Shown piece by piece: positions 1 through 64,000 of a DNA stretch of 64,000 nucleotides (position 1 is the first letter of the stretch; every line of letters starts with the position of its first letter). The position numbers and the translations under genes were made by a program. Under the pieces are notes generated by a model. That model did no database searches. It had not been told where the DNA came from and saw nothing but the letters and a program-made list of their open reading frames with translations. Source of the DNA: an uncultured Fretibacterium sp. (GTDB taxonomy: Bacteria > Synergistota > Synergistia > Synergistales > Aminobacteriaceae); assembly GCA_946183145.1 (NCBI GenBank), contig CAMGZM010000003.1:124001-188000 (forward strand), given 5' to 3'.

Positions 1-45
1 AACTGCGAACTGCGAACTGCGAACTGCGAACTGCGAACTGCGAAC
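1..45. repeat. 7-bp tandem repeat (AACTGCG)n at window edge
   Basis: Six full copies and a partial seventh of the heptamer AACTGCG run from base 1, so the array is cut by the window edge. The copies shown are identical. Seven is not a multiple of three, so any copy gain or loss inside a reading frame would shift that frame. Confidence 0.95.
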
Positions 46-65
46 ATTATGCGGCGCAAATTCAC
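1..65 (-). CDS. Possible small ORF reading through the heptamer array (partial)
   Basis: On the minus strand a good Shine-Dalgarno (AAGGAGG, bases 75-81) is followed after 9 nt by GTG at 65-63. The frame stays open to the window edge. It reads about seven residues and then the 7-residue repeat FAVRSSQ, encoded by three copies of the 7-bp repeat per 21 bp. An extended -10 box lies just upstream at 101-109. I do not recognise the product, and the 3' part is outside the window. The alternative is a non-coding repeat with a chance ribosome site. Confidence 0.3.
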   Translation of the reverse strand, partial: MNLRRIMFAVRSSQFAVRSSQ

Positions 66-100
66 ATTTGTCAACCTCCTTATTGCTGGAATTTTGAGGA

Positions 101-109
101 ATTATAGCA
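101..109 (-). promoter_or_regulatory. Extended -10 promoter element downstream of recA
   Basis: Reads TGCTATAAT on the minus strand, a perfect TGnTATAAT extended -10. It lies immediately past the T-tract of the recA terminator and about 40 nt upstream of the GTG of the repeat-containing ORF. No clear -35 is seen. The same 9-mer occurs upstream of the pilin gene at 22318-22326. Confidence 0.4.
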
Positions 110-110
110 T

Positions 111-146
111 AAAAAAAATTCCCCCCGCATATTTCACAGGAGGAAT
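111..146 (-). terminator. Intrinsic terminator of recA
   Basis: On the minus strand an 8-bp stem (ATTCCTCC against GGGGGAAT, one G-U pair) with a 13-nt loop is followed by eight T residues. It begins about 10 nt after the recA stop codon. Confidence 0.85.
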
Positions 147-155
147 CATTCTCAC

Positions 156-1334
156 TTACTCAGAGTCCGAATCCGAATCACCGTCAGCAATATCGAGCAT
201 ATCATTTTCGCTTTCATCTTCATCATCAGAATCCGGGACTTCAGAGGCCATAGCTACATCATCGTCATCACTGTGCAGAACTTCTTTTGCGTCAGGCATT
301 AATCCTATACCGTCATTTGCTTTAAGCATTATGGCTTTCATGATTTCGTCCTGCAATGCGGGATTTTCTGCGAGGAATTTTGCTACTGCTTCTTTTCCCT
401 GCCCTAAAGTTTCGCCCTTGTACGTAACCCATGAGCCTTTACGCCCTATTACGCCGTAATCTATCGCCATGTCGACAACAGCAACTCCGACGGGAATACC
501 TTTGCCGTAAATCAGGCTTGCGTGTGCTGTCCTGAAAGGGGGCGCGAGTTTGTTCTTCACGACCTTCAAATACAATTCATGGCCGATAGTAACATCACTC
601 TTTTCGAGCTTCTTGCCTCTTCTCACTTCAAGACGTATTGACGCGTAAAATTTCAGGGCGCGTCCTCCTGTTGTTGTCTCTGAAGGGCCTTGCGCGTAAC
701 CTGTTGAGATCATTGCGCGCAGCTGGTTGATGAATATTACGATGCAGTTTGTTTTTGCGACGATTGACGCGAGCCGCCGAAGTGAATATGACATCATCCG
801 GGCTTGAAGTCCCATCTGACTCTCGCCTATTCTGCCGTCAATTTCTGCCTGAGGAGTCAAAGCCGCTACTGAGTCAACAACAACAATATCAACAGCTCCA
901 GTCCTCACCATCTGATCCAGAATGTAGAGAGCTTGTTCCCCGCTGTCAGGCTGTGAAAGGTACAAATTTTCGATGTCAACGCCGAGAGTTTTTGCGAGCC
1001 TTGGGTCAAGCGCGTGTTCTGCGTCAATGAATGCCGCGACTCCTCCTGCCTTTTGCGCCTCTGCAACCGCACATAATGCTATTGTCGTTTTTCCTGAACC
1101 TTCAGGGCCGAAAATTTCTACTATGCGCCCTTTAGGGTAACCGCCGATCCCTAGTGCTACGTCAAGAGGAAGGACTCCGCTTGGTATGACTTCAATCTCT
1201 TTGTTCGCGGTATCTCCGAGCCTCATTATTGCGCCGTCGCCGAGTTTGCTGCGGATTTCGCCGAGTGCGTCCTCAAGAATCTGTTCACGGGTTAAACGTC
1301 CTGTTTTCTTTGCTGCTTTCGCCAGTGTAATCAC
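156..1334 (-). CDS. recA: Recombinase RecA
   Basis: DNA strand-exchange recombinase of homologous repair and SOS induction. Walker A GPEGSGKT lies near residues 76-83, and the Walker B and L2 regions (VVVDSVAAL, FINQLR) follow in order. The 392 residues exceed the roughly 350 usual for the family because of a long Asp/Ser/Glu-rich tail after about residue 350. The start is problematic: the GTG at 1334 overlaps the Shine-Dalgarno AAGGAG, whereas an in-frame CTG at 1325-1323 sits 8 nt after it and would give a protein beginning MAKAAKK. The coordinates use the conventional GTG. The gene follows cinA after 337 nt and ends at its own terminator, so it probably has its own promoter. Confidence 0.97.
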   Translation of the reverse strand: MITLAKAAKKTGRLTREQILEDALGEIRSKLGDGAIMRLGDTANKEIEVIPSGVLPLDVALGIGGYPKGRIVEIFGPEGSGKTTIALCAVAEAQKAGGVAAFIDAEHALDPRLAKTLGVDIENLYLSQPDSGEQALYILDQMVRTGAVDIVVVDSVAALTPQAEIDGRIGESQMGLQARMMSYSLRRLASIVAKTNCIVIFINQLRAMISTGYAQGPSETTTGGRALKFYASIRLEVRRGKKLEKSDVTIGHELYLKVVKNKLAPPFRTAHASLIYGKGIPVGVAVVDMAIDYGVIGRKGSWVTYKGETLGQGKEAVAKFLAENPALQDEIMKAIMLKANDGIGLMPDAKEVLHSDDDDVAMASEVPDSDDEDESENDMLDIADGDSDSDSE

Positions 1335-1671
1335 TCCTTATAGTTTTTCGTGTGAGATTTTTTTGCTTGGTAAGTATACAGCATTTTGACGCTGAAAAAA
1401 TAATTTATCAAACCGCGCAAGAAGATTCCCATCTCTATAATTTTTTTGTGATATATTTTCTAAACTTACGTATATCGGATATATTGGGTGGTACGTTATG
1501 AAATATCCGAGTAGAATGCAAACAAAATATAAAAATAAATACCTATGGGACGTAGGAAATAACGCCTTTGGAGAGAATGTACAGCGCACGCAGGCGTGTA
1601 AGACTCTGGCAGAATATCGCGGAGCGGTCTCGATGAATTAGGAAGCCGCCGAATCCGTGAGGGGCGGTAGT
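1335..1671. other. Intergenic region upstream of recA
   Basis: No convincing gene is seen in these 337 nt. Two elements stand out. The first is an 8-bp inverted repeat, TCGGATAT at 1475-1482 and ATATCCGA at 1503-1510. The second is a possible minus-strand -10 (TATACT, 1373-1378) about 40 nt before the recA start, without a good -35. The inverted repeat could be an operator, but I cannot assign a regulator. Confidence 0.4.
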
Positions 1672-2883
1672 TCATCTGCGTATTTCCTTCCACAATTCCG
1701 CAAGCGCAAAACGTACTGCCCTCGTTCTTACTTCCTCACGTTTTCCCGGCAAATTTTTCATGGCCGAATGAGTCCCATTAACGCCCGCAACGCCAAACCA
1801 GACAGTTCCGACAGGTTTCGACTCGCTTCCTCCGTCAGGCCCGGCAATTCCCGTAATGCTCACCGCGTAATCAGCTCCGTAAATCTTCATCGCGCCTTCT
1901 GCCATTTCACACGCACATTCAGAACTCACTGCCCCGAATTTTTCCAGCGTATCAAGTTTCACGCCCAAAATTTTGTACTTCGACTCGTTGCTGTATGTTA
2001 CTGCTGAGCCGTTGAACACATCAGAGCTTCCGGCAATCTCCGTTAATGCGCCTCCGACTAATCCGCCAGTGCATGACTCAGCGCACGCAACATGAATATC
2101 CTTTTTACGTGCCTCAATCAGTACAGCATCAGCTAGAGATTTAGACCCTTCAGGCAATACGAGTCCTTCAAACTTTGAGTGCGTAATCTCTTCAGCCCAT
2201 GAAACTATATCGGGCTCGCCGCGTATTATCAGCTCAACTTGCGGGAATGCAGGAAGGATTGAGACGTGAAGCCCCGAATGATTTATGACTTCCGGGATTT
2301 TTTGTGCTATGTGCATTTCGGGAGTGTCAAGAATTATCACTGATGCCGTGCGTCTCTCATCATGCGTAAAAATTTCTGGAAGCTCCTGGCGAATCATCGC
2401 TTCATACTCAAACGGGACTCCGGGCAATGCGATAACTTTTGTGCCGTCTCTCGTAAACTTCATACCTAATGCGAATCCTGCGGGATTGCAGACAGTTTCA
2501 GCGAGTTCGGGAATCATTGCCTGCGGGTCTCTCACGCTCTCGGTGTATGCGTAACGCCGGGGATCATCTTTCACGCGGGCTAATATGCGGTCATAAGATT
2601 CGTCATCAGGTTTGAGTCCGCACCCTAAATATTTTGCGACTGCATAGCGGGTTTTATCGTCATGTGTAGGGCCTAATCCCCCCGAAATTATGAGAACGTC
2701 AGTTTTTCCGATCCATCGCGACAAAAGGGAAATGATTTCTTCTTCCTCGTCCGAAATTATTTCTATTCGTTTTACGTTGATTCCTTTTGCGTGAAAATTC
2801 CCGGCCATGAAGTTAGCGTTTCTCTCAAGCCTCGCACCGCTCAATAATTCATCGCCTATTGCCGCAAGTACTGCATTTTTCAT
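1672..2883 (-). CDS. cinA: CinA family protein (competence/damage-inducible, NMN amidohydrolase type)
   Basis: Two-domain CinA of 403 residues. The N-terminal half is a molybdopterin-binding-like domain (IGDELLSGARLERN near the start, then ISGGLGPTHDDKTR). The C-terminal half is the CinA domain with the ACAESCTGGL motif and a SITGIAGPDGGS segment. Family members act as nicotinamide mononucleotide deamidases and/or ADP-ribose pyrophosphatases in pyridine nucleotide recycling. I chose the ATG at 2883 because it overlaps the pgpA stop (ATGA) and has a GAGGTG ribosome site. An 11-residue longer form is possible but would run further into pgpA. Linkage to recA is common in bacteria. Confidence 0.93.
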   Translation of the reverse strand: MKNAVLAAIGDELLSGARLERNANFMAGNFHAKGINVKRIEIISDEEEEIISLLSRWIGKTDVLIISGGLGPTHDDKTRYAVAKYLGCGLKPDDESYDRILARVKDDPRRYAYTESVRDPQAMIPELAETVCNPAGFALGMKFTRDGTKVIALPGVPFEYEAMIRQELPEIFTHDERRTASVIILDTPEMHIAQKIPEVINHSGLHVSILPAFPQVELIIRGEPDIVSWAEEITHSKFEGLVLPEGSKSLADAVLIEARKKDIHVACAESCTGGLVGGALTEIAGSSDVFNGSAVTYSNESKYKILGVKLDTLEKFGAVSSECACEMAEGAMKIYGADYAVSITGIAGPDGGSESKPVGTVWFGVAGVNGTHSAMKNLPGKREEVRTRAVRFALAELWKEIRR

Positions 2884-3359
2884 TTCGTCATCACCTCTAT
2901 TAACCCGTAAAGCCATCCCGCATGATAAAAATATGCGTTGAAGCCCTGAAGTATTACGTTGCCGAGAATGCCGCCTAAAATGTCATCGGCCATTATTCCC
3001 CATCCGCCCGGCAATTTCTCCATTGCGCAGACTGGCCACGGCTTGAGAATGTCTATCAGCCTGAACAGAAAGAAGCCCGGTATTATGAATCCCTGAGGCA
3101 ATGCGTATATTGTCAGCCACATTCCGGGAAGCTCATCGATATTCAGGAAGCTCGGATCTTTCTTGTTGAAGTATGTCTCTGATTTCCCCGTAACGTATAC
3201 TCCTATGAATGACACTGCGACAATCGCCCACAAAGGAACGTCAGCAACAATTCTCACAAGACACGCGAACGCTGAACTAACTGTGCCGGGCATACCTGAC
3301 GGAATGAATCCGAGTCCGAACAAGCTCGCTGCCCATACATACCACGGATAATTTTTCAT
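2880..3359 (-). CDS. pgpA: Phosphatidylglycerophosphatase A
   Basis: Integral membrane phosphatase of 159 residues, the normal family length. It converts phosphatidylglycerol phosphate to phosphatidylglycerol in membrane lipid synthesis. Recognised by the PgpA signature blocks: GFIPSGMPGTVSS near the N-terminus, IDELPGMW around residues 74-81, FRLIDILKPWP, and LPGGWGIMADDILGG, which holds the metal-binding acidic pair. Several hydrophobic segments alternate with these motifs. Its stop overlaps the cinA start by 4 nt. It follows the STAS-kinase gene by 1 nt, so it lies inside one minus-strand operon. Confidence 0.93.
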   Translation of the reverse strand: MKNYPWYVWAASLFGLGFIPSGMPGTVSSAFACLVRIVADVPLWAIVAVSFIGVYVTGKSETYFNKKDPSFLNIDELPGMWLTIYALPQGFIIPGFFLFRLIDILKPWPVCAMEKLPGGWGIMADDILGGILGNVILQGFNAYFYHAGWLYGLIEVMTK

Positions 3360-3360
3360 G

Positions 3361-4539
3361 CTAAATCCCCTCTATAGGTTTCAGGTTCACGGAAGACTCC
3401 CGGATCTGCGCCATAATTCCGGCTGAGATTTCTCTGCGCTCATCATTAGATACAAGCTGACCGCCCCGCGTAACAACGTAAATCATGAACAGCAGCGAAT
3501 ATACGCTTATTGTTTCACCGTAACGCGAAAGAATATCTTTGTCCGATGTCCCGAAATATTCCCGCATAATGATGCCCCACATTGAGCCGAGAGTCTGAGC
3601 TGAGAGTCCCATAAAGCTCTCGTGAAATTTGCGGAAATGTTCATCCTTTGCTGAAGCGAGTCCGACAAAGAACGAGTACGAAATGAGAAGGTCAATAATA
3701 GGATGACCGAGTCCCGCGCCGCCTATGTCAACAAGAATCAAATCATCGCCGCTGACCATGATATTTTTCGGGTTATAGTCAGTGTGAAGGAATGTATTTC
3801 TGACGGGGATTCTGTCAATTATGCCGTCAAGAATCTCTTTGTCGTCCTGAGTGATTAGCTTCATGTCATAGGGTTTCTGAATCATCTCGCGGAGTTTTTC
3901 CCGTCCGTCGCTGAAAGTACCCGGCTCAAATTCTGTTGCGTGAATTTTCCTGAGGAGATGCGCCGCCTTTGCGCTGAGTTCTGAGAGTCTTCCGGGGTTA
4001 TCTCTGACTGTTGCGGCTAATGTTTCAGCGTCAATCATCTCATACACAAGCCCGTAATGCTGACCGCACCTCACAATCTCAAACGGTATCGCTGTGGGAA
4101 TACCGTGAATGAATGCCTCCCGTGAAGCTGTCCTGTCTCGATCAACGTCAGCGAGAGTCACAGCCCATTTGTTGTAGACTTTTATTATTGTGTCCGCGCT
4201 TGCCCTGTATACTGTCGAGAATATTCCGCCGCCTATCATCTCAAAATTTGTTGTCGAAACCTCGCGGGGCTTCTTTATCACCCTGAACAGCTCCGTGAAT
4301 CCCGTAACGTGAAAAATGTTGTAGACTTCATCAGGGACATTCAGCACATCAAGTTTTGCGCCTAACTTTTTGCCGGCCTTCAAGAGGACTCTTAATCCTG
4401 CGCTTGAAATGTATGTGAGATTTTCCGCGTCAAAAGTCGGAGTCTCTGCGGGATTTTCCGCGAGCTGTGAAGAAATTTCTGACTCGACAATTCCGGCGTT
4501 GTTCGAGTCGATTCTCCCTGAAAGATTTATTATCTTCAT
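3361..4539 (-). CDS. STAS domain fused to an APH-type kinase (copy 2)
   Basis: Residues 1-95 form a STAS (anti-sigma antagonist) domain. The conserved ISSAGLRVLL carries the serine pair at about 45-46 that is phosphorylated in SpoIIAA-type proteins. Residues 100-390 form an aminoglycoside-phosphotransferase/choline-kinase-like fold: a glycine-rich loop (IGGGIFSTVY), the catalytic HTDYNPKN at 252-259, and the metal-binding DIGG at 271. All key kinase residues appear present. The substrate is unknown. It could be the fused STAS serine, a partner protein or a small molecule. It is a tandem paralogue of the gene directly upstream (4 nt gap). Expected to be cytoplasmic. Confidence 0.82.
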   Translation of the reverse strand: MKIINLSGRIDSNNAGIVESEISSQLAENPAETPTFDAENLTYISSAGLRVLLKAGKKLGAKLDVLNVPDEVYNIFHVTGFTELFRVIKKPREVSTTNFEMIGGGIFSTVYRASADTIIKVYNKWAVTLADVDRDRTASREAFIHGIPTAIPFEIVRCGQHYGLVYEMIDAETLAATVRDNPGRLSELSAKAAHLLRKIHATEFEPGTFSDGREKLREMIQKPYDMKLITQDDKEILDGIIDRIPVRNTFLHTDYNPKNIMVSGDDLILVDIGGAGLGHPIIDLLISYSFFVGLASAKDEHFRKFHESFMGLSAQTLGSMWGIIMREYFGTSDKDILSRYGETISVYSLLFMIYVVTRGGQLVSNDERREISAGIMAQIRESSVNLKPIEGI

Positions 4540-4543
4540 GTCT

Positions 4544-5719
4544 CTATATCCCTTCTATAGGTTGGAGGCTGTCAAAAACTTCTGGTATTTTTGCGATGAA
4601 AGGAGACATTCCCATCTTTATCCGCGCGAAATTAGGCTCATTAACACGCCTTGCAATAGCCGTAACAGCACGCATTACGGAATAATCCTCGAATGCCCGC
4701 GTGTATTCCTGAAGTTTTGCGTCGTCATCAGTCCCGAAATACCCGCGCAAAACTCCGTACCAGAAATTCAGCGACATATCATCAGGCAGTCCGATTACGT
4801 CCTCCGGCTTTTTTCCGCTGCGCTTCATCGTAGGAGCAACCAAAACCGCAAGGAAATGCAGCGAGGAGAAATCAATCGCAGGGTAACCCAAAGCAGCCTC
4901 GGCAATGTCAATCAGCAAAAGTTCATCGCCCTGAAGCATAATATTTTTGGGGTGATAATCGTTGTGTATGAATGTGTTTCGGACTGGTATACGGTCAAAA
5001 ATTTTGTTGAGCATATCACGTTCAGCGAGTGAAATTGCTTCGTGTTCGTAGATAGTCTGTGCTGATTTCCGCCAAACTTCTACAGCGTCAGGAAATGTCC
5101 CCGGCTCAAATTCCGCGCCGTGAATCTCACGCAGGACTCTTCCGGCCTTCTCGCTGAGTTCGTCAAGCCGCGAAGGATTCTTGCAGATTGCCTCCGCTAA
5201 TGTTTCAGCCCCGGCCATCTCGTAGACGACTCCGTAATATTTTCCCGCCCTCACAACATCGTATGTTATCGCCGTAGGTATTCCGCGTATGAATGCTTCT
5301 CTTGCGGACTTCTGCCCGGCCATGATTGAGTCAAGTGTTGTGGGAAATTTGCTGAAAACTTTTGCTACAGTGTCAGAGTCAAGACGATACACAACGGAAA
5401 AATGTCCCTCGCCTATAACAGGGCAGCCTTCTACGGAAATTTCGTGGAATTTTTTGCGGACGTTGAACAGCTCCGTGAACCCAGTAACCTCGAAAATGTT
5501 ATAGACATCATCAGAGGCGTTAATCACGTTAAGTTTTTCGCCTGAAAGTTTGCGGAACTTCAAGAGAACCCGGAGTCCCGCGCTTGATATGTAGGAGAGA
5601 TTCTCAGCGTCAAAAGTTGGAATCTCACCGGGGAATTTTGCGAGCTGTGATGAAATTTCTTCCTCAAGAGTCCCGGCGTTGTTCGCGTCAATCCTTCCTG
5701 ATAAGTTTATCGTAACCAT
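4544..5719 (-). CDS. STAS domain fused to an APH-type kinase (copy 1)
   Basis: Paralogue of the 3361-4539 product, aligning from end to end without large gaps (391 against 392 residues). It has the same STAS domain at 1-95 with ISSAGLRVLL and the same kinase motifs at the same positions: IGEGHFSVVY, HNDYHPKN at 252-259 and DIAE at 271. Both copies keep the catalytic residues, so this looks like a duplication with divergence rather than decay. It starts one base before the rimO stop region and is probably cotranscribed with rimO and pgpA. The role is unknown; a regulatory switch combining STAS phosphorylation with a small kinase is plausible. Confidence 0.82.
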   Translation of the reverse strand: MVTINLSGRIDANNAGTLEEEISSQLAKFPGEIPTFDAENLSYISSAGLRVLLKFRKLSGEKLNVINASDDVYNIFEVTGFTELFNVRKKFHEISVEGCPVIGEGHFSVVYRLDSDTVAKVFSKFPTTLDSIMAGQKSAREAFIRGIPTAITYDVVRAGKYYGVVYEMAGAETLAEAICKNPSRLDELSEKAGRVLREIHGAEFEPGTFPDAVEVWRKSAQTIYEHEAISLAERDMLNKIFDRIPVRNTFIHNDYHPKNIMLQGDELLLIDIAEAALGYPAIDFSSLHFLAVLVAPTMKRSGKKPEDVIGLPDDMSLNFWYGVLRGYFGTDDDAKLQEYTRAFEDYSVMRAVTAIARRVNEPNFARIKMGMSPFIAKIPEVFDSLQPIEGI

Positions 5720-7006
5720 CTATATCACCTTCCCGAATAAATCATTTTCCGCACAGTCGTAAATTTCTGCACGGATAATATCACCTGCGTTCACGTTTTC
5801 AGCTCCCTCAACGCAGATGAGTCCGTCAACTTCCGGCGCGTCGCGGTAAGACCTTCCCCAGATTTCGCCGTTCTCAGTGTCAATTTCCTCAATCATCACA
5901 TCAAGTTTTTTCCCGATGAATAATTCTCCGCGAGCCTGTGAGATTTCCGCCTGAAGATTCATGAGTCTGTTGCAGCGTGATTCGGCAGTTTTCCGTGAGA
6001 CTCTTCCGGGAAATTCCGCCGCTTTCGTTCCTTCTTCGGGGGAATATATGAACGCTCCTAGACGGTCAAATTCAACCTCGCTCACAAAATCCATGAGGCT
6101 CTCAAAACTCTTTGCGCTTTCACCGGGGAAGCCCGTCATTATCGTAGTGCGTAATGTGAATAACGGGTCAAGCTCCCGTATGTACGTGAAAATTCTCTGC
6201 ATGTGTCCTTCTTTGCATGGGCGGTTCATGAGGGATAATATTTTCGGGTCTGAATGCTGAATAGGTATGTCGAGATAATGAAGAACTTTGTCCTGTGTCA
6301 TGAGGAAGTCTATTAGTGCCTCGTCGACTCTGTTCGGGTGAAGATAGAGCAGACGAAGCCATGTTCCTTTAGGCACAGAGTCATTCAGGGCGTGAATCAG
6401 TGAGCGCAAGTTTGTGCCGTCAGAAAAGTCTTGTCCGTAAACCGTCAAATCCTGGCCGACTAAGCATAATTCTTTTGCCCCCGCTGAACACATAATCACA
6501 GCTTCATCAACAACACGCTTTAACGGAACACTGCGTAATCTTCCCCGTATCATCGGAATCGCACAATATGAGCATAATGTGTTGCAGCCCTCAGAGATTT
6601 TCAGGTAACGGGAGTAATAATTGTTGCTGATTGGGACGGGGTAACAGTTAGAGCTTTCACGGCCTCCGAGAAAATGAATAATCCTGCTCCATTCCTCAGA
6701 GCGAGCGAAAAGATCCACAGTCCCGGAAAATTCCTGCCGTAATTCCTTCCCGTAACGGTTCACTAAGCACCCCGCGACAATGAGAGTCTTAATTCGTCCG
6801 TCATTCTTGAGGGCTTCAAGGTCAAGTATAGCATCAATGTTTTCCTTCACTGCGTCTTGAATGAATCCGCATGTGTTGATGATCGCGCAGTCTGAAGAGT
6901 CAACATCATCAATAACTTCATGGCCGCATGATTCGAGAATGGCTTTCAGGTGCTCGGAGTCGGCGGTGTTTTTCGCGCAGCCCATGCTGAGGAGATATAT
7001 TCTCAT
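5720..7006 (-). CDS. rimO: Ribosomal protein uS12 methylthiotransferase RimO
   Basis: Radical-SAM methylthiotransferase that modifies a conserved aspartate of ribosomal protein S12. The 428 residues match the family. The N-terminal UPF0004 domain supplies three cluster cysteines (C10, C46, C80). The radical-SAM motif CNTLCSYC lies at 141-148, and a TRAM domain closes the protein. The opening MRIYLLSMGCAKNTADSE is typical of RimO, and RimO is preferred over MiaB on length and this N-terminus. The ATG overlaps the upstream stop by 4 nt (ATGA), so translation is coupled to the Mrr-like gene. Confidence 0.94.
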   Translation of the reverse strand: MRIYLLSMGCAKNTADSEHLKAILESCGHEVIDDVDSSDCAIINTCGFIQDAVKENIDAILDLEALKNDGRIKTLIVAGCLVNRYGKELRQEFSGTVDLFARSEEWSRIIHFLGGRESSNCYPVPISNNYYSRYLKISEGCNTLCSYCAIPMIRGRLRSVPLKRVVDEAVIMCSAGAKELCLVGQDLTVYGQDFSDGTNLRSLIHALNDSVPKGTWLRLLYLHPNRVDEALIDFLMTQDKVLHYLDIPIQHSDPKILSLMNRPCKEGHMQRIFTYIRELDPLFTLRTTIMTGFPGESAKSFESLMDFVSEVEFDRLGAFIYSPEEGTKAAEFPGRVSRKTAESRCNRLMNLQAEISQARGELFIGKKLDVMIEEIDTENGEIWGRSYRDAPEVDGLICVEGAENVNAGDIIRAEIYDCAENDLFGKVI

Positions 7007-8946
7007 TCGTATTCGCTGAAAGACTCAGTGTCGATTGATTTTATCTCGTAAACTTTCTCGACATTCACGCAGAAATTGTTTGCTATCATGAGATTTGCGA
7101 GCTTCACGCCGTCAATGAGCATCAGTCTTTCATCAGCCGCAAGAATCTGCGCATTTTCGGAAAAATTTGCTGTCGTCGCGTAAATTCCTTTTCCGCCCTT
7201 GTCAGCTAATTCGTCAATGAAGTCTTGAATGTCCGCTTTGCCTATAGTTTTTCCGGGATAAAGTTTGCGTGCCTGAATGTAGATGTTCGCGCCTGTTTTG
7301 TTGTCGAGGATTACGCCGTGAATCATATCGCTTCCGGATGACTCTGTAGTGTATCGTGCTGTCTGGAACGCGAAATAGCCCATTTTCGACAGAAGGTCAA
7401 TCACAAGCATCTCGAAACGGTCAGAAGGTAGTCCGGCCGCCTTCATCAATAACTCGTCAGCAAGCTCAGAATTATACCGCGCAATAACGTCATCAATACT
7501 GTTTGAGGGAATCGCAGCAGAAAGAATTTCAGGGTCATATTCTTCTTCGTGTTCTGACTCTTCCGGCTCTGGTTCGGGCTGTGATTCTTCCTGTTCTGTT
7601 TCGGGCGTTAAGTCTTCTTGTGTTTCGTCTGGTTCGTACATGTCTTCGGGCATTTGGTTGTACACTTCTTCCGTGTCTAAAATTTCTTCAGGGGCTTCGT
7701 CTGATTCCTTCCCCGCAAAATCTTCCGTTAATGTGTCATCGGCTTGTGAGTCCTCTTGCGATTCTGTGTCAAATTCCGTTAATGTCTCATCACCCGCAGG
7801 AGTCTCAATATCTGTTACTGCGTCAACGGCTAATGAGTCTTGTTGTGATTCTGTATCATCTTCCGGCAATGTCTCATCATCCGTTGAAGTCTCAATGTTG
7901 GGTATCATGTCAACGGTTAATGAGTCTGGCTGTGATTCAGTATCAGCTTCCGGCGGAGTCTCATCATCCGTTGAAGTCTCAACGTCTGGTATTGCGTCAA
8001 CGGCTTGTGAGTCTGGCTGTGATTCAGTGTCGAGTTCCGGCGGAGTCTCATCATCCGTTGAAGTCTCAACGTCTGGTATTGCGTCAACGGCTTGTGAGTC
8101 TGGCTGTGATTCAGTGTCGAGTTCCGGCAATGTCTCATCATTCGCAGGAGTCTCAATATCAGGTATTACGTCAACGGCTTGTGAGTCTTGTTGTGATTCT
8201 GTATCAATTTCCGGCAATGTATCATCATTCGCGGGAGTCTCAATATCTGGTACTGTGTCAACGGCTAATGAGTCTGGTTGTGAGTCAGTATCAATTTCCG
8301 GCAAATTCTCATCACTCGCAGGAGTCTCAATGTCGGGTACTGCGTCAACAGCTTGTGAGTCTGGCTGTGATTCTGTATCAATTTCCGGCAATGTCTCATC
8401 ATTCGCGGGAGTCTCAATATCTGGTACTGTGTCAACGGCTAATGAGTCTGGTTGCGATTCAGTATCAGCTTCCGGCAGTGTCTCATCATTCGCAGGAGTC
8501 TCAATGTCGGGTACTGTGTCAACGGCTAATGAGTCTGGTTGTGAGTCAGTATCAATTTCCGGCAAAATTTCAGGTTCATTACGAGTCTTAACAGGCTTAA
8601 TCCCTAAAGTTTCGGATAAAGGCAGAGGCTTCTTCCTGCGTTCTTTAAGATATTCATCACTTATAATTTCCGGGCCGCCCTCAAGAATTTCTGTTCCTGC
8701 ATTCGTTATCATATATGTATTTCCCGACGGGTTATAGAGCAGGTTATTTTTCTTCAAGTCTGACTTAGCTTCGTTTATTCTGCTCCGTAAAATATTTTTA
8801 TCACCCGATGAAAAGTCATTGAGATTCAACCCGTAATATTCAGCTATGATTTCAAGCATTTCATTAATTGAGAAATTTCGGGGAGCCTCACCTTTGAATG
8901 CCTCAAGCAGCGGCCTGCGTATTTCCTGAGTGCCGGGGAGCGGCAT
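7003..8946 (-). CDS. Mrr-like restriction endonuclease family protein with a repetitive acidic linker
   Basis: Three-part protein of 647 residues. Residues 1-95 resemble the Mrr N-terminal winged helix (LLEAFKGEAPR, INEAKSDLKKNNLL). Residues 127-405 are about 9.5 copies of a 29-residue acidic unit with DTESQPDS and IPDIETPA-type blocks, followed by more acidic low-complexity sequence. Residues 500-625 resemble the Mrr catalytic domain (RFEMLVIDLLSKMGY, GSDMIHGVILD, IYIQARK, ATTANFSENAQ, MLIDGVKLANLM). In Mrr nucleases the core is D...QAK. Here the lysine position reads QAR followed by K, so activity is uncertain. No methyltransferase is nearby. Coupling to rimO suggests a housekeeping or regulatory role rather than classical restriction. 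The ATG is supported by GAGGTG upstream. Confidence 0.75.
   Translation of the reverse strand: MPLPGTQEIRRPLLEAFKGEAPRNFSINEMLEIIAEYYGLNLNDFSSGDKNILRSRINEAKSDLKKNNLLYNPSGNTYMITNAGTEILEGGPEIISDEYLKERRKKPLPLSETLGIKPVKTRNEPEILPEIDTDSQPDSLAVDTVPDIETPANDETLPEADTESQPDSLAVDTVPDIETPANDETLPEIDTESQPDSQAVDAVPDIETPASDENLPEIDTDSQPDSLAVDTVPDIETPANDDTLPEIDTESQQDSQAVDVIPDIETPANDETLPELDTESQPDSQAVDAIPDVETSTDDETPPELDTESQPDSQAVDAIPDVETSTDDETPPEADTESQPDSLTVDMIPNIETSTDDETLPEDDTESQQDSLAVDAVTDIETPAGDETLTEFDTESQEDSQADDTLTEDFAGKESDEAPEEILDTEEVYNQMPEDMYEPDETQEDLTPETEQEESQPEPEPEESEHEEEYDPEILSAAIPSNSIDDVIARYNSELADELLMKAAGLPSDRFEMLVIDLLSKMGYFAFQTARYTTESSGSDMIHGVILDNKTGANIYIQARKLYPGKTIGKADIQDFIDELADKGGKGIYATTANFSENAQILAADERLMLIDGVKLANLMIANNFCVNVEKVYEIKSIDTESFSEYE
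7732..8568 (-). repeat. 87-bp in-frame minisatellite, about 9.5 copies
   Basis: Imperfect tandem copies of an 87-bp unit (29 codons) lie within the Mrr-like gene. Neighbouring copies differ by a few bases, and the copies around 7960-8110 are nearly identical, a sign of recent expansion. The length is a multiple of three, so copy changes keep the frame. The low-complexity composition also leaves long meaningless open frames on the opposite strand. Confidence 0.95.
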
Positions 8947-9072
8947 AATGTCTTCACCTCGTAATAATGATTGGATTGTGAAAGATTATACTTCAAAATT
9001 CAAGGCGGGCAATGAAATTCTGAGAGGCTATAATCAATCTACAATATTTATGCTTAAAGGAGCGGTTACGAA

Positions 9073-10023
9073 ATGAGACTCTCAAAAATTTTTTCCCGGT
9101 TGATTTTTGCGTTTGTGATGCTGAATGCGTCAGTTTCATTTTGCGAATGGAGGACAGAAAGCACCGATTTACGCCGGGCATTTCCGAACGTCATAACCCC
9201 TCCCGCAAAGTTAATCCCGTCTCATGAATTACCCCCTTTGAGCAAAGACGAGGGAGTCATACGCCGCGTGAAACTTCCTGAGGGTATGAAGGCCGTTGCG
9301 ATTACGTTCGACATGTGCGAGCTTGACACTACAACAACAGGCTGCGACATGGCCGTGATGAGCTTCTTGCGTGAGCGTGAAATCCCTGCGACTCTCTTCA
9401 TGGGCGGAAAATGGATGCGGACTCATTCCCAGCGCGTGAAAGAAATCATGACTGAGGGAAAATTGTTCGAGATCGGTAATCACAATTGGAGTCACGGGAA
9501 CTGCGCTTTATTGTCGGAGGAAGGACTCAAGGCTCAAATTTTGTGGACGCAATCCGAGTATGAATTGTTGCGTGAGGAGTCCGGCGTTAATGATATTCCT
9601 GAAGTGCCTGTGCTTTTCAGGCTTCCTTATGGGAGGAACAACAACCGTGCGCTGAAAATTATTGCGGGATTGGGGCTGCGTGTGATTCAGTGGGACGTAG
9701 CTGCGGAGGCTGGCGACAATTCCGACATCAATCGGGCAAAACGTAACGCGAGAAAGGTTGCGGCCATGACGAAGTCGGGAAGCATATTGCTCTTTCACGC
9801 GAACTTAGTCCCAAAAGGAACGGTGAATCTATTGCGTGAAGTCGTTGATATTCTTTCTGCTGACGGTTACGAGTTCGTGAAGGTCAGCGAGCTTTTGACG
9901 ATGGGAGAAATTGAGACTGTTAGAGACGGATATTTTTCGAGGCCGGGGGATAATCACGCGCTTGATAAAAAGTTTGGGATTGACGGCACAGGGAGGAAGA
10001 CTCGCTTTACAGGGAAGCCGTAA
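9073..10023 (+). CDS. Exported polysaccharide deacetylase (NodB family)
   Basis: 316 residues with a hydrophobic signal sequence at about 6-23. The NodB homology domain starts near residue 74: AITFDMCE with D80, then the HNWSH metal pair (H137 and H141), then FRLPYG, and an ILLFHAN block near the end. The usual second aspartate of the TFDD motif is replaced by Met81, so metal binding may differ from the textbook enzyme. Family members remove acetyl groups from peptidoglycan, chitooligosaccharides or exopolysaccharide. A strong AAAGGAG lies 11 nt before the ATG. It stands alone and is transcribed away from the Mrr-like gene. Confidence 0.85.
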   Translation: MRLSKIFSRLIFAFVMLNASVSFCEWRTESTDLRRAFPNVITPPAKLIPSHELPPLSKDEGVIRRVKLPEGMKAVAITFDMCELDTTTTGCDMAVMSFLREREIPATLFMGGKWMRTHSQRVKEIMTEGKLFEIGNHNWSHGNCALLSEEGLKAQILWTQSEYELLREESGVNDIPEVPVLFRLPYGRNNNRALKIIAGLGLRVIQWDVAAEAGDNSDINRAKRNARKVAAMTKSGSILLFHANLVPKGTVNLLREVVDILSADGYEFVKVSELLTMGEIETVRDGYFSRPGDNHALDKKFGIDGTGRKTRFTGKP

Positions 10024-10056
10024 AGAAGTGTGAGTATCCTCCCTATTTAACCTAAA

Positions 10057-10677
10057 TCACCATAAATTATTCTTGTAGTTGAAGAACGTCAGTATATTTC
10101 CCAGCAACCACTCTTCGTCATTTAGTGCCTGACGATAATCACATGTCTCACTGAAATATATTCTGATGCGTTTTCCTTTCGCTGTAAGATGTGCTACAGC
10201 CTTATTCAATGTTATATTCGTACTCTGGCTTCCCCCGGGATTTCCATACTGCTGAAAGCGGCGGCCTATTTTCTCCGCGCTGCCTAAGTATAATAGCAGG
10301 TTGTCAATTTTATTTTTGCTGGACTTTTTGCGCCACGTATCAAATGTATAGGGAAGCCATGTGCTTTGACTGTTGAGATCCCAACCGTCAGCAACCCAGA
10401 AATACACGCCCGGATCATTTCTTCCGTTCAGGCCCGGAACTGTAAATCTGCACTGTGAACCATTAGAAGCATTAACTTGTATATTTCCGCAGTCTTCCAA
10501 GGCGTAAAGTGTACGTATTGTTGGGCTGCGCGGATCAAAAACGCTGCGACTCAAATACGGGAAATCGGACGAAGAACTTGACGCACGGTTATTGCTGTTA
10601 CTTTTGTTGCTGTCGTCTCCGAAAAAATAGTTATACCCCGCTATTAATGCTCCTCCCAATGCAATCCATTCAAGCAA
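10057..10677 (-). CDS. Membrane-anchored protein with GIY-YIG-like motifs
   Basis: 206 residues. The N-terminus is a hydrophobic stretch (about 3-19), followed by an Asn/Ser-rich linker. The C-terminal part shows a pattern reminiscent of GIY-YIG nucleases: a GVYFW segment, then LLLYLGSAEKIGRRFQQYGN with the Tyr-Leu-Gly and Arg of the motif, then a late ALNDEEWLL stretch that may hold the catalytic Glu. I cannot confirm the fold. The start is a TTG at 10677, nine nt after AAGGAG. It sits alone between the deacetylase and rny. Confidence 0.55.
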   Translation of the reverse strand: MLEWIALGGALIAGYNYFFGDDSNKSNSNNRASSSSSDFPYLSRSVFDPRSPTIRTLYALEDCGNIQVNASNGSQCRFTVPGLNGRNDPGVYFWVADGWDLNSQSTWLPYTFDTWRKKSSKNKIDNLLLYLGSAEKIGRRFQQYGNPGGSQSTNITLNKAVAHLTAKGKRIRIYFSETCDYRQALNDEEWLLGNILTFFNYKNNLW

Positions 10678-10914
10678 ATCGCATTTCTCCTTTCATAATT
10701 TTTGATTTTAATAATAGTTTACGTATTTATTTACTGTCCAGTGCATTTAATCACATTAAGCCGTTTTTCTTTCTCATTAAATTTTTGCTTGTTAAACGCC
10801 GTGTGAGAATGTAAAATTTTTTCATATCTGCCCAATTACGAGATTGAAAACAGCACCCCTTCTTTTTTTGGGAATATAAATTCATCGATTGACATAACAG
10901 AAAGGATAAAAGAC

Positions 10915-12444
10915 ATGCAATACGTGTTGGCATTATTCACATTCATTGCCGGCTCTGGTTTGTCTTATGCAGTGTTAAGAGCGTGGGACAATTCGAGGGT
11001 AAACGGCACCAAGAATCAAATCTCAAACATGCTCAGAGAAGCGGAAGAAACATCAGAGCGAGTGAAGCAGGCAAAAATCAGTGAGACACGCGAGGAAGTT
11101 ACACGCTTGCGGCAGGAAGCGCAAAGAGACATCAAAGAACGCCGACTCGAAATTCAGCGCACAGAACGGAAATTAGAGCAGAAAGAGGACAACCTCGACA
11201 AGAAACTTGACCGCGTAACACGAAAAGAAGACGAGCTTAAAGCAAGGCATGAGGATTTAGAGAAACGCCGCGCCGATTTGGAGTCAGTGATTCAGCAGCA
11301 GGAAGCAAAATTGCAGGAGATCGCCGCCATGACACGCGAGGAAGCTCAAGAGATTCTCATGGCAAAAACAGAAGCGGACGCAAAACACCTCTTAGGACTC
11401 CGTCTGAAGGAAGTAGAAGAGCAGTTCCAGCGAGAAGCCGACCGAAAATCACGCGACATCATAATAGGAGCAATGCAGAGATGCGCCGCCGAAAGCGCAG
11501 GAGAGTCAAGCATAAGCGTTGTGCCTCTTCCGTCAGAAGAAATGAAGGGACGCATAATAGGCCGTGAAGGAAGAAACATACGGACATTCGAGAGCCTCAC
11601 AGGAGTAGACCTCATAATAGACGACACACCTGAAGCAGTAACACTTTCCAGCTTTGACCCTATACGCAGAGAAATCGCCCGTCGCGCTATGGAGCGTCTT
11701 GTTGTTGACGGACGTATTCACCCCGCCCGTATCGAGGAGCTAATCGAGAAGGCAGCGCGTGATATTGACGAGGAAATGATAACAGAGGGTGAGAATGTCA
11801 TTCTCGAACTCGGAATCAAAAACATGAACAACGAACTTGTACGCACAATAGGCCAGCTCAAATTCAGATTCAGTTACGGGCAGAACGTTTTAGCTCACAG
11901 CATGGAAGTCGCACAGATCGCGGGAATAATAGCGGCTGAACTTGGAGTCGACGAGGAAATAGCCCGGCGCGGAGGATTATTGCACGACATAGGGAAGGCG
12001 ATTGACCGACAAACGGAAGGCCCTCACGCTGAAATCGGCGCGGATTTGGCACGGAGATTAGGCGAGCGTCCCGAAATCGTGAGCTGTATTGCGTGCCATC
12101 ATGATAATCTTGAAGTTGACTCAGTGTATGAAGTGATTGTAGCTGTTGCTGATGCTATAAGCGCGTCAAGGCCGGGTGCAAGGCGTGAAAGTCTTGACGC
12201 ATACATTAAGCGGCTCGAAAAACTTGAAGAGATTGCACAGGGTTTTACGGGCGTAACTAAGGCTTATGCTATGCAGGCGGGGCGTGAAGTCAGAGTCGTA
12301 CTCAATTCGGATCAGACGGATGACGGAACAGTCCACAAATTAGCGTTTGACATAGCGAGAAGGATAGAAGCCGAGCTGAAATATCCCGGACAAATACGGG
12401 TCAGCGTATCACGTGAGACAAAAGCATCGGAGTTTGCGAAATGA
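10915..12444 (+). CDS. rny: Ribonuclease Y
   Basis: Membrane-bound endoribonuclease that starts mRNA decay, in place of or alongside RNase E. It has 509 residues: an N-terminal membrane anchor (about 3-23), a long charged coiled coil (30-195), a KH RNA-binding domain (GRIIGREGRNIRTFESLTG, about 205-265) and an HD domain with LAHSMEVAQ and GGLLHDIGKAID, which provide the metal-binding His and His-Asp. Length and order match the family. AGAAAGGA precedes the ATG. The last codons overlap ymdB by 4 nt, a widely conserved pairing. Confidence 0.96.
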   Translation: MQYVLALFTFIAGSGLSYAVLRAWDNSRVNGTKNQISNMLREAEETSERVKQAKISETREEVTRLRQEAQRDIKERRLEIQRTERKLEQKEDNLDKKLDRVTRKEDELKARHEDLEKRRADLESVIQQQEAKLQEIAAMTREEAQEILMAKTEADAKHLLGLRLKEVEEQFQREADRKSRDIIIGAMQRCAAESAGESSISVVPLPSEEMKGRIIGREGRNIRTFESLTGVDLIIDDTPEAVTLSSFDPIRREIARRAMERLVVDGRIHPARIEELIEKAARDIDEEMITEGENVILELGIKNMNNELVRTIGQLKFRFSYGQNVLAHSMEVAQIAGIIAAELGVDEEIARRGGLLHDIGKAIDRQTEGPHAEIGADLARRLGERPEIVSCIACHHDNLEVDSVYEVIVAVADAISASRPGARRESLDAYIKRLEKLEEIAQGFTGVTKAYAMQAGREVRVVLNSDQTDDGTVHKLAFDIARRIEAELKYPGQIRVSVSRETKASEFAK

Positions 12445-13241
12445 GGATATTATTTTCCGGCGATGTTGCGTGGAGAATTGGCCGTGAGACTCTCGCGTAT
12501 TCTCTTCCGATTCTGAGGCGCGATTACGGCCCGTTTGATTTCGTCATCATAAACTGCGAGAACGCCGCGCACGGCAAAGGTATAACCGACAGAATTTTTG
12601 ACAGCTTCATAGGTTTGGGAGTTGACGCAATGACATCGGGAAATCACATCTGGGACAAGCCGACAGCATTCTCGCTTCTTGATGAGGACATGAGGATTTT
12701 CCGCCCTGCTAATTATTCGCGGACATGTCCCGGGCGCGGTCATGGGATAATCGAACGAAAAGGGAAAAAGCTCGGCATTCTGAATCTTGAAGGACAAGTG
12801 TTTATGCCGCCGATAGATTCCCCGTTCTTTTGCGCTGATGAACTTATTGACGAGATGAAATCACAATACGGTGAAAATTTGCCGGTGTTCGTGGACTTTC
12901 ACGCAGAGGCAACGAGCGAGAAACAGGCGATGGTGTATTACCTTGACGGGCGTGTTAGTGCGGTTGTCGGGACACATACGCATGTTCAGACGGCGGATGA
13001 AAGAATCATGCCGAAAGGGACGGCGTATATTTCTGACGCGGGTATGACTGGCGGCCATGACGGTATATTAGGAGTGAGCTATGACTCAGTGATGCCGAAA
13101 TTCATCGAGGGGCTTCCGTGCAAATTTGAGGGGAGCGAATCGGGTGCGGCTTTCAACGGGGTAATAGTTGAGATTGACGACAGCACCGGGCTTTCTGAGA
13201 GCATTACGAGAATACAGCTTCCGGTGAATGAATTGACGTAG
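12441..13241 (+). CDS. ymdB: YmdB family metallophosphoesterase
   Basis: 266-residue calcineurin-like phosphoesterase of the TIGR00282/YmdB type. Members have been reported to hydrolyse 2',3'-cyclic nucleotides and influence biofilm behaviour in Bacillus. The metal-binding blocks appear in order: GDVAWRIGRE, INCENAAHGKG, SGNHIWDK, FHAEATSEKQA, and GTHTHVQTADE. The ATG overlaps the rny stop (ATGA). An intrinsic terminator follows at 13274, so rny-ymdB ends here. Confidence 0.94.
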   Translation: MRILFSGDVAWRIGRETLAYSLPILRRDYGPFDFVIINCENAAHGKGITDRIFDSFIGLGVDAMTSGNHIWDKPTAFSLLDEDMRIFRPANYSRTCPGRGHGIIERKGKKLGILNLEGQVFMPPIDSPFFCADELIDEMKSQYGENLPVFVDFHAEATSEKQAMVYYLDGRVSAVVGTHTHVQTADERIMPKGTAYISDAGMTGGHDGILGVSYDSVMPKFIEGLPCKFEGSESGAAFNGVIVEIDDSTGLSESITRIQLPVNELT

Positions 13242-13273
13242 GAATGTAACAGGGGTGCAGATGGCAGAATGAG

Positions 13274-13304
13274 TCCTTCCTCGTGAGTGAGGGAGGATTT
13301 TTTT
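13274..13304 (+). terminator. Intrinsic terminator after ymdB
   Basis: A 9-bp stem, TCCTTCCTC against GAGGGAGGA with one G-U pair, closes a 6-nt loop and is followed by seven T residues. The convergent DpnII fragment ends inside the T-tract. Confidence 0.9.
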
Positions 13305-13839
13305 ACGCGCTGAAAATCTGAGAGAAAACTCCGTTCTCCATGTCCTTAATGTTGAAGAGGGTATCAAGCACGGAGAATGTTTCATGAAGATCATTCTTTG
13401 CGCCTTCCCAGCCCTTGCCGTCAGTAATCCACATAAACGTGAAGCCGGGAATATTGCGTGAATGCTCTGCTATAAGTCTGTAGCTTCTTGCGGTTTCGCT
13501 GATTTTTGAGCCGTAAGAAGCGTAAAAATTTGACTCGATTGTGTAGACATGGCCGACACCCGGAGGGAGACCGCTTGCGGGCAGAGTTTTTACGGCAAAA
13601 TCCCAGCGTTTATTTTTTGCGAATGATTCAGGCAGTGTGATTCCGAATTGCTTTGTGAGTATGCTTGTTTTTATTTCGCGTGAATATGTTACGCCGGATT
13701 TTTTGAGGAAGTATTCTACAAGATGTTCCATTTGATGGCCGCCTCTGTTTTTCCGACCGTTTGAATCGAGTCCTGTTTCAACGCCCGTAACATAATCGTT
13801 AAGGTCATGAATGATGTTATTCTGTATCAATCTCATCAT
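13303..13839 (-). pseudogene. N-terminally truncated DpnII/MboI-type restriction endonuclease
   Basis: The 178-residue product matches the C-terminal part of DpnII (288 residues, cuts unmethylated GATC) from LIQNNIIHDLNDYVTGVETG onwards. The blocks GLDSNGRKNRGG, RWDF with IESNFY (putative PD-ExN catalytic residues), ETARSYRLIAEHS and FMWITDGKGWEGAKN are all clear. About the first 110-140 residues are missing. Upstream sequence is instead the end of a DpnD-like gene, and no good ribosome site precedes the ATG. No GATC methyltransferase is seen in the window, although active DpnII needs one. Probably a dead remnant. A naturally short variant is less likely. Confidence 0.75.
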
Positions 13840-14027
13840 TCCACACTTTGAATAAGCCATCCTTCCACAACTTGAACTCAACTCCCGTAAAATTTTCCGA
13901 GTCAAGAATGTATTCTCCGCTGTTGTAACTGTCTTCTGCTTTCTCTAATGCTTCCGTCTTCATTGTCAGCTTCAACAGTAACAACCTTTTCTAGCGTCTC
14001 CATTATCAAAACTTCAAACTTTGGCAT
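13817..14027 (-). pseudogene. dpnD: Frameshifted DpnD-like gene
   Basis: Starting at the ATG (14027) after a strong AGGGG site, the frame encodes MPKFEVLIMETLEKVVTVEA and then fails. A second frame continues the same protein: TEALEKAEDSYNSGEYIL, then DSENFTGVEFKLWKDG, ending at TAA 13819-13817. Joined, these give a roughly 70-residue protein with the look of DpnD/PcfM-family proteins, the small partner encoded beside DpnI. The switch needs one extra base near 13955-13960. It could be a real mutation or a sequencing or assembly error. The gene starts 1 nt after the DpnI stop. Confidence 0.7.
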
Positions 14028-14028
14028 G

Positions 14029-14799
14029 TTATCCCCTCCGAATTTTTTTGTACCTTCCATTGCCGAGAAACTCAATAAATCCTTTGTCCCTGAGATACTG
14101 CAATTGCTGCCGGATTTTTGCGCGTATGTTGTGATTGTCAGGGTGCTTTTCTCTCAGCTCATCCGTGAACACACATACGTCATCAAGCGAAAATATATCG
14201 TCTGCGATCTTATCAGTACATTTCAGAATGTCCATAAGCCAGCCCCGCAAATTCATATTGCCGACTTTCAGCTTCACGGCCTCTGCGTAATTTCTCAGAA
14301 CGGAATCTTTGTCGCGTTCCCTGTGAGACTCGATTACCGGGATTTTTCCGATGATTGGAATCTCACTGTACATTATCCACGAGCCTATATACCCTGCGCG
14401 CCTCGCTGTTTGTGCTAACGGAGGGCGTATCTTCAAAATGTCGGGCGTGAAAAAATATTTTGGTACAACCGTCAAATCTTCAACAGAATTTTCATGATAC
14501 CTCATCACAAACAAATTCGGATTCGTGCTGCTCGTTATCCGTGAAAGTGCCGCGTAATATGCTCCGTCAAGAATACTTTTCCCGATTGAGTCGCGCTTGC
14601 TTTTGAGTTCGTATATTTCCCCGCATGACTCACATTTGAAGTCAGCAACTCTTGAATTATTCGGAAGGTGCAGCAGTGAGACATTCCCGCATGAAGGGCA
14701 GTACATTTCCTGCGTCATCCATAACTCACTGACGACTCGTATTATCTGTGAGGGACTCTTGTAGCGTGATGATGTTAATTCCGGCAATGTGAGATTCAT
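14029..14799 (-). CDS. dpnC: DpnI-type methyl-directed restriction endonuclease
   Basis: 256 residues, against 254 for pneumococcal DpnI. DpnI cleaves GATC only when the adenine is N6-methylated, so it needs no protective methyltransferase. A zinc site is formed by C34, C37, C56 and C59. The nuclease core is ADF with D53 and ELKSK with E64 and K66. Family blocks include PPLAQTARRAGYIG. The C-terminal winged helix, which reads the methylated site, has IRQQLQYLRDKGFIEF. All key residues are intact, so the enzyme is probably active. The host's own GATC sites must then lack Dam-type methylation. It is transcribed divergently from the cyclophilin operon. Confidence 0.95.
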   Translation of the reverse strand: MNLTLPELTSSRYKSPSQIIRVVSELWMTQEMYCPSCGNVSLLHLPNNSRVADFKCESCGEIYELKSKRDSIGKSILDGAYYAALSRITSSTNPNLFVMRYHENSVEDLTVVPKYFFTPDILKIRPPLAQTARRAGYIGSWIMYSEIPIIGKIPVIESHRERDKDSVLRNYAEAVKLKVGNMNLRGWLMDILKCTDKIADDIFSLDDVCVFTDELREKHPDNHNIRAKIRQQLQYLRDKGFIEFLGNGRYKKIRRG

Positions 14800-14880
14800 A
14801 TTGTTTTGTCCTTTGTGTGATTGTGCATAGTGATATTATATTCAGACATTCCACAACACTAAGGAGGATTCATTATCATC

Positions 14881-15417
14881 ATGTACAAATTAATCTGCAA
14901 GATTCTCGCGCTCGCTTTCGTATGTTCCCCGGCATTCGCTGATGAACCCGTGAAACGTCCCCTCGCAAAATTCCAGACCTCAATGGGAGATTTCACCATC
15001 GAATTATATTCAGACCTCGCGCCCAACACCGTAACAAACTTCATCACATTAGCACGCAAAAATTTCTATGACGGCGTAATCTTTCACCGCGTAATCGACA
15101 AGTTCATGATTCAGGGCGGCGATCCCACAGGAACAGGCAGAGGCGGACCGGGTTACGCGATTCCCGACGAGTTCGGCGAAGGACTCAAGCATGACGCTCC
15201 CGGCATTCTCTCAATGGCTAACGCTGGCCCTAACACAGGAGGCTCACAATTCTTCATTACGCTCGTCCCGACTCCGTGGCTTGACGGCCATCACGCTATA
15301 TTCGGTCATGTTGTTGACGGTATGAATGTTGTTGAGAAAATCGGCCATGTGAAAACTGACAGGCAGGACAGGCCGAAAGAAGACGTAACAATCAAGACAA
15401 TCACAATCGAGGAGTAA
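14881..15417 (+). CDS. Exported cyclophilin-type peptidyl-prolyl isomerase
   Basis: 178 residues with a signal peptide (hydrophobic 4-18, cleavage probably after ...PAFA). The cyclophilin domain follows with VIFHRVIDKFMIQGGDP, GSQFFIT and WLDGHHAIFG, including the catalytic Arg and the Phe/Met pocket residues. It should assist folding of exported proteins in the periplasm. AAGGAGG lies about 13 nt upstream of the ATG, longer than usual. The next gene starts 3 nt after its stop. It is the first gene of an operon running to mutS2. Confidence 0.93.
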   Translation: MYKLICKILALAFVCSPAFADEPVKRPLAKFQTSMGDFTIELYSDLAPNTVTNFITLARKNFYDGVIFHRVIDKFMIQGGDPTGTGRGGPGYAIPDEFGEGLKHDAPGILSMANAGPNTGGSQFFITLVPTPWLDGHHAIFGHVVDGMNVVEKIGHVKTDRQDRPKEDVTIKTITIEE

Positions 15418-15420
15418 AAC

Positions 15421-16380
15421 ATGAACAAGAAAGTATACGTAACACGCACCCTTCACACCTCCGTAATGAAAGCACTCGGAAATATCTGCGAGTATGACGT
15501 GAACAATGAAGAGAGGCTTGCAACACATGAAGAGCTTGTGAACGCCGTCAAGAATTACGCGGCAATTATCACAATGCTTAATGATCCGATTGACGCGGAA
15601 TTGATTTCACAGGCCGGGCCGGATCTCAAACTCATTGCGAATTACGGAGTCGGCTTCAACAACATTGACGTTAAAGCGGCGAATGAGAGAGGAATCTACG
15701 TAACAAACACTCCTGACGTACTCACTGACGCAACAGCAGATACAGCATTCACATTAATGTTTGCTTGCGCTCGGCGAGTCATTGAGGGAGATTACATTGT
15801 GCGTAATGAGTCGTTCACGTGGGGGCCGAAATACATGCTCGGATATGACATCACGGGGCGTACAGTCGGCATAATCGGAGCGGGGAGAATCGGCACTAAT
15901 TTCGGAATCAAAGCCGCAAGAGGTTTCAACATGAAGGTTTTGTACTACAGCAGGAGAGCTTCACTTCACCTTGAGTCAGTTGGAGCGCAGAGAGTCGGAC
16001 TTGAGGAATTATTAGAGCGTTCGGACTTTGTGAGTCTTCATTTGCCTCTGACAGATTCAACCCGTCATCTAATCGGCGCAAAGGAACTCGCAAAGATGAA
16101 GCCTGACGGAATACTCATCAACACATCGCGAGGGCCTGTAATCGATGAGAAAGCACTAGCGGACGCACTGACACGGCATGTTATCGCGGGCGCAGGGCTT
16201 GACGTTTACGAGCATGAACCCGATGTTGAACCCGCGCTTAAGACTCTCCGTAATGTCGTATTGCTTCCTCACATAGGAACTGCGACATTTGGGACTCGCA
16301 AAGAGATGGGCTTCATGGTGATACGAAACATTGAGGCAGTATTTGCCGGAAAAGAACCTCCGCAGATGGTGAGAGTTTAA
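15421..16380 (+). CDS. D-isomer-specific 2-hydroxyacid dehydrogenase
   Basis: 319-residue NAD(P)-dependent oxidoreductase that interconverts 2-ketoacids and D-2-hydroxyacids. The nucleotide-binding motif is GIIGAGRIGTNFG near the middle. The catalytic Arg lies in LINTSRGPVID, the Glu in DVYEHEPDVEP and the His in LLPHIGTATF. The family includes glyoxylate/hydroxypyruvate, D-lactate and phosphoglycerate dehydrogenases. Absence of an ACT domain argues against classical SerA; the exact substrate cannot be read here. The stop codon shares one base with the nnrD start (TAATG). Confidence 0.88.
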   Translation: MNKKVYVTRTLHTSVMKALGNICEYDVNNEERLATHEELVNAVKNYAAIITMLNDPIDAELISQAGPDLKLIANYGVGFNNIDVKAANERGIYVTNTPDVLTDATADTAFTLMFACARRVIEGDYIVRNESFTWGPKYMLGYDITGRTVGIIGAGRIGTNFGIKAARGFNMKVLYYSRRASLHLESVGAQRVGLEELLERSDFVSLHLPLTDSTRHLIGAKELAKMKPDGILINTSRGPVIDEKALADALTRHVIAGAGLDVYEHEPDVEPALKTLRNVVLLPHIGTATFGTRKEMGFMVIRNIEAVFAGKEPPQMVRV

Positions 16381-17216
16381 TGAACGCTGAGGAACTGAGG
16401 AAATTATTGCTTCCCCGCCCTGAGGACATGCACAAGGGATTCCGGGGAAGATTGCTTATTGCGGGAGGCTCGGTGCGTTATCCGGGTGCTCCTGCTTTGA
16501 GCGCGCTGGGTGCATTGAGGAGCGGCGCGGGAGTCGTAACGCTGTTGTCATTGCAGAGTGTTTGCGCTGTGTGTGCTTCACGTCTGCCGGAAGTGATTTA
16601 CTGCTTTGATGATGACGCATTCCGCTGGAAGGACGTAGCATTAGCACAGAAAAATATTGACGCTCTTGTGATTGGGCCGGGACTCGACCGGAGTGTTGCG
16701 GCTGAGATTTTCACGTCCCGGATGTGGCGCGAATGGCCTGCGAAAATTCTTGTTGACGGGGACGGACTCAACGCTCTTGCATCGTCAAAAGATGACCTGA
16801 AGCCCCGAAAAGATTCCGTAATGACTCCTCACGAGGGGGAAGCAGGTCGGCTCTTAGGGATTACTCCGGCGCAAGTCAAAGCAGACAGACCCGGCGCAGT
16901 CCGTGAATTGTCTGAAAGATGGGGCTGTGTCGTCCTCAAAGGCCATCACACGCTTGTAGCCTGCGGGGAAAAATTCGCTGAGATTCCTTACGGAGGGCCG
17001 GAGCTTTCTGTTCCTGGTTCGGGCGATGTGTTATCCGGCTGTATTGGCGCGTTTCTTGCGGGAGGGCTTGACGCTTTTGACGCGGCTGTGCTTGGTGCTT
17101 CTGTTCACGGCTTGGCGGGCGAATTGCTGTCGCGTGAAGGTGTTGACGGGGTATTAGCATCAGAAATCGCGAACACTTTGCGCAGAGTCATTCACGGATT
17201 GAGAGCGGGAAAATGA
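16380..17216 (+). CDS. nnrD: ADP-dependent NAD(P)H-hydrate dehydratase
   Basis: 278 residues of the YjeF C-terminal (ribokinase-like) family, which repairs damaged NAD(P)H hydrates using ADP. Diagnostic blocks are GRLLIAGGS near the N-terminus, VIGPGLDRS, TPHEGEAGRL and VPGSGDVLSG, which carries the catalytic Asp. The epimerase (NnrE) half is absent, so either this is a stand-alone dehydratase or NnrE is encoded elsewhere. It overlaps its neighbours by 1 nt upstream and 4 nt downstream. Confidence 0.92.
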   Translation: MNAEELRKLLLPRPEDMHKGFRGRLLIAGGSVRYPGAPALSALGALRSGAGVVTLLSLQSVCAVCASRLPEVIYCFDDDAFRWKDVALAQKNIDALVIGPGLDRSVAAEIFTSRMWREWPAKILVDGDGLNALASSKDDLKPRKDSVMTPHEGEAGRLLGITPAQVKADRPGAVRELSERWGCVVLKGHHTLVACGEKFAEIPYGGPELSVPGSGDVLSGCIGAFLAGGLDAFDAAVLGASVHGLAGELLSREGVDGVLASEIANTLRRVIHGLRAGK

Positions 17217-17473
17217 CGTACAAACGAAAGCGCGTTGACTGGGACGCAGAGATCCGCAAGACTGAGAATATCCGCCGAAAAGGTTTATTGATGAGCGTGC
17301 TAAGTTTCGGAATGGCTGTAGCGTTCATATTCGGTGTAACTCGTTCAACGGGCGCGGATGTCGAAATTCCCAAGACCGTACTATTTGCCGTGATATTCTG
17401 CGTGTCGTGCGTAATTCTCCGCGTAATCATGAAGCACCGTGCCGAAAAACGTAACCGCAAAAATGAAAACTGA
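17213..17473 (+). CDS. Small membrane protein, unknown
   Basis: 86 residues with a charged N-terminus (to about 24), a hydrophobic segment at about 27-44 and a second at 55-71, then a basic tail. It looks like a two-pass inner-membrane protein. I do not recognise a family. It is embedded between nnrD (4-nt overlap) and tsaE (11-nt overlap), so it is almost certainly translated with them. Confidence 0.65.
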   Translation: MTYKRKRVDWDAEIRKTENIRRKGLLMSVLSFGMAVAFIFGVTRSTGADVEIPKTVLFAVIFCVSCVILRVIMKHRAEKRNRKNEN

Positions 17474-17897
17474 GTCAGAAATTTTCACCTCACACTCAGA
17501 GGAAGACACAAAAAATTTCGGCCATGAATTTGCCGGGACTCTCACGGGCGGGAATGTCATTCTCCTTTTCGGGGATTTGGGCGCGGGAAAAACTGTTTTT
17601 GTGCGTGGAGTCTGCGAGGCTCTCGGAATTTCGGGAGTGAGGAGTCCTTCTTTCACGCTGATTAACGAGTACGAGTCGCCCAACGGATTACTCATCATTC
17701 ACGCGGATTTGTACAGGCTTGACCCTGACGGAGTGAGCGCGACGGGACTCGATGAATACGCCGGAGATGATGACGCTGTTTTGTTTGTCGAATGGCCTGA
17801 CAGATGGACGAATCCCCCGGAAAATTCCGTGAGAATATATTTTGACTCTTCAAGCGAAAACGAACGCACAATCCGAATCGAAAGGGGTATTTCCTGA
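17463..17897 (+). CDS. tsaE: tRNA threonylcarbamoyladenosine biosynthesis ATPase TsaE
   Basis: 144-residue P-loop ATPase that works with TsaB and TsaD to make t6A37 in ANN-decoding tRNAs. The Walker A is GDLGAGKTVF, followed by SPSFTLINEYE, HADLYRLD and FVEWPDR, all characteristic of the family. I chose the ATG at 17463, overlapping the previous gene's end. A GTG at 17439 would add eight residues but has no ribosome site. tsaB follows with a 1-nt overlap. Confidence 0.95.
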   Translation: MKTESEIFTSHSEEDTKNFGHEFAGTLTGGNVILLFGDLGAGKTVFVRGVCEALGISGVRSPSFTLINEYESPNGLLIIHADLYRLDPDGVSATGLDEYAGDDDAVLFVEWPDRWTNPPENSVRIYFDSSSENERTIRIERGIS

Positions 17898-18517
17898 TGA
17901 ATATTCTTGCGGTTGACTGCTGCCTGAAACTTACGGGCGCTGCTGTGATGACTGGCGGAAAAATTTGCGGCTGTGTTCAGGAAGATTTTGGACGCAAACA
18001 GACTTCAGAGCTTCCGAAAATCTGCGAACGTCTCATGAATGACGCGGGACTCACATGGCCGGGCCTCGACTATATTGCGCTCACGAACGGGCCGGGATAT
18101 TTCACGGGGATTCGAGTCGGCGCGGCTTATGCGGGCGGGATTGCTTATGCTTCAGGCGCAAAGATTATCCCAGTCTCAACGCTTGAATTACTCCCCTACA
18201 CTTTCAGGAAGTCTCAAACGTCAGCAAAAATCTTGACGGTGATTTACGCAGGACACGGATTCGTTTACGCCTCGTGCGAGGGATTCTTGAATGCCGGAGA
18301 ATATTCTCATGAGTCGATTCGTTCGTGGCTGTGTGAGAATCCTGACGCTGTAACAATCTCAGATGACCCCGAACGCACAGCCCTTGACGCTGAAATTTTG
18401 CGTGTGAAACCTGACGTAATATCTTTGTGCGAAATTGCCCGTGATAATATGAGCATGGCTGTTAATCCTGAAAGTCTCAAAATTTGTTACTACCGCGCCC
18501 CCCAAGGCGTAAATTAA
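17897..18517 (+). CDS. tsaB: tRNA threonylcarbamoyladenosine biosynthesis protein TsaB
   Basis: 206-residue ASKHA-fold scaffold that dimerises with TsaD in the t6A complex. The N-terminal ILAVDCCLKLTGAAV and the GPGYFTGIRVG block are diagnostic. No RimI-like domain is fused. The start overlaps the tsaE stop (TGATG). tsaD is not in the window. Confidence 0.93.
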   Translation: MNILAVDCCLKLTGAAVMTGGKICGCVQEDFGRKQTSELPKICERLMNDAGLTWPGLDYIALTNGPGYFTGIRVGAAYAGGIAYASGAKIIPVSTLELLPYTFRKSQTSAKILTVIYAGHGFVYASCEGFLNAGEYSHESIRSWLCENPDAVTISDDPERTALDAEILRVKPDVISLCEIARDNMSMAVNPESLKICYYRAPQGVN

Positions 18518-18533
18518 CAGGAAGGTGATAAAA

Positions 18534-19064
18534 GTGCATAACGTTGCGTTAATCGTTGATGCTATATTAGGTATCATTCTCATATTTTTTCTGTATCGCG
18601 GACTCGTGAATGGATTTTCAGGTGAGGTGATTGGCCTCGTTGGGTTCTTTGTGAGTACGTTTTGTGCGTGGAAATTCTGCGACCCCGCTGTCGAAATCGC
18701 AATGCGTTACATCAATGACACTTCTTTTGACCGTAATATATTGTCGCTAATGTGTTCTCTGGGAATTTTCTTCACTGTTCAAATCATTTTCGCGGTTATC
18801 GGCCTCATTCTGTCGTATGTCGTGAAGGTTACTCAGCTTTCTGTTACGGATCACGTTTTCGGAATGGTTGTAGGCTTCCTCAAGGCCGGTTTTATCACCC
18901 TGATTGTTTACGCGCTCTTGTCGTCATTCCCGAAATTGATTCCGACTGAATGGATGTCTGAAAGCTGGTTCATGAAGGGAGCTTCTTACGTTTGGCCGCC
19001 GCTCCGGGACATCTTGCAGGAACACGGCATAATAGACTTCAGGTCATTAACGGGCGCGGTGTAG
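18534..19064 (+). CDS. CvpA-like integral membrane protein
   Basis: 176 residues with four hydrophobic segments. The N-terminal VDAILGIILIFFLYRGLVNGFSGE matches the start of CvpA (colicin V production) family proteins, which are linked to envelope homeostasis. The GTG at 18534 is preferred because the ribosome site GGAAGG sits 8 nt upstream. An in-frame GTG at 18525 would overlap that site. A CvpA-like gene next to mutS2 is a familiar arrangement; mutS2 starts directly after this stop codon. Confidence 0.8.
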   Translation: MHNVALIVDAILGIILIFFLYRGLVNGFSGEVIGLVGFFVSTFCAWKFCDPAVEIAMRYINDTSFDRNILSLMCSLGIFFTVQIIFAVIGLILSYVVKVTQLSVTDHVFGMVVGFLKAGFITLIVYALLSSFPKLIPTEWMSESWFMKGASYVWPPLRDILQEHGIIDFRSLTGAV

Positions 19065-21419
19065 ATGAGAATATCAGAAAGCACAGCAGAAATCTTAGAG
19101 CTTGGGAAAAATTTGCTCCCCTTCCGTGAAAGACTGCGAGGCGGATTAGGGGAGTTAATTTTGTCATCGCTGAAGCCTGCGGAAGATTTTGACTCATTGC
19201 GCGAACGCTCGAAATTATTGCGTGAATGGCTTGACATGGCCGACCATAACGGGGAATTTACGTTCAATGCGACTCTTGACGCTGTATCGCCGATGTTTCC
19301 GAACGCAAAGAGAAGCGGAATCTTGTCGGGTGAAGAATTGCTGAAAGTCAGAGCTGTACTCAACTGCGCGAAAAGAATCCGTGAAGGGCTTGCTGATGTC
19401 GCGAAAAATTACGGTTCTGTTGAGGCATTAAGACGGAGCATAGGAGATTTCACGCCGGAAATTGACTCGCTGAATGTCGTTGAGGACTCCGGGAGACTAT
19501 CTGACAATTCATCGCACAAGTTATCAGTGATACGTGAGGAACTAGAGAATCTCAAGCGCAACGGACGACGAATAGCACAAAAACTTTTCGAGGACTCCGA
19601 CATCACGAACATTTTGCAGGAACGCTCGCTTTCATGGCGCGACGGAAGATTTTTGCTGTTAGTGAGACAAGAATACATCAACCGTTTTCCCGGACTCGCC
19701 GTTGAACGTTCAGCGTCAGGAAATTCCGTATACATGGAGCCGAAATCATTATCCCGCGTCAACAATGATCTCATCATCAAGACCAAAGACGAACAGGACG
19801 AGGAGCGGCTAATACTTCTCGAACTCACAAGAAAAATTTTGTCCCGCGAAAATGCAATCATCAACGCCGAAAAAGTTATAGGAACGTTAGACCTTCTTTG
19901 TGTGTGCGATGATTTAATCCGTAATAAGCATTGGGTAATCCCTGAGCTGTCAGCAAAAAAAATGTTCAGGCTTGTTGACGCAAGACACCCTATGTTGAAG
20001 GAAAAGGCAGTCCCCGTTTCAGTCTCATGCGGTGAAAACTTTTCGACACTCGTAATAACAGGCTCAAACACTGGCGGAAAAACCGTAACGCTAAAGACAG
20101 CGGGAGTCATGACGGCTATTGCGTGGCTTGGTCTTCCATTGCCAGCGAGGGACGGTACATTAATCGGGACATTTGACGCGATATATGAAGACATAGGCGA
20201 CGAACAGAGCATAGAGCAAAATTTATCGACATTCAGCGCGCACTTGCAGAAAATCATTCACATTCTCAACGCTTCAACATCATCATCACTCGTGCTTCTT
20301 GACGAACTCGGAGCGGGAACAGATCCTCACGAGGGAGCGGCGTTAGGGGTAGCGATTCTTGAGACGTTAAAGCAAAAAGGCTGTATCACACTAGCAACGA
20401 CTCATCACAACCCTATAAAGCAGTACGCATTGACGACAGAAGGAGTCGAGACTGCAAGCATGGAGTTCGACATACAGAAGTTACAGCCGACATACAGACT
20501 CTTAATGGGAATCCCCGGACGAAGCAGCGCACTATTAATCGCACGCCGTTACGGAATGCCGGAGGAAGTTTTGAGACTTGCGCAGGGTGAACTTGACTCG
20601 CGTGAAGTTACAGCAGAGGACATAATGAGCGAGCTTAACGAACGAAAAGCCGCCCTCGACACAGCAGAAAGACAAGTGCATACGGCCATGAAAGAAGCAG
20701 AAGACCTCAAGCGTGCGTATCAGTCAAGAGTGAAGGAAATCGACACACAGCGCGACAAAATTATGCAGGCCGCCGACCGAAAAGCAGAGAAATTCATCTC
20801 ACAGGCTGAGGAAACGTCAAAAGAAATCATACGCAGTGTAGAAGAGTCAGCGAGGGACATTGCGAGAAAAGGTTACAACGTGAAGAGAAGAGAGCTTAAA
20901 ACGTTAAGAGGAGTTATCGACAAACGGCAGCAGAAACGAACGGAGCGCGAGATTCAGAACAGCCCGAAACCTTTTGAGCCTGCACCGGGAGTTACAGCGA
21001 TGGTAGCGGGAAGCGGTATTGTCGGAATCATCAACGAGATTCGCAACGGACGCGCATACATGACAGCCGGGCCGATGAGCGTTGACGTACCATTGAGCCA
21101 GCTTATTGCGACGGACAAGAAAGCACAGGTTGCGACTCCTCCTGCTGACACAACGAGGCTTCCGAGAGCTGAGACAGTGCCGTCCTCAATCATGGTTCGG
21201 GGAATGCTCGTAGCTGAGGCGATGCCGTTGGTCGCGAATTACCTCGATAAGGCGTACAGGTCAAATCATTCTGTCGTAACGATAATTCACGGACGGGGTG
21301 AAGGAATTTTGCGGAGGGAAGTACACGCGCTTTTGTCGCGATTGAAATACGTGAAAAGCTACCGTTTAGGCGTTGAAGGTGAAGGCGGTTACGGTGTAAC
21401 GATTGTAGAGTTCAAGTAG
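19065..21419 (+). CDS. mutS2: Endonuclease MutS2
   Basis: 784 residues. MutS2 binds branched DNA, suppresses homologous recombination and also has reported roles on collided ribosomes. The order is core domains lacking the mismatch-recognition N-terminus of MutS1, the ATPase with Walker A GSNTGGKTVT, LVLLDELGAGTDPHEGAAL and the ATTHH switch, a charged coiled coil (about 500-600), and a C-terminal Smr nuclease domain with IIHGRGEGILR. It starts immediately after the cvpA stop and closes the operon at a strong terminator. Confidence 0.95.
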   Translation: MRISESTAEILELGKNLLPFRERLRGGLGELILSSLKPAEDFDSLRERSKLLREWLDMADHNGEFTFNATLDAVSPMFPNAKRSGILSGEELLKVRAVLNCAKRIREGLADVAKNYGSVEALRRSIGDFTPEIDSLNVVEDSGRLSDNSSHKLSVIREELENLKRNGRRIAQKLFEDSDITNILQERSLSWRDGRFLLLVRQEYINRFPGLAVERSASGNSVYMEPKSLSRVNNDLIIKTKDEQDEERLILLELTRKILSRENAIINAEKVIGTLDLLCVCDDLIRNKHWVIPELSAKKMFRLVDARHPMLKEKAVPVSVSCGENFSTLVITGSNTGGKTVTLKTAGVMTAIAWLGLPLPARDGTLIGTFDAIYEDIGDEQSIEQNLSTFSAHLQKIIHILNASTSSSLVLLDELGAGTDPHEGAALGVAILETLKQKGCITLATTHHNPIKQYALTTEGVETASMEFDIQKLQPTYRLLMGIPGRSSALLIARRYGMPEEVLRLAQGELDSREVTAEDIMSELNERKAALDTAERQVHTAMKEAEDLKRAYQSRVKEIDTQRDKIMQAADRKAEKFISQAEETSKEIIRSVEESARDIARKGYNVKRRELKTLRGVIDKRQQKRTEREIQNSPKPFEPAPGVTAMVAGSGIVGIINEIRNGRAYMTAGPMSVDVPLSQLIATDKKAQVATPPADTTRLPRAETVPSSIMVRGMLVAEAMPLVANYLDKAYRSNHSVVTIIHGRGEGILRREVHALLSRLKYVKSYRLGVEGEGGYGVTIVEFK

Positions 21420-21423
21420 TGAG

Positions 21424-21453
21424 TTCCCTCTGTGAAAAGCGGAGGGAATTTTT
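21424..21453 (+). terminator. Intrinsic terminator after mutS2
   Basis: A perfect 7-bp stem, TTCCCTC against GAGGGAA, with an 11-nt loop and five T residues, 4 nt after the mutS2 stop. Confidence 0.9.
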
Positions 21454-21463
21454 GTGCGCGGGG

Positions 21464-21499
21464 AAAAAAGAAGAGTCCCCGTTATAGGCGTGGGGACTC
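21464..21499 (-). terminator. Intrinsic terminator of the pilin-like gene
   Basis: On the minus strand a perfect 8-bp stem, GAGTCCCC against GGGGACTC, is followed by TTCTTTTTT. It ends transcription from the pilin-like gene and faces the mutS2 terminator. Confidence 0.88.
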
Positions 21500-21548
21500 A
21501 ATTTGTATTGTGTTGTTTGGTTATAGGTTGTCGTTTGTTCGTGTGTGG

Positions 21549-22073
21549 TTAGCGTACCTGATAGAATACTGTCTTATTATCTGCACCAGAAGTATACTCT
21601 GTATCACTGGTAGCATCCGTTTTGAAGTTTTCCTGAACTGCTTTGTTGGCGAGTATCTTTGCCACGCCACTCTCGCCGTCATCAAGAGCGTAGCTTAACC
21701 ACCAATGTACTGACGTTTCGGAACCTGCTGTTGCTGAGGCTCCTACAACTGTAACGAGGAATTTGCCGGGTGTCTGACTCGCAGCTTCATGAACAATCTT
21801 GCTGGAGTCCTTCTTTACATAAGCCTCAAGTGCTTTAACAATTTTTTCAGCCGTAATCTTAGTACCATCGTCAGCGTCAATCGCGCTCCTGTTGTCTGAA
21901 TAGTACATATCCATTGCCGCGCTGATTATGTGAAAGTCCTCGACAATTTTCGTTGCAGTCGCGATGTTGTTTGCCTCTTTGCCGCCAATCAAGCCCATTG
22001 CGCCGAGTACACCGATGATTCCTATTACTACTAACAATTCTACGAGCGTGAATCCTTTGCGTGTTCTCTTCAT
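21549..22073 (-). CDS. Type IV pilin/pseudopilin-like protein
   Basis: 174 residues with a class III signal. A short basic leader ends in KG, then FTLVELLVVIGIIGVLGAMG, the usual prepilin peptidase site (cleavage after Gly7) with Glu at mature position 5, and a hydrophobic helix. The remainder looks like a small globular pilin domain without recognisable cysteines. No other pilus genes are nearby, so it may be a minor or orphan pilin. ATG with an AGGAGGAAAAA site. Confidence 0.85.
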   Translation of the reverse strand: MKRTRKGFTLVELLVVIGIIGVLGAMGLIGGKEANNIATATKIVEDFHIISAAMDMYYSDNRSAIDADDGTKITAEKIVKALEAYVKKDSSKIVHEAASQTPGKFLVTVVGASATAGSETSVHWWLSYALDDGESGVAKILANKAVQENFKTDATSDTEYTSGADNKTVFYQVR

Positions 22074-22386
22074 GATTTTTTCCTCCTGTGATTTTTCCTT
22101 CTTTCATCCGTTGCCTATTTACAGATGAATCCTCTTGCAGACTGGTTACTGCAAACCCCTTAACGCTTGTTGCTTCTTGTTACTTGTTACTTTGTGAAAC
22201 GGGAAAAAATTTTTTGCACACAACTAATTCACATAATCCCTTGTCTTTGTGATATAATTATCAAGAGACAAAGAATATGCTCCGCACTAATTGTGTGCGC
22301 TTTTATTAGACAAGAAAATTATAGCATAAACTTTGTCTTTTTTGTTATGTCTTCATAAAATTTCCCGCATCATTTGATTCACAGCG
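22074..22386. promoter_or_regulatory. Long intergenic region with opposed promoter-like elements
   Basis: No protein gene is seen. On the minus strand TGCTATAAT (22318-22326) is an extended -10 that could drive the pilin-like gene with a leader of about 240 nt. On the plus strand TGATATAAT (22250-22258) is another. It would start a short transcript reaching an A/T-rich hairpin, AGACAA (22308-22313) against TTGTCT (22333-22338), followed by five T residues. A small RNA of about 75 nt is therefore possible but unproven. Confidence 0.35.
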
Positions 22387-22422
22387 CAAAAAAACAGAGG
22401 AACGACTCCAAATCGCTCCCCT
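22387..22422 (-). terminator. Intrinsic terminator of the transporter-dehydrogenase operon
   Basis: On the minus strand an 11-bp stem with two G-U pairs (CAGGGGAGCGA against TCGTTCCTCTG) is followed by seven T residues, about 30 nt after the alcohol dehydrogenase stop. Confidence 0.88.
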
Positions 22423-22454
22423 GCTCTTGTTCGATTGTGATTGTGGTTTTCTCT

Positions 22455-23507
22455 CTACGCTTCTTCGGGTTCGTCCGGGTCAACGTCAACGATAACTTTC
22501 ATTGTTGACTCGCGGTTGTTGTCGATGAACTCATACGCTTTAGGCCAGTCCTTGAACGCAAAATGCGCGGTGCGTAACGGCTTGAGATGTACTTTTCCTT
22601 CCTGAACGAATCGAATCCCGTCAAGGAAATCTTCATGTCTGTACATCATTGACGTGTTGAGGTCTAACTCCGAGTCATTCAGCTTTGCGAGGTCAATATT
22701 TGCCTTCTTCCCGAAAACTGCCACAAGTATTATCGTGCTTCCCTTGCGCGCGTTCTGAATCGCCTGATCCATCGTTATATCGCTCCCGGCGCATTCATAC
22801 GCGACATCGTACTTGTCCGGCCCGAATGTGTCGAGTACTGCCTGCTTGTAGTCGTGCGTTTTCGTGTTGACGACAACATCAGCTCCGAGTTTTTTCGCGA
22901 GTTCGAGTCTTCCGTCTGAGATGTCCGTTGCCATTACTTTGGCCGCTCCGAGTGCCTTCAATGACTGAATGAGAAGAATCCCAATCGGCCCGCAACCTAA
23001 CACAACAGCCGTGCAGCCCTTAACGCCGGGGAATTGTTTTGCCGCGTGAATCGTAACCGCGAGAGGCTCAAGCATAGCACCGTCAGAGTAACTCAGCTCA
23101 TCGGGAATCGGCGTAACGTTCCTCTCGTCAGCAACAAAATATTCACTCCCTGTTCCTGTCGTCTGGAAGCCGTAAACTTTCAGGCTCTCACAGAGATTGT
23201 ATTTCCCGTGAAGGCAGGGGTAGCACCTTCCGCAGACAACTTGAGGCTCAAGCGTAACTCTGTCGCCGGGCTTGAATTTTTTGACGAACTCGCCGACTTT
23301 TACGACCTGCGCGGAGACTTCATGACCCTGCGTTATCGGGTATGACGTGTAGGGGTGAGTCCCGTGATAAACGTGAATGTCGCTTCCGCAGATTCCTATC
23401 TTCTTGATTTTGACGAGAACCTGATCCGGGCCGGGTTCGGGAATTTCGATGTCCTTGTAGATTATGTGCTTGGGTTCCTGCATTACTTCCTGTACCATTG
23501 TTGCCAT
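22455..23507 (-). CDS. Zinc-dependent polyol/alcohol dehydrogenase (sorbitol dehydrogenase-like)
   Basis: 350-residue medium-chain dehydrogenase. Catalytic zinc ligands lie in CGSDIHVYHGTH and GHE. Structural zinc cysteines are in CGRCYPCLHGKYNLC. The NAD fold has VLGCGPIGILL followed by an acidic ATDISD, favouring NAD over NADP. It is closest in feel to the sorbitol/xylitol/threonine dehydrogenase group, which oxidises a polyol to a ketose. It is last in the ABC transporter operon, its ATG overlapping the upstream stop, so it probably acts on the imported compound. Confidence 0.87.
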   Translation of the reverse strand: MATMVQEVMQEPKHIIYKDIEIPEPGPDQVLVKIKKIGICGSDIHVYHGTHPYTSYPITQGHEVSAQVVKVGEFVKKFKPGDRVTLEPQVVCGRCYPCLHGKYNLCESLKVYGFQTTGTGSEYFVADERNVTPIPDELSYSDGAMLEPLAVTIHAAKQFPGVKGCTAVVLGCGPIGILLIQSLKALGAAKVMATDISDGRLELAKKLGADVVVNTKTHDYKQAVLDTFGPDKYDVAYECAGSDITMDQAIQNARKGSTIILVAVFGKKANIDLAKLNDSELDLNTSMMYRHEDFLDGIRFVQEGKVHLKPLRTAHFAFKDWPKAYEFIDNNRESTMKVIVDVDPDEPEEA

Positions 23508-24088
23508 TATGAATCTTCCTTCCTCAATCTTTCGTATTCATCCCTGCAAATGTCATCGTAATTCACAATCTCTTCACGGAAAGCATCAACCCATAATTTC
23601 ATGGCCGTGTCATTTCCGCTTCTCTTTGCGATTCCTCCCGACATCTGCCAAATATCCGCGCAAGCCTTCATGATTTTCTCCTCATCGCTTGCCTTCCTGA
23701 ATCCCATAAAGCTGCTTGCGTAATCTCCGCTCCTGCATGTCGACAAGTAACGCCGCGCCGTGTTCCTGTACTCGTGATACAAGATTGCTCTGTGCGACTC
23801 GTCCGTGTCATTCATGCGTAACTCATTGATGATTGTCGTAACTTCTTTGTCCCTGAAATGCCGGAAGAAGCCCCCGCGCCCGTAAAGAAGCTGAAGGCAT
23901 ATGCAGCGCCATAACCACCAGTCAATATTTCTGCGTCCCTTGCCTTCATGGTCAGAATAGCGGTCATTGTAGACTTCACGAACGAAATCAACGCCCCCGG
24001 ATTCAGGAAGCGAGTCGAGAATCACGAGGCGTTTTTTCGGGTCAATCTCACGGAAATATTCTGTTAAGTCCGCGCTTACTTCGTACAT
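23507..24088 (-). CDS. Unknown protein in a sugar transport operon
   Basis: 193 residues, mostly helical and charged, with no signal peptide or membrane segment. It is rich in Arg, Asp and Trp (RRNIDWWLWRCICLQLLYG, DDICRDEYERLRKED). I do not recognise a catalytic motif. It lies directly between the permease (0 nt gap) and the dehydrogenase (1-nt overlap), so it must be translated with them. A conserved accessory protein of sugar transporters is a reasonable inference, nothing more. Confidence 0.7.
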   Translation of the reverse strand: MYEVSADLTEYFREIDPKKRLVILDSLPESGGVDFVREVYNDRYSDHEGKGRRNIDWWLWRCICLQLLYGRGGFFRHFRDKEVTTIINELRMNDTDESHRAILYHEYRNTARRYLSTCRSGDYASSFMGFRKASDEEKIMKACADIWQMSGGIAKRSGNDTAMKLWVDAFREEIVNYDDICRDEYERLRKEDS

Positions 24089-25105
24089 TTATGATGCCTG
24101 GCGTTTTTTCGAGAAGCAGTCAAAGCCGACAGCAATCGCGAGAACTAATCCCTGCACAACCATCTGCGTATACTCGCTTACGTTCATCATGACCATTCCG
24201 CTTTTCAGTGAGCCGATAATCAGAACGCCCGCGATTACCCCGGACATGTGGCCAATTCCGCCCGCGACTGAAACACCGCCCAGCACAACGCACGTAATGA
24301 CCTCGAACTCAAAGCCTACGAGTGATGAAGCCTGCGCTGATCCCGTGCGTGAAAGAACGATAATTCCCGCAAGCCCCGCAAAGAATCCTGAGAGCGCGTA
24401 AATCAAGTACTTCATCTTGCTGACACGAATCCCGGAAAGCTCTGACGCTTCCTCGTTGCCTCCGATAGCGTAGAAGTAACGACCGAAATATGACTTGTTG
24501 AGAATGAAGCTGCCAACCGCGAAGCATATCACCATGATTATCGCGCAGACAGGAATCAATCCGACACCCATTCGCGGGAAAATGCTCCAGTGATTCAGAG
24601 TCCACCGCGCAAAGAATCCTAACGCAGGATCACCATTGAGTCCGACTTCAGGCGCGTATCTTAGCACGTCAGGAATCGGAAGTCCGCCCGAAAGTATGTA
24701 CGCTAATCCCCTGAAAATCGTTTGTGATGCGAACGTCGCAATAATCGCCGGGATTCCGATCGTCGAGACCATAAAGCCGTTAAGCACTCCGATTAATGTA
24801 GCCATTGCGATTGATACGAGGATTGCAAGCCACATGTTCCAGCCCATATTCATCATCAAGTACGCGCAAACGACATTCACAAGAACGACAATTGACGCGA
24901 TTGACAGATCTATTCCCGCAATGAGAATAACGAACGTCATACCTATTGACGCGATGCCGTAATACGAAACCTGCCGCGAAATGTTGATGATGTTCGGAAG
25001 GCTGAGAAATTTCGGGTTGAAGTACGCAAAAATTGCTATTTCGATTATGAACACAAGCCATATTGCGTTCTGCTTGAATGCCGCCGCAAATCTGTTCTGC
25101 TCCAT
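24089..25105 (-). CDS. Sugar ABC transporter permease (RbsC family)
   Basis: 338-residue inner-membrane permease with 8-10 hydrophobic segments. Family blocks include GIASIGMTFVILIAGIDLSI, NGFMVSTIGIPAIIATF and the cytoplasmic EAA-like loop GGNEEASELSGI, then VLGGVSVAGGIGH. It forms the pore for the sugar taken up by the binding protein at 26742 and powered by the ATPase at 25110. It starts 4 nt after the ATPase stop. Confidence 0.94.
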   Translation of the reverse strand: MEQNRFAAAFKQNAIWLVFIIEIAIFAYFNPKFLSLPNIINISRQVSYYGIASIGMTFVILIAGIDLSIASIVVLVNVVCAYLMMNMGWNMWLAILVSIAMATLIGVLNGFMVSTIGIPAIIATFASQTIFRGLAYILSGGLPIPDVLRYAPEVGLNGDPALGFFARWTLNHWSIFPRMGVGLIPVCAIIMVICFAVGSFILNKSYFGRYFYAIGGNEEASELSGIRVSKMKYLIYALSGFFAGLAGIIVLSRTGSAQASSLVGFEFEVITCVVLGGVSVAGGIGHMSGVIAGVLIIGSLKSGMVMMNVSEYTQMVVQGLVLAIAVGFDCFSKKRQAS

Positions 25106-25109
25106 GTTG

Positions 25110-26666
25110 TTACACTGCCTCCTTCTTGCTCTCAGGGATAACGCCTGATGCGTATGTCATTATTGTGTCCGCGTTGAACTCGTCTTTCTGAAGCTCGCCC
25201 ATCATTTTGCCTTCTGCGAGGACTATTATCCTGTCTGACATTCCGATTAGCTCCTCCATTTCGGACGAAATCATGAGGACTGCGACTCCTGCTTCTACGA
25301 GGTCATTAATCAGCTTGTAGATCTCATATTTTGCTCCGACATCGATTCCGCGTGTAGGTTCGTCAAAAATTATCAGCTTTGAATTTGCAGCGAGCCATTT
25401 TCCGAGAATTACTTTCTGCTGATTTCCGCCTGAAAGATTTTTCACAAGCTGGTGAATCGACGGGCATTTTATCTGTATATCCTCGCGGTATTTCTCTGCT
25501 GTTGTGCGTTCAGTCTTTGAGTCTATGACGCTCATTTTTGAGATTCGCTCGTAAATCGGCATTGAGATATTATTCTTGATGGAATTTGTGAGCAATGCGC
25601 CGTGCCTCTTCCGGTCTTCAGGAAGCAACGCGATTCCGTGATCTATTGCCGCACGCGGGGACTTGGGGTTAATTTCCTGACCCATGAAGATAATTTTTCC
25701 CGACTCTTTGGGACGTGAGCCGAAAATTACCTGCGCAATCTCAGTACGTCCTGCGCCTACGAGTCCGCCGAGTCCTAACACTTCACCCGCATGAACCTTG
25801 AAGGAAATATTTTCGTCGCCGTTTCCCGTAACATTCTGAAGCTCAAGCACAACTTCATCACGTACGCAGGGTTTTCGCGGCGGATATTTCTGCGTCATTT
25901 CGCGGCCGACCATTAACTTTATGAGATCGTCAACCTGATGAGGGATTGTCGCGGGGTCTTTGTCGGTTATGAGAGTGTCAACATATTCGCCGTCTCTGAT
26001 AACTTCTATGCGGTCTGAGAGCCTGAAAATTTCTTCAAGCCTGTGTGATATGTAGATGATTGAGACTCCCCGCGATTTCAGCAATTCTACAACTTTGAAC
26101 ATGCTTTCAACTTCATTTGTTGTGAGGGGTGCTGAAGGTTCATCCATGATTAAGACTTGCGCGTTCTGCTGGATTGCCTTTGCGATTTCAACCATTTGCT
26201 GATAGCCGACGGACAAATTTTTGACGAGCGTACGAGGATTAATCTTAATGTTGAGCTGCTCGAAAGCCTTTGCTGCTTCTTCCTCCATTGCTTTGCGGTC
26301 GATAACGATTCCGTTTTTCTTGAGGATTGGACGGCCCAAGAACATATTTTCAGCCGCTGACAATTCGCCGACATTGTTGAACTCCTGATAGATTATCGCG
26401 ATTCCGTTTTCTGAAGCAAGCTGAGGAGTCATCCGTGAAAACTCTCTGACTTCTCCGTCTTTGTCCTTCTTGACTCTAATTTTTCCTGACGTGGGAATTA
26501 CCGCGCCTGAGCAGCATTTTATGAGGGTTGATTTTCCTGCTCCATTTTCGCCGATGAGTCCGAGAATTTCTCCGCGCCTGAGCTGTAATGTAACATCTTT
26601 CAGCGCAACGACACCGGGATATTCTTTGCGTATATGCTCAAGTTCAAGCACATAATCTTCTGCCAC
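25110..26666 (-). CDS. Sugar ABC transporter ATP-binding protein (RbsA/XylG family)
   Basis: 518-residue double ATPase. The first half has GENGAGKSTLIK, LSVGYQQ and LIMDEPSAPL. The second has a modified Walker A (GLVGAGRTEIA), typical of the family, then LSGGNQQKV and IFDEPTRGIDVG. A GTG at 26666, seven nt after AGGAGGTG, is the likely start. An upstream ATG at 26708 would run through the terminator hairpin. It energises uptake with the permease downstream. Confidence 0.94.
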   Translation of the reverse strand: MAEDYVLELEHIRKEYPGVVALKDVTLQLRRGEILGLIGENGAGKSTLIKCCSGAVIPTSGKIRVKKDKDGEVREFSRMTPQLASENGIAIIYQEFNNVGELSAAENMFLGRPILKKNGIVIDRKAMEEEAAKAFEQLNIKINPRTLVKNLSVGYQQMVEIAKAIQQNAQVLIMDEPSAPLTTNEVESMFKVVELLKSRGVSIIYISHRLEEIFRLSDRIEVIRDGEYVDTLITDKDPATIPHQVDDLIKLMVGREMTQKYPPRKPCVRDEVVLELQNVTGNGDENISFKVHAGEVLGLGGLVGAGRTEIAQVIFGSRPKESGKIIFMGQEINPKSPRAAIDHGIALLPEDRKRHGALLTNSIKNNISMPIYERISKMSVIDSKTERTTAEKYREDIQIKCPSIHQLVKNLSGGNQQKVILGKWLAANSKLIIFDEPTRGIDVGAKYEIYKLINDLVEAGVAVLMISSEMEELIGMSDRIIVLAEGKMMGELQKDEFNADTIMTYASGVIPESKKEAV

Positions 26667-26690
26667 TGTATTACACCTCCTGCATTCAAC

Positions 26691-26726
26691 AAAAAAAGGG
26701 ACTCCCATGACTTACGGGAAGCCCCT
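26691..26726 (-). terminator. Internal terminator/attenuator between binding protein and ATPase
   Basis: On the minus strand a stem of about 10 bp (AGGGGCTTCC against GGAGTCCCT, with G-U pairs) is followed by seven T residues. It lies 16 nt after the binding-protein stop and before the ATPase ribosome site. Such a site lowers transporter expression relative to the abundant binding protein. Confidence 0.8.
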
Positions 26727-26741
26727 GGGATTTCGCGTTTG

Positions 26742-27767
26742 TTATTTCATTCCGGCCATGATCTTTGAGACGTTTTCGGCTGTGATGGGTGCTACGCCTC
26801 TGAAAACGTTTTTGGCATCAAGTTTGCCTTCAAGGATTAACGCGAACATTGACGCGCATGAACGCCCTGTATCCTCGTCTGAACCCTCAAAGCCTATAAT
26901 GCCCTTTGCTGGGTATGTGGGATCCGCGAGCTGTCCGAGCTGCTGTTTCGTTACGTCCGTCGTGAAGACTCCCATGTCATCGGGGATTTTTCCGCCCGTG
27001 AAAATCTGAAGTGCTTCATCTGCTCCGATCATTGCGCCGGCACCGATTCCTGTGATGACTTTTGCGTTCGGATGAGCCTGCAATATCGTGTCCATTGCGT
27101 TCTGTGCTACGTTGGCTTCAATGGCGGCTGTTGTTGCTACGATTTCATATTTTCCGTCAGCAATATTCTTCATGCCGATCTTGATTCCGTTCTCGCGCTC
27201 AAGAAGTATTACTGTCTGAGGATAACCGATTATGACAACTTCCGCTTTCTTGTCCGCTGTGAAATGCTCATTGATGAATTTTCCGGCAAGCTCTCCGATT
27301 GCAATTCCCAGATCTGTATTGTTGAGTATCCAGTTTGCGTCGGTGTTCGTCATCGGGTCATCCCAGCACATGACTTTGATTCCGAAATTGCGGGCTTCAG
27401 CGCAGGCATCTTCAACGGCGTTCGCGTCTGACGGGTGAACCATAATCAAATCGCATCCGGCTGAAACAAAGTTCTCAATCTGTGAAATCTGAGTCGCTGA
27501 GCTGTCATTGCATCCGACAATCGTATACTCAGCTCCGGCCTTTTCGAGAATCTCACCGAGTGCTGTCATGACTCCCGCCCAGTAAGCATTCTGTAATGAC
27601 TGAATCGTTATGCCGAGTTTCTTGCCCTTGAGGACGCTCAGATCTGCCTTTGCGTAAAACTCAGGGGAAGCCTGTATTCCTTCTGTCTTTGCGGTGTCAG
27701 CGGCCATTGCGCAGACGGGGAGCGCGAGAAGCATTGCGAGTGTGAAAAGTGCGATAAACTTCTTCAT
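26742..27767 (-). CDS. Periplasmic sugar-binding protein (RbsB-like)
   Basis: 341 residues with a signal peptide (MKKFIALFTLAML... cleaved near ...CAMA/AD) and no lipobox, so it is probably free in the periplasm of a diderm cell. The two-lobed fold of ribose/galactose-type receptors is suggested by KKLGITIQSLQNAYWAGV, SAGCDLIMVHPSDANAVEDA and GIGAGAMIGADEAL. The ligand is not readable; the neighbouring dehydrogenases suggest a sugar alcohol or pentose. It follows the SDR gene by 54 nt and is separated from the ATPase by a terminator. Confidence 0.92.
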   Translation of the reverse strand: MKKFIALFTLAMLLALPVCAMAADTAKTEGIQASPEFYAKADLSVLKGKKLGITIQSLQNAYWAGVMTALGEILEKAGAEYTIVGCNDSSATQISQIENFVSAGCDLIMVHPSDANAVEDACAEARNFGIKVMCWDDPMTNTDANWILNNTDLGIAIGELAGKFINEHFTADKKAEVVIIGYPQTVILLERENGIKIGMKNIADGKYEIVATTAAIEANVAQNAMDTILQAHPNAKVITGIGAGAMIGADEALQIFTGGKIPDDMGVFTTDVTKQQLGQLADPTYPAKGIIGFEGSDEDTGRSCASMFALILEGKLDAKNVFRGVAPITAENVSKIMAGMK

Positions 27768-27821
27768 GTTTGTATCTCCTTTGTGTTATGAATACTTACG
27801 CCCAGTTAAGGACGCTGAAGC

Positions 27822-28598
27822 CTAGAAGCATGTGAACGCGCCGTCAAGACCGAAATCCGCGCCCGTTGTGAATGTGCTTGTGTCGCCCGCAAGATATACG
27901 CAAATTGACTCTAACTCTTCAGGCGTACCGAGTCTTCCTGTCGGTGAAAGCTCTTCCCATTTCGCGATTAACGGCTTGAGGAACTCCGACGCTTTAATCA
28001 GGTCCGTAGCAATGTAGCCGGGGCTTATGCTGTTGACTCTGACTCCTCTTTTCGCCCATTCGACAGCAAGGGACTTTGTGAGCTGGATTACTCCTGCTTT
28101 GCTTGCGTTGTATGCGCACTGGGGCTGAGGAACGTTGACGATATGAGCGGACATTGAAGCGGTGTTGATGATTGAGCCGCCTCCGTGAGCGAGCATGTAT
28201 TTTCCCGCAATTGTGTCTGTGAGGAACACGCTGTTGAGATTCACGTTGATGACTTTGAGCCATTGCGCGTATGTCATCTCATCGGCGGGAGCGTTGATGC
28301 AAATTCCTGCGTTTGCGTGGCAGAAATTGAGTCCTCCGAGTTTTTCGACAACTTCATTCACCATCGCTTTAACGTCGTCTTCATTCGTTACGTCGCACTT
28401 GATTGCGATAACTTTGCGCCCTGTAGCTTTTGCGATTTCGCTTGCTGTCTTTGTTGCCTCGTCAATGTCAAGGTCAACGATAGCAACATCAGCTCCGGCC
28501 TCAGCGAATGCGGTTGCTGTGCATTTGCCGATACCCCTCGCGCCGCCGGTAACAAAGCCCTTCTTGCCGTCAAGGCGCATTTTCTCAATAATGCCCAA
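27822..28598 (-). CDS. Short-chain dehydrogenase/reductase
   Basis: 258 residues. The nucleotide-binding motif is TGGARGIG with an acidic IVDLD after beta-2 (NAD preference). The catalytic Ser lies in NTASMSA and the Tyr-Lys in AYNASK. The sequence matches polyol or sugar dehydrogenases of the SDR class. The start is a TTG at 28598, well spaced from GGGAGG. An ATG six codons downstream has no ribosome site. It is the first gene of the transporter operon and probably works on the imported substrate with the zinc dehydrogenase. Confidence 0.87.
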   Translation of the reverse strand: MGIIEKMRLDGKKGFVTGGARGIGKCTATAFAEAGADVAIVDLDIDEATKTASEIAKATGRKVIAIKCDVTNEDDVKAMVNEVVEKLGGLNFCHANAGICINAPADEMTYAQWLKVINVNLNSVFLTDTIAGKYMLAHGGGSIINTASMSAHIVNVPQPQCAYNASKAGVIQLTKSLAVEWAKRGVRVNSISPGYIATDLIKASEFLKPLIAKWEELSPTGRLGTPEELESICVYLAGDTSTFTTGADFGLDGAFTCF

Positions 28599-28683
28599 AA
28601 TTAAGACCTCCCTAAAATTAAGCAGTGTGTGAGGAAATATATTTGTTAATGAAAAATGGATGTGTAAAATTTAATGGACAGAT

Positions 28684-28914
28684 ATGATTTTGTCAATCGC
28701 TATAATTTACGAACAAATTGCAGACAAAGTGAAAGAGTTTATAGCCTCGCTTGAGATTGATACGCTGTACGAAATTGTGAGGGAGCGAACGCCATTTGCG
28801 GAAGGAAAAGACTATATACTCCTAAGCAAAATGCCTTCACACAATATTACGATTGGCGCGACACTCCCATATATCATAAATTTTCTGGATAACTTGCCGG
28901 ATGTTAAGCCTTAA
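28684..28914 (+). CDS. Small hypothetical protein
   Basis: 76 residues, no recognised family and no clear ribosome site. Codon use is similar to neighbouring genes, and the C-terminal half (SHNITIGATLPYIINFLDN) could be a folded segment. It lies between two minus-strand genes. It may be a small gene or a remnant. Confidence 0.35.
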   Translation: MILSIAIIYEQIADKVKEFIASLEIDTLYEIVRERTPFAEGKDYILLSKMPSHNITIGATLPYIINFLDNLPDVKP

Positions 28915-28950
28915 TGTTTGAGCGTATTGCTGTCTGTTGCTGACTGTTTA

Positions 28951-29619
28951 CTATCTTGCGCCGTATGAGCGTAGGAGGTTGGCAATTCCTGTGTAGCCGT
29001 AATATTCAGCCCACGCTAAAGCTGTCAAACCGTCATTATCCTTAGCGTTGAAATACGCACCATAATCTAGCAATACTCTTACTGTCTCGGCATTGAGGCC
29101 TATTGTCGCCAATATTAAAGCAGTAAATCCGTTATCTCTCCTAGCATTGACATTTGCGCCATTCATTATGGCTTCTTCAACTTTTTGGGCATTACCAGAC
29201 TCGCAGAGTTCAAGAAATTCTTTATCCTTCATTGCCTGACGTTGCTTCTCGGCTTTTATCCGCTGTAATTCCTGCTGTAGTGTTTCAATGCGCCGTGATT
29301 CATTCTGTGGTTTTGCTTCCGACTCCCTCAATGCTTCATCTTTTCGCTGTAATTCCCGCTGTAGAGCCTCAAGCTGATTCTTCACGTCCTGCCTTTGAGC
29401 TTCTGACTCCTTCAGTGCCTCCTGCAAACTCTCAATTTCCTTCTTGGTATTCCCAAATCTGAACATATCATTCTCCATCCTTTCGAGTTCCTTCTTCTTT
29501 AGCCTGTACATTTTCATGAATGAACGGTAACGACTGTACAGCCATCCCAGAAGCGCAAGCACAAGCCCCGCAATTATTTCTCCTCTTGCTTCCCTCAGCC
29601 ATTCGATAACATTCTCCAA
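28951..29619 (-). CDS. Membrane-anchored coiled-coil protein with ankyrin repeats
   Basis: 222 residues in three parts: an N-terminal transmembrane helix (about 14-28, EIIAGLVLALLGWLY), a highly charged coiled coil (40-130), and two to three ankyrin repeats at the C-terminus (NGANVNARRDNGFTALILA, DYGAYFNAKDNDGLTAL). Ankyrin repeats bind proteins, so this is likely a membrane-tethered adaptor. It interrupts the sugar cluster on the same strand and follows the transaldolase terminator, so it has its own promoter. The function is unknown. Confidence 0.75.
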   Translation of the reverse strand: MENVIEWLREARGEIIAGLVLALLGWLYSRYRSFMKMYRLKKKELERMENDMFRFGNTKKEIESLQEALKESEAQRQDVKNQLEALQRELQRKDEALRESEAKPQNESRRIETLQQELQRIKAEKQRQAMKDKEFLELCESGNAQKVEEAIMNGANVNARRDNGFTALILATIGLNAETVRVLLDYGAYFNAKDNDGLTALAWAEYYGYTGIANLLRSYGAR

Positions 29620-29655
29620 CAGTTACACGCCTCCTTCTTGCAAGAAATATATCAT

Positions 29656-29688
29656 AAAAAAATCCCCCCTGCACAAAGACAGAGGGGA
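29656..29688 (-). terminator. Intrinsic terminator after transaldolase
   Basis: On the minus strand a 7-bp stem, TCCCCTC against GGGGGGA with one G-U pair, is followed by seven T residues just after the transaldolase stop. Confidence 0.85.
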
Positions 29689-29698
29689 GACGAAATGC

Positions 29699-30736
29699 CT
29701 AACGTTTTCCGGCTTTGGTTTCAATCGCCGACATCAACGACTCGAACGCAGCGTTAAAGGATTTGAGTCCGTCAGCAAGAAGTTTAGCGCAAACTTCACC
29801 GAGATTGATTCCGATTTCCGCAAGCCTCTTCATGTCAGCTTCAGCCTCAGCGAGTCCAGTCTCAAGAGTCAGTGCCGCTTTGCCGTGATTCACGAATGCT
29901 TCAAGCGTTGCAGGCGGTATGGTGTTCACTGTGTCAGGGCCGATTAATTCCTCGACATATTTCACGTCGGAGTACGCTTTGTTCTTTGTACCCGTGCTTG
30001 CCCACAAAGGACGCTGAACGAGTCCCGCGCCCGCAAACAGCCTCTTGAAATCCTGATACATGAGCTTGATTCCGTCAACAGCAATCCGCCCGCACAATGA
30101 CGACTCGCCCTTCTCAGCAAGCAGTTTGTCCACAGCACCATCAACACGGCTCACGAAAACTGACGCGACAGAAGCCGCTTTGCCTCCGCGCTTTACTCCC
30201 TCAAGATATGCTTTTGCGACATCAACATACTGAGCGTGTGAGAAAATCAGCGTTGAGTTCACGTTGACGTTTGACGCAATGCACTCCGTTAATGCCGAAA
30301 TTCCTTCAGGTGTCGCAGGAATCTTTATCATGACATTCGGACGGTTGAGAAGCGCGAACAATCTTTTTGCCTCGCTGATAGTCGTATCACGGTCAGACGC
30401 TAAGAGCGGATTCACTTCCAGCGAAACATAGCCGTCTTTGCCGTTCGTCCTGTCGTAAACCTGGCGCATAATGTCCGCAGCCGCTCCGACTTCCTGAACC
30501 GTTAAAGCCTCGTAGATTTCCGCTGTTGATTTTCCTGATGATGAAAGTGATTTTATTGCGCCGTCATAGTCCGCTGTCTTTGCGATTGCGTTCTCAAAGA
30601 TTGATGGGTTTGTCGTAACGCCCGTAACGCCGAGATTAATCCATTCCTGAAGACCGCCGGAAGCTACTAACTCCCTGTTGATGTAGTCAAGCCATATTGA
30701 CTGACCCAAGTTGAACGCCTGATGTATTGCCGTCAT
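29699..30736 (-). CDS. tal: Transaldolase
   Basis: 345 residues of the longer transaldolase family (actinobacterial/cyanobacterial type, TIGR00876). Blocks are SIWLDYINRELVASGGL at the start, GVTTNPSIFENAI, and MIKIPATPEG with the Schiff-base lysine. VNSTLIFS, SVASVFVSRVD and ASTGTKNKAYSD follow. It exchanges a dihydroxyacetone unit between sugar phosphates in the non-oxidative pentose phosphate pathway. Last gene of the gatZ-led unit, 16 nt after the FGGY kinase. Confidence 0.93.
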   Translation of the reverse strand: MTAIHQAFNLGQSIWLDYINRELVASGGLQEWINLGVTGVTTNPSIFENAIAKTADYDGAIKSLSSSGKSTAEIYEALTVQEVGAAADIMRQVYDRTNGKDGYVSLEVNPLLASDRDTTISEAKRLFALLNRPNVMIKIPATPEGISALTECIASNVNVNSTLIFSHAQYVDVAKAYLEGVKRGGKAASVASVFVSRVDGAVDKLLAEKGESSLCGRIAVDGIKLMYQDFKRLFAGAGLVQRPLWASTGTKNKAYSDVKYVEELIGPDTVNTIPPATLEAFVNHGKAALTLETGLAEAEADMKRLAEIGINLGEVCAKLLADGLKSFNAAFESLMSAIETKAGKR

Positions 30737-30752
30737 TGATGATATTTCCTCC

Positions 30753-32348
30753 TTACCATTTCATTGCGTTAATCGCTGCTTTCTCGATTTCAAGTCCAGC
30801 AACGTAACGCTGTGTAAATTCTTCAAAGCCTTTCACTTCTTCGGGGTCAGGGTTCACAGCTTCCCCGGACAAGTCTTTGAACACGCGGTTGTTGAGATAG
30901 TCTTCAAGTTTACCCGCGCTTTTTCCGTCAGCAAGATACGCCGCAAGAAGCGCGATTCCCCATGCGCCTCCCTCGCTCGCTGTCGACATGACATAGACGG
31001 GAGAATTTACCGCCGCCGCAAGAAATTTCTGCATGACTAACGGAGTCTTGAAGAGTCCGCCGTGCCCGGTGATTCTGTCAAGCCTGACTCCCTCGTCCTT
31101 GAGAAGAATATCCATTCCTAATTTCACCGCGCCTAATGACGTGTAGAGATTCACGCGCATGAAGTTAGCGAGGTTGAATTTGCTGTCGGGCATTCGTGCG
31201 AACAACGGCCTTCCCTCGTTGATGAACGTAACATTTTCGCCGGAATAATAGCCGTACGCTAAGAGTCCCCCGCAATCCTTATCGCCTGTAAGCGCATGTG
31301 TGTACAATTTGCCGTACAGTTCGCCCATGTCGGCGGTAATCCCCATGAGTCCGCAGAACTCGTTGAAGATTGAGACCCACGCATTGAGATCGCTCGTTCC
31401 GTTATTGGCGTGGGACATAGCACACGGGAATCCTGAAGGAGTCGTAACCATGTCAATCTCGCGGTGTAACTTCTTGAGCTTTTTGTCGACTACTATCATC
31501 GCAAACGTGCTTGTTCCGGCTGAAAGATTGCCTGTTCCGGGGGCGACTGCGTTTGTTGCTGTCATTCCCGTACCTGCGTCGCCTTCGGGAGGGCATAACG
31601 GGATTCCGGCTTTGAGCGTTCCTGTTTCGTCGAGGAGTTTTGCGCCCTCTGCTGTGAGTTTTCCGGCGTTGTCTCCTGCAACTAAAACTTTCGGGAAAAC
31701 GTCAAACAGCCTCAAATCATGGCCGTGTTTCTTCATGAGAGCGTCAAATTTTGCGGCCATGTCGGAGTCGTAATCGTGAGTCTCCGAGTCAATCGGGAAC
31801 ATTCCGGCAGCGTCTCCAATCCCGATAACCTTCTCGCCCGTGAGTCTGTAGTGAATGTACGCGGCAAGTGTGAAGACTGAAGCAACATTCTTCACGTGGG
31901 ACTCGCCGTCTAATATTCTCTGGTACAGATGAGCGCATGACCATCTTAACGGGATGTTGAAGTCAAATAATTCTGTGAGTTCGTCAGCGGCTTGAGTCGT
32001 GTTAGTGTTGCGCCAAGTCTGGAAGCGGGCAATCTGCTTGTCGTCTTTGTCGAGAGCAATATAGCCGTGCATCATTGCGCTGATTCCCATTGCCCCGAAC
32101 GTTGAAGGTGTTACGCCGTATTTCGACTTGACATCTTTACGCAGTGATGAGTAGCACGAACGTAATCCGGCTTCTGCGTCCTCAAGGTCATATGTCCATA
32201 CGCCGTCAACGAGTTTGTTCTCCCAGTCGTGAACCCCTGACGCTAACACATGGCCGTCATAATCGACTAACACGCCTTTGATTCTCGTTGAGCCGAACTC
32301 AATCCCTAATGCTGTTTTTCCCTCAAGGATTAACGTTTTTGCGTCCAT
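30753..32348 (-). CDS. FGGY family carbohydrate kinase
   Basis: 531 residues. The N-terminal phosphate-binding motif is LGIEFGSTRIKGVLVD. GISAMMHGYIALD and the C-terminal ITGHGGLFKTPLVMQKFLAAA follow the FGGY pattern. Members phosphorylate ketoses or polyols such as xylulose, ribulose, glycerol or tagatose. Its position between transketolase and transaldolase suggests it makes a pentulose phosphate, but the sequence alone does not fix the substrate. Starts 4 nt after the transketolase stop. Confidence 0.88.
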   Translation of the reverse strand: MDAKTLILEGKTALGIEFGSTRIKGVLVDYDGHVLASGVHDWENKLVDGVWTYDLEDAEAGLRSCYSSLRKDVKSKYGVTPSTFGAMGISAMMHGYIALDKDDKQIARFQTWRNTNTTQAADELTELFDFNIPLRWSCAHLYQRILDGESHVKNVASVFTLAAYIHYRLTGEKVIGIGDAAGMFPIDSETHDYDSDMAAKFDALMKKHGHDLRLFDVFPKVLVAGDNAGKLTAEGAKLLDETGTLKAGIPLCPPEGDAGTGMTATNAVAPGTGNLSAGTSTFAMIVVDKKLKKLHREIDMVTTPSGFPCAMSHANNGTSDLNAWVSIFNEFCGLMGITADMGELYGKLYTHALTGDKDCGGLLAYGYYSGENVTFINEGRPLFARMPDSKFNLANFMRVNLYTSLGAVKLGMDILLKDEGVRLDRITGHGGLFKTPLVMQKFLAAAVNSPVYVMSTASEGGAWGIALLAAYLADGKSAGKLEDYLNNRVFKDLSGEAVNPDPEEVKGFEEFTQRYVAGLEIEKAAINAMKW

Positions 32349-32352
32349 AAAT

Positions 32353-34272
32353 CTATCTTCCTTTCATGAACGAGTCAGCTATCTTTTCAGCAGAGAGTCC
32401 CATTTCAGCGCGGACTGAGTCAGAATTTCCCGATTCGCCGTAATGATTCACTCCGAGAGTCTGAAGTTTCGGGAGTGCGATTCCTTTTCGTGCTGACTCA
32501 AGTACCATCACTGCGCCCATTCCTGTATTTGCGTTGTGATCTTCTACCGTCATAACATGGCCGGTCTTCACAGCTTCGTTTATCGCTGACATATCCGGCT
32601 CAAGCGGGCATGATACGCCGTAAACAGAAACTTCAACGCCTTTTGACGCGAGAATGTCTGCGGCCTTCAGAGCGATTTGCGCCATGTAGCCGAGTGCGAA
32701 TATTGCGCCGTCTTTACCCTCGCGGAGCTTGTCTGCTTTCCCGTATGTGAATCCGTAACTGCCTGTGTAATATTTCAGCCCGTCAATCTTTGAACGTCCC
32801 ACAGCCATGCAAATATCGCCCGGAGTTTTCAGCATCCAGCGAGTCGCCCTGTCAGTCTGATTCGGGTCAACAGGTACAACGAGCTTCCAGCCGAACATGT
32901 TACGCATGAGTCCAACGTAATCGATACACTGATGTGTTTTTCCGTCCTCGCCTACGTCAAGCCCGACATGAGTCAGTACTGTCTTGTTTCCTGCGCGGTT
33001 AATGTCGTTAAGCCTCTGCTGGTTGTAGACCTCATCAACGCCGAAAACGCCAAATTCCGCCCATACGCTGACGACTCCCGCAAGGCTCGCAGTCCCTGAA
33101 GCTGTAGCAACTGAATGTTCCTGTATACCGCTCTGAATGAAATTGTCGGGGCATTCCTTCTTGAAGGCTCCTGTCATTACGGACGGGGATAAATCGCAGT
33201 CGAATACGAGAATCGGAGTCCTGCCTTCCTTCTTGTAGTTGCGTTTGCCGACATCAGCGAGAGCTTTGCCGAATGCGCCGCGGTTGTCTGAAGCCTTTTC
33301 GCCCTCGTAATCAAACGGAGTCCCCGTGTCAATGTTCGGTGCGGGGGGAAAATCTATCTTCCTTCCTGCGAATGTGGGAGGATTCTTGCGGCGTTCGAGT
33401 GCCTTTGCGAGCGTGTCAGGTTCTCCGCCGAGATGAGCTACAATTTTCGCGTAATCGTCATTTGGCACTGGCTTTCCGTGATAGTCGGGGATTCCTTCCA
33501 TGATTAAGCCGTCTTTGCCCATTACTGTTTTGCACAAAAGCACGGTGGGCTTGCCATTTTTGCCCGCGTTCCTGAGAGCCTCATAGATTGCCGCAAATGA
33601 ATGCCCGTCAACCTCTACAGCCTCCCAGCCGTCAGCCTCCCACAATGCGCGAATGTCGCACGGCAAAATTTCCTGACGAGTTCCCGATAACTGTATGTCG
33701 TTCCAGTCAATGAGAGCCGTTAAGCCTGTGAGCTTCTGAGAGACTGCCATTCTGCGGGCTTCTGCGATTTGTCCCTTTGTCTGTCCTCCGTCACCCATGA
33801 GAACATACACGCGGCCATGATGATTATTTGCCTTCTGTGCGAGTGCGAATCCGACTCCCGCTGAGAGTCCCTGACCTAAATTCCCCGTGCCTAAATCGAT
33901 TCCGGGTACTTCACGCTCAACATGTCCCTGAAAGACTGAGCCGCACTGCCTGAAATGCGACATTGCCTCTTCACGGTCAACGAATCCCCATTCCGCTAAC
34001 GTTGCGTAGACTCCTGCTGACGTATGGCCGTGAGAGATTACGACATAATCACGCGCTGTTGTGCTGCAATTTTCGGGTGTGAGGTCGGCGACTCCGTATA
34101 CTGTCATGAACATCTCCATGCTTGAGAACGCTCCGCCGGGGTGTCCTGACTTTGCCGCGCTTACCATCGTAAGGGCTGTTATTCTCGCTCTCTTTGCTGA
34201 TGTTTCGAGGGCTGTTATCTGTTCGGGCGTTAATTTCTCTGAGGGGTATTTGTGGATATTGGGTAATGCCAT
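32353..34272 (-). CDS. tkt: Transketolase
   Basis: 639-residue single-chain transketolase. The thiamine diphosphate site is GDGGQTKGQIAEA with downstream N residues. SHGHTSAGVYATLAEWG lies near the N-terminus. The pyrimidine-binding half has FIQSGIQEHSVATASGTASL. It moves two-carbon units between sugar phosphates. It lies between the class II aldolase and the FGGY kinase, so it appears to be a pathway-specific copy; whether another transketolase exists cannot be seen. Confidence 0.93.
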   Translation of the reverse strand: MALPNIHKYPSEKLTPEQITALETSAKRARITALTMVSAAKSGHPGGAFSSMEMFMTVYGVADLTPENCSTTARDYVVISHGHTSAGVYATLAEWGFVDREEAMSHFRQCGSVFQGHVEREVPGIDLGTGNLGQGLSAGVGFALAQKANNHHGRVYVLMGDGGQTKGQIAEARRMAVSQKLTGLTALIDWNDIQLSGTRQEILPCDIRALWEADGWEAVEVDGHSFAAIYEALRNAGKNGKPTVLLCKTVMGKDGLIMEGIPDYHGKPVPNDDYAKIVAHLGGEPDTLAKALERRKNPPTFAGRKIDFPPAPNIDTGTPFDYEGEKASDNRGAFGKALADVGKRNYKKEGRTPILVFDCDLSPSVMTGAFKKECPDNFIQSGIQEHSVATASGTASLAGVVSVWAEFGVFGVDEVYNQQRLNDINRAGNKTVLTHVGLDVGEDGKTHQCIDYVGLMRNMFGWKLVVPVDPNQTDRATRWMLKTPGDICMAVGRSKIDGLKYYTGSYGFTYGKADKLREGKDGAIFALGYMAQIALKAADILASKGVEVSVYGVSCPLEPDMSAINEAVKTGHVMTVEDHNANTGMGAVMVLESARKGIALPKLQTLGVNHYGESGNSDSVRAEMGLSAEKIADSFMKGR

Positions 34273-34291
34273 AATGATTCCTCCTGTTGAT

Positions 34292-35140
34292 TTATACTCT
34301 TCCGCAGCTGCCGATGACTTGCATTCTTTCTTTTACGTAGCGTTTTACCTCCTCCATTCCGTATGTGCCGTATTTTTTCGGGTCAAATACTCCGGGATTT
34401 TCTTTCATGTATTTCTTCACGCCGTATGTGTATGAGATCCGCAAGTCTGTCGCGTAATTCACCTTGCACATTCCCATACTCACACAGCGAATCACTTGAT
34501 CGTCCGGGACTCCTGATGTGCCGTGAAGCACTAACGGTATACTCACAACTTCACGAATCTTTGCGAGAACGTCAAAATTTATCCGGGGCGTTCCCTTGTA
34601 GACTCCGTGCGCAGTACCAACAGCAACCGCTAATGAGTCGCACCCGGTTTTCTCAACAAATATTTTTGCCTCGTCAGGGTCAGTATATGGATTGTCGCCT
34701 GAATTTTCGAGGCTGTCTTCTTTTCCGCCGACTCTCCCTAATTCCGCCTCAACGGGAATATTTACGGCGTGGCAAATTTCGGTTACTGTCTTTGTGAGCG
34801 AGATATTTTCCTCAAATGGCAGCTTGCTTCCGTCAATCATGATAGACGTATACCCCGCGTGAAGTGCCTGCACCGCCAACGCTAAAGAGCTTCCGTGATC
34901 CAGATGACAGGCTACGGGGATTCGCGTGCGTCTTGCTGCGGCTCTGATGTTCGCGAAATACATATCAGCTCCGGCATATTTCACGGTGCTCGGAGTCGTC
35001 TGCATGATTACGGGGGAATTAGTTTCCTCTGCCGCTGAAAGTACAGCTAACACCATCTCCATATTCTCAACGTTGAAAGCTCCGACGGCGTATTTGTTTC
35101 TCTGTGCGTCAAGCAATAATTCTCGTGATTTAACCAGCAA
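34292..35140 (-). CDS. Class II ketose-bisphosphate aldolase (tagatose/fructose type)
   Basis: 282 residues. Zinc ligands lie in ACHLDHG, AVGTAHGVYKG and LVLHGTSG. The Glu of VEAELGRVGGKED belongs to the metal/phosphate site. It splits a ketose bisphosphate to dihydroxyacetone phosphate and glyceraldehyde 3-phosphate. The immediately upstream GatZ-like gene suggests the tagatose-bisphosphate (GatY/KbaY) role; a fructose-bisphosphate role cannot be excluded. Confidence 0.9.
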   Translation of the reverse strand: MLVKSRELLLDAQRNKYAVGAFNVENMEMVLAVLSAAEETNSPVIMQTTPSTVKYAGADMYFANIRAAARRTRIPVACHLDHGSSLALAVQALHAGYTSIMIDGSKLPFEENISLTKTVTEICHAVNIPVEAELGRVGGKEDSLENSGDNPYTDPDEAKIFVEKTGCDSLAVAVGTAHGVYKGTPRINFDVLAKIREVVSIPLVLHGTSGVPDDQVIRCVSMGMCKVNYATDLRISYTYGVKKYMKENPGVFDPKKYGTYGMEEVKRYVKERMQVIGSCGRV

Positions 35141-35153
35141 AATTTATCATCTC

Positions 35154-36467
35154 TCAATCGTAAATCTTAGTGCTTACGGCGTAATTGTAATCCTCGCACA
35201 AAGCCATAACGCAATCTTTCACGAGCGCGGAAGCCCTCAGCGGTAATTTTCCGTCCCTGACTCTTCTGTGCTGGCGCGGCATGTACTGACTCAGCATTCC
35301 GGCGGGTATTTTGTCTGCTATGCTGTCGATGTTGGCGAATAATTTTGTGATTGATGACTTGATTTCGGGGAGGCTGAAATAATATCTGCATCTGTCGGAA
35401 TAACTGTACTTGCGTGCAATGTGCTTCTCCAATTCTGAGCCGTGATAATGTTTCTCCCAGTTGTGCGGATTTTCGAGCATTGCGGACTCTAACGTCTCAA
35501 TGAAGTTAGCGCGTTCATTTTCCGGGACTAACTCACGCTCAATCATGCTCAGTGCAAAAAGTCCCTCGCGCAGTGCGAACGTCAGAGCAGGGCCGACCTT
35601 GAGAATTGCGATTCCGTCTTCAACCATCTCGCGCAATTTTTCGGGTGGCTGATAGTCTGTTGAATGTCCCTCAAAGACAAAGCCGGGGTATTTCCGCAAT
35701 GTTGATGTGAGACTCGCCGCATCATTCCTGCTGTAAGGGTGAATGTCCTTGTCGCCAAATTCGACTCCGGGCTGAACTACAACGGCTATAACGTCCTGCC
35801 ATCGTTCAGAGATTCCATGCTCCTCGAATTTCCGCTTGTAGGTCATTAACGTTGTCTCGAAATCTTTGGGGCTAGTTACTGTGAGTCCCTCGTCATTCTG
35901 AGTCCCGCCTGGTATGGGTACTTCGCTTCCGATAACATACACCGGGCGCATTTCGCCGGGATTATTTTTCCTCAGTTCCTGATATGCTTTCTCGCACTCC
36001 TCAAGCAATATTGCTCCGCGTTCTGCAATAACATCATCTGCGAGTCTTTCAGTCTTTGAGTCATCCGCAACTTTCATGCTTGTGTCAAGATGAATCTTCT
36101 TGAACCCGGCCATGACACACAATCTCACAAGCTCACGCGCGCGGCTCATAGCTTCAGACTCCTGGAGATTCGCCCACACAAGAGGCCCCATGTGATCCCC
36201 TCCGAGAATGATTCGCGAACGGTCAAACCTCACTTTGTCCGCAATCCCGTAAACGTAATCCCGGAAATCTTGCGGCTTCATTCCTGTGTACCCGCCGTAC
36301 TGGTTAATCTGATTCGCTGTGCCTTCTATGAGGATTGGCGAGTCGAATCTTTTTCCCTGCTCTAATATCGCTTCTATTGCTATTTCGTTGGCTGTGCAAT
36401 ATGACGGCAGTCCCGCGTGTATTCCTGATTTCCTTCGTTCTGAAATGTCAAGCAAAGGATTCCGCAA
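35154..36467 (-). CDS. GatZ/KbaZ-type tagatose-bisphosphate aldolase non-catalytic subunit
   Basis: 437 residues. The start (NPLLDISERRKSGIHAGLPS) and the blocks ILIEGTANQINQYGGYTGM, RIILGGDHMGPLVWANL and KIHLDTSMK are typical of GatZ/KbaZ, which stabilises and activates the GatY/KbaY aldolase. The start is a TTG at 36467 with AAAGGAG 11 nt upstream. The aldolase follows after 13 nt. First gene of the aldolase-transketolase-kinase-transaldolase unit; the unusual inverted-repeat region lies just upstream and probably holds its promoter. Confidence 0.9.
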   Translation of the reverse strand: MRNPLLDISERRKSGIHAGLPSYCTANEIAIEAILEQGKRFDSPILIEGTANQINQYGGYTGMKPQDFRDYVYGIADKVRFDRSRIILGGDHMGPLVWANLQESEAMSRARELVRLCVMAGFKKIHLDTSMKVADDSKTERLADDVIAERGAILLEECEKAYQELRKNNPGEMRPVYVIGSEVPIPGGTQNDEGLTVTSPKDFETTLMTYKRKFEEHGISERWQDVIAVVVQPGVEFGDKDIHPYSRNDAASLTSTLRKYPGFVFEGHSTDYQPPEKLREMVEDGIAILKVGPALTFALREGLFALSMIERELVPENERANFIETLESAMLENPHNWEKHYHGSELEKHIARKYSYSDRCRYYFSLPEIKSSITKLFANIDSIADKIPAGMLSQYMPRQHRRVRDGKLPLRASALVKDCVMALCEDYNYAVSTKIYD

Positions 36468-36504
36468 TGTAATTATTACTCCTTTCTCATATGTGTATGT
36501 GAGC

Positions 36505-36631
36505 GTGCACCCCTCATTTTTTTATTTGTGATATAATTATTAATTCCTTAAAATAAAATCTCAATAATTTTTACGTGATTAAATAATATTAAACTTTTAT
36601 TATATCATAAATTTAAAATCGAGGGGTGCAC
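36505..36631. repeat. 127-bp region bounded by 33-bp inverted repeats with inward extended -10 boxes
   Basis: The left arm (36505-36537) and right arm (36599-36631) are inverted copies, about 28 of 33 bases identical. Each begins at the outside with GTGCACCCCTC and ends inside with TGATATAAT, a perfect extended -10. The outer right end also completes the palindrome GGGGTGCACCCC (36623-36634). The 61-bp centre is nearly pure A/T. The right arm fits a gatZ promoter with the GTGCAC element over the -35. It could be a pair of convergent promoters under one operator or a miniature inverted-repeat element. No target duplication is obvious. Confidence 0.7.
36599..36607 (-). promoter_or_regulatory. 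Probable gatZ promoter (extended -10) with operator-like palindrome
   Basis: TGATATAAT on the minus strand lies 132 nt before the gatZ TTG. The palindrome GGGGTGCACCCC at 36623-36634 sits where the -35 would be, as expected for a repressor or activator site. A second GTGCACCCC lies downstream at 36505-36513. Confidence 0.5.
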
Positions 36632-36653
36632 CCCCACGATATATACCATATGT

Positions 36654-37595
36654 TTATGACTCCTCAATCATTTTCCGAATTGACTCGGGTGAAATTTTCC
36701 CCTCCATCGGCCCGAATGCGGCGGCGTTCAAAGCTCCTGCTGCTGCTCCCATTTTTGCGGCTTCTGCTAACGTTTTGCCCTCAGCGAGTCCGCAAATAAA
36801 CGCGGCATCGTATGAGTCTCCTGCTCCGGTAGCGTCCTCCTGAATGACTTTGTAGACGGGCTGTGAGACTTCGAGTCCTTTTCGCGTGTAAATGCTTGAG
36901 CCTTTAGAGCCGTTCTTCAGCACAAGGACTTCAAGCGATGGATTCGCGAACACTGACTCTATTGCCTCGTCAAGATTTTCTTTTCCCGCAAACATTTTCA
37001 GCTCAGAGACTCCCGGCATTAAGATTGCTGAGCTTCTGAAGACTTCCTGCAACATCTCAAGCACCGCATTATCTTTCAGCATTTCGAGTCGTACATTCGG
37101 GTCAAAAGAGATTTTTACGCCGTGAGACTTCATCATGTTCATAGTCTTGATGATTTCACGCGCAAAATTCACATCAGCCATCAGAGAACAGCCCATTATG
37201 TGAAAATATTTCGTGTCCTCAAAGCCTGCGAAATTCTCAGGTGCTTTTGCCTTAACGCACGGTGAGTTATCCATGTAGAACAAAAATTTTCTTGAGCCGT
37301 CAGCAAAATACGTAACGAACGCTATACCCGTATGGCCGTCTTCAGGAATGATTACGCGACTCACGTCAACGCCGTCATGTTTCAGCCGACGCATAATATT
37401 TTCGCCGAAATCATCATTTCCGACTCCGCTGATTATTGCCGATGAATGTCCGAGCCGTGCCGCCGTGCTGATGAAAATTCCGGGTGCGCCGCTTGGGAAC
37501 GGCCCTCGAAAGTAATCGGACTCGTATAACGGTATGTCTTCTTTCGGGCGCATTATCTCAACGAGTAACTCACCCATTGTTACAATTTCTGACAT
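36654..37595 (-). CDS. PfkB family sugar kinase
   Basis: 313-residue ribokinase-fold kinase. The N-terminal substrate region has VTMGELLVEIMRP and GPFPSGAPGIFISTAARLG. The C-terminal signature DATGAGDSYDAAFICGL carries the catalytic Asp and the anion hole. It resembles 2-keto-3-deoxygluconate, tagatose or fructokinase-type enzymes; the substrate is uncertain. Being next to gatZ-gatY it could supply the ketose phosphate that is later cleaved. It is separated from gatZ by the inverted-repeat region. Confidence 0.88.
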   Translation of the reverse strand: MSEIVTMGELLVEIMRPKEDIPLYESDYFRGPFPSGAPGIFISTAARLGHSSAIISGVGNDDFGENIMRRLKHDGVDVSRVIIPEDGHTGIAFVTYFADGSRKFLFYMDNSPCVKAKAPENFAGFEDTKYFHIMGCSLMADVNFAREIIKTMNMMKSHGVKISFDPNVRLEMLKDNAVLEMLQEVFRSSAILMPGVSELKMFAGKENLDEAIESVFANPSLEVLVLKNGSKGSSIYTRKGLEVSQPVYKVIQEDATGAGDSYDAAFICGLAEGKTLAEAAKMGAAAGALNAAAFGPMEGKISPESIRKMIEES

Positions 37596-37686
37596 GAAAA
37601 ATTTGCCCCCTTGAAACGAGGATTAATAGATTCTTGTGGGATTCGTGAAAAGTTTACTATAAGTGATGGTAAATGTAAAACTTTCA

Positions 37687-37768
37687 TGCGGAGGAGGGGA
37701 CTTGAACCCCTACGCCTTGAGGGTATCAGATCCTAAGTCTGACGCGTCTACCATTCCGCCACCCCCGC
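37687..37768 (-). tRNA. tRNA-Leu (anticodon UAG)
   Basis: An 82-nt cloverleaf. The acceptor GCGGGGG pairs with the 3' strand before discriminator A. The anticodon arm is CAGA-CTTAGGA-TCTG, giving anticodon UAG. The variable arm is long, as in type II leucine tRNAs, and the T-arm has GGTTCAAGTCC. The 3' CCA is not encoded, so a CCA-adding enzyme is required. Confidence 0.95.
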
Positions 37769-37785
37769 AACTCTTTGCTATTGTA

Positions 37786-38058
37786 TCACGCCTGCTTGTA
37801 TATGTTGCTACGATGTCCTATTTCAAGCACAAGCACAACAAGGACATCATCATGTATTTCACATATCAGGCGATAATCTCCCACACGGTAACGCCATTGC
37901 CCTGCACGTGAACCAGTAAGACCTTTTCCGCGCTGTCTTGGGTCATCAATTTCCGAAAGCCTGTCTAAATATTTCTCAATCTGCGTTCTTATTGGCTTAT
38001 CTAATTTCTTCAGCGTATCACGTGCGTTTTTCTCAAACTCAATTTTCCAGTGCTGCAA
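37786..38058 (-). CDS. RelE/ParE-type toxin
   Basis: 90 residues with the family pattern: WKIEFEKNARDTLKKLDKPIR, then GKGLTGSRAGQWRYRVGDYRLICEI with the basic residues used for ribosome-dependent mRNA cleavage in RelE, and VLVLEIGHRSNIYK at the end. Length is normal. It overlaps the antitoxin gene by 20 nt, the usual antitoxin-first order. Whether it acts as RelE or ParE cannot be decided. Confidence 0.92.
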   Translation of the reverse strand: MQHWKIEFEKNARDTLKKLDKPIRTQIEKYLDRLSEIDDPRQRGKGLTGSRAGQWRYRVGDYRLICEIHDDVLVVLVLEIGHRSNIYKQA

Positions 38059-38254
38059 GTTCGTCCTTCACTTTGTCCCATGAATGTATTTCTGTCCTGC
38101 CTGATTTCACGGCTTGGGATATTTCTGCTCCCGTGTCGCTGTCTTCAAAGTATTCTTTCAGGAGTTCAACCGCTAAATCTTCGCACGGCCTGTTGAACTC
38201 GCGCCCCCATTCTGACACACGCGCTTCAAGCTCAGGCGTAAGAGTTATTATCAT
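38039..38254 (-). CDS. Antitoxin of the RelE/ParE module
   Basis: 71 residues. The N-terminal half ([20 protein letters not shown]) looks like a ribbon-helix-helix DNA-binding domain, and the C-terminal charged half would wrap the toxin. It overlaps the toxin gene by 20 nt. Its ATG overlaps the purF stop (ATGA), so translation of the module is coupled to a purine gene. Autoregulation from the RHH domain would need a promoter inside purF. Confidence 0.85.
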   Translation of the reverse strand: MIITLTPELEARVSEWGREFNRPCEDLAVELLKEYFEDSDTGAEISQAVKSGRTEIHSWDKVKDELAALEN

Positions 38255-39642
38255 GACAATTCACCTCCGCTTACAGGGACTTCCATCGGGTAATTTCCGT
38301 CAAAACATGCCTTGCAGTATGAGTCCTCACAGCAGACTTCACGCAAACTTTCTTCACTGAGATACGTCAATGAGTCCGCGCCTAAGTATTCGCAGATTTC
38401 CTCCGGGGATTTCTGCACAGCAATCAGCTTTTCTCTATGCGGTGTATCAATCCCGAAATAGCACGAGAATTTTACCTCAGGAGAAGCCGCGCAAACATGA
38501 ATCTCTTTCGCCCCGGCATCGCGCAAATGTCCCACAATCCGGCGCAGAGTCGTCCCTCTCACTATTGAGTCGTCAATGATGATTAGCCTTTTGCCCTCAA
38601 TGTTTCGCCGAATCGTTGACAGCTTTATTCTCACAGCGTCATCACGCATTGCCTGTGATGGTAGTATGAACGTCCGCCCCATGTATTTGTTCTTGATGAG
38701 TCCCTCGCCGTAAGGAATCCCGGAAGCCTCCGCGTAACCTATCGCAGCAGGAATTCCCGAATCAGGCACGGCCATGACAACATCAGCCTCAATCTTTCGT
38801 TGATTCGCTAACTTCATTCCACAGCGACGGCGGAAATCGTACACGCTCACACCGTCAACAATAGAGTCCGGCCTCGCAAAATATACCATCTCGAAGACAC
38901 AAAGATTCTTCCTGCACCAGTGAGAAGGCTCAACGCTCCGTAATCCGTCCTTGTCGGCAATAACAATTTCTCCCGGCTTAACGTCTCGGACAAATTCAGC
39001 GTCAAGTGCTTCAAGCGCGCATGTCTCAGACGCAAACACAAAGCCCGAATCATTCTTGAGCTTCCCAATGCACAATGGGTGAAGGCCGTATGAATCTCTC
39101 ACGCCGATTAACTTATCGCCAATTGTGATGACTAACACATACGCGCCCTTGATGAGACTCATTGCGTTTTTGATTCCCGCCTCGATTCCCCGTGAGCCGT
39201 GCTGGCATATCAGGTTGAGGATTGACTCTGAGTCGCTCGTTGTGTGGAAGATTACGCCCTCATCTGTGAGCATTTCACGGAGGCTGTCAGCGTTGACGAG
39301 ATTCCCGTTGTGCGCTAATGCTATTTCGCCGAGCCGACATGATGCCGCTAAAGGCTGTGCGCTTCTCTGTGAACCGTCGCCCGCTGTGGAGTATCTCACA
39401 TGGCCGATTGCGATATTACCCGGCAATTTCCCGAAGTCATAGCCCCGGAAAACTTCACCCGCGAGTCCTAAATCTTTGCGGATCTCGATTTTCCCCGCAG
39501 AGTTCGCCGCAATCCCTGCGCTTTCCTGCCCTCTGTGCTGAAGCGCGTAAAGTCCGTAATACACCAAGTGAGACGCTTGCCCGGCCTCATCATTCAGATA
39601 TACACCTATCACGCCGCACTCCTCGTGAATCTCATCAGACAT
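38251..39642 (-). CDS. purF: Amidophosphoribosyltransferase
   Basis: 463 residues. It catalyses the first committed step of purine synthesis, PRPP plus glutamine to phosphoribosylamine. The Ntn-hydrolase nucleophile is Cys9 (EECGVIGVY) after a short propeptide, as in the Bacillus-type enzyme. The PRPP-binding site is [19 protein letters not shown]-terminal cysteines ([13 protein letters not shown]) may belong to the iron-sulfur cluster seen in this subclass. It overlaps purC by 8 nt and the antitoxin by 4 nt. Confidence 0.95.
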
Positions 39643-40357
39643 TTTTGCCGTTTATGCGCCTGAATATTTCCTCGTAGGCTTCCTCAACCCCGCCCATGTC
39701 CCGGCGGAATCTGTCCTTGTCGAGCTTCTCATTCGTCTTTGCGTCCCAAAATCTGCAAGTGTCAGGCGAAATCTCATCAGCAAGAATTATCGTCCCATCG
39801 GGCAGTCTTCCGGCCTCTATCTTGAAGTCCACGAGCTTGACTCCAATTCCCGCAAAAAATTCCTTCAGCACGTCATTCACTTTATACGCCATTTCGCGAA
39901 TCGCTTTCAGTTCGTCTTCTGTTGCGACTCCCAACGCTATTATGTGGCTGTCGTTGATTAACGGGTCATTGAGCGCGTCATCCTTCAGGGAAAATTCAAG
40001 CGTCGGACATTTCAGCGGTGTACCTTCCTCGACTCCGTAACGTTTTGAGAATGATCCGGCGGCTGTGTTTCGTATGATTATCTCAAGAGGCACAATCTTT
40101 ACGGCTTTGACGAGTGTCTCGCGGTCGCTTAACTGTTCCACAAAATGAGTCCTGACTCCATTTTTCTCCAGAAGCCTGAACATCATATTGCTCATCTTGT
40201 TGTTGATTACGCCCTTGCCTGTGATTGTTCCGTGCTTGAGGCCGTTGAACGCTGTAGCATCGTCTTTGTACTCTACAATGTAGTATGAAGGGTCAGAGGT
40301 AGCAAAAACTTTCTTTGCTTTTCCCTCGTATCTCTGCTCAAGTTTCGTGATGTCCAT
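39635..40357 (-). CDS. purC: SAICAR synthase
   Basis: 240 residues. It joins aspartate to carboxyaminoimidazole ribonucleotide in purine synthesis. Blocks: [15 protein letters not shown] at the start, [30 protein letters not shown], and [11 protein letters not shown]. The ATG at 40357 with AAGGAAGGA upstream is preferred over an in-frame ATG 16 codons earlier. First gene of a purC-purF-antitoxin-toxin unit. Confidence 0.94.
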
Positions 40358-40466
40358 GATGATTTTTTCCTTCCTTGTGAATTGCTGAATTACAATATTA
40401 TACATGCAGGCTCAAATTGCAGTTAATGTTGTTGACTCATTCACAGCAAAAATGAATCGGAGTCTT

Positions 40467-40670
40467 TCACTCGTCAGACTCAAAAAACTCTTTGCGTTTC
40501 CAGTACCACAAACCCAAAGCTGAACCGCCGAAAATTATCCCCGCGCTTAATCCGCCGATTACGTAATCGGTATTGATTCCCCCGCCGAATAACGAGCTTC
40601 CGTAACCTGCAAGAGCATAGCCGAATGAGATTACGCACAGAAGAGACAATGTTGTGATGAACAAACGCAT
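40467..40670 (-). CDS. Small two-pass membrane protein, unknown
   Basis: 67 residues from the ATG at 40670; a start eight codons earlier is also possible. Two hydrophobic segments (about 4-21 and 37-55) flank a Gly/Ser-rich loop, followed by a charged end. No family recognised. It lies alone between purC and the divergent protease gene. Confidence 0.5.
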   Translation of the reverse strand: MRLFITTLSLLCVISFGYALAGYGSSLFGGGINTDYVIGGLSAGIIFGGSALGLWYWKRKEFFESDE

Positions 40671-40769
40671 AATTTTTTTCACCGTCCGTAACAACCTGTA
40701 ATAAAATAAATGAAAGTTTACACCGAAAAATAATTATTCACACATAAAATCATGAAAGGAGTAATTATC

Positions 40770-43700
40770 ATGCAGAAATTTTTGAAGCGTTTTTCAGTTT
40801 CTGTGCTGCTGATTATGACTCTGTTTTTTCTTCCGGCATTTGCAGATGATGAAGGACATTTTGAGTCATTATCACCAGAGTTTTTAGAGTGGCAGTCAGA
40901 ACACGAATCCGAGTCAGATTTGCCGTCCTCAAAGAATGCTATGCCCGGCGAAAATGATTCAGGCGGTTATATTCCGTTCCCTGTGGACTTGTCGCACCTC
41001 GCGGAAAATCCTCCTGTTGAGACATCACAATTCCCGAACCGCAAAGACTCGACTCTTCCTTCAGCGTTTGACTTGAGGAACGTGAACGGAAAATCATACG
41101 TTACGAGCGTAAAGAGTCAGCTTCCTTACGGCACATGCTGGTCATTCGCGTCAATCGGCGCAATTGAGTCAAATATGCTGATGCAGGGGCTTGGGACTTA
41201 CGATTTATCCGAAATGCATTTAGCGTGGTTTGCTTTCAGGGGTGATGACAAGTCAAAAGCATTCCTGAATATGCACAGCTCAAGTTTTGCGTCAGTAATG
41301 GGGCATGGCGGAAACTCATTTTATCCGGCGGCATTGTTCACGAGGCTTTCAGGGCCTGCATACGAGTCTGATGTTCCTTACGGCGAAAACAAACAGCCTT
41401 CAGAGGGAAGCCCAGACGATTACACCAGAGCCGCAAGAGTCCGGGAAATATATTATCTCAGCATGGCCGGAGAACCGAACGTGAACGCGTCAGACTCAGC
41501 AAGAGACATAGTGAAGCGCAGAATCATGGAGACAGGCGCGGTTGTCGGGAATTACGCGAGCAACAACGGAAGTTACAACAAAACGACTTCAGCAGGAACA
41601 AACTATTACTACAAGAGCAGCTCAACGAATCACGCTGTTCAGATAATAGGATGGGACGACAATTATTCACGCAACAATTTCGCGACAAAACCGAGTGTAG
41701 ACGGCGCATGGCTCATCAAAAACTCATGGGGCGATGAATGGTGGACAGGCTCAAAATACGCGGGTGATAACGGATGCTTCTGGATGTCTTACGCACAGCA
41801 CTTGACGGAGGGAAGCGCGTTCATCACGGAAAAAGCTGACGAGAAAATGAAGGCGTATTACTATGACGCTTTAGGCTGGTGCAGCACATTCAGCTACAGC
41901 GGATCAACAATACACGCCGCAAACGTCTTCAAGTCAGAAAGAGACGGCGAAACATTAACGGAAGTCGGATTCATCACGCCGAACAACAACGTGAATTACG
42001 AGATAAACATTTACGCAGGAATGTCATCAATGCCATCAAGCAGCCCGATTCCTTCCGGGATTATGGCGGGAGTCTCTACATCTTCCGGCACTATTGCTTA
42101 CGCGGGTTATCACACTGTAACGCTTGATACTCCTGTAACGCTCTCGGAGGGTGAATATTTTTCCGTCGTCGTAACGTTCACAAACTGCTCAAGCGCGGCT
42201 GTTGAGAGAAAAGTTTCTGGATGGTCTAACAATGCTGTGATTGATACAGGCAGCTTCTTTTCACCGAACGGCACTTCATGGGTAACGGGAGCAAGCCAGA
42301 GCGCAAACGCAACAATAAAGGCATTCACAGTTTCGGGCAAAGTTTCAGGAACAGCACCGAGAATACATGACGGTTATCCCGATGACGCATACATGAACCA
42401 GGCATACAGCTACACGGTTACAGCGTCAGGCACAAAGCCTTTAACGTGGTCAACAAGCGGAAACGTTCCGGCGGGACTCGCAATAGATTCATCAACGGGC
42501 GAAATCTCAGGGACTCCAACAACAGAAGGTAACTACACATTCAACGTAACAGCGTCAAACTCTTACGGCTCCGACAAGAAATCATACACAATGAATGTCT
42601 GGGACGTTCCTGTGATAAGCAAGGACGAAATCACCGGCTACGTAGGCTACAGGTTAAGCTATCAGATGACATTAACGCCGTCAGCTTCAGCAACGTGGAG
42701 CACGTCCGACAAACTTCCGGCGGGATTGTCGCTCACAAAAGCGGGACTCATTTCCGGCAAGCCCACGAAAGCAGGAACATACAGCGCGACTCTCAAGGCT
42801 GTAACATCAGTAGGAGAGTCATCAGCGGCAGTAACATTCACGATCAACGCAAAGCCAGTGAAGCCCGTAATACGAATCGCAAGCCTCAAAGCAATAATGA
42901 TAGGCGAGGAATTTTCGCATGACATTGAAGCAACAGGAACAGAGCCGATCACAATCACAATAGAAGGACAGCCCGACGGAATAACACTCAACAGCGCAAC
43001 GGCATACATGACCGGCACTCCAACAACAGCAGGAACTTACAGCATAAAGATTACGGCGGAAAATATTGCTACACAGCTCGACAACAAACCCGTAACAAAA
43101 ACTGTAAAGCTCACAGTCAAAGCACGCCCGCCCGTCATTAACGCACCTGCAACGCTTGATGATGCTATATTGGGTGAAAGTTACGGCTATGTGAAATTCT
43201 CACTCTCTGACGGAACATCGCCGGTAACATGGAAATTAACGGGGCAGCCTTCAGGAATGAGCATAAACAGCGACGGAGAAATATACGGGACTCCGAAAAA
43301 GGCAGGAAAATTCACGCTCACAGTGAAAGCCACAAACGCAGGAGGAAGCGACACAGTAAGACTGCCTCTCGTTGTTCTTCAGAAACCCACGATAACGACA
43401 ACAAAAATCTCAAACGCAACGACAGACAAGAAATATACCGCACGTTTGAGCGCAAAAGGAAATACGCCTATAGCTTGGGAGATAAGCGGACTTCCTGAGA
43501 CAATGACATTCACGCAGAATGAATCAGGAACTACAGCAACGATTACGGGGACTCCTGTTGAAGCTGAAGATTACGAGGTGAAGATAAGAGTCTCGAACGC
43601 CGCCGGAGAAGATGAGTCAACGATAAACTTTCACGTAAACGGAGTCGCGCCTAAACTCTCAGCAACATTAGCACGCGCAAAAGTCGGCGAAGAGTATGAA

Positions 43701-44978
43701 GAGACGAGAATTTACGCAACAGGCACAAAGCCCATAGAGATAACGTGTAATGTTTCTGACGCTGACCTTGCGAAATTAGGCATCGGGGGATTGTCGGACT
43801 TGGGAATCGTCTTCACGAATGACCCCGACAAAGGCACGGCAACACTAACTGGGACTCCGGGAATTTCCGTGAAGAATCTCCCGTTGATATTCACCGCGCA
43901 AAACTCAATCTCAACATCAGCAGCAAAGAAAGTGAATCTCACAATCGCAGGTGAAAGACCCGTATTCACTCTTCCTGAAGACAGCACGGTCAACATTCTC
44001 TGCGAAGTCAACAGCGACATAACACTTGATTTTCAGGTTGAAGGAACGAGATTCATAACGTACAGCATGAACAAAGTGAACGGCTTTGAGCTGACTCAGA
44101 CGGGAGATTATGACGCTACATTAACAGGAACAGCACCCGCAAGAGATACAACAACAACATTAACCGTAACTGCCGCTAATGCTGACGGGAAATCAACAAA
44201 ACGAGTCGTAATTAAGACACAGACTCCCCCGGAAATAACAACGGGTTCATCTTCTGCAGGCGCATTCTCATTGACGGACGCAACACTCAAGAAAAGATAC
44301 AGCATGAAGTTTTCAGCAACAGGAACAAAGACTATCAGATGGGCTATTGATGGAGATCTCCCTGAAGGACTAAAATTCTCAAACGGAACATTAAGCGGGA
44401 CTCCAAAAGAAGCCGGAGAATTTTCGTTCACTCTCACGGCCTCGAACGCAATCGGTGAAGACAAAAAAGAGTTTTCGCTCGCCGTAATTGATCCTGATAA
44501 TACGAGTCTGCCGGAAACAATCACGGAGGAAAAATCATCACTTCCGGAAAAAGAATCAGAAGCAGAATCGGTGAATGAGAATGAGAATACCGAATCCGAA
44601 TCGCAGGCTCCAGAGTCAGACAGCGAGTCAAAACCAGAGTCCGCAATAACATTCGGTGAAGCAAGAACGGCAATTCCGCAAATCTCAGAGCTTGACGGGA
44701 ACGGCTATACAGTCGCGGCAATACTTCCTGAAGTGAGCGTGAAAGTTTCGGGAATGTATGACATTTCGGTGACTCTGTATGATAATGTCCCGGAAGGCGC
44801 AAAAATTTTCTGGTTCGCGTACCCTGAAGAGGGCGGAAAATCTGAGGACGACGAAATAGCAGAGTTCTATGATGATGCGGGAGCGGAGATTGATACGGTG
44901 CCTTCAAGCCGTAAAATTACCGTAAGCGCATGGCTTAATGAAGGAGTGAAATATTATCCCGTTATAGCTGTTAAGTAA
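40770..44978 (+). CDS. Secreted papain-family (C1) protease with lectin-like and eight Ig-like modules
   Basis: 1402 residues from the ATG at 40770 (AAAGGAG 8 nt upstream). A signal peptide (to about residue 26) precedes a pro-region. The C1 protease has the catalytic Cys in YGTCWSFAS (residue 123), the His in NHAVQIIGWDD and the Asn in WLIKNSWGDEWW. A lectin-like beta domain follows (FSYSGSTIHAANVFKS). Next come eight modules of about 85-100 residues with LPAGLSL, GxISGTP and Y-F-V-ASN motifs, matching He_PIG/Ig-like repeats, then a Ser/Glu-rich linker and an 80-residue C-terminal domain. Likely a cell-surface or released protease/adhesin. No sortase or PEP-CTERM-like anchor is visible. Confidence 0.9.
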   Translation: MQKFLKRFSVSVLLIMTLFFLPAFADDEGHFESLSPEFLEWQSEHESESDLPSSKNAMPGENDSGGYIPFPVDLSHLAENPPVETSQFPNRKDSTLPSAFDLRNVNGKSYVTSVKSQLPYGTCWSFASIGAIESNMLMQGLGTYDLSEMHLAWFAFRGDDKSKAFLNMHSSSFASVMGHGGNSFYPAALFTRLSGPAYESDVPYGENKQPSEGSPDDYTRAARVREIYYLSMAGEPNVNASDSARDIVKRRIMETGAVVGNYASNNGSYNKTTSAGTNYYYKSSSTNHAVQIIGWDDNYSRNNFATKPSVDGAWLIKNSWGDEWWTGSKYAGDNGCFWMSYAQHLTEGSAFITEKADEKMKAYYYDALGWCSTFSYSGSTIHAANVFKSERDGETLTEVGFITPNNNVNYEINIYAGMSSMPSSSPIPSGIMAGVSTSSGTIAYAGYHTVTLDTPVTLSEGEYFSVVVTFTNCSSAAVERKVSGWSNNAVIDTGSFFSPNGTSWVTGASQSANATIKAFTVSGKVSGTAPRIHDGYPDDAYMNQAYSYTVTASGTKPLTWSTSGNVPAGLAIDSSTGEISGTPTTEGNYTFNVTASNSYGSDKKSYTMNVWDVPVISKDEITGYVGYRLSYQMTLTPSASATWSTSDKLPAGLSLTKAGLISGKPTKAGTYSATLKAVTSVGESSAAVTFTINAKPVKPVIRIASLKAIMIGEEFSHDIEATGTEPITITIEGQPDGITLNSATAYMTGTPTTAGTYSIKITAENIATQLDNKPVTKTVKLTVKARPPVINAPATLDDAILGESYGYVKFSLSDGTSPVTWKLTGQPSGMSINSDGEIYGTPKKAGKFTLTVKATNAGGSDTVRLPLVVLQKPTITTTKISNATTDKKYTARLSAKGNTPIAWEISGLPETMTFTQNESGTTATITGTPVEAEDYEVKIRVSNAAGEDESTINFHVNGVAPKLSATLARAKVGEEYEETRIYATGTKPIEITCNVSDADLAKLGIGGLSDLGIVFTNDPDKGTATLTGTPGISVKNLPLIFTAQNSISTSAAKKVNLTIAGERPVFTLPEDSTVNILCEVNSDITLDFQVEGTRFITYSMNKVNGFELTQTGDYDATLTGTAPARDTTTTLTVTAANADGKSTKRVVIKTQTPPEITTGSSSAGAFSLTDATLKKRYSMKFSATGTKTIRWAIDGDLPEGLKFSNGTLSGTPKEAGEFSFTLTASNAIGEDKKEFSLAVIDPDNTSLPETITEEKSSLPEKESEAESVNENENTESESQAPESDSESKPESAITFGEARTAIPQISELDGNGYTVAAILPEVSVKVSGMYDISVTLYDNVPEGAKIFWFAYPEEGGKSEDDEIAEFYDDAGAEIDTVPSSRKITVSAWLNEGVKYYPVIAVK

Positions 44979-45000
44979 CACGATTCAGCGCAAAAATTTA

Positions 45001-45027
45001 CCCCCGGAATTAACCCGGGGGCTTTTT
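45001..45027 (+). terminator. Terminator between the protease and ilvN (probably bidirectional)
   Basis: CCCCCGG and CCGGGGG form a 7-bp G/C stem with a 7-nt loop, followed by five T residues on the plus strand. A run of T on the minus side suggests it also serves the convergent ilvN. Confidence 0.9.
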
Positions 45028-45051
45028 GTTATCTTGATGACGTTATGAGAT

Positions 45052-45570
45052 TTACATTTCTCCGCGTTCAATCGCAACTATACCCGTTCGCGCAAGATCT
45101 ATTATCCCGAACTCCTTTAACAGATCCTGAAATGCTCCCGTCTTCTGGTCATCTCCCGTAACAGACACCGTAATGCTATCGGGCGTTATGTCAACAACTG
45201 AGCCGCGAAATATGTTGCAGATCTGTATGACTTCATTTCTTGCTGCCCTGTCTGCTGCATGTACACGCACTAACATCAATTCACGCCGCACTGATTTTGA
45301 CGGGTCAAGAATCTCAACGTAATGTATCGGCACGAGTTTTCGCAACTGACTGCACAAGAGCTTTATTCTTTCCTCGTCCGAATATATTTCTATCGTGAAG
45401 CGCGTAACATTCTGGTCAACCGTCCATCCCGCCGCTATCGTCTCAATGTTATATCCCTTCCGTGAGAACAAATGCGCCAATTGTGAGAGGACTCCCGCTT
45501 CATTGTCCATAGCTGTTATTATCGTGTAACGCTTGAGGGATTTGCTGTCTTCTTTTGCCTGCATTATCAT
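45052..45570 (-). CDS. ilvN: Acetolactate synthase small (regulatory) subunit
   Basis: 172 residues. The N-terminal ACT domain (ITAMDNEAGVLSQLAHLFSRKGYNIET) binds branched-chain amino acids and confers feedback control. The C-terminal half carries the IlvH/N activation domain (GDDQKTGAFQDLLKEFGI). It partners IlvB in the first step of valine/isoleucine synthesis. It starts 7 nt after ilvB. Confidence 0.94.
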   Translation of the reverse strand: MIMQAKEDSKSLKRYTIITAMDNEAGVLSQLAHLFSRKGYNIETIAAGWTVDQNVTRFTIEIYSDEERIKLLCSQLRKLVPIHYVEILDPSKSVRRELMLVRVHAADRAARNEVIQICNIFRGSVVDITPDSITVSVTGDDQKTGAFQDLLKEFGIIDLARTGIVAIERGEM

Positions 45571-45577
45571 TCACCGC

Positions 45578-47317
45578 CTAATAGAGCATGAAATTTGTGA
45601 TGAAACTGTTTCCGCCGACCATAGGACGCACCATTTCATCAATATCAATACGGCAGTCAATAACCCAGCCGAGTCCGTCAGAACGTGAGTCAACAGCCGT
45701 ACGCAAAACTTTCCGCAATGTCTCTTCATCCCTCACCGTCGCGCCGTGAATCCCGTAAGCCTCAGCGAGTTTCACAAAGTCCGGCCCTCTGTCTAATGTC
45801 GTCTGCGAATAATGCTCGTGATAAATGAGGTGCTGCCACTGCCTGACCATTCCGAGCGTCTGATTGTTGAACAGTAACGTGATAATCGGCATGTGATAAT
45901 ACTGCTCTGTTGCAAGTTCGTTGCAGTTCATTCTGAATGAGCCGTCGCCAGTAACATGCAAAACAGTTTTCTCCGGGTTTCCTGCCTGAACGCCGATAGC
46001 CGCGCCGAGTCCGAATCCCATTGTGCCGAATCCGCCCGACGTTATGAGCTGGCCGGGGTAATCAAACCTGAAATGCTGAATCGCCCACATCTGATGCTGC
46101 CCGACATCTGTCGTAACCATTGTGTCTTGTGGGAGAATTTCTGCGGCTGACGAAAGAATCTGTTTCGGGGTCAAATTTCCGTTCTTGGGATCATCGTATT
46201 CAGTTTCGCGGCGGAATGAGAAGACATAATTTTTCCAGCCGTCATTATTCTTGTCGCGCTTGAGTTTCGACAGCAACAGAGTCAGGATTTCTTTTGCGTC
46301 CCCGATAATATTAAGGTCTGTCTTAACGTTCTTGTTGATTTCTGACGGGTCAATGTCAATGTGTACGATTTTCGCATTCTTCGCAAAGCCCGCAGGATTA
46401 AGCGTAACTCTGTCTGAGAACCTGCACCCTACAGCTATAAGAAGGTCGCAAGCGTCGCAAGCCATGTTTGAAGCCTGTGATCCGTGCATACCAATCATGC
46501 CCGTTTTGAGAGGATCATAACCGCCGAAAGCCCCCCCGCCCATTACGGTAATTGCGACAGGTGAGTCCATTCTCCGGGCGAGAGTCCGAAATTCCTCCGA
46601 CGCTCCCGAACGCACGACTCCGCCTCCGCAAATCAATAACGGCTTCTCCGACTCGTCAATCATTTCCGCAAGAGTCTCAACTGCTTTAACGTCAATATCC
46701 GGGTAACCTATTGCGGGGTGATGTGTGTCTCTCATTCTTGATATGCGTTTGCTTCCTGACGAAACGAAATCTTCAGGCGTTACAGGCTCATAAAGACATT
46801 CATCGGCTGTTGCGTTCTTCTGAATGTCAATCAATACGGGGCCGGGCCTGCCCATTTTCGCGACTGCAAAAGCCTCCCTCACAGTGTCAGCGAGATTCTT
46901 AACGTTGCTCACGATATAGCTGCATTTTGTGATTGGGAGAGTTACTCCGGTGATGTCAACTTCCTGAAATGAATCGCGCCCGATAAGATCCGAATTAACG
47001 TTGCAGGTTATGAATACGACAGGAGAAGAGTCCATGTATGCTGTTGCGACTCCTGTCGTGAGATTCGTTGAACCCGGCCCGGACGTAGCAAAACAGACTC
47101 CGACTCGGCCTGTAGATCTCGCGTAACCGTCAGCGGCGTGTGAAGCTCCTTGCTCGTGCGCTGTCAAAATGTGGCGGATTTCGGGATGTTCATATAACTT
47201 GTCGTAAACGTTCAGGATTGCCCCGCCGGGATAACCGAATATCGTATCGACTCCCTGTTCTAAGAGGCATTGTATTAATATCTCTGAGCCGTTTATCTTT
47301 CTTGATACTTTGTCCAT
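45578..47317 (-). CDS. ilvB: Acetolactate synthase large subunit
   Basis: 579-residue thiamine diphosphate enzyme forming acetolactate or acetohydroxybutyrate. The catalytic Glu lies in LTAHEQGASHAADGYA, and FATSGPGSTNL follows. The FAD/TPP-binding half has GGGVVRSG and the ThDP motif GDGSFRMNCNELATEQYYHM. Full length and intact. The upstream space is too short for a T-box or peptide attenuator, so control is more likely through the small subunit. Confidence 0.95.
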   Translation of the reverse strand: MDKVSRKINGSEILIQCLLEQGVDTIFGYPGGAILNVYDKLYEHPEIRHILTAHEQGASHAADGYARSTGRVGVCFATSGPGSTNLTTGVATAYMDSSPVVFITCNVNSDLIGRDSFQEVDITGVTLPITKCSYIVSNVKNLADTVREAFAVAKMGRPGPVLIDIQKNATADECLYEPVTPEDFVSSGSKRISRMRDTHHPAIGYPDIDVKAVETLAEMIDESEKPLLICGGGVVRSGASEEFRTLARRMDSPVAITVMGGGAFGGYDPLKTGMIGMHGSQASNMACDACDLLIAVGCRFSDRVTLNPAGFAKNAKIVHIDIDPSEINKNVKTDLNIIGDAKEILTLLLSKLKRDKNNDGWKNYVFSFRRETEYDDPKNGNLTPKQILSSAAEILPQDTMVTTDVGQHQMWAIQHFRFDYPGQLITSGGFGTMGFGLGAAIGVQAGNPEKTVLHVTGDGSFRMNCNELATEQYYHMPIITLLFNNQTLGMVRQWQHLIYHEHYSQTTLDRGPDFVKLAEAYGIHGATVRDEETLRKVLRTAVDSRSDGLGWVIDCRIDIDEMVRPMVGGNSFITNFMLY

Positions 47318-47451
47318 AAATACCCCTCGTTGAAAAAATTTTCCTGAAATTGTAGCACAGTCGTATAGAATATCAGCATTATCGAAACTCGCCGTAAAAT
47401 CCCTAGCTTTAGCTATGTGGATAGAAAGCGCAATATATTATAATTCCCAAT

Positions 47452-48657
47452 ATGAAAACGTTTTGTTTCAAACTCTATCATTCTGACCATAATGATGCCT
47501 TAATGAGCCTAATTAATGTAGCTGGCCTCATATACAATCATTGCATAGCCTTGCATAAACGCTATTACAGGTTGTATAAGAAATCTCTCAAAGCTAACCG
47601 ACTGAAAAATCATCTGGCTAAATTGAAGCATACACAAAGATTTGCGTATATGAGCAAGCTAGGTTCACAGGCAGTGCAAGACATAGCAGAGCGTATAGAC
47701 CGTGCCTATAATCTTTTCTGGAGCAACCTCAAACGCAAGAAAAAAAGTTCCCTGCCCAAATTTAAGAAAGTGCGTAGATATAAATCATTCACCCTGAAAC
47801 AAGCAGGGTGGAAGCTGGACGAGTTAATAGGCAAAATCCGCATAGGCAAAAAATGGTACGGGTATTTTCAATCTCGAAAGATAGAGGGCAAAATCAAGAC
47901 TGTAACAATAAAGCGTGATAATGTCGGCGATATACACATCTATCTTGTGTGTGATAATCAGTGCGATAACATCAAGCCGCGAACGGGTAAAAGCGTCGGG
48001 TTAGATTTCGGGCTGAAACAGTTTCTCACAGGTTCAGACGGACATAACATAAAATCGCCGTACTTTTTCATGCTGAATATTAAGACAATCCGTAAGAAGT
48101 GCCGTAACTTATCCCGCAAAAAAGAAGGCTCGCATAACCGCAGCCGAGCTAGGAAAGATTTAGCCCGCACATACAGGAAAGTAAATAACCAGCGCAAAGA
48201 TTTCCACTTCAAGACAGCCCGCAGACTTTGTGAGGAATACGCAGTAATATGCCTTGAGACGCTGAACATAAAAGGGATGGCACGTAGATGGGGGCGAAAA
48301 GTGCACAGCTTAGGCTTCTATAACTTCGTAGAAATCTTAAAGTATGAAGCAATGAAGTTAGGAACTCAAATAATCTTTGTGGACAGGTATTTTCCCTCAA
48401 GCCAGCTTTGCAGTGAATGCGGGTATAAAAACAAGGCAGTGAAGGACTTAAAGATAAGAGAATGGGAGTGTCCTAACTGCCATGCTATACACGACAGGGA
48501 TAAGAACGCGGCAAAAAATATATTGATGGCTGGGACATACTTGCGTGCGCTTACGCAGCCAGCCAATGGAGGAGAACCCGTGCCTTACGGCGTGCAAGCA
48601 CAAGACACTCGCAAGAGCGCAAGGTTTGTTGATACCAGAATCGTCCGCCTTTGCTAG
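47452..48657 (+). CDS. tnpB: TnpB family RNA-guided nuclease (IS200/IS605 OrfB)
   Basis: 401 residues. The RuvC-like triad is D185 (VGLDFGLK), E269 (CLETLNIKGM) and D350 (HDRDKNAAKNI). The zinc finger uses C320, C323, C340 and C343. The N-terminal helix-rich region has the basic stretch expected for RNA/DNA binding. All active-site residues are present, so nuclease function is likely. TnpB proteins are guided by an RNA made from the element's right end to cut the vacated site. The ATG at 47452 has no strong ribosome site. Confidence 0.95.
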   Translation: MKTFCFKLYHSDHNDALMSLINVAGLIYNHCIALHKRYYRLYKKSLKANRLKNHLAKLKHTQRFAYMSKLGSQAVQDIAERIDRAYNLFWSNLKRKKKSSLPKFKKVRRYKSFTLKQAGWKLDELIGKIRIGKKWYGYFQSRKIEGKIKTVTIKRDNVGDIHIYLVCDNQCDNIKPRTGKSVGLDFGLKQFLTGSDGHNIKSPYFFMLNIKTIRKKCRNLSRKKEGSHNRSRARKDLARTYRKVNNQRKDFHFKTARRLCEEYAVICLETLNIKGMARRWGRKVHSLGFYNFVEILKYEAMKLGTQIIFVDRYFPSSQLCSECGYKNKAVKDLKIREWECPNCHAIHDRDKNAAKNILMAGTYLRALTQPANGGEPVPYGVQAQDTRKSARFVDTRIVRLC

Positions 48658-48692
48658 CGCGCGCTATGCGACAGGCGTGGGGAGTATGTCAA
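48480..48692 (+). ncRNA. Candidate TnpB guide (omega) RNA scaffold
   Basis: By analogy with other IS200/IS605 elements, the guide RNA should come from the 3' end of tnpB through the right end. The palindrome TAGCGCGCGCTA near 48655-48666 and the following G-rich TGGGGAGTATG fit such a scaffold. The guide would then be the flanking bases after about 48692. The 5' boundary is a guess. Confidence 0.35.
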
Positions 48693-48710
48693 TCACACGG
48701 AGGCTTAATC

Positions 48711-50687
48711 ATGCACAAAAAATTTTCAGCGTTAATTGCTTTTCTCATTCTCTCATCGTCAGCTTCATTTGCCCATGACATAATCATAGCGGGCGGAGGC
48801 ATGTCGGGAGTCTCAGCAGCGATTCAGGCCACGAGACTCGGCGCAAGCGTACTCATCATTGAGCCTACAAACATGCTCGGAGGCCAGGCAACAGCGGCGG
48901 GAGTCTCAACAATGGACGACATGACACGGCTGAAAGAGAGCGGAATTTACCGGGAGTTCATGAACAGAGTCAGGAGTCATTATTCGGCCATGAGGAAATC
49001 AATCGCTACATCATACTGGAAGACAGACGGAAAAGCATTCGAGCCGAAGGTCGGAAGCGACATTCTCAAGGACATGGCAAAAAGCGCGGACGTAATTTAT
49101 CACTCTGAAATCATCAGCGTGAAATCATCATCAGCCGGAAAAATCATCACCGCCAAAACTCCGCAAGGCTCAAAAAATTTCACGTGCAAGATTCTCATTG
49201 ACGCAACAGAATACGGAGATGTTATACCGCTGGCAGGACTCAAATACCGTTCTGGAAATTCCGTATCACCAGACATGAATCCCGACTCAATGATTCAGGA
49301 TATAACGTGGACAGCAATAATCCGTAAATACCCGAAAGGAGTCCCCGAACATTTGCGGCCTAAATCGCCATTGCCGGAATACGAACGCGCACGGAAAAAT
49401 TATCTCGCCTACGTATCACGAAATTCATTCGGAGCGGGGAATCGCTCGCCGTTCAAACTTCCTGCTGAGTTTTCAGCGCACAACGGTTACAGGGCAGTAC
49501 CAGACTCATATTCACCCGGAAGCTACACAGGAGCGCGCAAAGACTGGAAGCGAATCACAAAGACGGGCGTAAACTGGGGAAATGATTACCCGGGCCAATA
49601 CGGATGGGATGAGAAATACGGAATCCCAATCGCATACCTTGAGGATAAATCATTCAGGGAACACATTAACCGCGAGGCACTGATAAAGACTCTTCACTTC
49701 ATCTACTACATTCAAAACGAATTGGGCGAGTCATGGTCAGTTGATGAGAATGAATATGACGATCTCCCGAAAGAAGCAGAAGGACTCCCGGACGAATGGA
49801 AAAATATTGCCCGTCATTTTCCGCCAGTGCCTTACGTACGAGAGTCGCGCAGGATTGTGGGAGATTACACGTACAATTCTCACGCAATCTACACTAACTC
49901 CGAAAGTTACAGGAACGGGAAAAAGAATCAGGAAATCTCCGACACAATCGCAATAGGAGGATACATATTAGACCTTCATACGGGTGATGATGATGATGAC
50001 TTTGAACACGAACTCGGTGAACGTCAAGCGGCAATGAGGACTCACGAACCCGCCGGAGCGTTTCAGGTGCCAATGAGAATATTTATACCTGCGAGCGATG
50101 ATAATTTTCTTGCGGCTGAAAAGAATCTCTCTATGTCCCGTCTTGCTACAAGCGCGTTAAGATTACAGCCTGTTTGCATGATGACAGGGCAAGCAGTTGG
50201 GACTCTCGCGGCGTTGGCAGTAAGTTATGACGTAAAGCCCCGCGATATTCACGCTGTACACGTGCAGAAAGTTCTTGCTGATTCGGGAGTAATGTTGTCG
50301 CTTGCTGAATATTCAGATGTCCCGGATGATAACGAGTATTACGGAGCTGTTCAGATTGCGACTCTGTATAAACTCGTTGAGCCTGAGAAATTCCCCGTTT
50401 ACCCAAAGCAGAGAATAAGCACGCCTTCAAAGACACGCAGAGTCCCCGGCAAATTTGGAGTCAACAAGGCTGTAACAGAAAAGGAATTTGCAGAAATGAT
50501 TTCACGGGCAGAAGCGGCCATGACGAAAAGCATAAAGGCAAAATATCATGACGGAATGACACGGGGCGGGGCAGTGAGAATTATTGTTGACGCTATGAAT
50601 GACTCATTTTCCCACGCAGAAACGGCTGAACATGGAGTCAAGAAGCTCATCACCGGCATCAACTCCCAAGACTCGCAGCAGCCTTAA
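48711..50687 (+). CDS. Exported FAD-dependent oxidoreductase
   Basis: 658 residues from the ATG at 48711, seven nt after GGAGG. A signal peptide (ALIAFLILSSSASFA) is followed directly by an FAD-binding motif (IIIAGGGMSGVSAA) and VLIIEPTNMLGGQATAAGVS, matching the FAD-dependent oxidoreductase family PF12831. A late PVCMMTGQAVGTLAALAV block completes the nucleotide site. Substrate unknown. The ribosome site begins only about 6 nt after the inferred right end of the tnpB element, so its original promoter may have been displaced. The 3' end overlaps the convergent mnmE by 84 nt. Confidence 0.85.
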   Translation: MHKKFSALIAFLILSSSASFAHDIIIAGGGMSGVSAAIQATRLGASVLIIEPTNMLGGQATAAGVSTMDDMTRLKESGIYREFMNRVRSHYSAMRKSIATSYWKTDGKAFEPKVGSDILKDMAKSADVIYHSEIISVKSSSAGKIITAKTPQGSKNFTCKILIDATEYGDVIPLAGLKYRSGNSVSPDMNPDSMIQDITWTAIIRKYPKGVPEHLRPKSPLPEYERARKNYLAYVSRNSFGAGNRSPFKLPAEFSAHNGYRAVPDSYSPGSYTGARKDWKRITKTGVNWGNDYPGQYGWDEKYGIPIAYLEDKSFREHINREALIKTLHFIYYIQNELGESWSVDENEYDDLPKEAEGLPDEWKNIARHFPPVPYVRESRRIVGDYTYNSHAIYTNSESYRNGKKNQEISDTIAIGGYILDLHTGDDDDDFEHELGERQAAMRTHEPAGAFQVPMRIFIPASDDNFLAAEKNLSMSRLATSALRLQPVCMMTGQAVGTLAALAVSYDVKPRDIHAVHVQKVLADSGVMLSLAEYSDVPDDNEYYGAVQIATLYKLVEPEKFPVYPKQRISTPSKTRRVPGKFGVNKAVTEKEFAEMISRAEAAMTKSIKAKYHDGMTRGGAVRIIVDAMNDSFSHAETAEHGVKKLITGINSQDSQQP

Positions 50688-51932
50688 CCGCGCAGACCCC
50701 ACAAGACCCGCCGCAACATCATCACCGAAAGCGGCGGACTCTCTTCCTTCCCTCAAATCACGCAACGCCCCTCGCAGTTCCTCAAGCTGAAATGCCGAGA
50801 CGTTAAGCCCCGATGACACTGAGCAATCTTTCACGGCCATGTTGTATATTGCGGTCTTCAAAGCGTCAATGCCTTCACCGTTTTTTGCCGAAATGTGAAT
50901 CACCTTGCATGACGACTCAATACCGCCGATTTCATTCGGAAGGTCTGATTTGTTGACTGCAATTATTGCGTTACGTCCTTCAAGAGAGCGTATATGACTC
51001 GAATCTTCAGCCGTAATTTTCTGCGAGCCGTCAAGAACATAGATACATATATCCGACTCATTCATGGCCGAAATTGCGAGCCTCACTCCCTCCGACTCTA
51101 TTACGTCATCAGACTCACGAAGCCCGGCAGTGTCTGAGAATTTCACGGGGACTCCTCCGATAATGATTGACTCCTCTATGATGTCGCGTGTAGTTCCGGG
51201 GATGTCGGTAACGATTGCGCGTTTTCGTCCGACAATGGCATTCAGCAATGACGATTTTCCCGCATTGGGACGGCCTGCGATTACGGCATTAACGCCATGA
51301 CTCAGAATTATTCCCGCAGAACATCGCGGTATCAATTCCTCAAGCGATGAGATAATCCGGCTGATTTCACCTTCAACATCAAGCCCCGCAAGAGTCTCGC
51401 CTTCAGGAAAATCAAGCTGTATTTCTATTTTCCCCTGAAGGGTTAATACATCGTCATGAATTTTCATCACAGCCCGCGACAATTCGCCCGTTAGAGTCCT
51501 AGCCGCCGCTTTGAGAGCCTCATTGCTCCGTGAAGTTATTGCCGACAAAACGCCCTCAGCCTGCGCCAAATCAATATGGCCGTTGATGAATGCGCGCCGT
51601 GTAAATTCTCCGGGTTCTGCGATTCTTGCGCCGTTCGACAACAAAAGCTCAAGGCATGTTTGAGCCGCGAATATTCCCCCGTGAGTGTGAATCTCTACAA
51701 CATTTTCACCCGTGTAACTTTTGGGACTCTTGAAGCAGACGCACAAAACGCGGTCGATAATATTCCCGTCATTGTCATGAAGAGTCGTCAAGTACATACG
51801 GCCATGTTCGGGGAAATCCTGACGGGCTAAAATTTTGCGTGATACAGAAACGGCATCAGGCCCGGAGATTCTTGTTACTGCGATTGCTCCCTCGCCCAAT
51901 GCCGTAGATATTGCCGCTATTGTGTCGTTCAT
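50604..51932 (-). CDS. mnmE: tRNA modification GTPase MnmE
   Basis: 442 residues. With MnmG it installs carboxymethylaminomethyl groups on wobble uridines. An N-terminal folate-binding domain precedes the G domain with GRPNAGKSSLLNAIVG, DIPGTTRD, DTAGLRES and NKSD. The C-terminal CVGK holds the catalytic-site cysteine motif (CxGK). The ATG at 51932 overlaps the upstream stop (ATGA). An in-frame ATG seven codons earlier lies inside the previous gene. Confidence 0.95.
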   Translation of the reverse strand: MNDTIAAISTALGEGAIAVTRISGPDAVSVSRKILARQDFPEHGRMYLTTLHDNDGNIIDRVLCVCFKSPKSYTGENVVEIHTHGGIFAAQTCLELLLSNGARIAEPGEFTRRAFINGHIDLAQAEGVLSAITSRSNEALKAAARTLTGELSRAVMKIHDDVLTLQGKIEIQLDFPEGETLAGLDVEGEISRIISSLEELIPRCSAGIILSHGVNAVIAGRPNAGKSSLLNAIVGRKRAIVTDIPGTTRDIIEESIIIGGVPVKFSDTAGLRESDDVIESEGVRLAISAMNESDICIYVLDGSQKITAEDSSHIRSLEGRNAIIAVNKSDLPNEIGGIESSCKVIHISAKNGEGIDALKTAIYNMAVKDCSVSSGLNVSAFQLEELRGALRDLREGRESAAFGDDVAAGLVGSARLRLLRVLGVDAGDELLDSMFSRFCVGK

Positions 51933-53224
51933 GCTGTCTGTGATTTGAGCCATTCCTCAGCTGCTTTTCGTGATGATACCTTCCCTGTTCCTATTGCCAT
52001 GTCGAGTCCCTCCAGGAGTTCGCCGACTCTTTTTCCCGGCTTCATGTTAAGCAAGTGCATTACTTCACGGCCTGTCATGTAGCGTGATGCTCCTTCCGTC
52101 TGTAATTCTACAGTCTTGAATCTCCTCAGTACCTGCTTAAGATTCCAGCTGTTATTGTCGAGAACATCGCGGTATTTGCTGACAGTACCCTCTGCAATCG
52201 CGGCGCATTTGGCGAACTGGAGCGCAACAAGCATAGCAGTGCGGGAATAATTCAGGGATTGGCGGCAGAACATTTCCTCAGTAACAGGCTCATAGAAGCG
52301 TCTGTAGTTGTTGATGATCGCAAGTACGTTGCTGATAGTCTCTGATGTGATATTCCAGCGCGTCATATACTCTGTAATCATTCTGTCGGCCTGCTTGTCT
52401 CTGTCGCTTAAGTCAGGTTTTACGGAATTGAGATGACCGAGAAGCCCGGCGAGCACAACTGTATCATTCTGTATTATCTTGTTTGTTTCGAGACGTTTTT
52501 CGATGATTTGCAGAATGTGAATAATATGGCCGTAAATCGTATTGCCTTTTCCGTCAGATGCTTTCTTCAGCTTTTCGAGGTCAGGAATGAAGAACGGCAA
52601 AAGTCCGTAAACATCACAGTACTCTATGAATCTTGCGGGCCTGTGCCTGATTCCCTTCAGAATCTCGCGCCCCCATCTTTCTGTCGGTATGCTCTTCATT
52701 CTTTCGGCCTGAACATCAAGAAATTTCCTCACGTCTGCGTCAGTCTTCCAGAATATATCCATGTTGAACTCAGCCGCGAATCTCAGCATACGCAATATCC
52801 TCAGAGGGTCAGAGTCTATCAGCTCAACATTATCACCCGTGAGCCTCAACACCCTGTTGCGAATGTCGAGCCGCCCCCCGAAAGGATCAACGACTCCCCC
52901 GTCAGAACGTATTGCAATCGCCTCAATGCTGAAATCCCTGAACGACAAATCATCCTCGATAGTTCCGCCCCTGAGTCCGAATGCCCTGAATGATTCCCCC
53001 AGTAGCTCGCCCCTCAGCGCCGGAAAAGGCCCGCGTGCATCTACTGTGCCTGTGCCTATTGCCTGAGAAACCGCGTACATATCATCAGAGTCTATTGCGA
53101 GGGTAATTGTTTCGGGCTGTATTCCCATCTCAATCATTCGGACAGTATCGCCGACTAACCACGCTTTCGCTCCTGTCTCTTCTATCTTCTTGAGAATGTC
53201 AAGGTAATTGCGCATGATTAACAC
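51929..53224 (-). CDS. tRNA nucleotidyltransferase/poly(A) polymerase family protein with an eroded active site
   Basis: 431 residues of the class II CCA-adding/poly(A) polymerase family. The RNA-binding RDFSIEAIAI, VVDPFGGRLDIRNRVLR, SDPLRILRMLRFAAEF and an HD-like C-terminal region are clear. The head motif usually reads GG-x-VRD followed by DxD. Here it reads VGDTVRM (about residues 24-30) and the aspartates appear replaced (PETITLAI, 37-44). Catalysis may be lost, and the role could be RNA binding. The tRNA-Leu nearby lacks encoded CCA, so a functional enzyme should exist elsewhere. mnmE is coupled downstream. Confidence 0.82.
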   Translation of the reverse strand: MLIMRNYLDILKKIEETGAKAWLVGDTVRMIEMGIQPETITLAIDSDDMYAVSQAIGTGTVDARGPFPALRGELLGESFRAFGLRGGTIEDDLSFRDFSIEAIAIRSDGGVVDPFGGRLDIRNRVLRLTGDNVELIDSDPLRILRMLRFAAEFNMDIFWKTDADVRKFLDVQAERMKSIPTERWGREILKGIRHRPARFIEYCDVYGLLPFFIPDLEKLKKASDGKGNTIYGHIIHILQIIEKRLETNKIIQNDTVVLAGLLGHLNSVKPDLSDRDKQADRMITEYMTRWNITSETISNVLAIINNYRRFYEPVTEEMFCRQSLNYSRTAMLVALQFAKCAAIAEGTVSKYRDVLDNNSWNLKQVLRRFKTVELQTEGASRYMTGREVMHLLNMKPGKRVGELLEGLDMAIGTGKVSSRKAAEEWLKSQTA

Positions 53225-53359
53225 TCCTTATGATGATTGAAAAATGTGATGAAAGAATTTTAACATGACATTAGGAAAAAATACTCAGTGATTGATAGTA
53301 GTGTTTTGTGATAATATAATTAACTCCAAAATCTAATGAAACGCGGAGGCAAGTCGGCT

Positions 53360-53602
53360 TTGAAAAACAAAATCACTGTAAGCAAAGCAAACGACATGAT
53401 AACATTCTATCTTCATGTCGGCAAAAGACGCTTCTTCCTCTTCGTTCAGAAATACAGCAAGGGTGTTTATGATTTCTTCGCGGGAGGAAGATCAGAAGAC
53501 GAGATACGGAACTTCCGAATGTGGAACAGGAATCCCCGTCTCGACAAAACTATCTCAAAAATACCTCTCTACACAAAGTACATCATGCGCTACGAAATGT
53601 AG
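53360..53602 (+). CDS. Small hypothetical protein
   Basis: 80 residues from a TTG at 53360, nine nt after GGAGG; an ATG at 53336 in the same frame lacks a ribosome site. The sequence looks folded, with alternating hydrophobic and aromatic residues (MITFYLHVGKRRFFLFVQKY) and a basic end. No family recognised. It is monocistronic and followed by its own terminator. Confidence 0.6.
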   Translation: MKNKITVSKANDMITFYLHVGKRRFFLFVQKYSKGVYDFFAGGRSEDEIRNFRMWNRNPRLDKTISKIPLYTKYIMRYEM

Positions 53603-53613
53603 AAGGCAGAATC

Positions 53614-53653
53614 AAAACAGGGCAGCCCGTAACAAAAAGCCGTCCTGTTTTTT
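53614..53653 (+). terminator. Intrinsic terminator after the small hypothetical gene
   Basis: AAAACAGGGC pairs with GTCCTGTTTT (with one mismatch and a G-U) around a 19-nt loop and is followed by more T residues, 12 nt after the stop at 53602. Confidence 0.8.
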
Positions 53654-53658
53654 GTGAC

Positions 53659-54267
53659 TCACATTATGATTGATGAGATTGCTTCCGCGAGCTTCATGAA
53701 GTCTTTGCACTTTGCTGTGTTGATGCACAGATCGTAATTTGACTTCAATCCCCATTCCTGACCCGTGTAAAACTCGTAGTAATCCGCGCGCGACTCGTTT
53801 ATCTGCAAAATTCTCCGTGATAATTCCTTGTCAGTGAGTTCCGCTCCTTTGTCGTAATCGTTGCTGCTGTTCTCGCGGCATCGTTTGAGCTTTGAGTCAT
53901 CGTCAGAGTAAACGAATATGCGGTAGGGATTCGAGTCTCTGAGAATGTAATCCGCTCCCCTTCCGACAATAATACAATCCGATTTTTCCGCAAGCTCGCG
54001 TATGATTGAGTGCTGCTCCTTCTGAACGTCCTGCCCGTAATCGGGAATAACCGCCCAGAATGTCCGCCCCGTGTGAATCGGAAAAGGGATTACAGGCTTG
54101 TGTTCCGCCACGTTCTGAATGTATTTCTCGGAAAGTGATGTACGTTTTGCGATCTCCGAAATGATTTCGCGGTCATAATACGCAAAGCCCGTTATGCTTG
54201 CGATGTGCCTTGCGAGTTCGCGCCCTCCTGAGCCAAATTCGCGGCCTATAGTGATTATTCTGTTCAT
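53659..54267 (-). CDS. Cytidylate kinase-like family protein
   Basis: 202-residue P-loop kinase. GREFGSGGREL near the N-terminus is the nucleotide-binding loop. CIIVGRGADYIL and DSKLKRC lie in the middle and ELSRRILQINESRADYYEFYTG in the lid region. This is the family found beside but distinct from CMP kinase (PF13189); its substrate is generally undefined. It stands alone with a terminator-like hairpin at each side. Confidence 0.87.
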   Translation of the reverse strand: MNRIITIGREFGSGGRELARHIASITGFAYYDREIISEIAKRTSLSEKYIQNVAEHKPVIPFPIHTGRTFWAVIPDYGQDVQKEQHSIIRELAEKSDCIIVGRGADYILRDSNPYRIFVYSDDDSKLKRCRENSSNDYDKGAELTDKELSRRILQINESRADYYEFYTGQEWGLKSNYDLCINTAKCKDFMKLAEAISSIIM

Positions 54268-54302
54268 GAATTTTTCACCTCACGGAAAATATTATCACAA
54301 AC

Positions 54303-54335
54303 AAAAAAGACCCCCTGCAATTTTCACAGGGAGTC
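54303..54335 (-). terminator. Intrinsic terminator after the M13 peptidase gene
   Basis: On the minus strand GACTCCCTG pairs with CAGGGGGTC (9 bp, one G-U), followed by six T residues, about 20 nt past the peptidase stop. Confidence 0.88.
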
Positions 54336-54355
54336 CCGTAAATCTCAAAGCGTTT

Positions 54356-56374
54356 TTACCACACAGCGACTCTTTCATCGGGAGCGAGATACATTTTGTC
54401 GCCCTCATCGATTCCGTATGTGCCGTAAAATTCTTCATACTGCTGAACAATCGCATTCACGCGGATATACGGCAATGCGTGAACGTCTGTTTTGACTCTC
54501 ATGTCGTTAAGCTCGCGGGTCATTGTCATCTTCCAGATTTTTGCGTACTGCCTGAAAAATTTATCGTACTGGAATCCTTTAATGCCTTCTGCGATTCCGA
54601 GCATTGCTTTCACCCCGGCCATGTCAGCAATTACTTCTGTCTGAACTAGTGAGCCGTTGTAGTTTTCGCCGGAGTCGTCAACCCTGAAAGTGTCAAGATA
54701 CTTTATGAGCTTGTCCGCACGTTTCTTGAAGTGTGCTTTGTCTTCCTCAGTCCACCATGCCTCAACATTTCCCGTTTTGCCGAACTGCGCCCCGTTTGTG
54801 TCGAATGCGTGAGAAATTTCGTGCCCGATTACCGCGCCTATTCCGCCGAGTTTTTCCTCGTGGCTCATTCCAGCGTTGTAGAAATCTCCGCCCATTATCC
54901 CGGCGATTATGTTTATCGAGTTTTCTGACGGCTGATAGTATGCGTTCACGACAACAACATCATTAATCCATAAATCATGGTCAACTTTCGTGTTCAGTCG
55001 GTCGTAAAAATATTTCTGGAGCTTGTATTTCTTCAGAGCCTTTACAGCCTGATACAGTCCTGCGCCTTTAGGGAAATTGAATTCTGAGAAATCTACCCAT
55101 TTGTCCGGGTATGCAGAATTAAGCCTCATAGCGTCAAGTTTCTCGATTGCTTTTTTTCGTGTCGACTCTGAAAGCCAGCCTTCAGCGTTAAGCATTGAAC
55201 GATAATATTTCACGGTCTGACGGATAATCTCTTCAACTTCCTTCTTTGCTTCCTCAGGAACATAACGCTCAACGTAAATTCTTGACACAGGCACTGAAAG
55301 ATTCCCATGAACGAAATCAACCGCTAATTCTTTGTCGGGTCTGCTCTCTGTGATTCCGTAACGCTCGCGGGCTAATTTCTGGTACTGCCTGTAAGCCGCT
55401 TCATCTGTGAGAGTGATATAGCCTTTCACGAGTTTTGCGAGAAGATATGCTTTGATGTCCTCAAGGTTTGACTCGGTGTAAAGCTCGTTCAGTGCCTTCA
55501 GCCATTCGGGTTCCTGAAGATTCATGAGGTCTGATACTGCGTTGTGAGCCGCTATTATGTCAGCAAACGGGAAAACGGGCGATTTCTTCCGAAGCTCCTC
55601 CATCGTGAGAGGGTTATACATTTTGTCGATTGCTGAAGGATCATAGCACTCTTGAAGTGTCATCTCATGAGCCGCTATTTTCTCCTCAAACCTGTACGAA
55701 CTCTCAAGGATATTGCGCGCAAATTCATCCGTGTAGCCTAAACGCCGCAGCATGTACGTAACAATAGAGTCGTGCATTTTCTTTGTGCGGTCTCCGTTGG
55801 CTGTCCTGTTCCTGTATTCAGCTGAGTCTCCGAGAAACAACGGTGTTGATGACAATTCGAGGTTATACGACTCTGAGTCCTTGTTGTCGCGCCCTAAACC
55901 GAAATCCGCGATAACTGTCTCGCAGTAAAAACTGTCTTCCGTCTTGAAGTATTCGCTGAGTTCGGAGATTGATTTTATGGCTGTGATTTTGTCCGCCTGA
56001 GTCCCAAGATCGGCGAGTCCCTCATTGCTTCGTGAGTCCCAGTCGAGCCATATGGCATAAAGTTTCCTCACGAGGTCAGAATCATGGCCAGGTATTGTTA
56101 CGTCAGTCATAAGACTCTTGAGTCTCTCGTCAATAGTATCTTGAAGCTCCGTGAATGCTCCCACGCTCACATAACCGGGCTTTAACTTTGCGTCTTTGAG
56201 CCATTCAAGATTTACAGCACCGTAAAAATCATCTTTCAGCGCAGGATTGTATTTCGCTAACGTGCCGTAAATATTCGAGTTGAACCAGGGAGTCATTTGG
56301 CTTGTACGTGCGTCCGCTGTGGTAAAGAGAGCCATAACCGCAAAAACGGCTAAAGCAATCTTACTCGTAAGCAT
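54356..56374 (-). CDS. M13 family (neprilysin-like) zinc metalloendopeptidase
   Basis: 672 residues from the ATG at 56374. A signal sequence (SKIALAVFAVMALFTTADA) directs export. The zinc motif is IGHEISHAFD, the third ligand lies in VIADMAG, and the substrate-binding NAYY lies upstream (VVVNAYYQPSENSINI). The C-terminus ends near the usual W. It would degrade peptides in the periplasm or outside. Longer in-frame starts lie inside the upstream beta-propeller gene and are less likely. It overlaps that gene's end by 14 nt, so the two are cotranscribed. Confidence 0.92.
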   Translation of the reverse strand: MLTSKIALAVFAVMALFTTADARTSQMTPWFNSNIYGTLAKYNPALKDDFYGAVNLEWLKDAKLKPGYVSVGAFTELQDTIDERLKSLMTDVTIPGHDSDLVRKLYAIWLDWDSRSNEGLADLGTQADKITAIKSISELSEYFKTEDSFYCETVIADFGLGRDNKDSESYNLELSSTPLFLGDSAEYRNRTANGDRTKKMHDSIVTYMLRRLGYTDEFARNILESSYRFEEKIAAHEMTLQECYDPSAIDKMYNPLTMEELRKKSPVFPFADIIAAHNAVSDLMNLQEPEWLKALNELYTESNLEDIKAYLLAKLVKGYITLTDEAAYRQYQKLARERYGITESRPDKELAVDFVHGNLSVPVSRIYVERYVPEEAKKEVEEIIRQTVKYYRSMLNAEGWLSESTRKKAIEKLDAMRLNSAYPDKWVDFSEFNFPKGAGLYQAVKALKKYKLQKYFYDRLNTKVDHDLWINDVVVVNAYYQPSENSINIIAGIMGGDFYNAGMSHEEKLGGIGAVIGHEISHAFDTNGAQFGKTGNVEAWWTEEDKAHFKKRADKLIKYLDTFRVDDSGENYNGSLVQTEVIADMAGVKAMLGIAEGIKGFQYDKFFRQYAKIWKMTMTRELNDMRVKTDVHALPYIRVNAIVQQYEEFYGTYGIDEGDKMYLAPDERVAVW

Positions 56375-57404
56375 AAAAATCACCGTTGCTGAAGTAAAGC
56401 ACGCCATCAGAATACGCAGGATTTCCCGAAATGCCATTTTCGCCCGCAAGGAAGCCTACCTTTTTCCCTGTCTTAGCGTCAAGCACGAACATAGGCCCCG
56501 ACTCTGCTCCTGCAAAAACAACCCCGTCAGCGAGAATCGGTTTCACTGAAACGCTCCCGCAATTTGTGTTGAAACGCCATAATGTCCGGCCTGTCTTTTC
56601 GTCAAGTGCTACTACAGATCCGCGCCCTGTTCCTACGATAATTTTCCCGTCTGCTACTTCCGGCTGTGTTGTGATTGCGTCATGAACATTTACGTTCCAG
56701 AGAGGCTCTATGCCCTTAAGCTGCACTGCGTTCACTGAGCCGTCCCACGCTGAGAAGTATACATTTCCGTTTTTGGCTGTGGGTGTGTTGACTGCACCGC
56801 CTGCGCCGCCTCCGTTGAGTCTCTTGCCTGTCTTTGCGTCAAGAATGCTGAATATCCCGTCATATTCGCCGACAAACACAAGCCCGTCCGCGTATGACGG
56901 AGCTGTTCTGACTCCCTGATCGCTTGCCGTGAATGTCCATGCTGTATGGCCGTCATTTTCGTTCAGTGCGTGGACTTTCCTGTCAGCCTTTGAGACGTAA
57001 ACGAGTCCGCCGCCTGCTGCAGTTCCATCGGTGAGTCCGTCATTCACTTTCTGGCCGCTTCCCTCGATTCCGCCTGCTGTCCAGACAAGTGAGCCGTCAG
57101 AAATTTTCAGGCAGATAACTTCTCCGCTTCCTGTCGCAAACACTACATTTTCACCGACAACAGAAGGGACTCCGTACACTGAATTTTCCGCTTTGTACTC
57201 CCATGTTGAGCGGCCTGTGTTCTTATTGAGGGCGTAAATTCTCCCTGTTTCTGTCCCGAAGAAAACGCTGTTTGCTGAGACTGCGACTCCGCTTGTTATT
57301 GCGCCGTCTGGCTTGAATGACCATCTTTCATTTCCGCTGAATGCCGACGCAGATACGGCCATGACGAGAACAAAAATTAACGCTGTGAAAAGTTTACGTT
57401 TCAT
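56361..57404 (-). CDS. Exported PQQ-type beta-propeller repeat protein
   Basis: 347 residues with a signal peptide (ALIFVLVMAVSASA). At least seven repeats carry the AxDxxTGxxxW-like pattern, e.g. ALNKNTGRSTWEYKAENS, ALNENDGHTAWTFTASD and ALDEKTGRTLWRFNTN, building an eight-blade-like propeller as in BamB or outer-membrane-associated proteins. No catalytic residues are apparent. Probably a scaffold for protein interaction in the periplasm. AGGAGG precedes the ATG. The metallopeptidase gene overlaps its end. Confidence 0.88.
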   Translation of the reverse strand: MKRKLFTALIFVLVMAVSASAFSGNERWSFKPDGAITSGVAVSANSVFFGTETGRIYALNKNTGRSTWEYKAENSVYGVPSVVGENVVFATGSGEVICLKISDGSLVWTAGGIEGSGQKVNDGLTDGTAAGGGLVYVSKADRKVHALNENDGHTAWTFTASDQGVRTAPSYADGLVFVGEYDGIFSILDAKTGKRLNGGGAGGAVNTPTAKNGNVYFSAWDGSVNAVQLKGIEPLWNVNVHDAITTQPEVADGKIIVGTGRGSVVALDEKTGRTLWRFNTNCGSVSVKPILADGVVFAGAESGPMFVLDAKTGKKVGFLAGENGISGNPAYSDGVLYFSNGDFYAYE

Positions 57405-57483
57405 GAAAATAATACCTCCTACACAAAAATAAATCGCCCCCGGAATATCTCAGAAGGCAAAACGATTTTAGCACACGCGAATC

Positions 57484-57527
57484 AAAAAACCCTTCCGCGA
57501 TTCTTAGTGTTTCATCTTACGGAAGGG
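57484..57527 (-). terminator. Intrinsic terminator of the 63-residue gene
   Basis: On the minus strand CCCTTCCG pairs perfectly with CGGAAGGG and is followed by six T residues, 7 nt past the stop. Confidence 0.88.
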
Positions 57528-57534
57528 CTTTGCG

Positions 57535-57726
57535 CTATATGTACTGCTCCATCTGGTCGTGAACTACTACAAGGTTGTTGAAGTCCTCGACTCTGGGACG
57601 CTGGACTAATATCGGCTCTCTTACGTGTATATACTGCGTTTCGGTTCTGCGTACTGTCGGGCCTCGCTCGATTCGCACTGCATTTCCGGCGGTGTTTGTG
57701 ATTATGCTGGTCTGTACTATCTGCAT
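57535..57726 (-). CDS. Small hypothetical protein
   Basis: 63 residues, no signal or membrane segment, rich in Arg, Val and Gln (IHVREPILVQRPRVEDF). A strong GGAGGAG lies 7 nt before the ATG, and a good terminator follows, so it is likely expressed. No family recognised. Confidence 0.65.
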   Translation of the reverse strand: MQIVQTSIITNTAGNAVRIERGPTVRRTETQYIHVREPILVQRPRVEDFNNLVVVHDQMEQYI

Positions 57727-57798
57727 GATGACTCCTCCTTCACTCGTGGATGCAATAATTTTACACTAAGTTTTTTGTGAAGTCATAATCATTTGCGG

Positions 57799-57875
57799 TG
57801 CTATAATGATTCCCGCTGTGCAGCATTCAAATGCGTAAGTCCGGGCATAACGGGCATACGTATTTTTTTTGCCCG
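57799..57875 (+). promoter_or_regulatory. MATE gene promoter and hairpin leader
   Basis: TGCTATAAT (57799-57807) is an extended -10. The leader then contains a direct repeat CGGGCATA (57842-57849 and 57851-57858) and an inverted TGCCCG (57870-57875), after a T-run. The second repeat and TGCCCG can form a hairpin, the first copy an alternative one. This could be an operator or a switch, but no regulator is known. Confidence 0.4.
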
Positions 57876-57896
57876 AAAAATTTTCAGAAGGTGAAA

Positions 57897-59300
57897 ATGT
57901 TGGACACAAATTCTTTTCTTGAGCGTGAAAAAATCAGTACGCTTATGATCCGTTACTCAGTCCCCTTGATAGTCTCACTCTTGGTTGCAGCACTCTATAA
58001 CATTGTTGACCAGATATTTATCGCAAACGCGTCATATCTCGGCTCAAACGGAAATGCCGCGAATAATGTCGTATTCCCGATGACAGTTATAGCCCTCGCA
58101 TTCACATTGATGATCGGCGACGGGGTATGTGCTTTCGTGAGCATGAGTTTAGGCGCGAGGAATCCCAAACAGGCGGGCGACTCTGTAGGAAGTGCGGCGT
58201 TATTGTCGTCATCTGTCGGAATCGTCATTGCGTTGGTGTACTGGGTATTCCGTGAAGAGCTTGTTACTATTTTCGGCGGACGTGTTAATGATGAAACGTT
58301 CCGGCTTGCTGTTGAGTATTTCTCGTGGATAATTCCGGGTATACCGTTCTACGTTTTCGGGCAGGCCATGAACCCGGTAATTTCTGCTGACGGAAGCCCG
58401 AACTACGTAATGTTTTCGACTCTAATGGGCGCGGGGATAAATATCGTTCTTGATCCTGTGTTCATATTCGGCTTTCACTGGGGCATGACCGGCGCGGCGG
58501 TTGCTACGATAATGGGGCAAATTTTCACGGCGTTCATGTCATTCCGCTATATCGCATTCAAGATGAAGGCTGTTGAATTTTCGCGTAACAATCTCCATTT
58601 TCACCCGGCGTTAATGAAACGTTATTTGCCTTTGGGAATGTGCAGCTTCCTTTCACAAATTGCATTAGTGATTAGCGTTGCAAGCGTCAACATGATGATT
58701 CACAAATACGGCGCGTTAGATCCGATATTCGGAAAGCCTGAGTATTCACAAATCCCGATGGCTGTAATCGGTATCGTGATGAAGTTCTTTCAGATTGTTA
58801 TCTCGGTTGTTGTGGGACTGTCTGCGAGCTGCACTCCTATTGCGGGCTACAATGTCGGAGCGGGGCGGCCTGACCGCGTGAAGTCATTGTTCACATTGCT
58901 GCTGAAGTGCGAGGCTGTATTAGGGTTAATTGCGTTTGTGATTGTTGAGATTTTCCCGGCTGATATAGCTTTGCTTTTCGGTGCGTCAGGAGAGAGCGTT
59001 TACTATGCGGATTTCACAGTAAAATGTTTCAGGACGTATTTATGCCTGATAGTTCTTGCGTGCGTCAACAAAGCCGCGTTCATATTCATTCAGGCAATGG
59101 GCCGTCCGTATATTTCTGCCTGGCTGTCGATAATCCGCGAGGTGATTTTCGGCGCGGGACTCACAATAATCATGCCGATGTTCATGGGACTCGATGGTGT
59201 TTTGTGGTCAATGCCTGCGAGTGATGCTTTAACGTTCGTGATTTCAGTCTGCGTTATCGTGATGATATACCGCGAGTTAAGCGCACAGTCTCAAAATTAA
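57897..59300 (+). CDS. MATE family multidrug efflux transporter
   Basis: 467 residues from the ATG at 57897, near AGAAGGTG. A longer in-frame start at 57831 would read through the leader hairpin. About 12 membrane segments, with family blocks RYSVPLIVSLLVAALYNIVDQIFI in helix 1 and the internal-repeat equivalents PAMNPVISADGSP and NVGAGRPDRV. MATE proteins export drugs or metabolites in exchange for Na+ or H+. Monocistronic. The stop overlaps the convergent next gene by 4 nt. Confidence 0.92.
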   Translation: MLDTNSFLEREKISTLMIRYSVPLIVSLLVAALYNIVDQIFIANASYLGSNGNAANNVVFPMTVIALAFTLMIGDGVCAFVSMSLGARNPKQAGDSVGSAALLSSSVGIVIALVYWVFREELVTIFGGRVNDETFRLAVEYFSWIIPGIPFYVFGQAMNPVISADGSPNYVMFSTLMGAGINIVLDPVFIFGFHWGMTGAAVATIMGQIFTAFMSFRYIAFKMKAVEFSRNNLHFHPALMKRYLPLGMCSFLSQIALVISVASVNMMIHKYGALDPIFGKPEYSQIPMAVIGIVMKFFQIVISVVVGLSASCTPIAGYNVGAGRPDRVKSLFTLLLKCEAVLGLIAFVIVEIFPADIALLFGASGESVYYADFTVKCFRTYLCLIVLACVNKAAFIFIQAMGRPYISAWLSIIREVIFGAGLTIIMPMFMGLDGVLWSMPASDALTFVISVCVIVMIYRELSAQSQN

Positions 59301-60484
59301 TCCTCAGTGCCCGGTGATTTCAGGTTGCCGGGCTGCGTCAGGTTATTCCGTCTCACTTCCGACTCTGTTCCGTCAATGAATCTCAATCGTGAAGTAACGT
59401 ACTGTATATCATTGCTCTTTGTGCTTGTGATTTTCTCGTAATAGTCCCTGAGATTCTCTCTGCGTATAACTTTGTCAGGCTGTGAGTTAATCCCATAAAC
59501 TAATTCTTTCACATCAGCAGCAATATCTGAATACATGATGGGAATAACCACGACAAAAATCTCATCATTGATCCGATATGCTTCAACCCAGCCTTTTGAC
59601 TCCTGCATGAGAAAATCCCTGTTAGTATTCTTCACTGGTGCCGCGTAAAGTCCGTGCGAGCTTATTCCGACAGTCCACAAGATCGCGAACAATAACGCCC
59701 CCGCTCCAACGTCGGACAAAACATCAACCCGCCATTTCCTGAACCGAATCATTAAGGCTGAAATTGTGAGAATGATTACCGCCCCTGCTGTGAAATAAGG
59801 CTTTGTGAATGCGTAACGCCGCGCAAACTCAAAGCTGAACGCAAATATTACCGTGAAGAATGTACCAGTCCTGACCGTGAAAACTTTTCGCCAAATCAGC
59901 GACATAATATCGTTCCATGTCATCGGGGGGATGTCTGGAAGCTCGTGAATTTCGGGTGAAATTTCTGCTGTGAGTCTGAGCTTCTCACTTTCTGCTGACT
60001 GCTTGAGATATTCCCAGAAGCGTTTGATTTCGGTGATGTCCTGAGATTTTCCGTGACGGGGATTCGCGAATCTCTGCAAATATTCTTCCTCGTAACGGTC
60101 AATGATGAGAGTGAAAATTTCCCGTGTGTATGAGTATATAGTGAGTCCGTTTTCAGATTTTGACGAATGCCTTATAGCGAGAAGTTTAGACCGCCAGCCC
60201 TCAGAACGTTCAATCTTTGCGAGAGTGCGAGTAACAGAAGACCTTTCACGCCCAAGAACTATAGCAATGTCCGCAGCTGTCCACAATTCTGAATCATCGT
60301 CATCATTCCACACAAGATGATTGAATTTCGGAACGCGCTTAGAGTATTTTTCCCGTAAAAATTCCTGACGTTCGAGGACATTTCCGCCGGACTGCCTGTA
60401 ATCAGCTGTATAGTCGCCAAGAATCCCGCTGAGAATTTCGCGGTTTCGGTGGAACTCTGAGAATTTTTCGCGGAGTCGTTGCAT
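59297..60484 (-). CDS. Membrane protein with helix-turn-helix-like N-terminal region, unknown
   Basis: 395 residues. Residues 65-110 (ELWTAADIAIVLGRERSSVTRTLAKIE) look like a helix-turn-helix or wHTH DNA-binding segment. A charged region follows. Four hydrophobic segments lie between about 200 and 280, then a soluble C-terminal part (280-395). No catalytic motif is visible. It could be a membrane-tethered regulator or a protein with an HTH-derived interaction fold. A start with a ribosome site is not obvious. It is convergent with the MATE gene. Confidence 0.55.
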   Translation of the reverse strand: MQRLREKFSEFHRNREILSGILGDYTADYRQSGGNVLERQEFLREKYSKRVPKFNHLVWNDDDDSELWTAADIAIVLGRERSSVTRTLAKIERSEGWRSKLLAIRHSSKSENGLTIYSYTREIFTLIIDRYEEEYLQRFANPRHGKSQDITEIKRFWEYLKQSAESEKLRLTAEISPEIHELPDIPPMTWNDIMSLIWRKVFTVRTGTFFTVIFAFSFEFARRYAFTKPYFTAGAVIILTISALMIRFRKWRVDVLSDVGAGALLFAILWTVGISSHGLYAAPVKNTNRDFLMQESKGWVEAYRINDEIFVVVIPIMYSDIAADVKELVYGINSQPDKVIRRENLRDYYEKITSTKSNDIQYVTSRLRFIDGTESEVRRNNLTQPGNLKSPGTED

Positions 60485-60624
60485 TGTGTCTTCTGTGAGC
60501 GTGAATGAAGGCGTGATAATTTCCCCCTAATAATGACGTATTAAGATAAGGCATTGAGATTTAGTACTAATCATAACAGCCGGACATGAATTTAATCTAG
60601 TGCATTAGATTTTCAGACGCACAG

Positions 60625-60654
60625 AAAAAATCACCCTCCCGATTTGTGGGAAGG
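60625..60654 (-). terminator. Intrinsic terminator after the small cysteine-rich genes
   Basis: On the minus strand CCTTCCC pairs with GGGAGGG (one mismatch/G-U) around a 7-nt loop, and a T-rich tail (GTGATTTTTTC) follows. Confidence 0.7.
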
Positions 60655-60679
60655 CAACCTTTCTTTCACAGCGCAGATC

Positions 60680-60859
60680 TCAGCGCGTCATCTGCCATTC
60701 ATGAGTCCCCCATGGGCTTTTGTCGCATTTTCCAGCCGGGGGGCAGTTGTCGGAGTTGACTCCCCTTCCGCAGAAACGACATCTCCAGAAATGCCCGGAA
60801 GCAAACGCAGCACCCGAAATCACGAGGAGCATCAACAGAATCACCAGCAAAATTTTCAT
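60680..60859 (-). CDS. Tiny exported cysteine-rich protein (copy 2)
   Basis: 59 residues, starting at the ATG 60859 with GGAGGTG 6 nt upstream. The N-terminal 20 residues are hydrophobic (MKILLVILLMLLVISGAAFA) and look like a signal peptide or anchor. The rest has CRFC-x7-DNC-x5-C and the W-H-E-W end, which suggests a small zinc ribbon. It is a clear paralogue of the gene 31 nt upstream: 11 residues are identical across the ASGHFWRC segment and the DK-P-G-H-W tail. Role unknown. Confidence 0.75.
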   Translation of the reverse strand: MKILLVILLMLLVISGAAFASGHFWRCRFCGRGVNSDNCPPAGKCDKSPWGTHEWQMTR

Positions 60860-60890
60860 GAATCACACCTCCTTTTCACTCGAAAATATT

Positions 60891-61085
60891 TCAGCGCATT
60901 TTCTGCCAGTCATGAGAACCGTACGGATTTTTGTCGCAGCCTTTATCCGCGGGGCATTCGTCAGAGCTGACACTTTTACCGCAAAAACTGCAACGCCAGA
61001 AATGACCCGAAGCAAACGCAGCAGATGACAGCGCAATCACAAGAAGCACACAAAAAATTATTCCCATCACTAAACCTTCATTCAC
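60891..61085 (-). CDS. Tiny exported cysteine-rich protein (copy 1)
   Basis: 64 residues with a hydrophobic N-terminus (about 6-24) and a cysteine pattern CSFC-x7-EC-x5-C followed by a GSHDW end. The layout is the same as that of the 60680-60859 product, so they are tandem duplicates. I know no named family. A small metal-binding protein in the periplasm or facing it is a reasonable guess. Confidence 0.7.
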   Translation of the reverse strand: MNEGLVMGIIFCVLLVIALSSAAFASGHFWRCSFCGKSVSSDECPADKGCDKNPYGSHDWQKMR

Positions 61086-61151
61086 CCAAAATTAAACGTG
61101 CGAATATTAACAGCGTTACACAAAGCAATCCAGTGCAGCAGATTTTTTTTC

Positions 61152-61178
61152 TTGACAAAAACATGAATGTATTATAAT
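61152..61178 (+). promoter_or_regulatory. Strong promoter of the DUF3793-flavodoxin operon
   Basis: TTGACA (61152-61157) and TATAAT (61173-61178) are both perfect but spaced by 15 bp, shorter than the optimum of 17. The 40 nt after it have no clear hairpin. A Fur-type operator was looked for and not seen. Confidence 0.7.
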
Positions 61179-61219
61179 TTTGTATCGTCAAACAAAAACA
61201 TACTCACGGAAAAAATATC

Positions 61220-61846
61220 ATGACGGATAATAACGCAAGCATAATCGTAAAATTCATGAAGTACATCAAGAGTTCTGATGCTGAAAGTTTTATGCGGGGA
61301 ATGTTTTACTGTTTCTGCGCTCCAACTATCAAAGGCATAAAAGCCGCGACGCTGATAAATTTCCGGCGCAAAAAGGGCGAGAATATGCGCTCATTGTGGA
61401 TTGAACATGCTGATGAATGGCTTTCACCTTTAGGGCTTGAATGGCTTTTGCTCGGTGATGACTCTGATGACAATGCACTTGTGTTAATCTTCCGGCGTAA
61501 TCTTCTCGCAAAGGCTCTCGGCTGTGATAAGGCCTGCGGGATTCTCAGCTCAAAAGGTTATCCGCTTCATGATGTTGACGCTTGCCTTGAATGTTTGCGG
61601 GAAAAATTCTGTTCGGGCTTCCCTCATGAGATAGGACTCTTCCTGGATTACCCGCCTGATGATGTCAAATGCTTCATCGAGGGGAAATGCGCGGAAAAAT
61701 CATCATGCCCGGGCTACTGGAAAGTTTACGGGAATCATGACGAGGCAAGAAGAATCTTCAGTGAGTACAGAAAAGCAGAGTGTGAAGCCGCCTTGCTGAT
61801 AATGGCGGGGCATGGGCAGAAACACAAAATAAATTCTGGAGGCTAA
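61220..61846 (+). CDS. DUF3793 family protein
   Basis: 208 residues. The C-terminal half carries the conserved HEIGLFLDYPPDDVKCFIEG, a CPGYWKVYGNHDEA block and several cysteines (CLECL, C in SSCPGYW), as in DUF3793. The biochemical role is unknown. The family is often found next to flavodoxin and iron-related genes in anaerobes. Flavodoxin follows after 4 nt here, so the two are cotranscribed from the promoter at 61152. Confidence 0.87.
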   Translation: MTDNNASIIVKFMKYIKSSDAESFMRGMFYCFCAPTIKGIKAATLINFRRKKGENMRSLWIEHADEWLSPLGLEWLLLGDDSDDNALVLIFRRNLLAKALGCDKACGILSSKGYPLHDVDACLECLREKFCSGFPHEIGLFLDYPPDDVKCFIEGKCAEKSSCPGYWKVYGNHDEARRIFSEYRKAECEAALLIMAGHGQKHKINSGG

Positions 61847-61850
61847 ATCA

Positions 61851-62270
61851 ATGGCAAAAGTTTTGATCGTCTACGTAACAACAACAGGAAACACCGAGAA
61901 AATGGCCGGGATAATCGCAGAGTCAGCAAAAGCAGCAGGGGCTGACGTAACATGCAAGACAGTCGGCGAGTCATCAGTTGACGAATTAGCCGGGTATGAC
62001 GTGATTGCGTTCGGATCGCCGGCAATGGGCGCGGAAGTGTTAGAGGAAGCAGAGATGGAACCGTTCTTCACGGAAGCAGAGGGCAAACTCTCAGGGAAGA
62101 AAGTCGCGCTTTTCGGGTCATATGACTGGGGTGACGGTGAATGGCTCAGGACGTGGGAAGAAAGGTGCAAGTCAGCAGGCGCAAACGTGATCGCAACGGT
62201 AAAAGCTCATCTTGAACCCGACGACGACGCAGCAGCAGAGTGCAAAGAGTTCGGCGCAAAGCTCGCATAA
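61851..62270 (+). CDS. Flavodoxin
   Basis: 139 residues, the short-chain type. The FMN phosphate loop is VTTTGNTEKMA near the N-terminus; FGSPAMGAE and SYDWGDGEWLRTWEE form the isoalloxazine loops. A soluble low-potential electron carrier that can replace ferredoxin under iron limitation. A good TGGAGG precedes the ATG. Confidence 0.95.
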   Translation: MAKVLIVYVTTTGNTEKMAGIIAESAKAAGADVTCKTVGESSVDELAGYDVIAFGSPAMGAEVLEEAEMEPFFTEAEGKLSGKKVALFGSYDWGDGEWLRTWEERCKSAGANVIATVKAHLEPDDDAAAECKEFGAKLA

Positions 62271-62433
62271 TTTTACACGCAGAAAATTCACGGAAAATTT
62301 TTTCACGGCCTCTTGCTTTAACGGCAGGAGGTTTTCTTTTTGCTGAAGTAATGACAGGTCAAAATTTTTCAATTCACTGTATAATTATTCACATTCAAAA
62401 AATTTTTTGCAGACTCAAAGGAGAGATTCAATT

Positions 62434-63660
62434 TTGGGCGAGAAGCAGATAAAGAATATCGGCATAATTACATCTGGCGGCGACTGCGGAGGACTTAACG
62501 CCGTAATCAGAGGAGCAGCACGCACAGCATTAATGCGCGGAATGAGAACGTACACGATCCCCAACGGTTACGCGGGACTCTACAACCTCGTGAATTTCGA
62601 TCACCTTGTGGAGCTTGACGAGGAGAGAACAGATCACATCACATCACAGTTCGCAGGAAGCGACGCAGGACACAGCCGCGTGAAAATCTCAAAGATCAAT
62701 GACCCCGACAAATACGACAGAATCATGATGGGACTCCGTAAGCACAACATTGACGGACTCGTGATTTCCGGCGGTGATGACACTGGAAGCGTTGTTGTTG
62801 ACCTCGCAGAGCACGGAATACCCTGCGTACATGCTCCCAAAACGATGGACTTAGACCTTCAAACGTACTCAGTCGGAGGAGACTCAGCCATCAACAAAAT
62901 CGCGAATATCGTTGACGATCTCAAGACGACAGGAACGACTCACAATCGTATTATGGTGATTGAAGTTTTCGGACGTTACGCGGGACATACGGCATTCAGG
63001 GGCGGTATTGCGGCTGATGCTGACTGCATATTGATTCCTGAAGTCCCCGTTGATTTCAACGCTGTGTACGCTCACTTGAAGCATTACTACATACGGCGTA
63101 TCCTGAACTCTGACGTTCACGCAGGAACATACACGATTGTTGTTGCTGAAGGCGTAAGAGGGCAGGACGGAAATTTATTCTCAGACGGCGGCGGAGCAAA
63201 AACGGACTCATTCGGTCATCCTAAACTTGCGGGCGCGGGGCGTTTCGTCAAAGATACCCTTGAAGACATGATGAGGCAGGATCCCGAAATCAAGCAGTTC
63301 ATGAAGACATCGGAAATGTACGTCCCCGGCGTTTTTGAGATTCCCGAAATACGTGAAGTGATTCCGAGTCATATCGTCAGGAGCGGTTCAACGTCAGCAT
63401 ATGATGTAAACTTCGGAAAGCAGATAGGCGCGGCGGCTGTAATTTTGCTTGAGCAGGGAGTCAGCGGTGTAACTGTCGTGAAAATGTTTGACGGCGAAAT
63501 ACGTTACATGCCGACATCAGAAGCAATAGCACAAAGATTCGTAGGGCTTGAGAGCGTTGCATTCTATGAGCAGATGGATGTATGCTTCGGGCGTTACAGG
63601 CAGGAATATATACCGAAATTGCAGGAAGTTCACGGAGCTGTAGAGCGTCAGTACAGCTAG
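62434..63660 (+). CDS. 6-phosphofructokinase, probably pyrophosphate-dependent
   Basis: 408 residues from a TTG at 62434, eight nt after AAAGGAGAG; a shorter-spaced upstream ATG at 62407 would overlap that site. SGGDCGGLNAVIRG binds substrate. The ATP/PPi-specificity site reads GGDDT at 113-117, where Asp116 replaces the glycine of ATP enzymes, and PKTMDLD has Lys136. That Asp/Lys pair is the established signature of PPi-PFK. It phosphorylates fructose 6-phosphate reversibly. Monocistronic, with a terminator after it. Confidence 0.9.
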   Translation: MGEKQIKNIGIITSGGDCGGLNAVIRGAARTALMRGMRTYTIPNGYAGLYNLVNFDHLVELDEERTDHITSQFAGSDAGHSRVKISKINDPDKYDRIMMGLRKHNIDGLVISGGDDTGSVVVDLAEHGIPCVHAPKTMDLDLQTYSVGGDSAINKIANIVDDLKTTGTTHNRIMVIEVFGRYAGHTAFRGGIAADADCILIPEVPVDFNAVYAHLKHYYIRRILNSDVHAGTYTIVVAEGVRGQDGNLFSDGGGAKTDSFGHPKLAGAGRFVKDTLEDMMRQDPEIKQFMKTSEMYVPGVFEIPEIREVIPSHIVRSGSTSAYDVNFGKQIGAAAVILLEQGVSGVTVVKMFDGEIRYMPTSEAIAQRFVGLESVAFYEQMDVCFGRYRQEYIPKLQEVHGAVERQYS

Positions 63661-63676
63661 AAGAGAGAAAATTTTT

Positions 63677-63707
63677 CCCCCGGTTGAAACATGGCCGGGG
63701 GATTTTT
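63677..63707 (+). terminator. Intrinsic terminator after phosphofructokinase
   Basis: CCCCCGG pairs with CCGGGGG around an 11-nt loop and is followed by ATTTTTG. The preceding AAAATTTTT makes it likely to work in both directions, ending the acyl-CoA synthetase gene as well. Confidence 0.9.
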
Positions 63708-63714
63708 GTTTGTG

Positions 63715-64000
63715 TTACTTTCCGGCGGCCATGTCGCGCAAAACTCTCCGCAAAATTTTCCCTGTTCCTGAGAGAGGAAACTCCGTAACAAATTCGACTC
63801 TTCTCGGTACTTTGAAGTGCGCTAAATGTTCCTTTGCGTACTTTATGATTTCGCGCTCGTCAATTTTCGCTCCGTCCTCAAGCATGATATACGCTTTAGG
63901 AATCTGCCCGTTAATGTCATGAGGCATTCCCACAACAACAGCCTGATGTACAGCGGGGTGTTCAGCTAAAACTTTCTCGACTTCCTGCGGGTAAACATTG
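63715..64000 (-). CDS. AMP-dependent acyl-CoA synthetase, C-terminal part (partial)
   Basis: The open frame runs to the right edge and gives the last 95 residues of an ANL-superfamily ligase: NVYPQEVEKVLAEHPAV, VVVGMPHDINGQIPKAY, and the catalytic-lysine end FPLSGTGKILRRVLRD. The enzyme activates a fatty or other carboxylic acid with ATP and CoA. The start and the adenylation core lie outside the window. Confidence 0.9.
   Translation of the reverse strand, partial: NVYPQEVEKVLAEHPAVHQAVVVGMPHDINGQIPKAYIMLEDGAKIDEREIIKYAKEHLAHFKVPRRVEFVTEFPLSGTGKILRRVLRDMAAGK

Follow-up and report, generated by a model that had tools for sequence, protein, structure and literature searches.

The locus lies in a 64,000-nucleotide stretch of the genome of an uncultured Fretibacterium sp., a gut bacterium (the stretch is hereafter called the window, and the genome G000), where DpnI (14799-14029), a dpnD-like gene and the remaining 3' portion of dpnII, ending at 13303, follow one another on the minus strand. 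The DpnI gene (14029-14799, minus strand) encodes 256 amino acids and is intact, as the initial annotation had supposed. Its product matched the entire DpnI domain (PF06044, 3.5e-60) and the DpnI_C domain (PF17726, 4.3e-31) in Pfam, was recognised by PADLOC as mREase_II (1e-81), and is homologous to the solved DpnI structures (PDB 4ESJ/4KYW), with an alignment spanning 243 residues. The protein is full-length, with an N-terminal PD-(D/E)XK domain carrying a zinc ribbon and a C-terminal winged helix, and the D53-E64-K66 active site and the ribbon cysteines are retained. Alignment to the solved DpnI showed a tyrosine at the position of the methyl-sensing Trp138; natural DpnI homologues with tyrosine at this position exist, and the tyrosine variant of DpnI is partly active (PMC4117772). 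From its sequence, the window enzyme is predicted to cut Gm6ATC.

The dpnD-like gene (13817-14027, minus strand) was assigned to the DpnD-PcfM family (PF14207, 1.3e-16) with its frames joined, the only version run against Pfam. This match bears out the initial annotation, which had overlooked, however, that the reading frame is discontinuous, a +1 frameshift interrupting it near 13955. The dpnD genes of four relatives (G030, G031, G022 and G006) are uninterrupted, whereas that of the window is shifted by one base beside an intact DpnI. The final codons of the window gene are shared with the DpnII sequence to which it is joined.

The dpnII remnant (13303-13839, minus strand) is an open frame of 178 codons corresponding to DpnII codon 116 to the end. 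It matched PF04556 over model positions 115-276 of 278 (1.1e-56), about 59% of the protein, in line with the C-terminal ~60% estimated earlier. Codons 1-115 are absent, and the piece is not a DpnII but part of a DpnII gene, full-length close relatives having 275-300 residues. A PDB search with the fragment returned no homologue. Its homology to intact DpnII begins at codon 116 (~13830), within the final dpnD codons, and the earlier statement that the fragment starts where the dpnD-like gene ends therefore held. The recombination junction, where the end of dpnD is joined to DpnII codon 116, was placed at 13830-13831 (minus strand), with support from the breakpoint in the blastn alignments to relatives of the DpnI type and of the DpnII type. 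Furthermore, the remnant carries a 27-bp insertion (13557-13583, minus strand) that no other examined DpnII sequence shares. This private insertion, which encodes nine residues (LPASGLPPG) between two conserved core strands, points towards decay. The right flank of the locus is a YmdB-type metallophosphoesterase gene (TIGR00282; 12441-13241, plus strand), and the left flank is a peptidyl-prolyl isomerase (PPIase) gene (14881-15417, plus strand). Near the locus, at 10057-10677 (minus strand), lies a gene for a 206-residue protein that matched nothing in Pfam or PADLOC.

The window genome (2.55 Mb, rated 100% complete) was searched for partners of the two enzymes. The locus holds no methylase, as noted earlier, and the genome-wide search found neither a member of the D12/Dam family nor a DpnA orthologue, the best DpnA relative being 42% identical and probably a CcrM-like enzyme by sequence. 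A cognate GATC methylase for a DpnII restriction-modification system is thus lacking both at the locus and genome-wide, which is consistent with a host without GATC methylation. The same search showed the fragment to be the sole DpnII of the genome.

We compared 151 genomes (G000 and 150 relatives, including rumen Synergistaceae), most of them metagenome-assembled, such that assembly errors could account for some of the frameshifts or absences. DpnII was found in 27 and DpnI in 19 of the 151. The complete DpnII system of the genus consists of two genes in an operon, DpnII being preceded by a DpnA-like methylase of the beta class (PF01555). A D12/Dam enzyme was considered as the missing partner and rejected: the D12 search had missed the methylase of the DpnII operon, which is of the DpnA type. 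The full DpnII-plus-Dam alleles sought in related genomes were accordingly found in part, since complete operons do occupy the window-equivalent locus (L063 and L069), but with DpnA in place of Dam. The intact DpnA-DpnII operon lies between the YmdB-type and PPIase genes in G004 and beside YmdB in G040. An empty allele, in which YmdB is directly followed by PPIase, is present in about 11 genomes, including G011, G016, G017, G032, G034, G035, G039 and G041. DpnI, dpnD and a DpnII remnant occupy the site in G000, G030 and G031, and G006 and G022 carry PPIase-DpnI-dpnD without the remnant. The YmdB flank is common to the empty and DpnA-DpnII alleles, and the PPIase flank to these and the DpnI alleles. 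Alternative GATC systems therefore occupy one chromosomal site across the relatives, as in Dpn-type cassette exchange. At a third site, with shared upstream genes, G026 carries DpnA and a frameshifted DpnII, and G034 carries DpnI and a frameshifted full-length DpnII. In G042, an intact DpnA stands beside a frameshifted DpnII, in which a homopolymer run is short of one A relative to G008 (98%-identical proteins); this loss (L065 versus L076) might reflect phase variation or an assembly error. One genome without a DpnII match (G014) encodes a DpnA of 72% identity (contig C32, 34841-35596; L127), a possible orphan GATC methylase. No DpnII relatives were found among viral contigs.

Alignment with blastn showed that the window locus is a mosaic. 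G022 aligned over PPIase-DpnI-dpnD only (positions 1-1717 of the locus), and the DpnII strain G040 over the DpnII remnant and YmdB only (1771-3286), with the switch point at the end of dpnD. In the DpnII tree, the remnants of G000 and G030 grouped with the DpnII of G040 (support 96), followed by G031 (87); the remnant of G016 joined the DpnII of G015 from the same, second shared locus (99), G029 joined G002 (96), and G054 and G080, which belong to another genus, were placed elsewhere. Where this could be tested, remnants thus clustered with the intact DpnII found at the same locus. The remnants are polyphyletic, which indicates several independent replacements; we count at least four in the family Synergistaceae. 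The DpnI proteins of the PPIase-site genomes form one group, so that part of one event may be common to G000, G030 and G031, and G000 and G030/G031 may represent one event or two. The junctions also vary, lying at codon 116 in G000, at about codon 124 in G030 and G031, and later in others. Remnant lengths range from 29 to ~280 residues, many with stops or frameshifts. A family of naturally ~180-residue DpnII proteins always encoded beside DpnI, the counter-explanation named in the initial annotation, is contradicted by these variable lengths, the polyphyly and the stops and frameshifts.

The distribution of DpnI and DpnA was also examined across the genus. Of its 43 genomes, 12 had DpnI and 13 had DpnA, counted at an identity of at least 67%, and only G004 had both. 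The DpnI of G004, located at another site, is a pseudogene with an in-frame stop, a zinc-ribbon cysteine changed to tyrosine and a conserved glycine changed to cysteine. The chance of zero functional overlap was 0.006-0.016 in a hypergeometric test that ignores shared ancestry. DpnI and DpnA are thus almost mutually exclusive in the genus, with the caveat that three DpnI-positive genomes (G006, G022 and G031) encode elsewhere a D12 methylase of unassigned specificity. GATC is scarce in the window (89 sites against 220 expected under a Markov model, a ratio of 0.40). However, loci of 33 congeners showed GATC at about half of expectation throughout the genus, whatever the current system, and the shortage was dropped as a diagnostic; it may have been left by prolonged exposure to restriction at GATC.

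DpnI cuts Gm6ATC and DpnII cuts unmethylated GATC, and neither DpnI in a cell possessing a GATC methylase nor DpnII in a cell lacking one can be tolerated (PMC3573125, PMC12707154). Taken together, the window locus very probably arose when one GATC system was exchanged for another, incompatible one. The reading of the locus as the scar of a past exchange, already proposed in the initial annotation, is strengthened by the alleles at the same locus, the mosaic halves, the grouping of remnants with their own loci and the exclusivity of DpnI and DpnA. Direct observations are the mosaic, the alternative alleles at one site, the repeated independent occurrence and the fact that every relative of a GATC methylase or of DpnII found beside DpnI was truncated. 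The ancestor would have carried the two-gene operon of DpnA, a GATC methylase, and DpnII between the YmdB and PPIase genes. Incoming DpnI-dpnD DNA would then have replaced the methylase and the first 115 dpnII codons, leaving the 3' part of dpnII behind, probably entering by homology on the PPIase side and by illegitimate joining within dpnII. Loss of the methylase alone would leave a lethal DpnII, and gain of DpnI alone would be lethal in a methylated cell; we infer from this that both functions were removed in one recombination event. The survivor would possess a predicted active DpnI but neither GATC methylation nor a functional DpnII, its remnant presumably inactive and drifting. Such scars fit the filter of selection, which would admit DpnI where it destroys the methylase and where DpnII is disrupted at the same time or already dead.

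The latter order is a second route suggested by relatives. DpnII would first be inactivated and DpnI would then replace the orphan DpnA, the 5' part of dpnII being lost at that time or later. Arrangements compatible with this path exist, namely DpnA beside a frameshifted DpnII in G026 and G042 and DpnI beside a frameshifted full-length DpnII in G034, although their frameshift positions differ and hence trace no common path. In the window, dpnD ends precisely at the junction and nothing of the upstream part of dpnII is left, which is the outcome expected from a single exchange. For the window we consider the stepwise order possible but rather unlikely.

We also considered that the fragment might still function, for instance as a short nuclease of the DpnII type, as a regulator that binds DNA or as a protein acting together with DpnI. 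In a custom branch codon model, the background omega was ~0.15, whereas the remnants reached 0.34-0.36 in G000 (2dlnL 3.0-4.1), 0.58 in G030 (9.8) and 0.37 for both jointly (13.2), with no comparable rise on the terminal branches of intact DpnII. For the G000 remnant, omega = 1 fitted nearly as well (lnL -5856.6 versus ~-5855.1). The raised values fit a recent loss of constraint following a functional period. The structure of a near-full DpnII from L178, predicted from six sequences, had a mean pLDDT of 54, with fair confidence in the C-terminal core only; in this low-confidence model the retained window part covers the predicted catalytic core. A functional protein would explain the open frame, the intact core motifs (RWDF...ExNF), the fragment's own ATG overlapping dpnD and the dN/dS of 0.36, and PADLOC does include a 205-residue DpnII-like REase model (74 bits). 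However, an active GATC nuclease would be lethal in an unmethylated cell, the lost N-terminal ~115 residues are found in every intact close relative, and the nine-residue insertion and the sister remnants, which carry stops or shrink to 29-92 residues, also argue against a retained function, which we regard as highly improbable. We infer that the fragment is biochemically dead; with an open frame, a complete predicted core, its own ATG and a dN/dS below 1, it has either died recently or is not demonstrably dead. Equally hard to credit is a single mobile DpnI-dpnD-DpnII' unit, built once and spread with the fragment as hitch-hiking cargo and no exchange at the window locus: the order is identical in several species and G030 and G031 have one junction in common, but the reading was rejected on the DpnII tree, where the remnants group with intact DpnII of their own loci and not with each other, and on the differing junctions and lengths, and, moreover, dpnD precedes DpnI in G054 and G080 and is missing in G034, and other DpnI loci retain methylase stubs instead.

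The kind of exchange is already known. At the dpn locus of Streptococcus pneumoniae, the incompatible GATC cassettes DpnI, DpnII and DpnIII swap at one chromosomal site (PMC4263131, PMC12707154). The window locus resembles it in having alternative GATC systems at a single site and DpnI followed by dpnD, but the exchange was incomplete and left a truncated DpnII, as opposed to the whole-cassette exchange described for S. pneumoniae, and the DpnII cassette in these Synergistaceae hosts consists of two genes, a DpnA-type methylase and the nuclease, with no DpnM. In Neisseria, the dam replacing gene drg (NmeBII) is a DpnI homologue in the dam locus, dam is truncated in some meningococci, gonococci carry a DpnIIB-like enzyme behind drg, and dam+ and drg+ have been described as mutually exclusive (PMC4269198, PMC516771). 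Here, too, a DpnI homologue stands in place of a GATC methylase with a DpnII-type gene behind it, as in gonococci. However, the victim in Neisseria was a solitary dam by leuS; here it was a DpnA-DpnII operon in another chromosomal position, and the intact, the empty and the replaced allele all occur within one genus. S. anginosus J4206 (L186) shares with the window the order DpnI-dpnD and then a DpnII 3' remnant, but its scar is two-sided, a 5' stub of a D12 (DpnM-type) gene lying upstream of DpnI. A literature search, with poor coverage of subscription journals, found no report of remnant-bearing DpnI loci in other phyla. The DpnA-DpnII victim with all three alleles in one genus and the recurrence across several phyla appear to be new.

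We extended the comparison to 91 DpnI loci (80 from GTDB and 11 further Streptococcus). A truncated D12 methylase, DpnA and/or DpnII piece was found within 1.2 kb of DpnI in 22 of them, a proportion that is not an unbiased rate, the loci having been picked by closeness to the window DpnI. The 22 loci belong to seven phyla as given in the titles of the database records. The debris was on the DpnI strand in all 22, and none of the pieces was intact; 583 kb of farther flank gave just two weak non-generic matches. Weak scores underlie two of the 22 (L149 and L239), and the methylases of L158 and L204, cut at the C-terminus only, were counted as truncated on sequence, whether dead or not. Debris flanked DpnI on both sides in six loci: the D12 stub and DpnII 3' end (profile positions 232-278, one stop) around DpnI-dpnD in S. 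anginosus J4206, a D12 stub and a DpnII piece around dpnD-DpnI in Fretibacterium RUI518, DpnA (8-111) and a DpnII without start in a Desulfurellales bin, a D12 with altered motifs and changed C-terminus and DpnII (136-279) in a Selenomonadaceae bin, and a D12 piece and a DpnA piece in two Bacteroidales bins. One-sided debris was found in Flavobacterium, Psychrobacter, Uhrbacteria, a Phycisphaerae bin, Clostridia and further Bacteroidales. In the 11 other Streptococcus DpnI loci, no DpnII remnant was found beyond that of S. anginosus.

Wreckage of the same type beside DpnI in seven phyla indicates that the hazardous swap of the opposing system for DpnI occurred many times independently. On balance, we favour the view that DpnI entering GATC-methylating bacteria generally inserts into and destroys the resident methylase operon, leaving a 5' methylase stub and a 3' DpnA or DpnII stub, never intact, in at least seven phyla, and that this is a general rule rather than a peculiarity of Neisseria and Streptococcus. 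DpnI and DpnII are the textbook pair unable to share a cell, and the passage between them has been difficult to observe. These loci would be fossils of that passage at different stages and in many phyla, open to dating, counting and reconstruction in laboratory strains. They suggest that a switch is viable only if the methylase and the opposing nuclease are destroyed together, or the nuclease first, and the debris could serve as a marker for past exchanges from sequence alone. Weak C-terminal matches to the DpnA profile beside DpnI (L158, L165, L167, L185, L187, L214 and L220) were set aside as generic, mostly representing other methylases. Separately, a recurrent N6/N4 methylase gene of another family (PF01555; 'THDAKWRGNWSPYIPRNIILRYSKEGD') was observed right behind DpnI in L158, L165, L167 and L214, its hosts being Clostridia, Treponema and Selenomonas.
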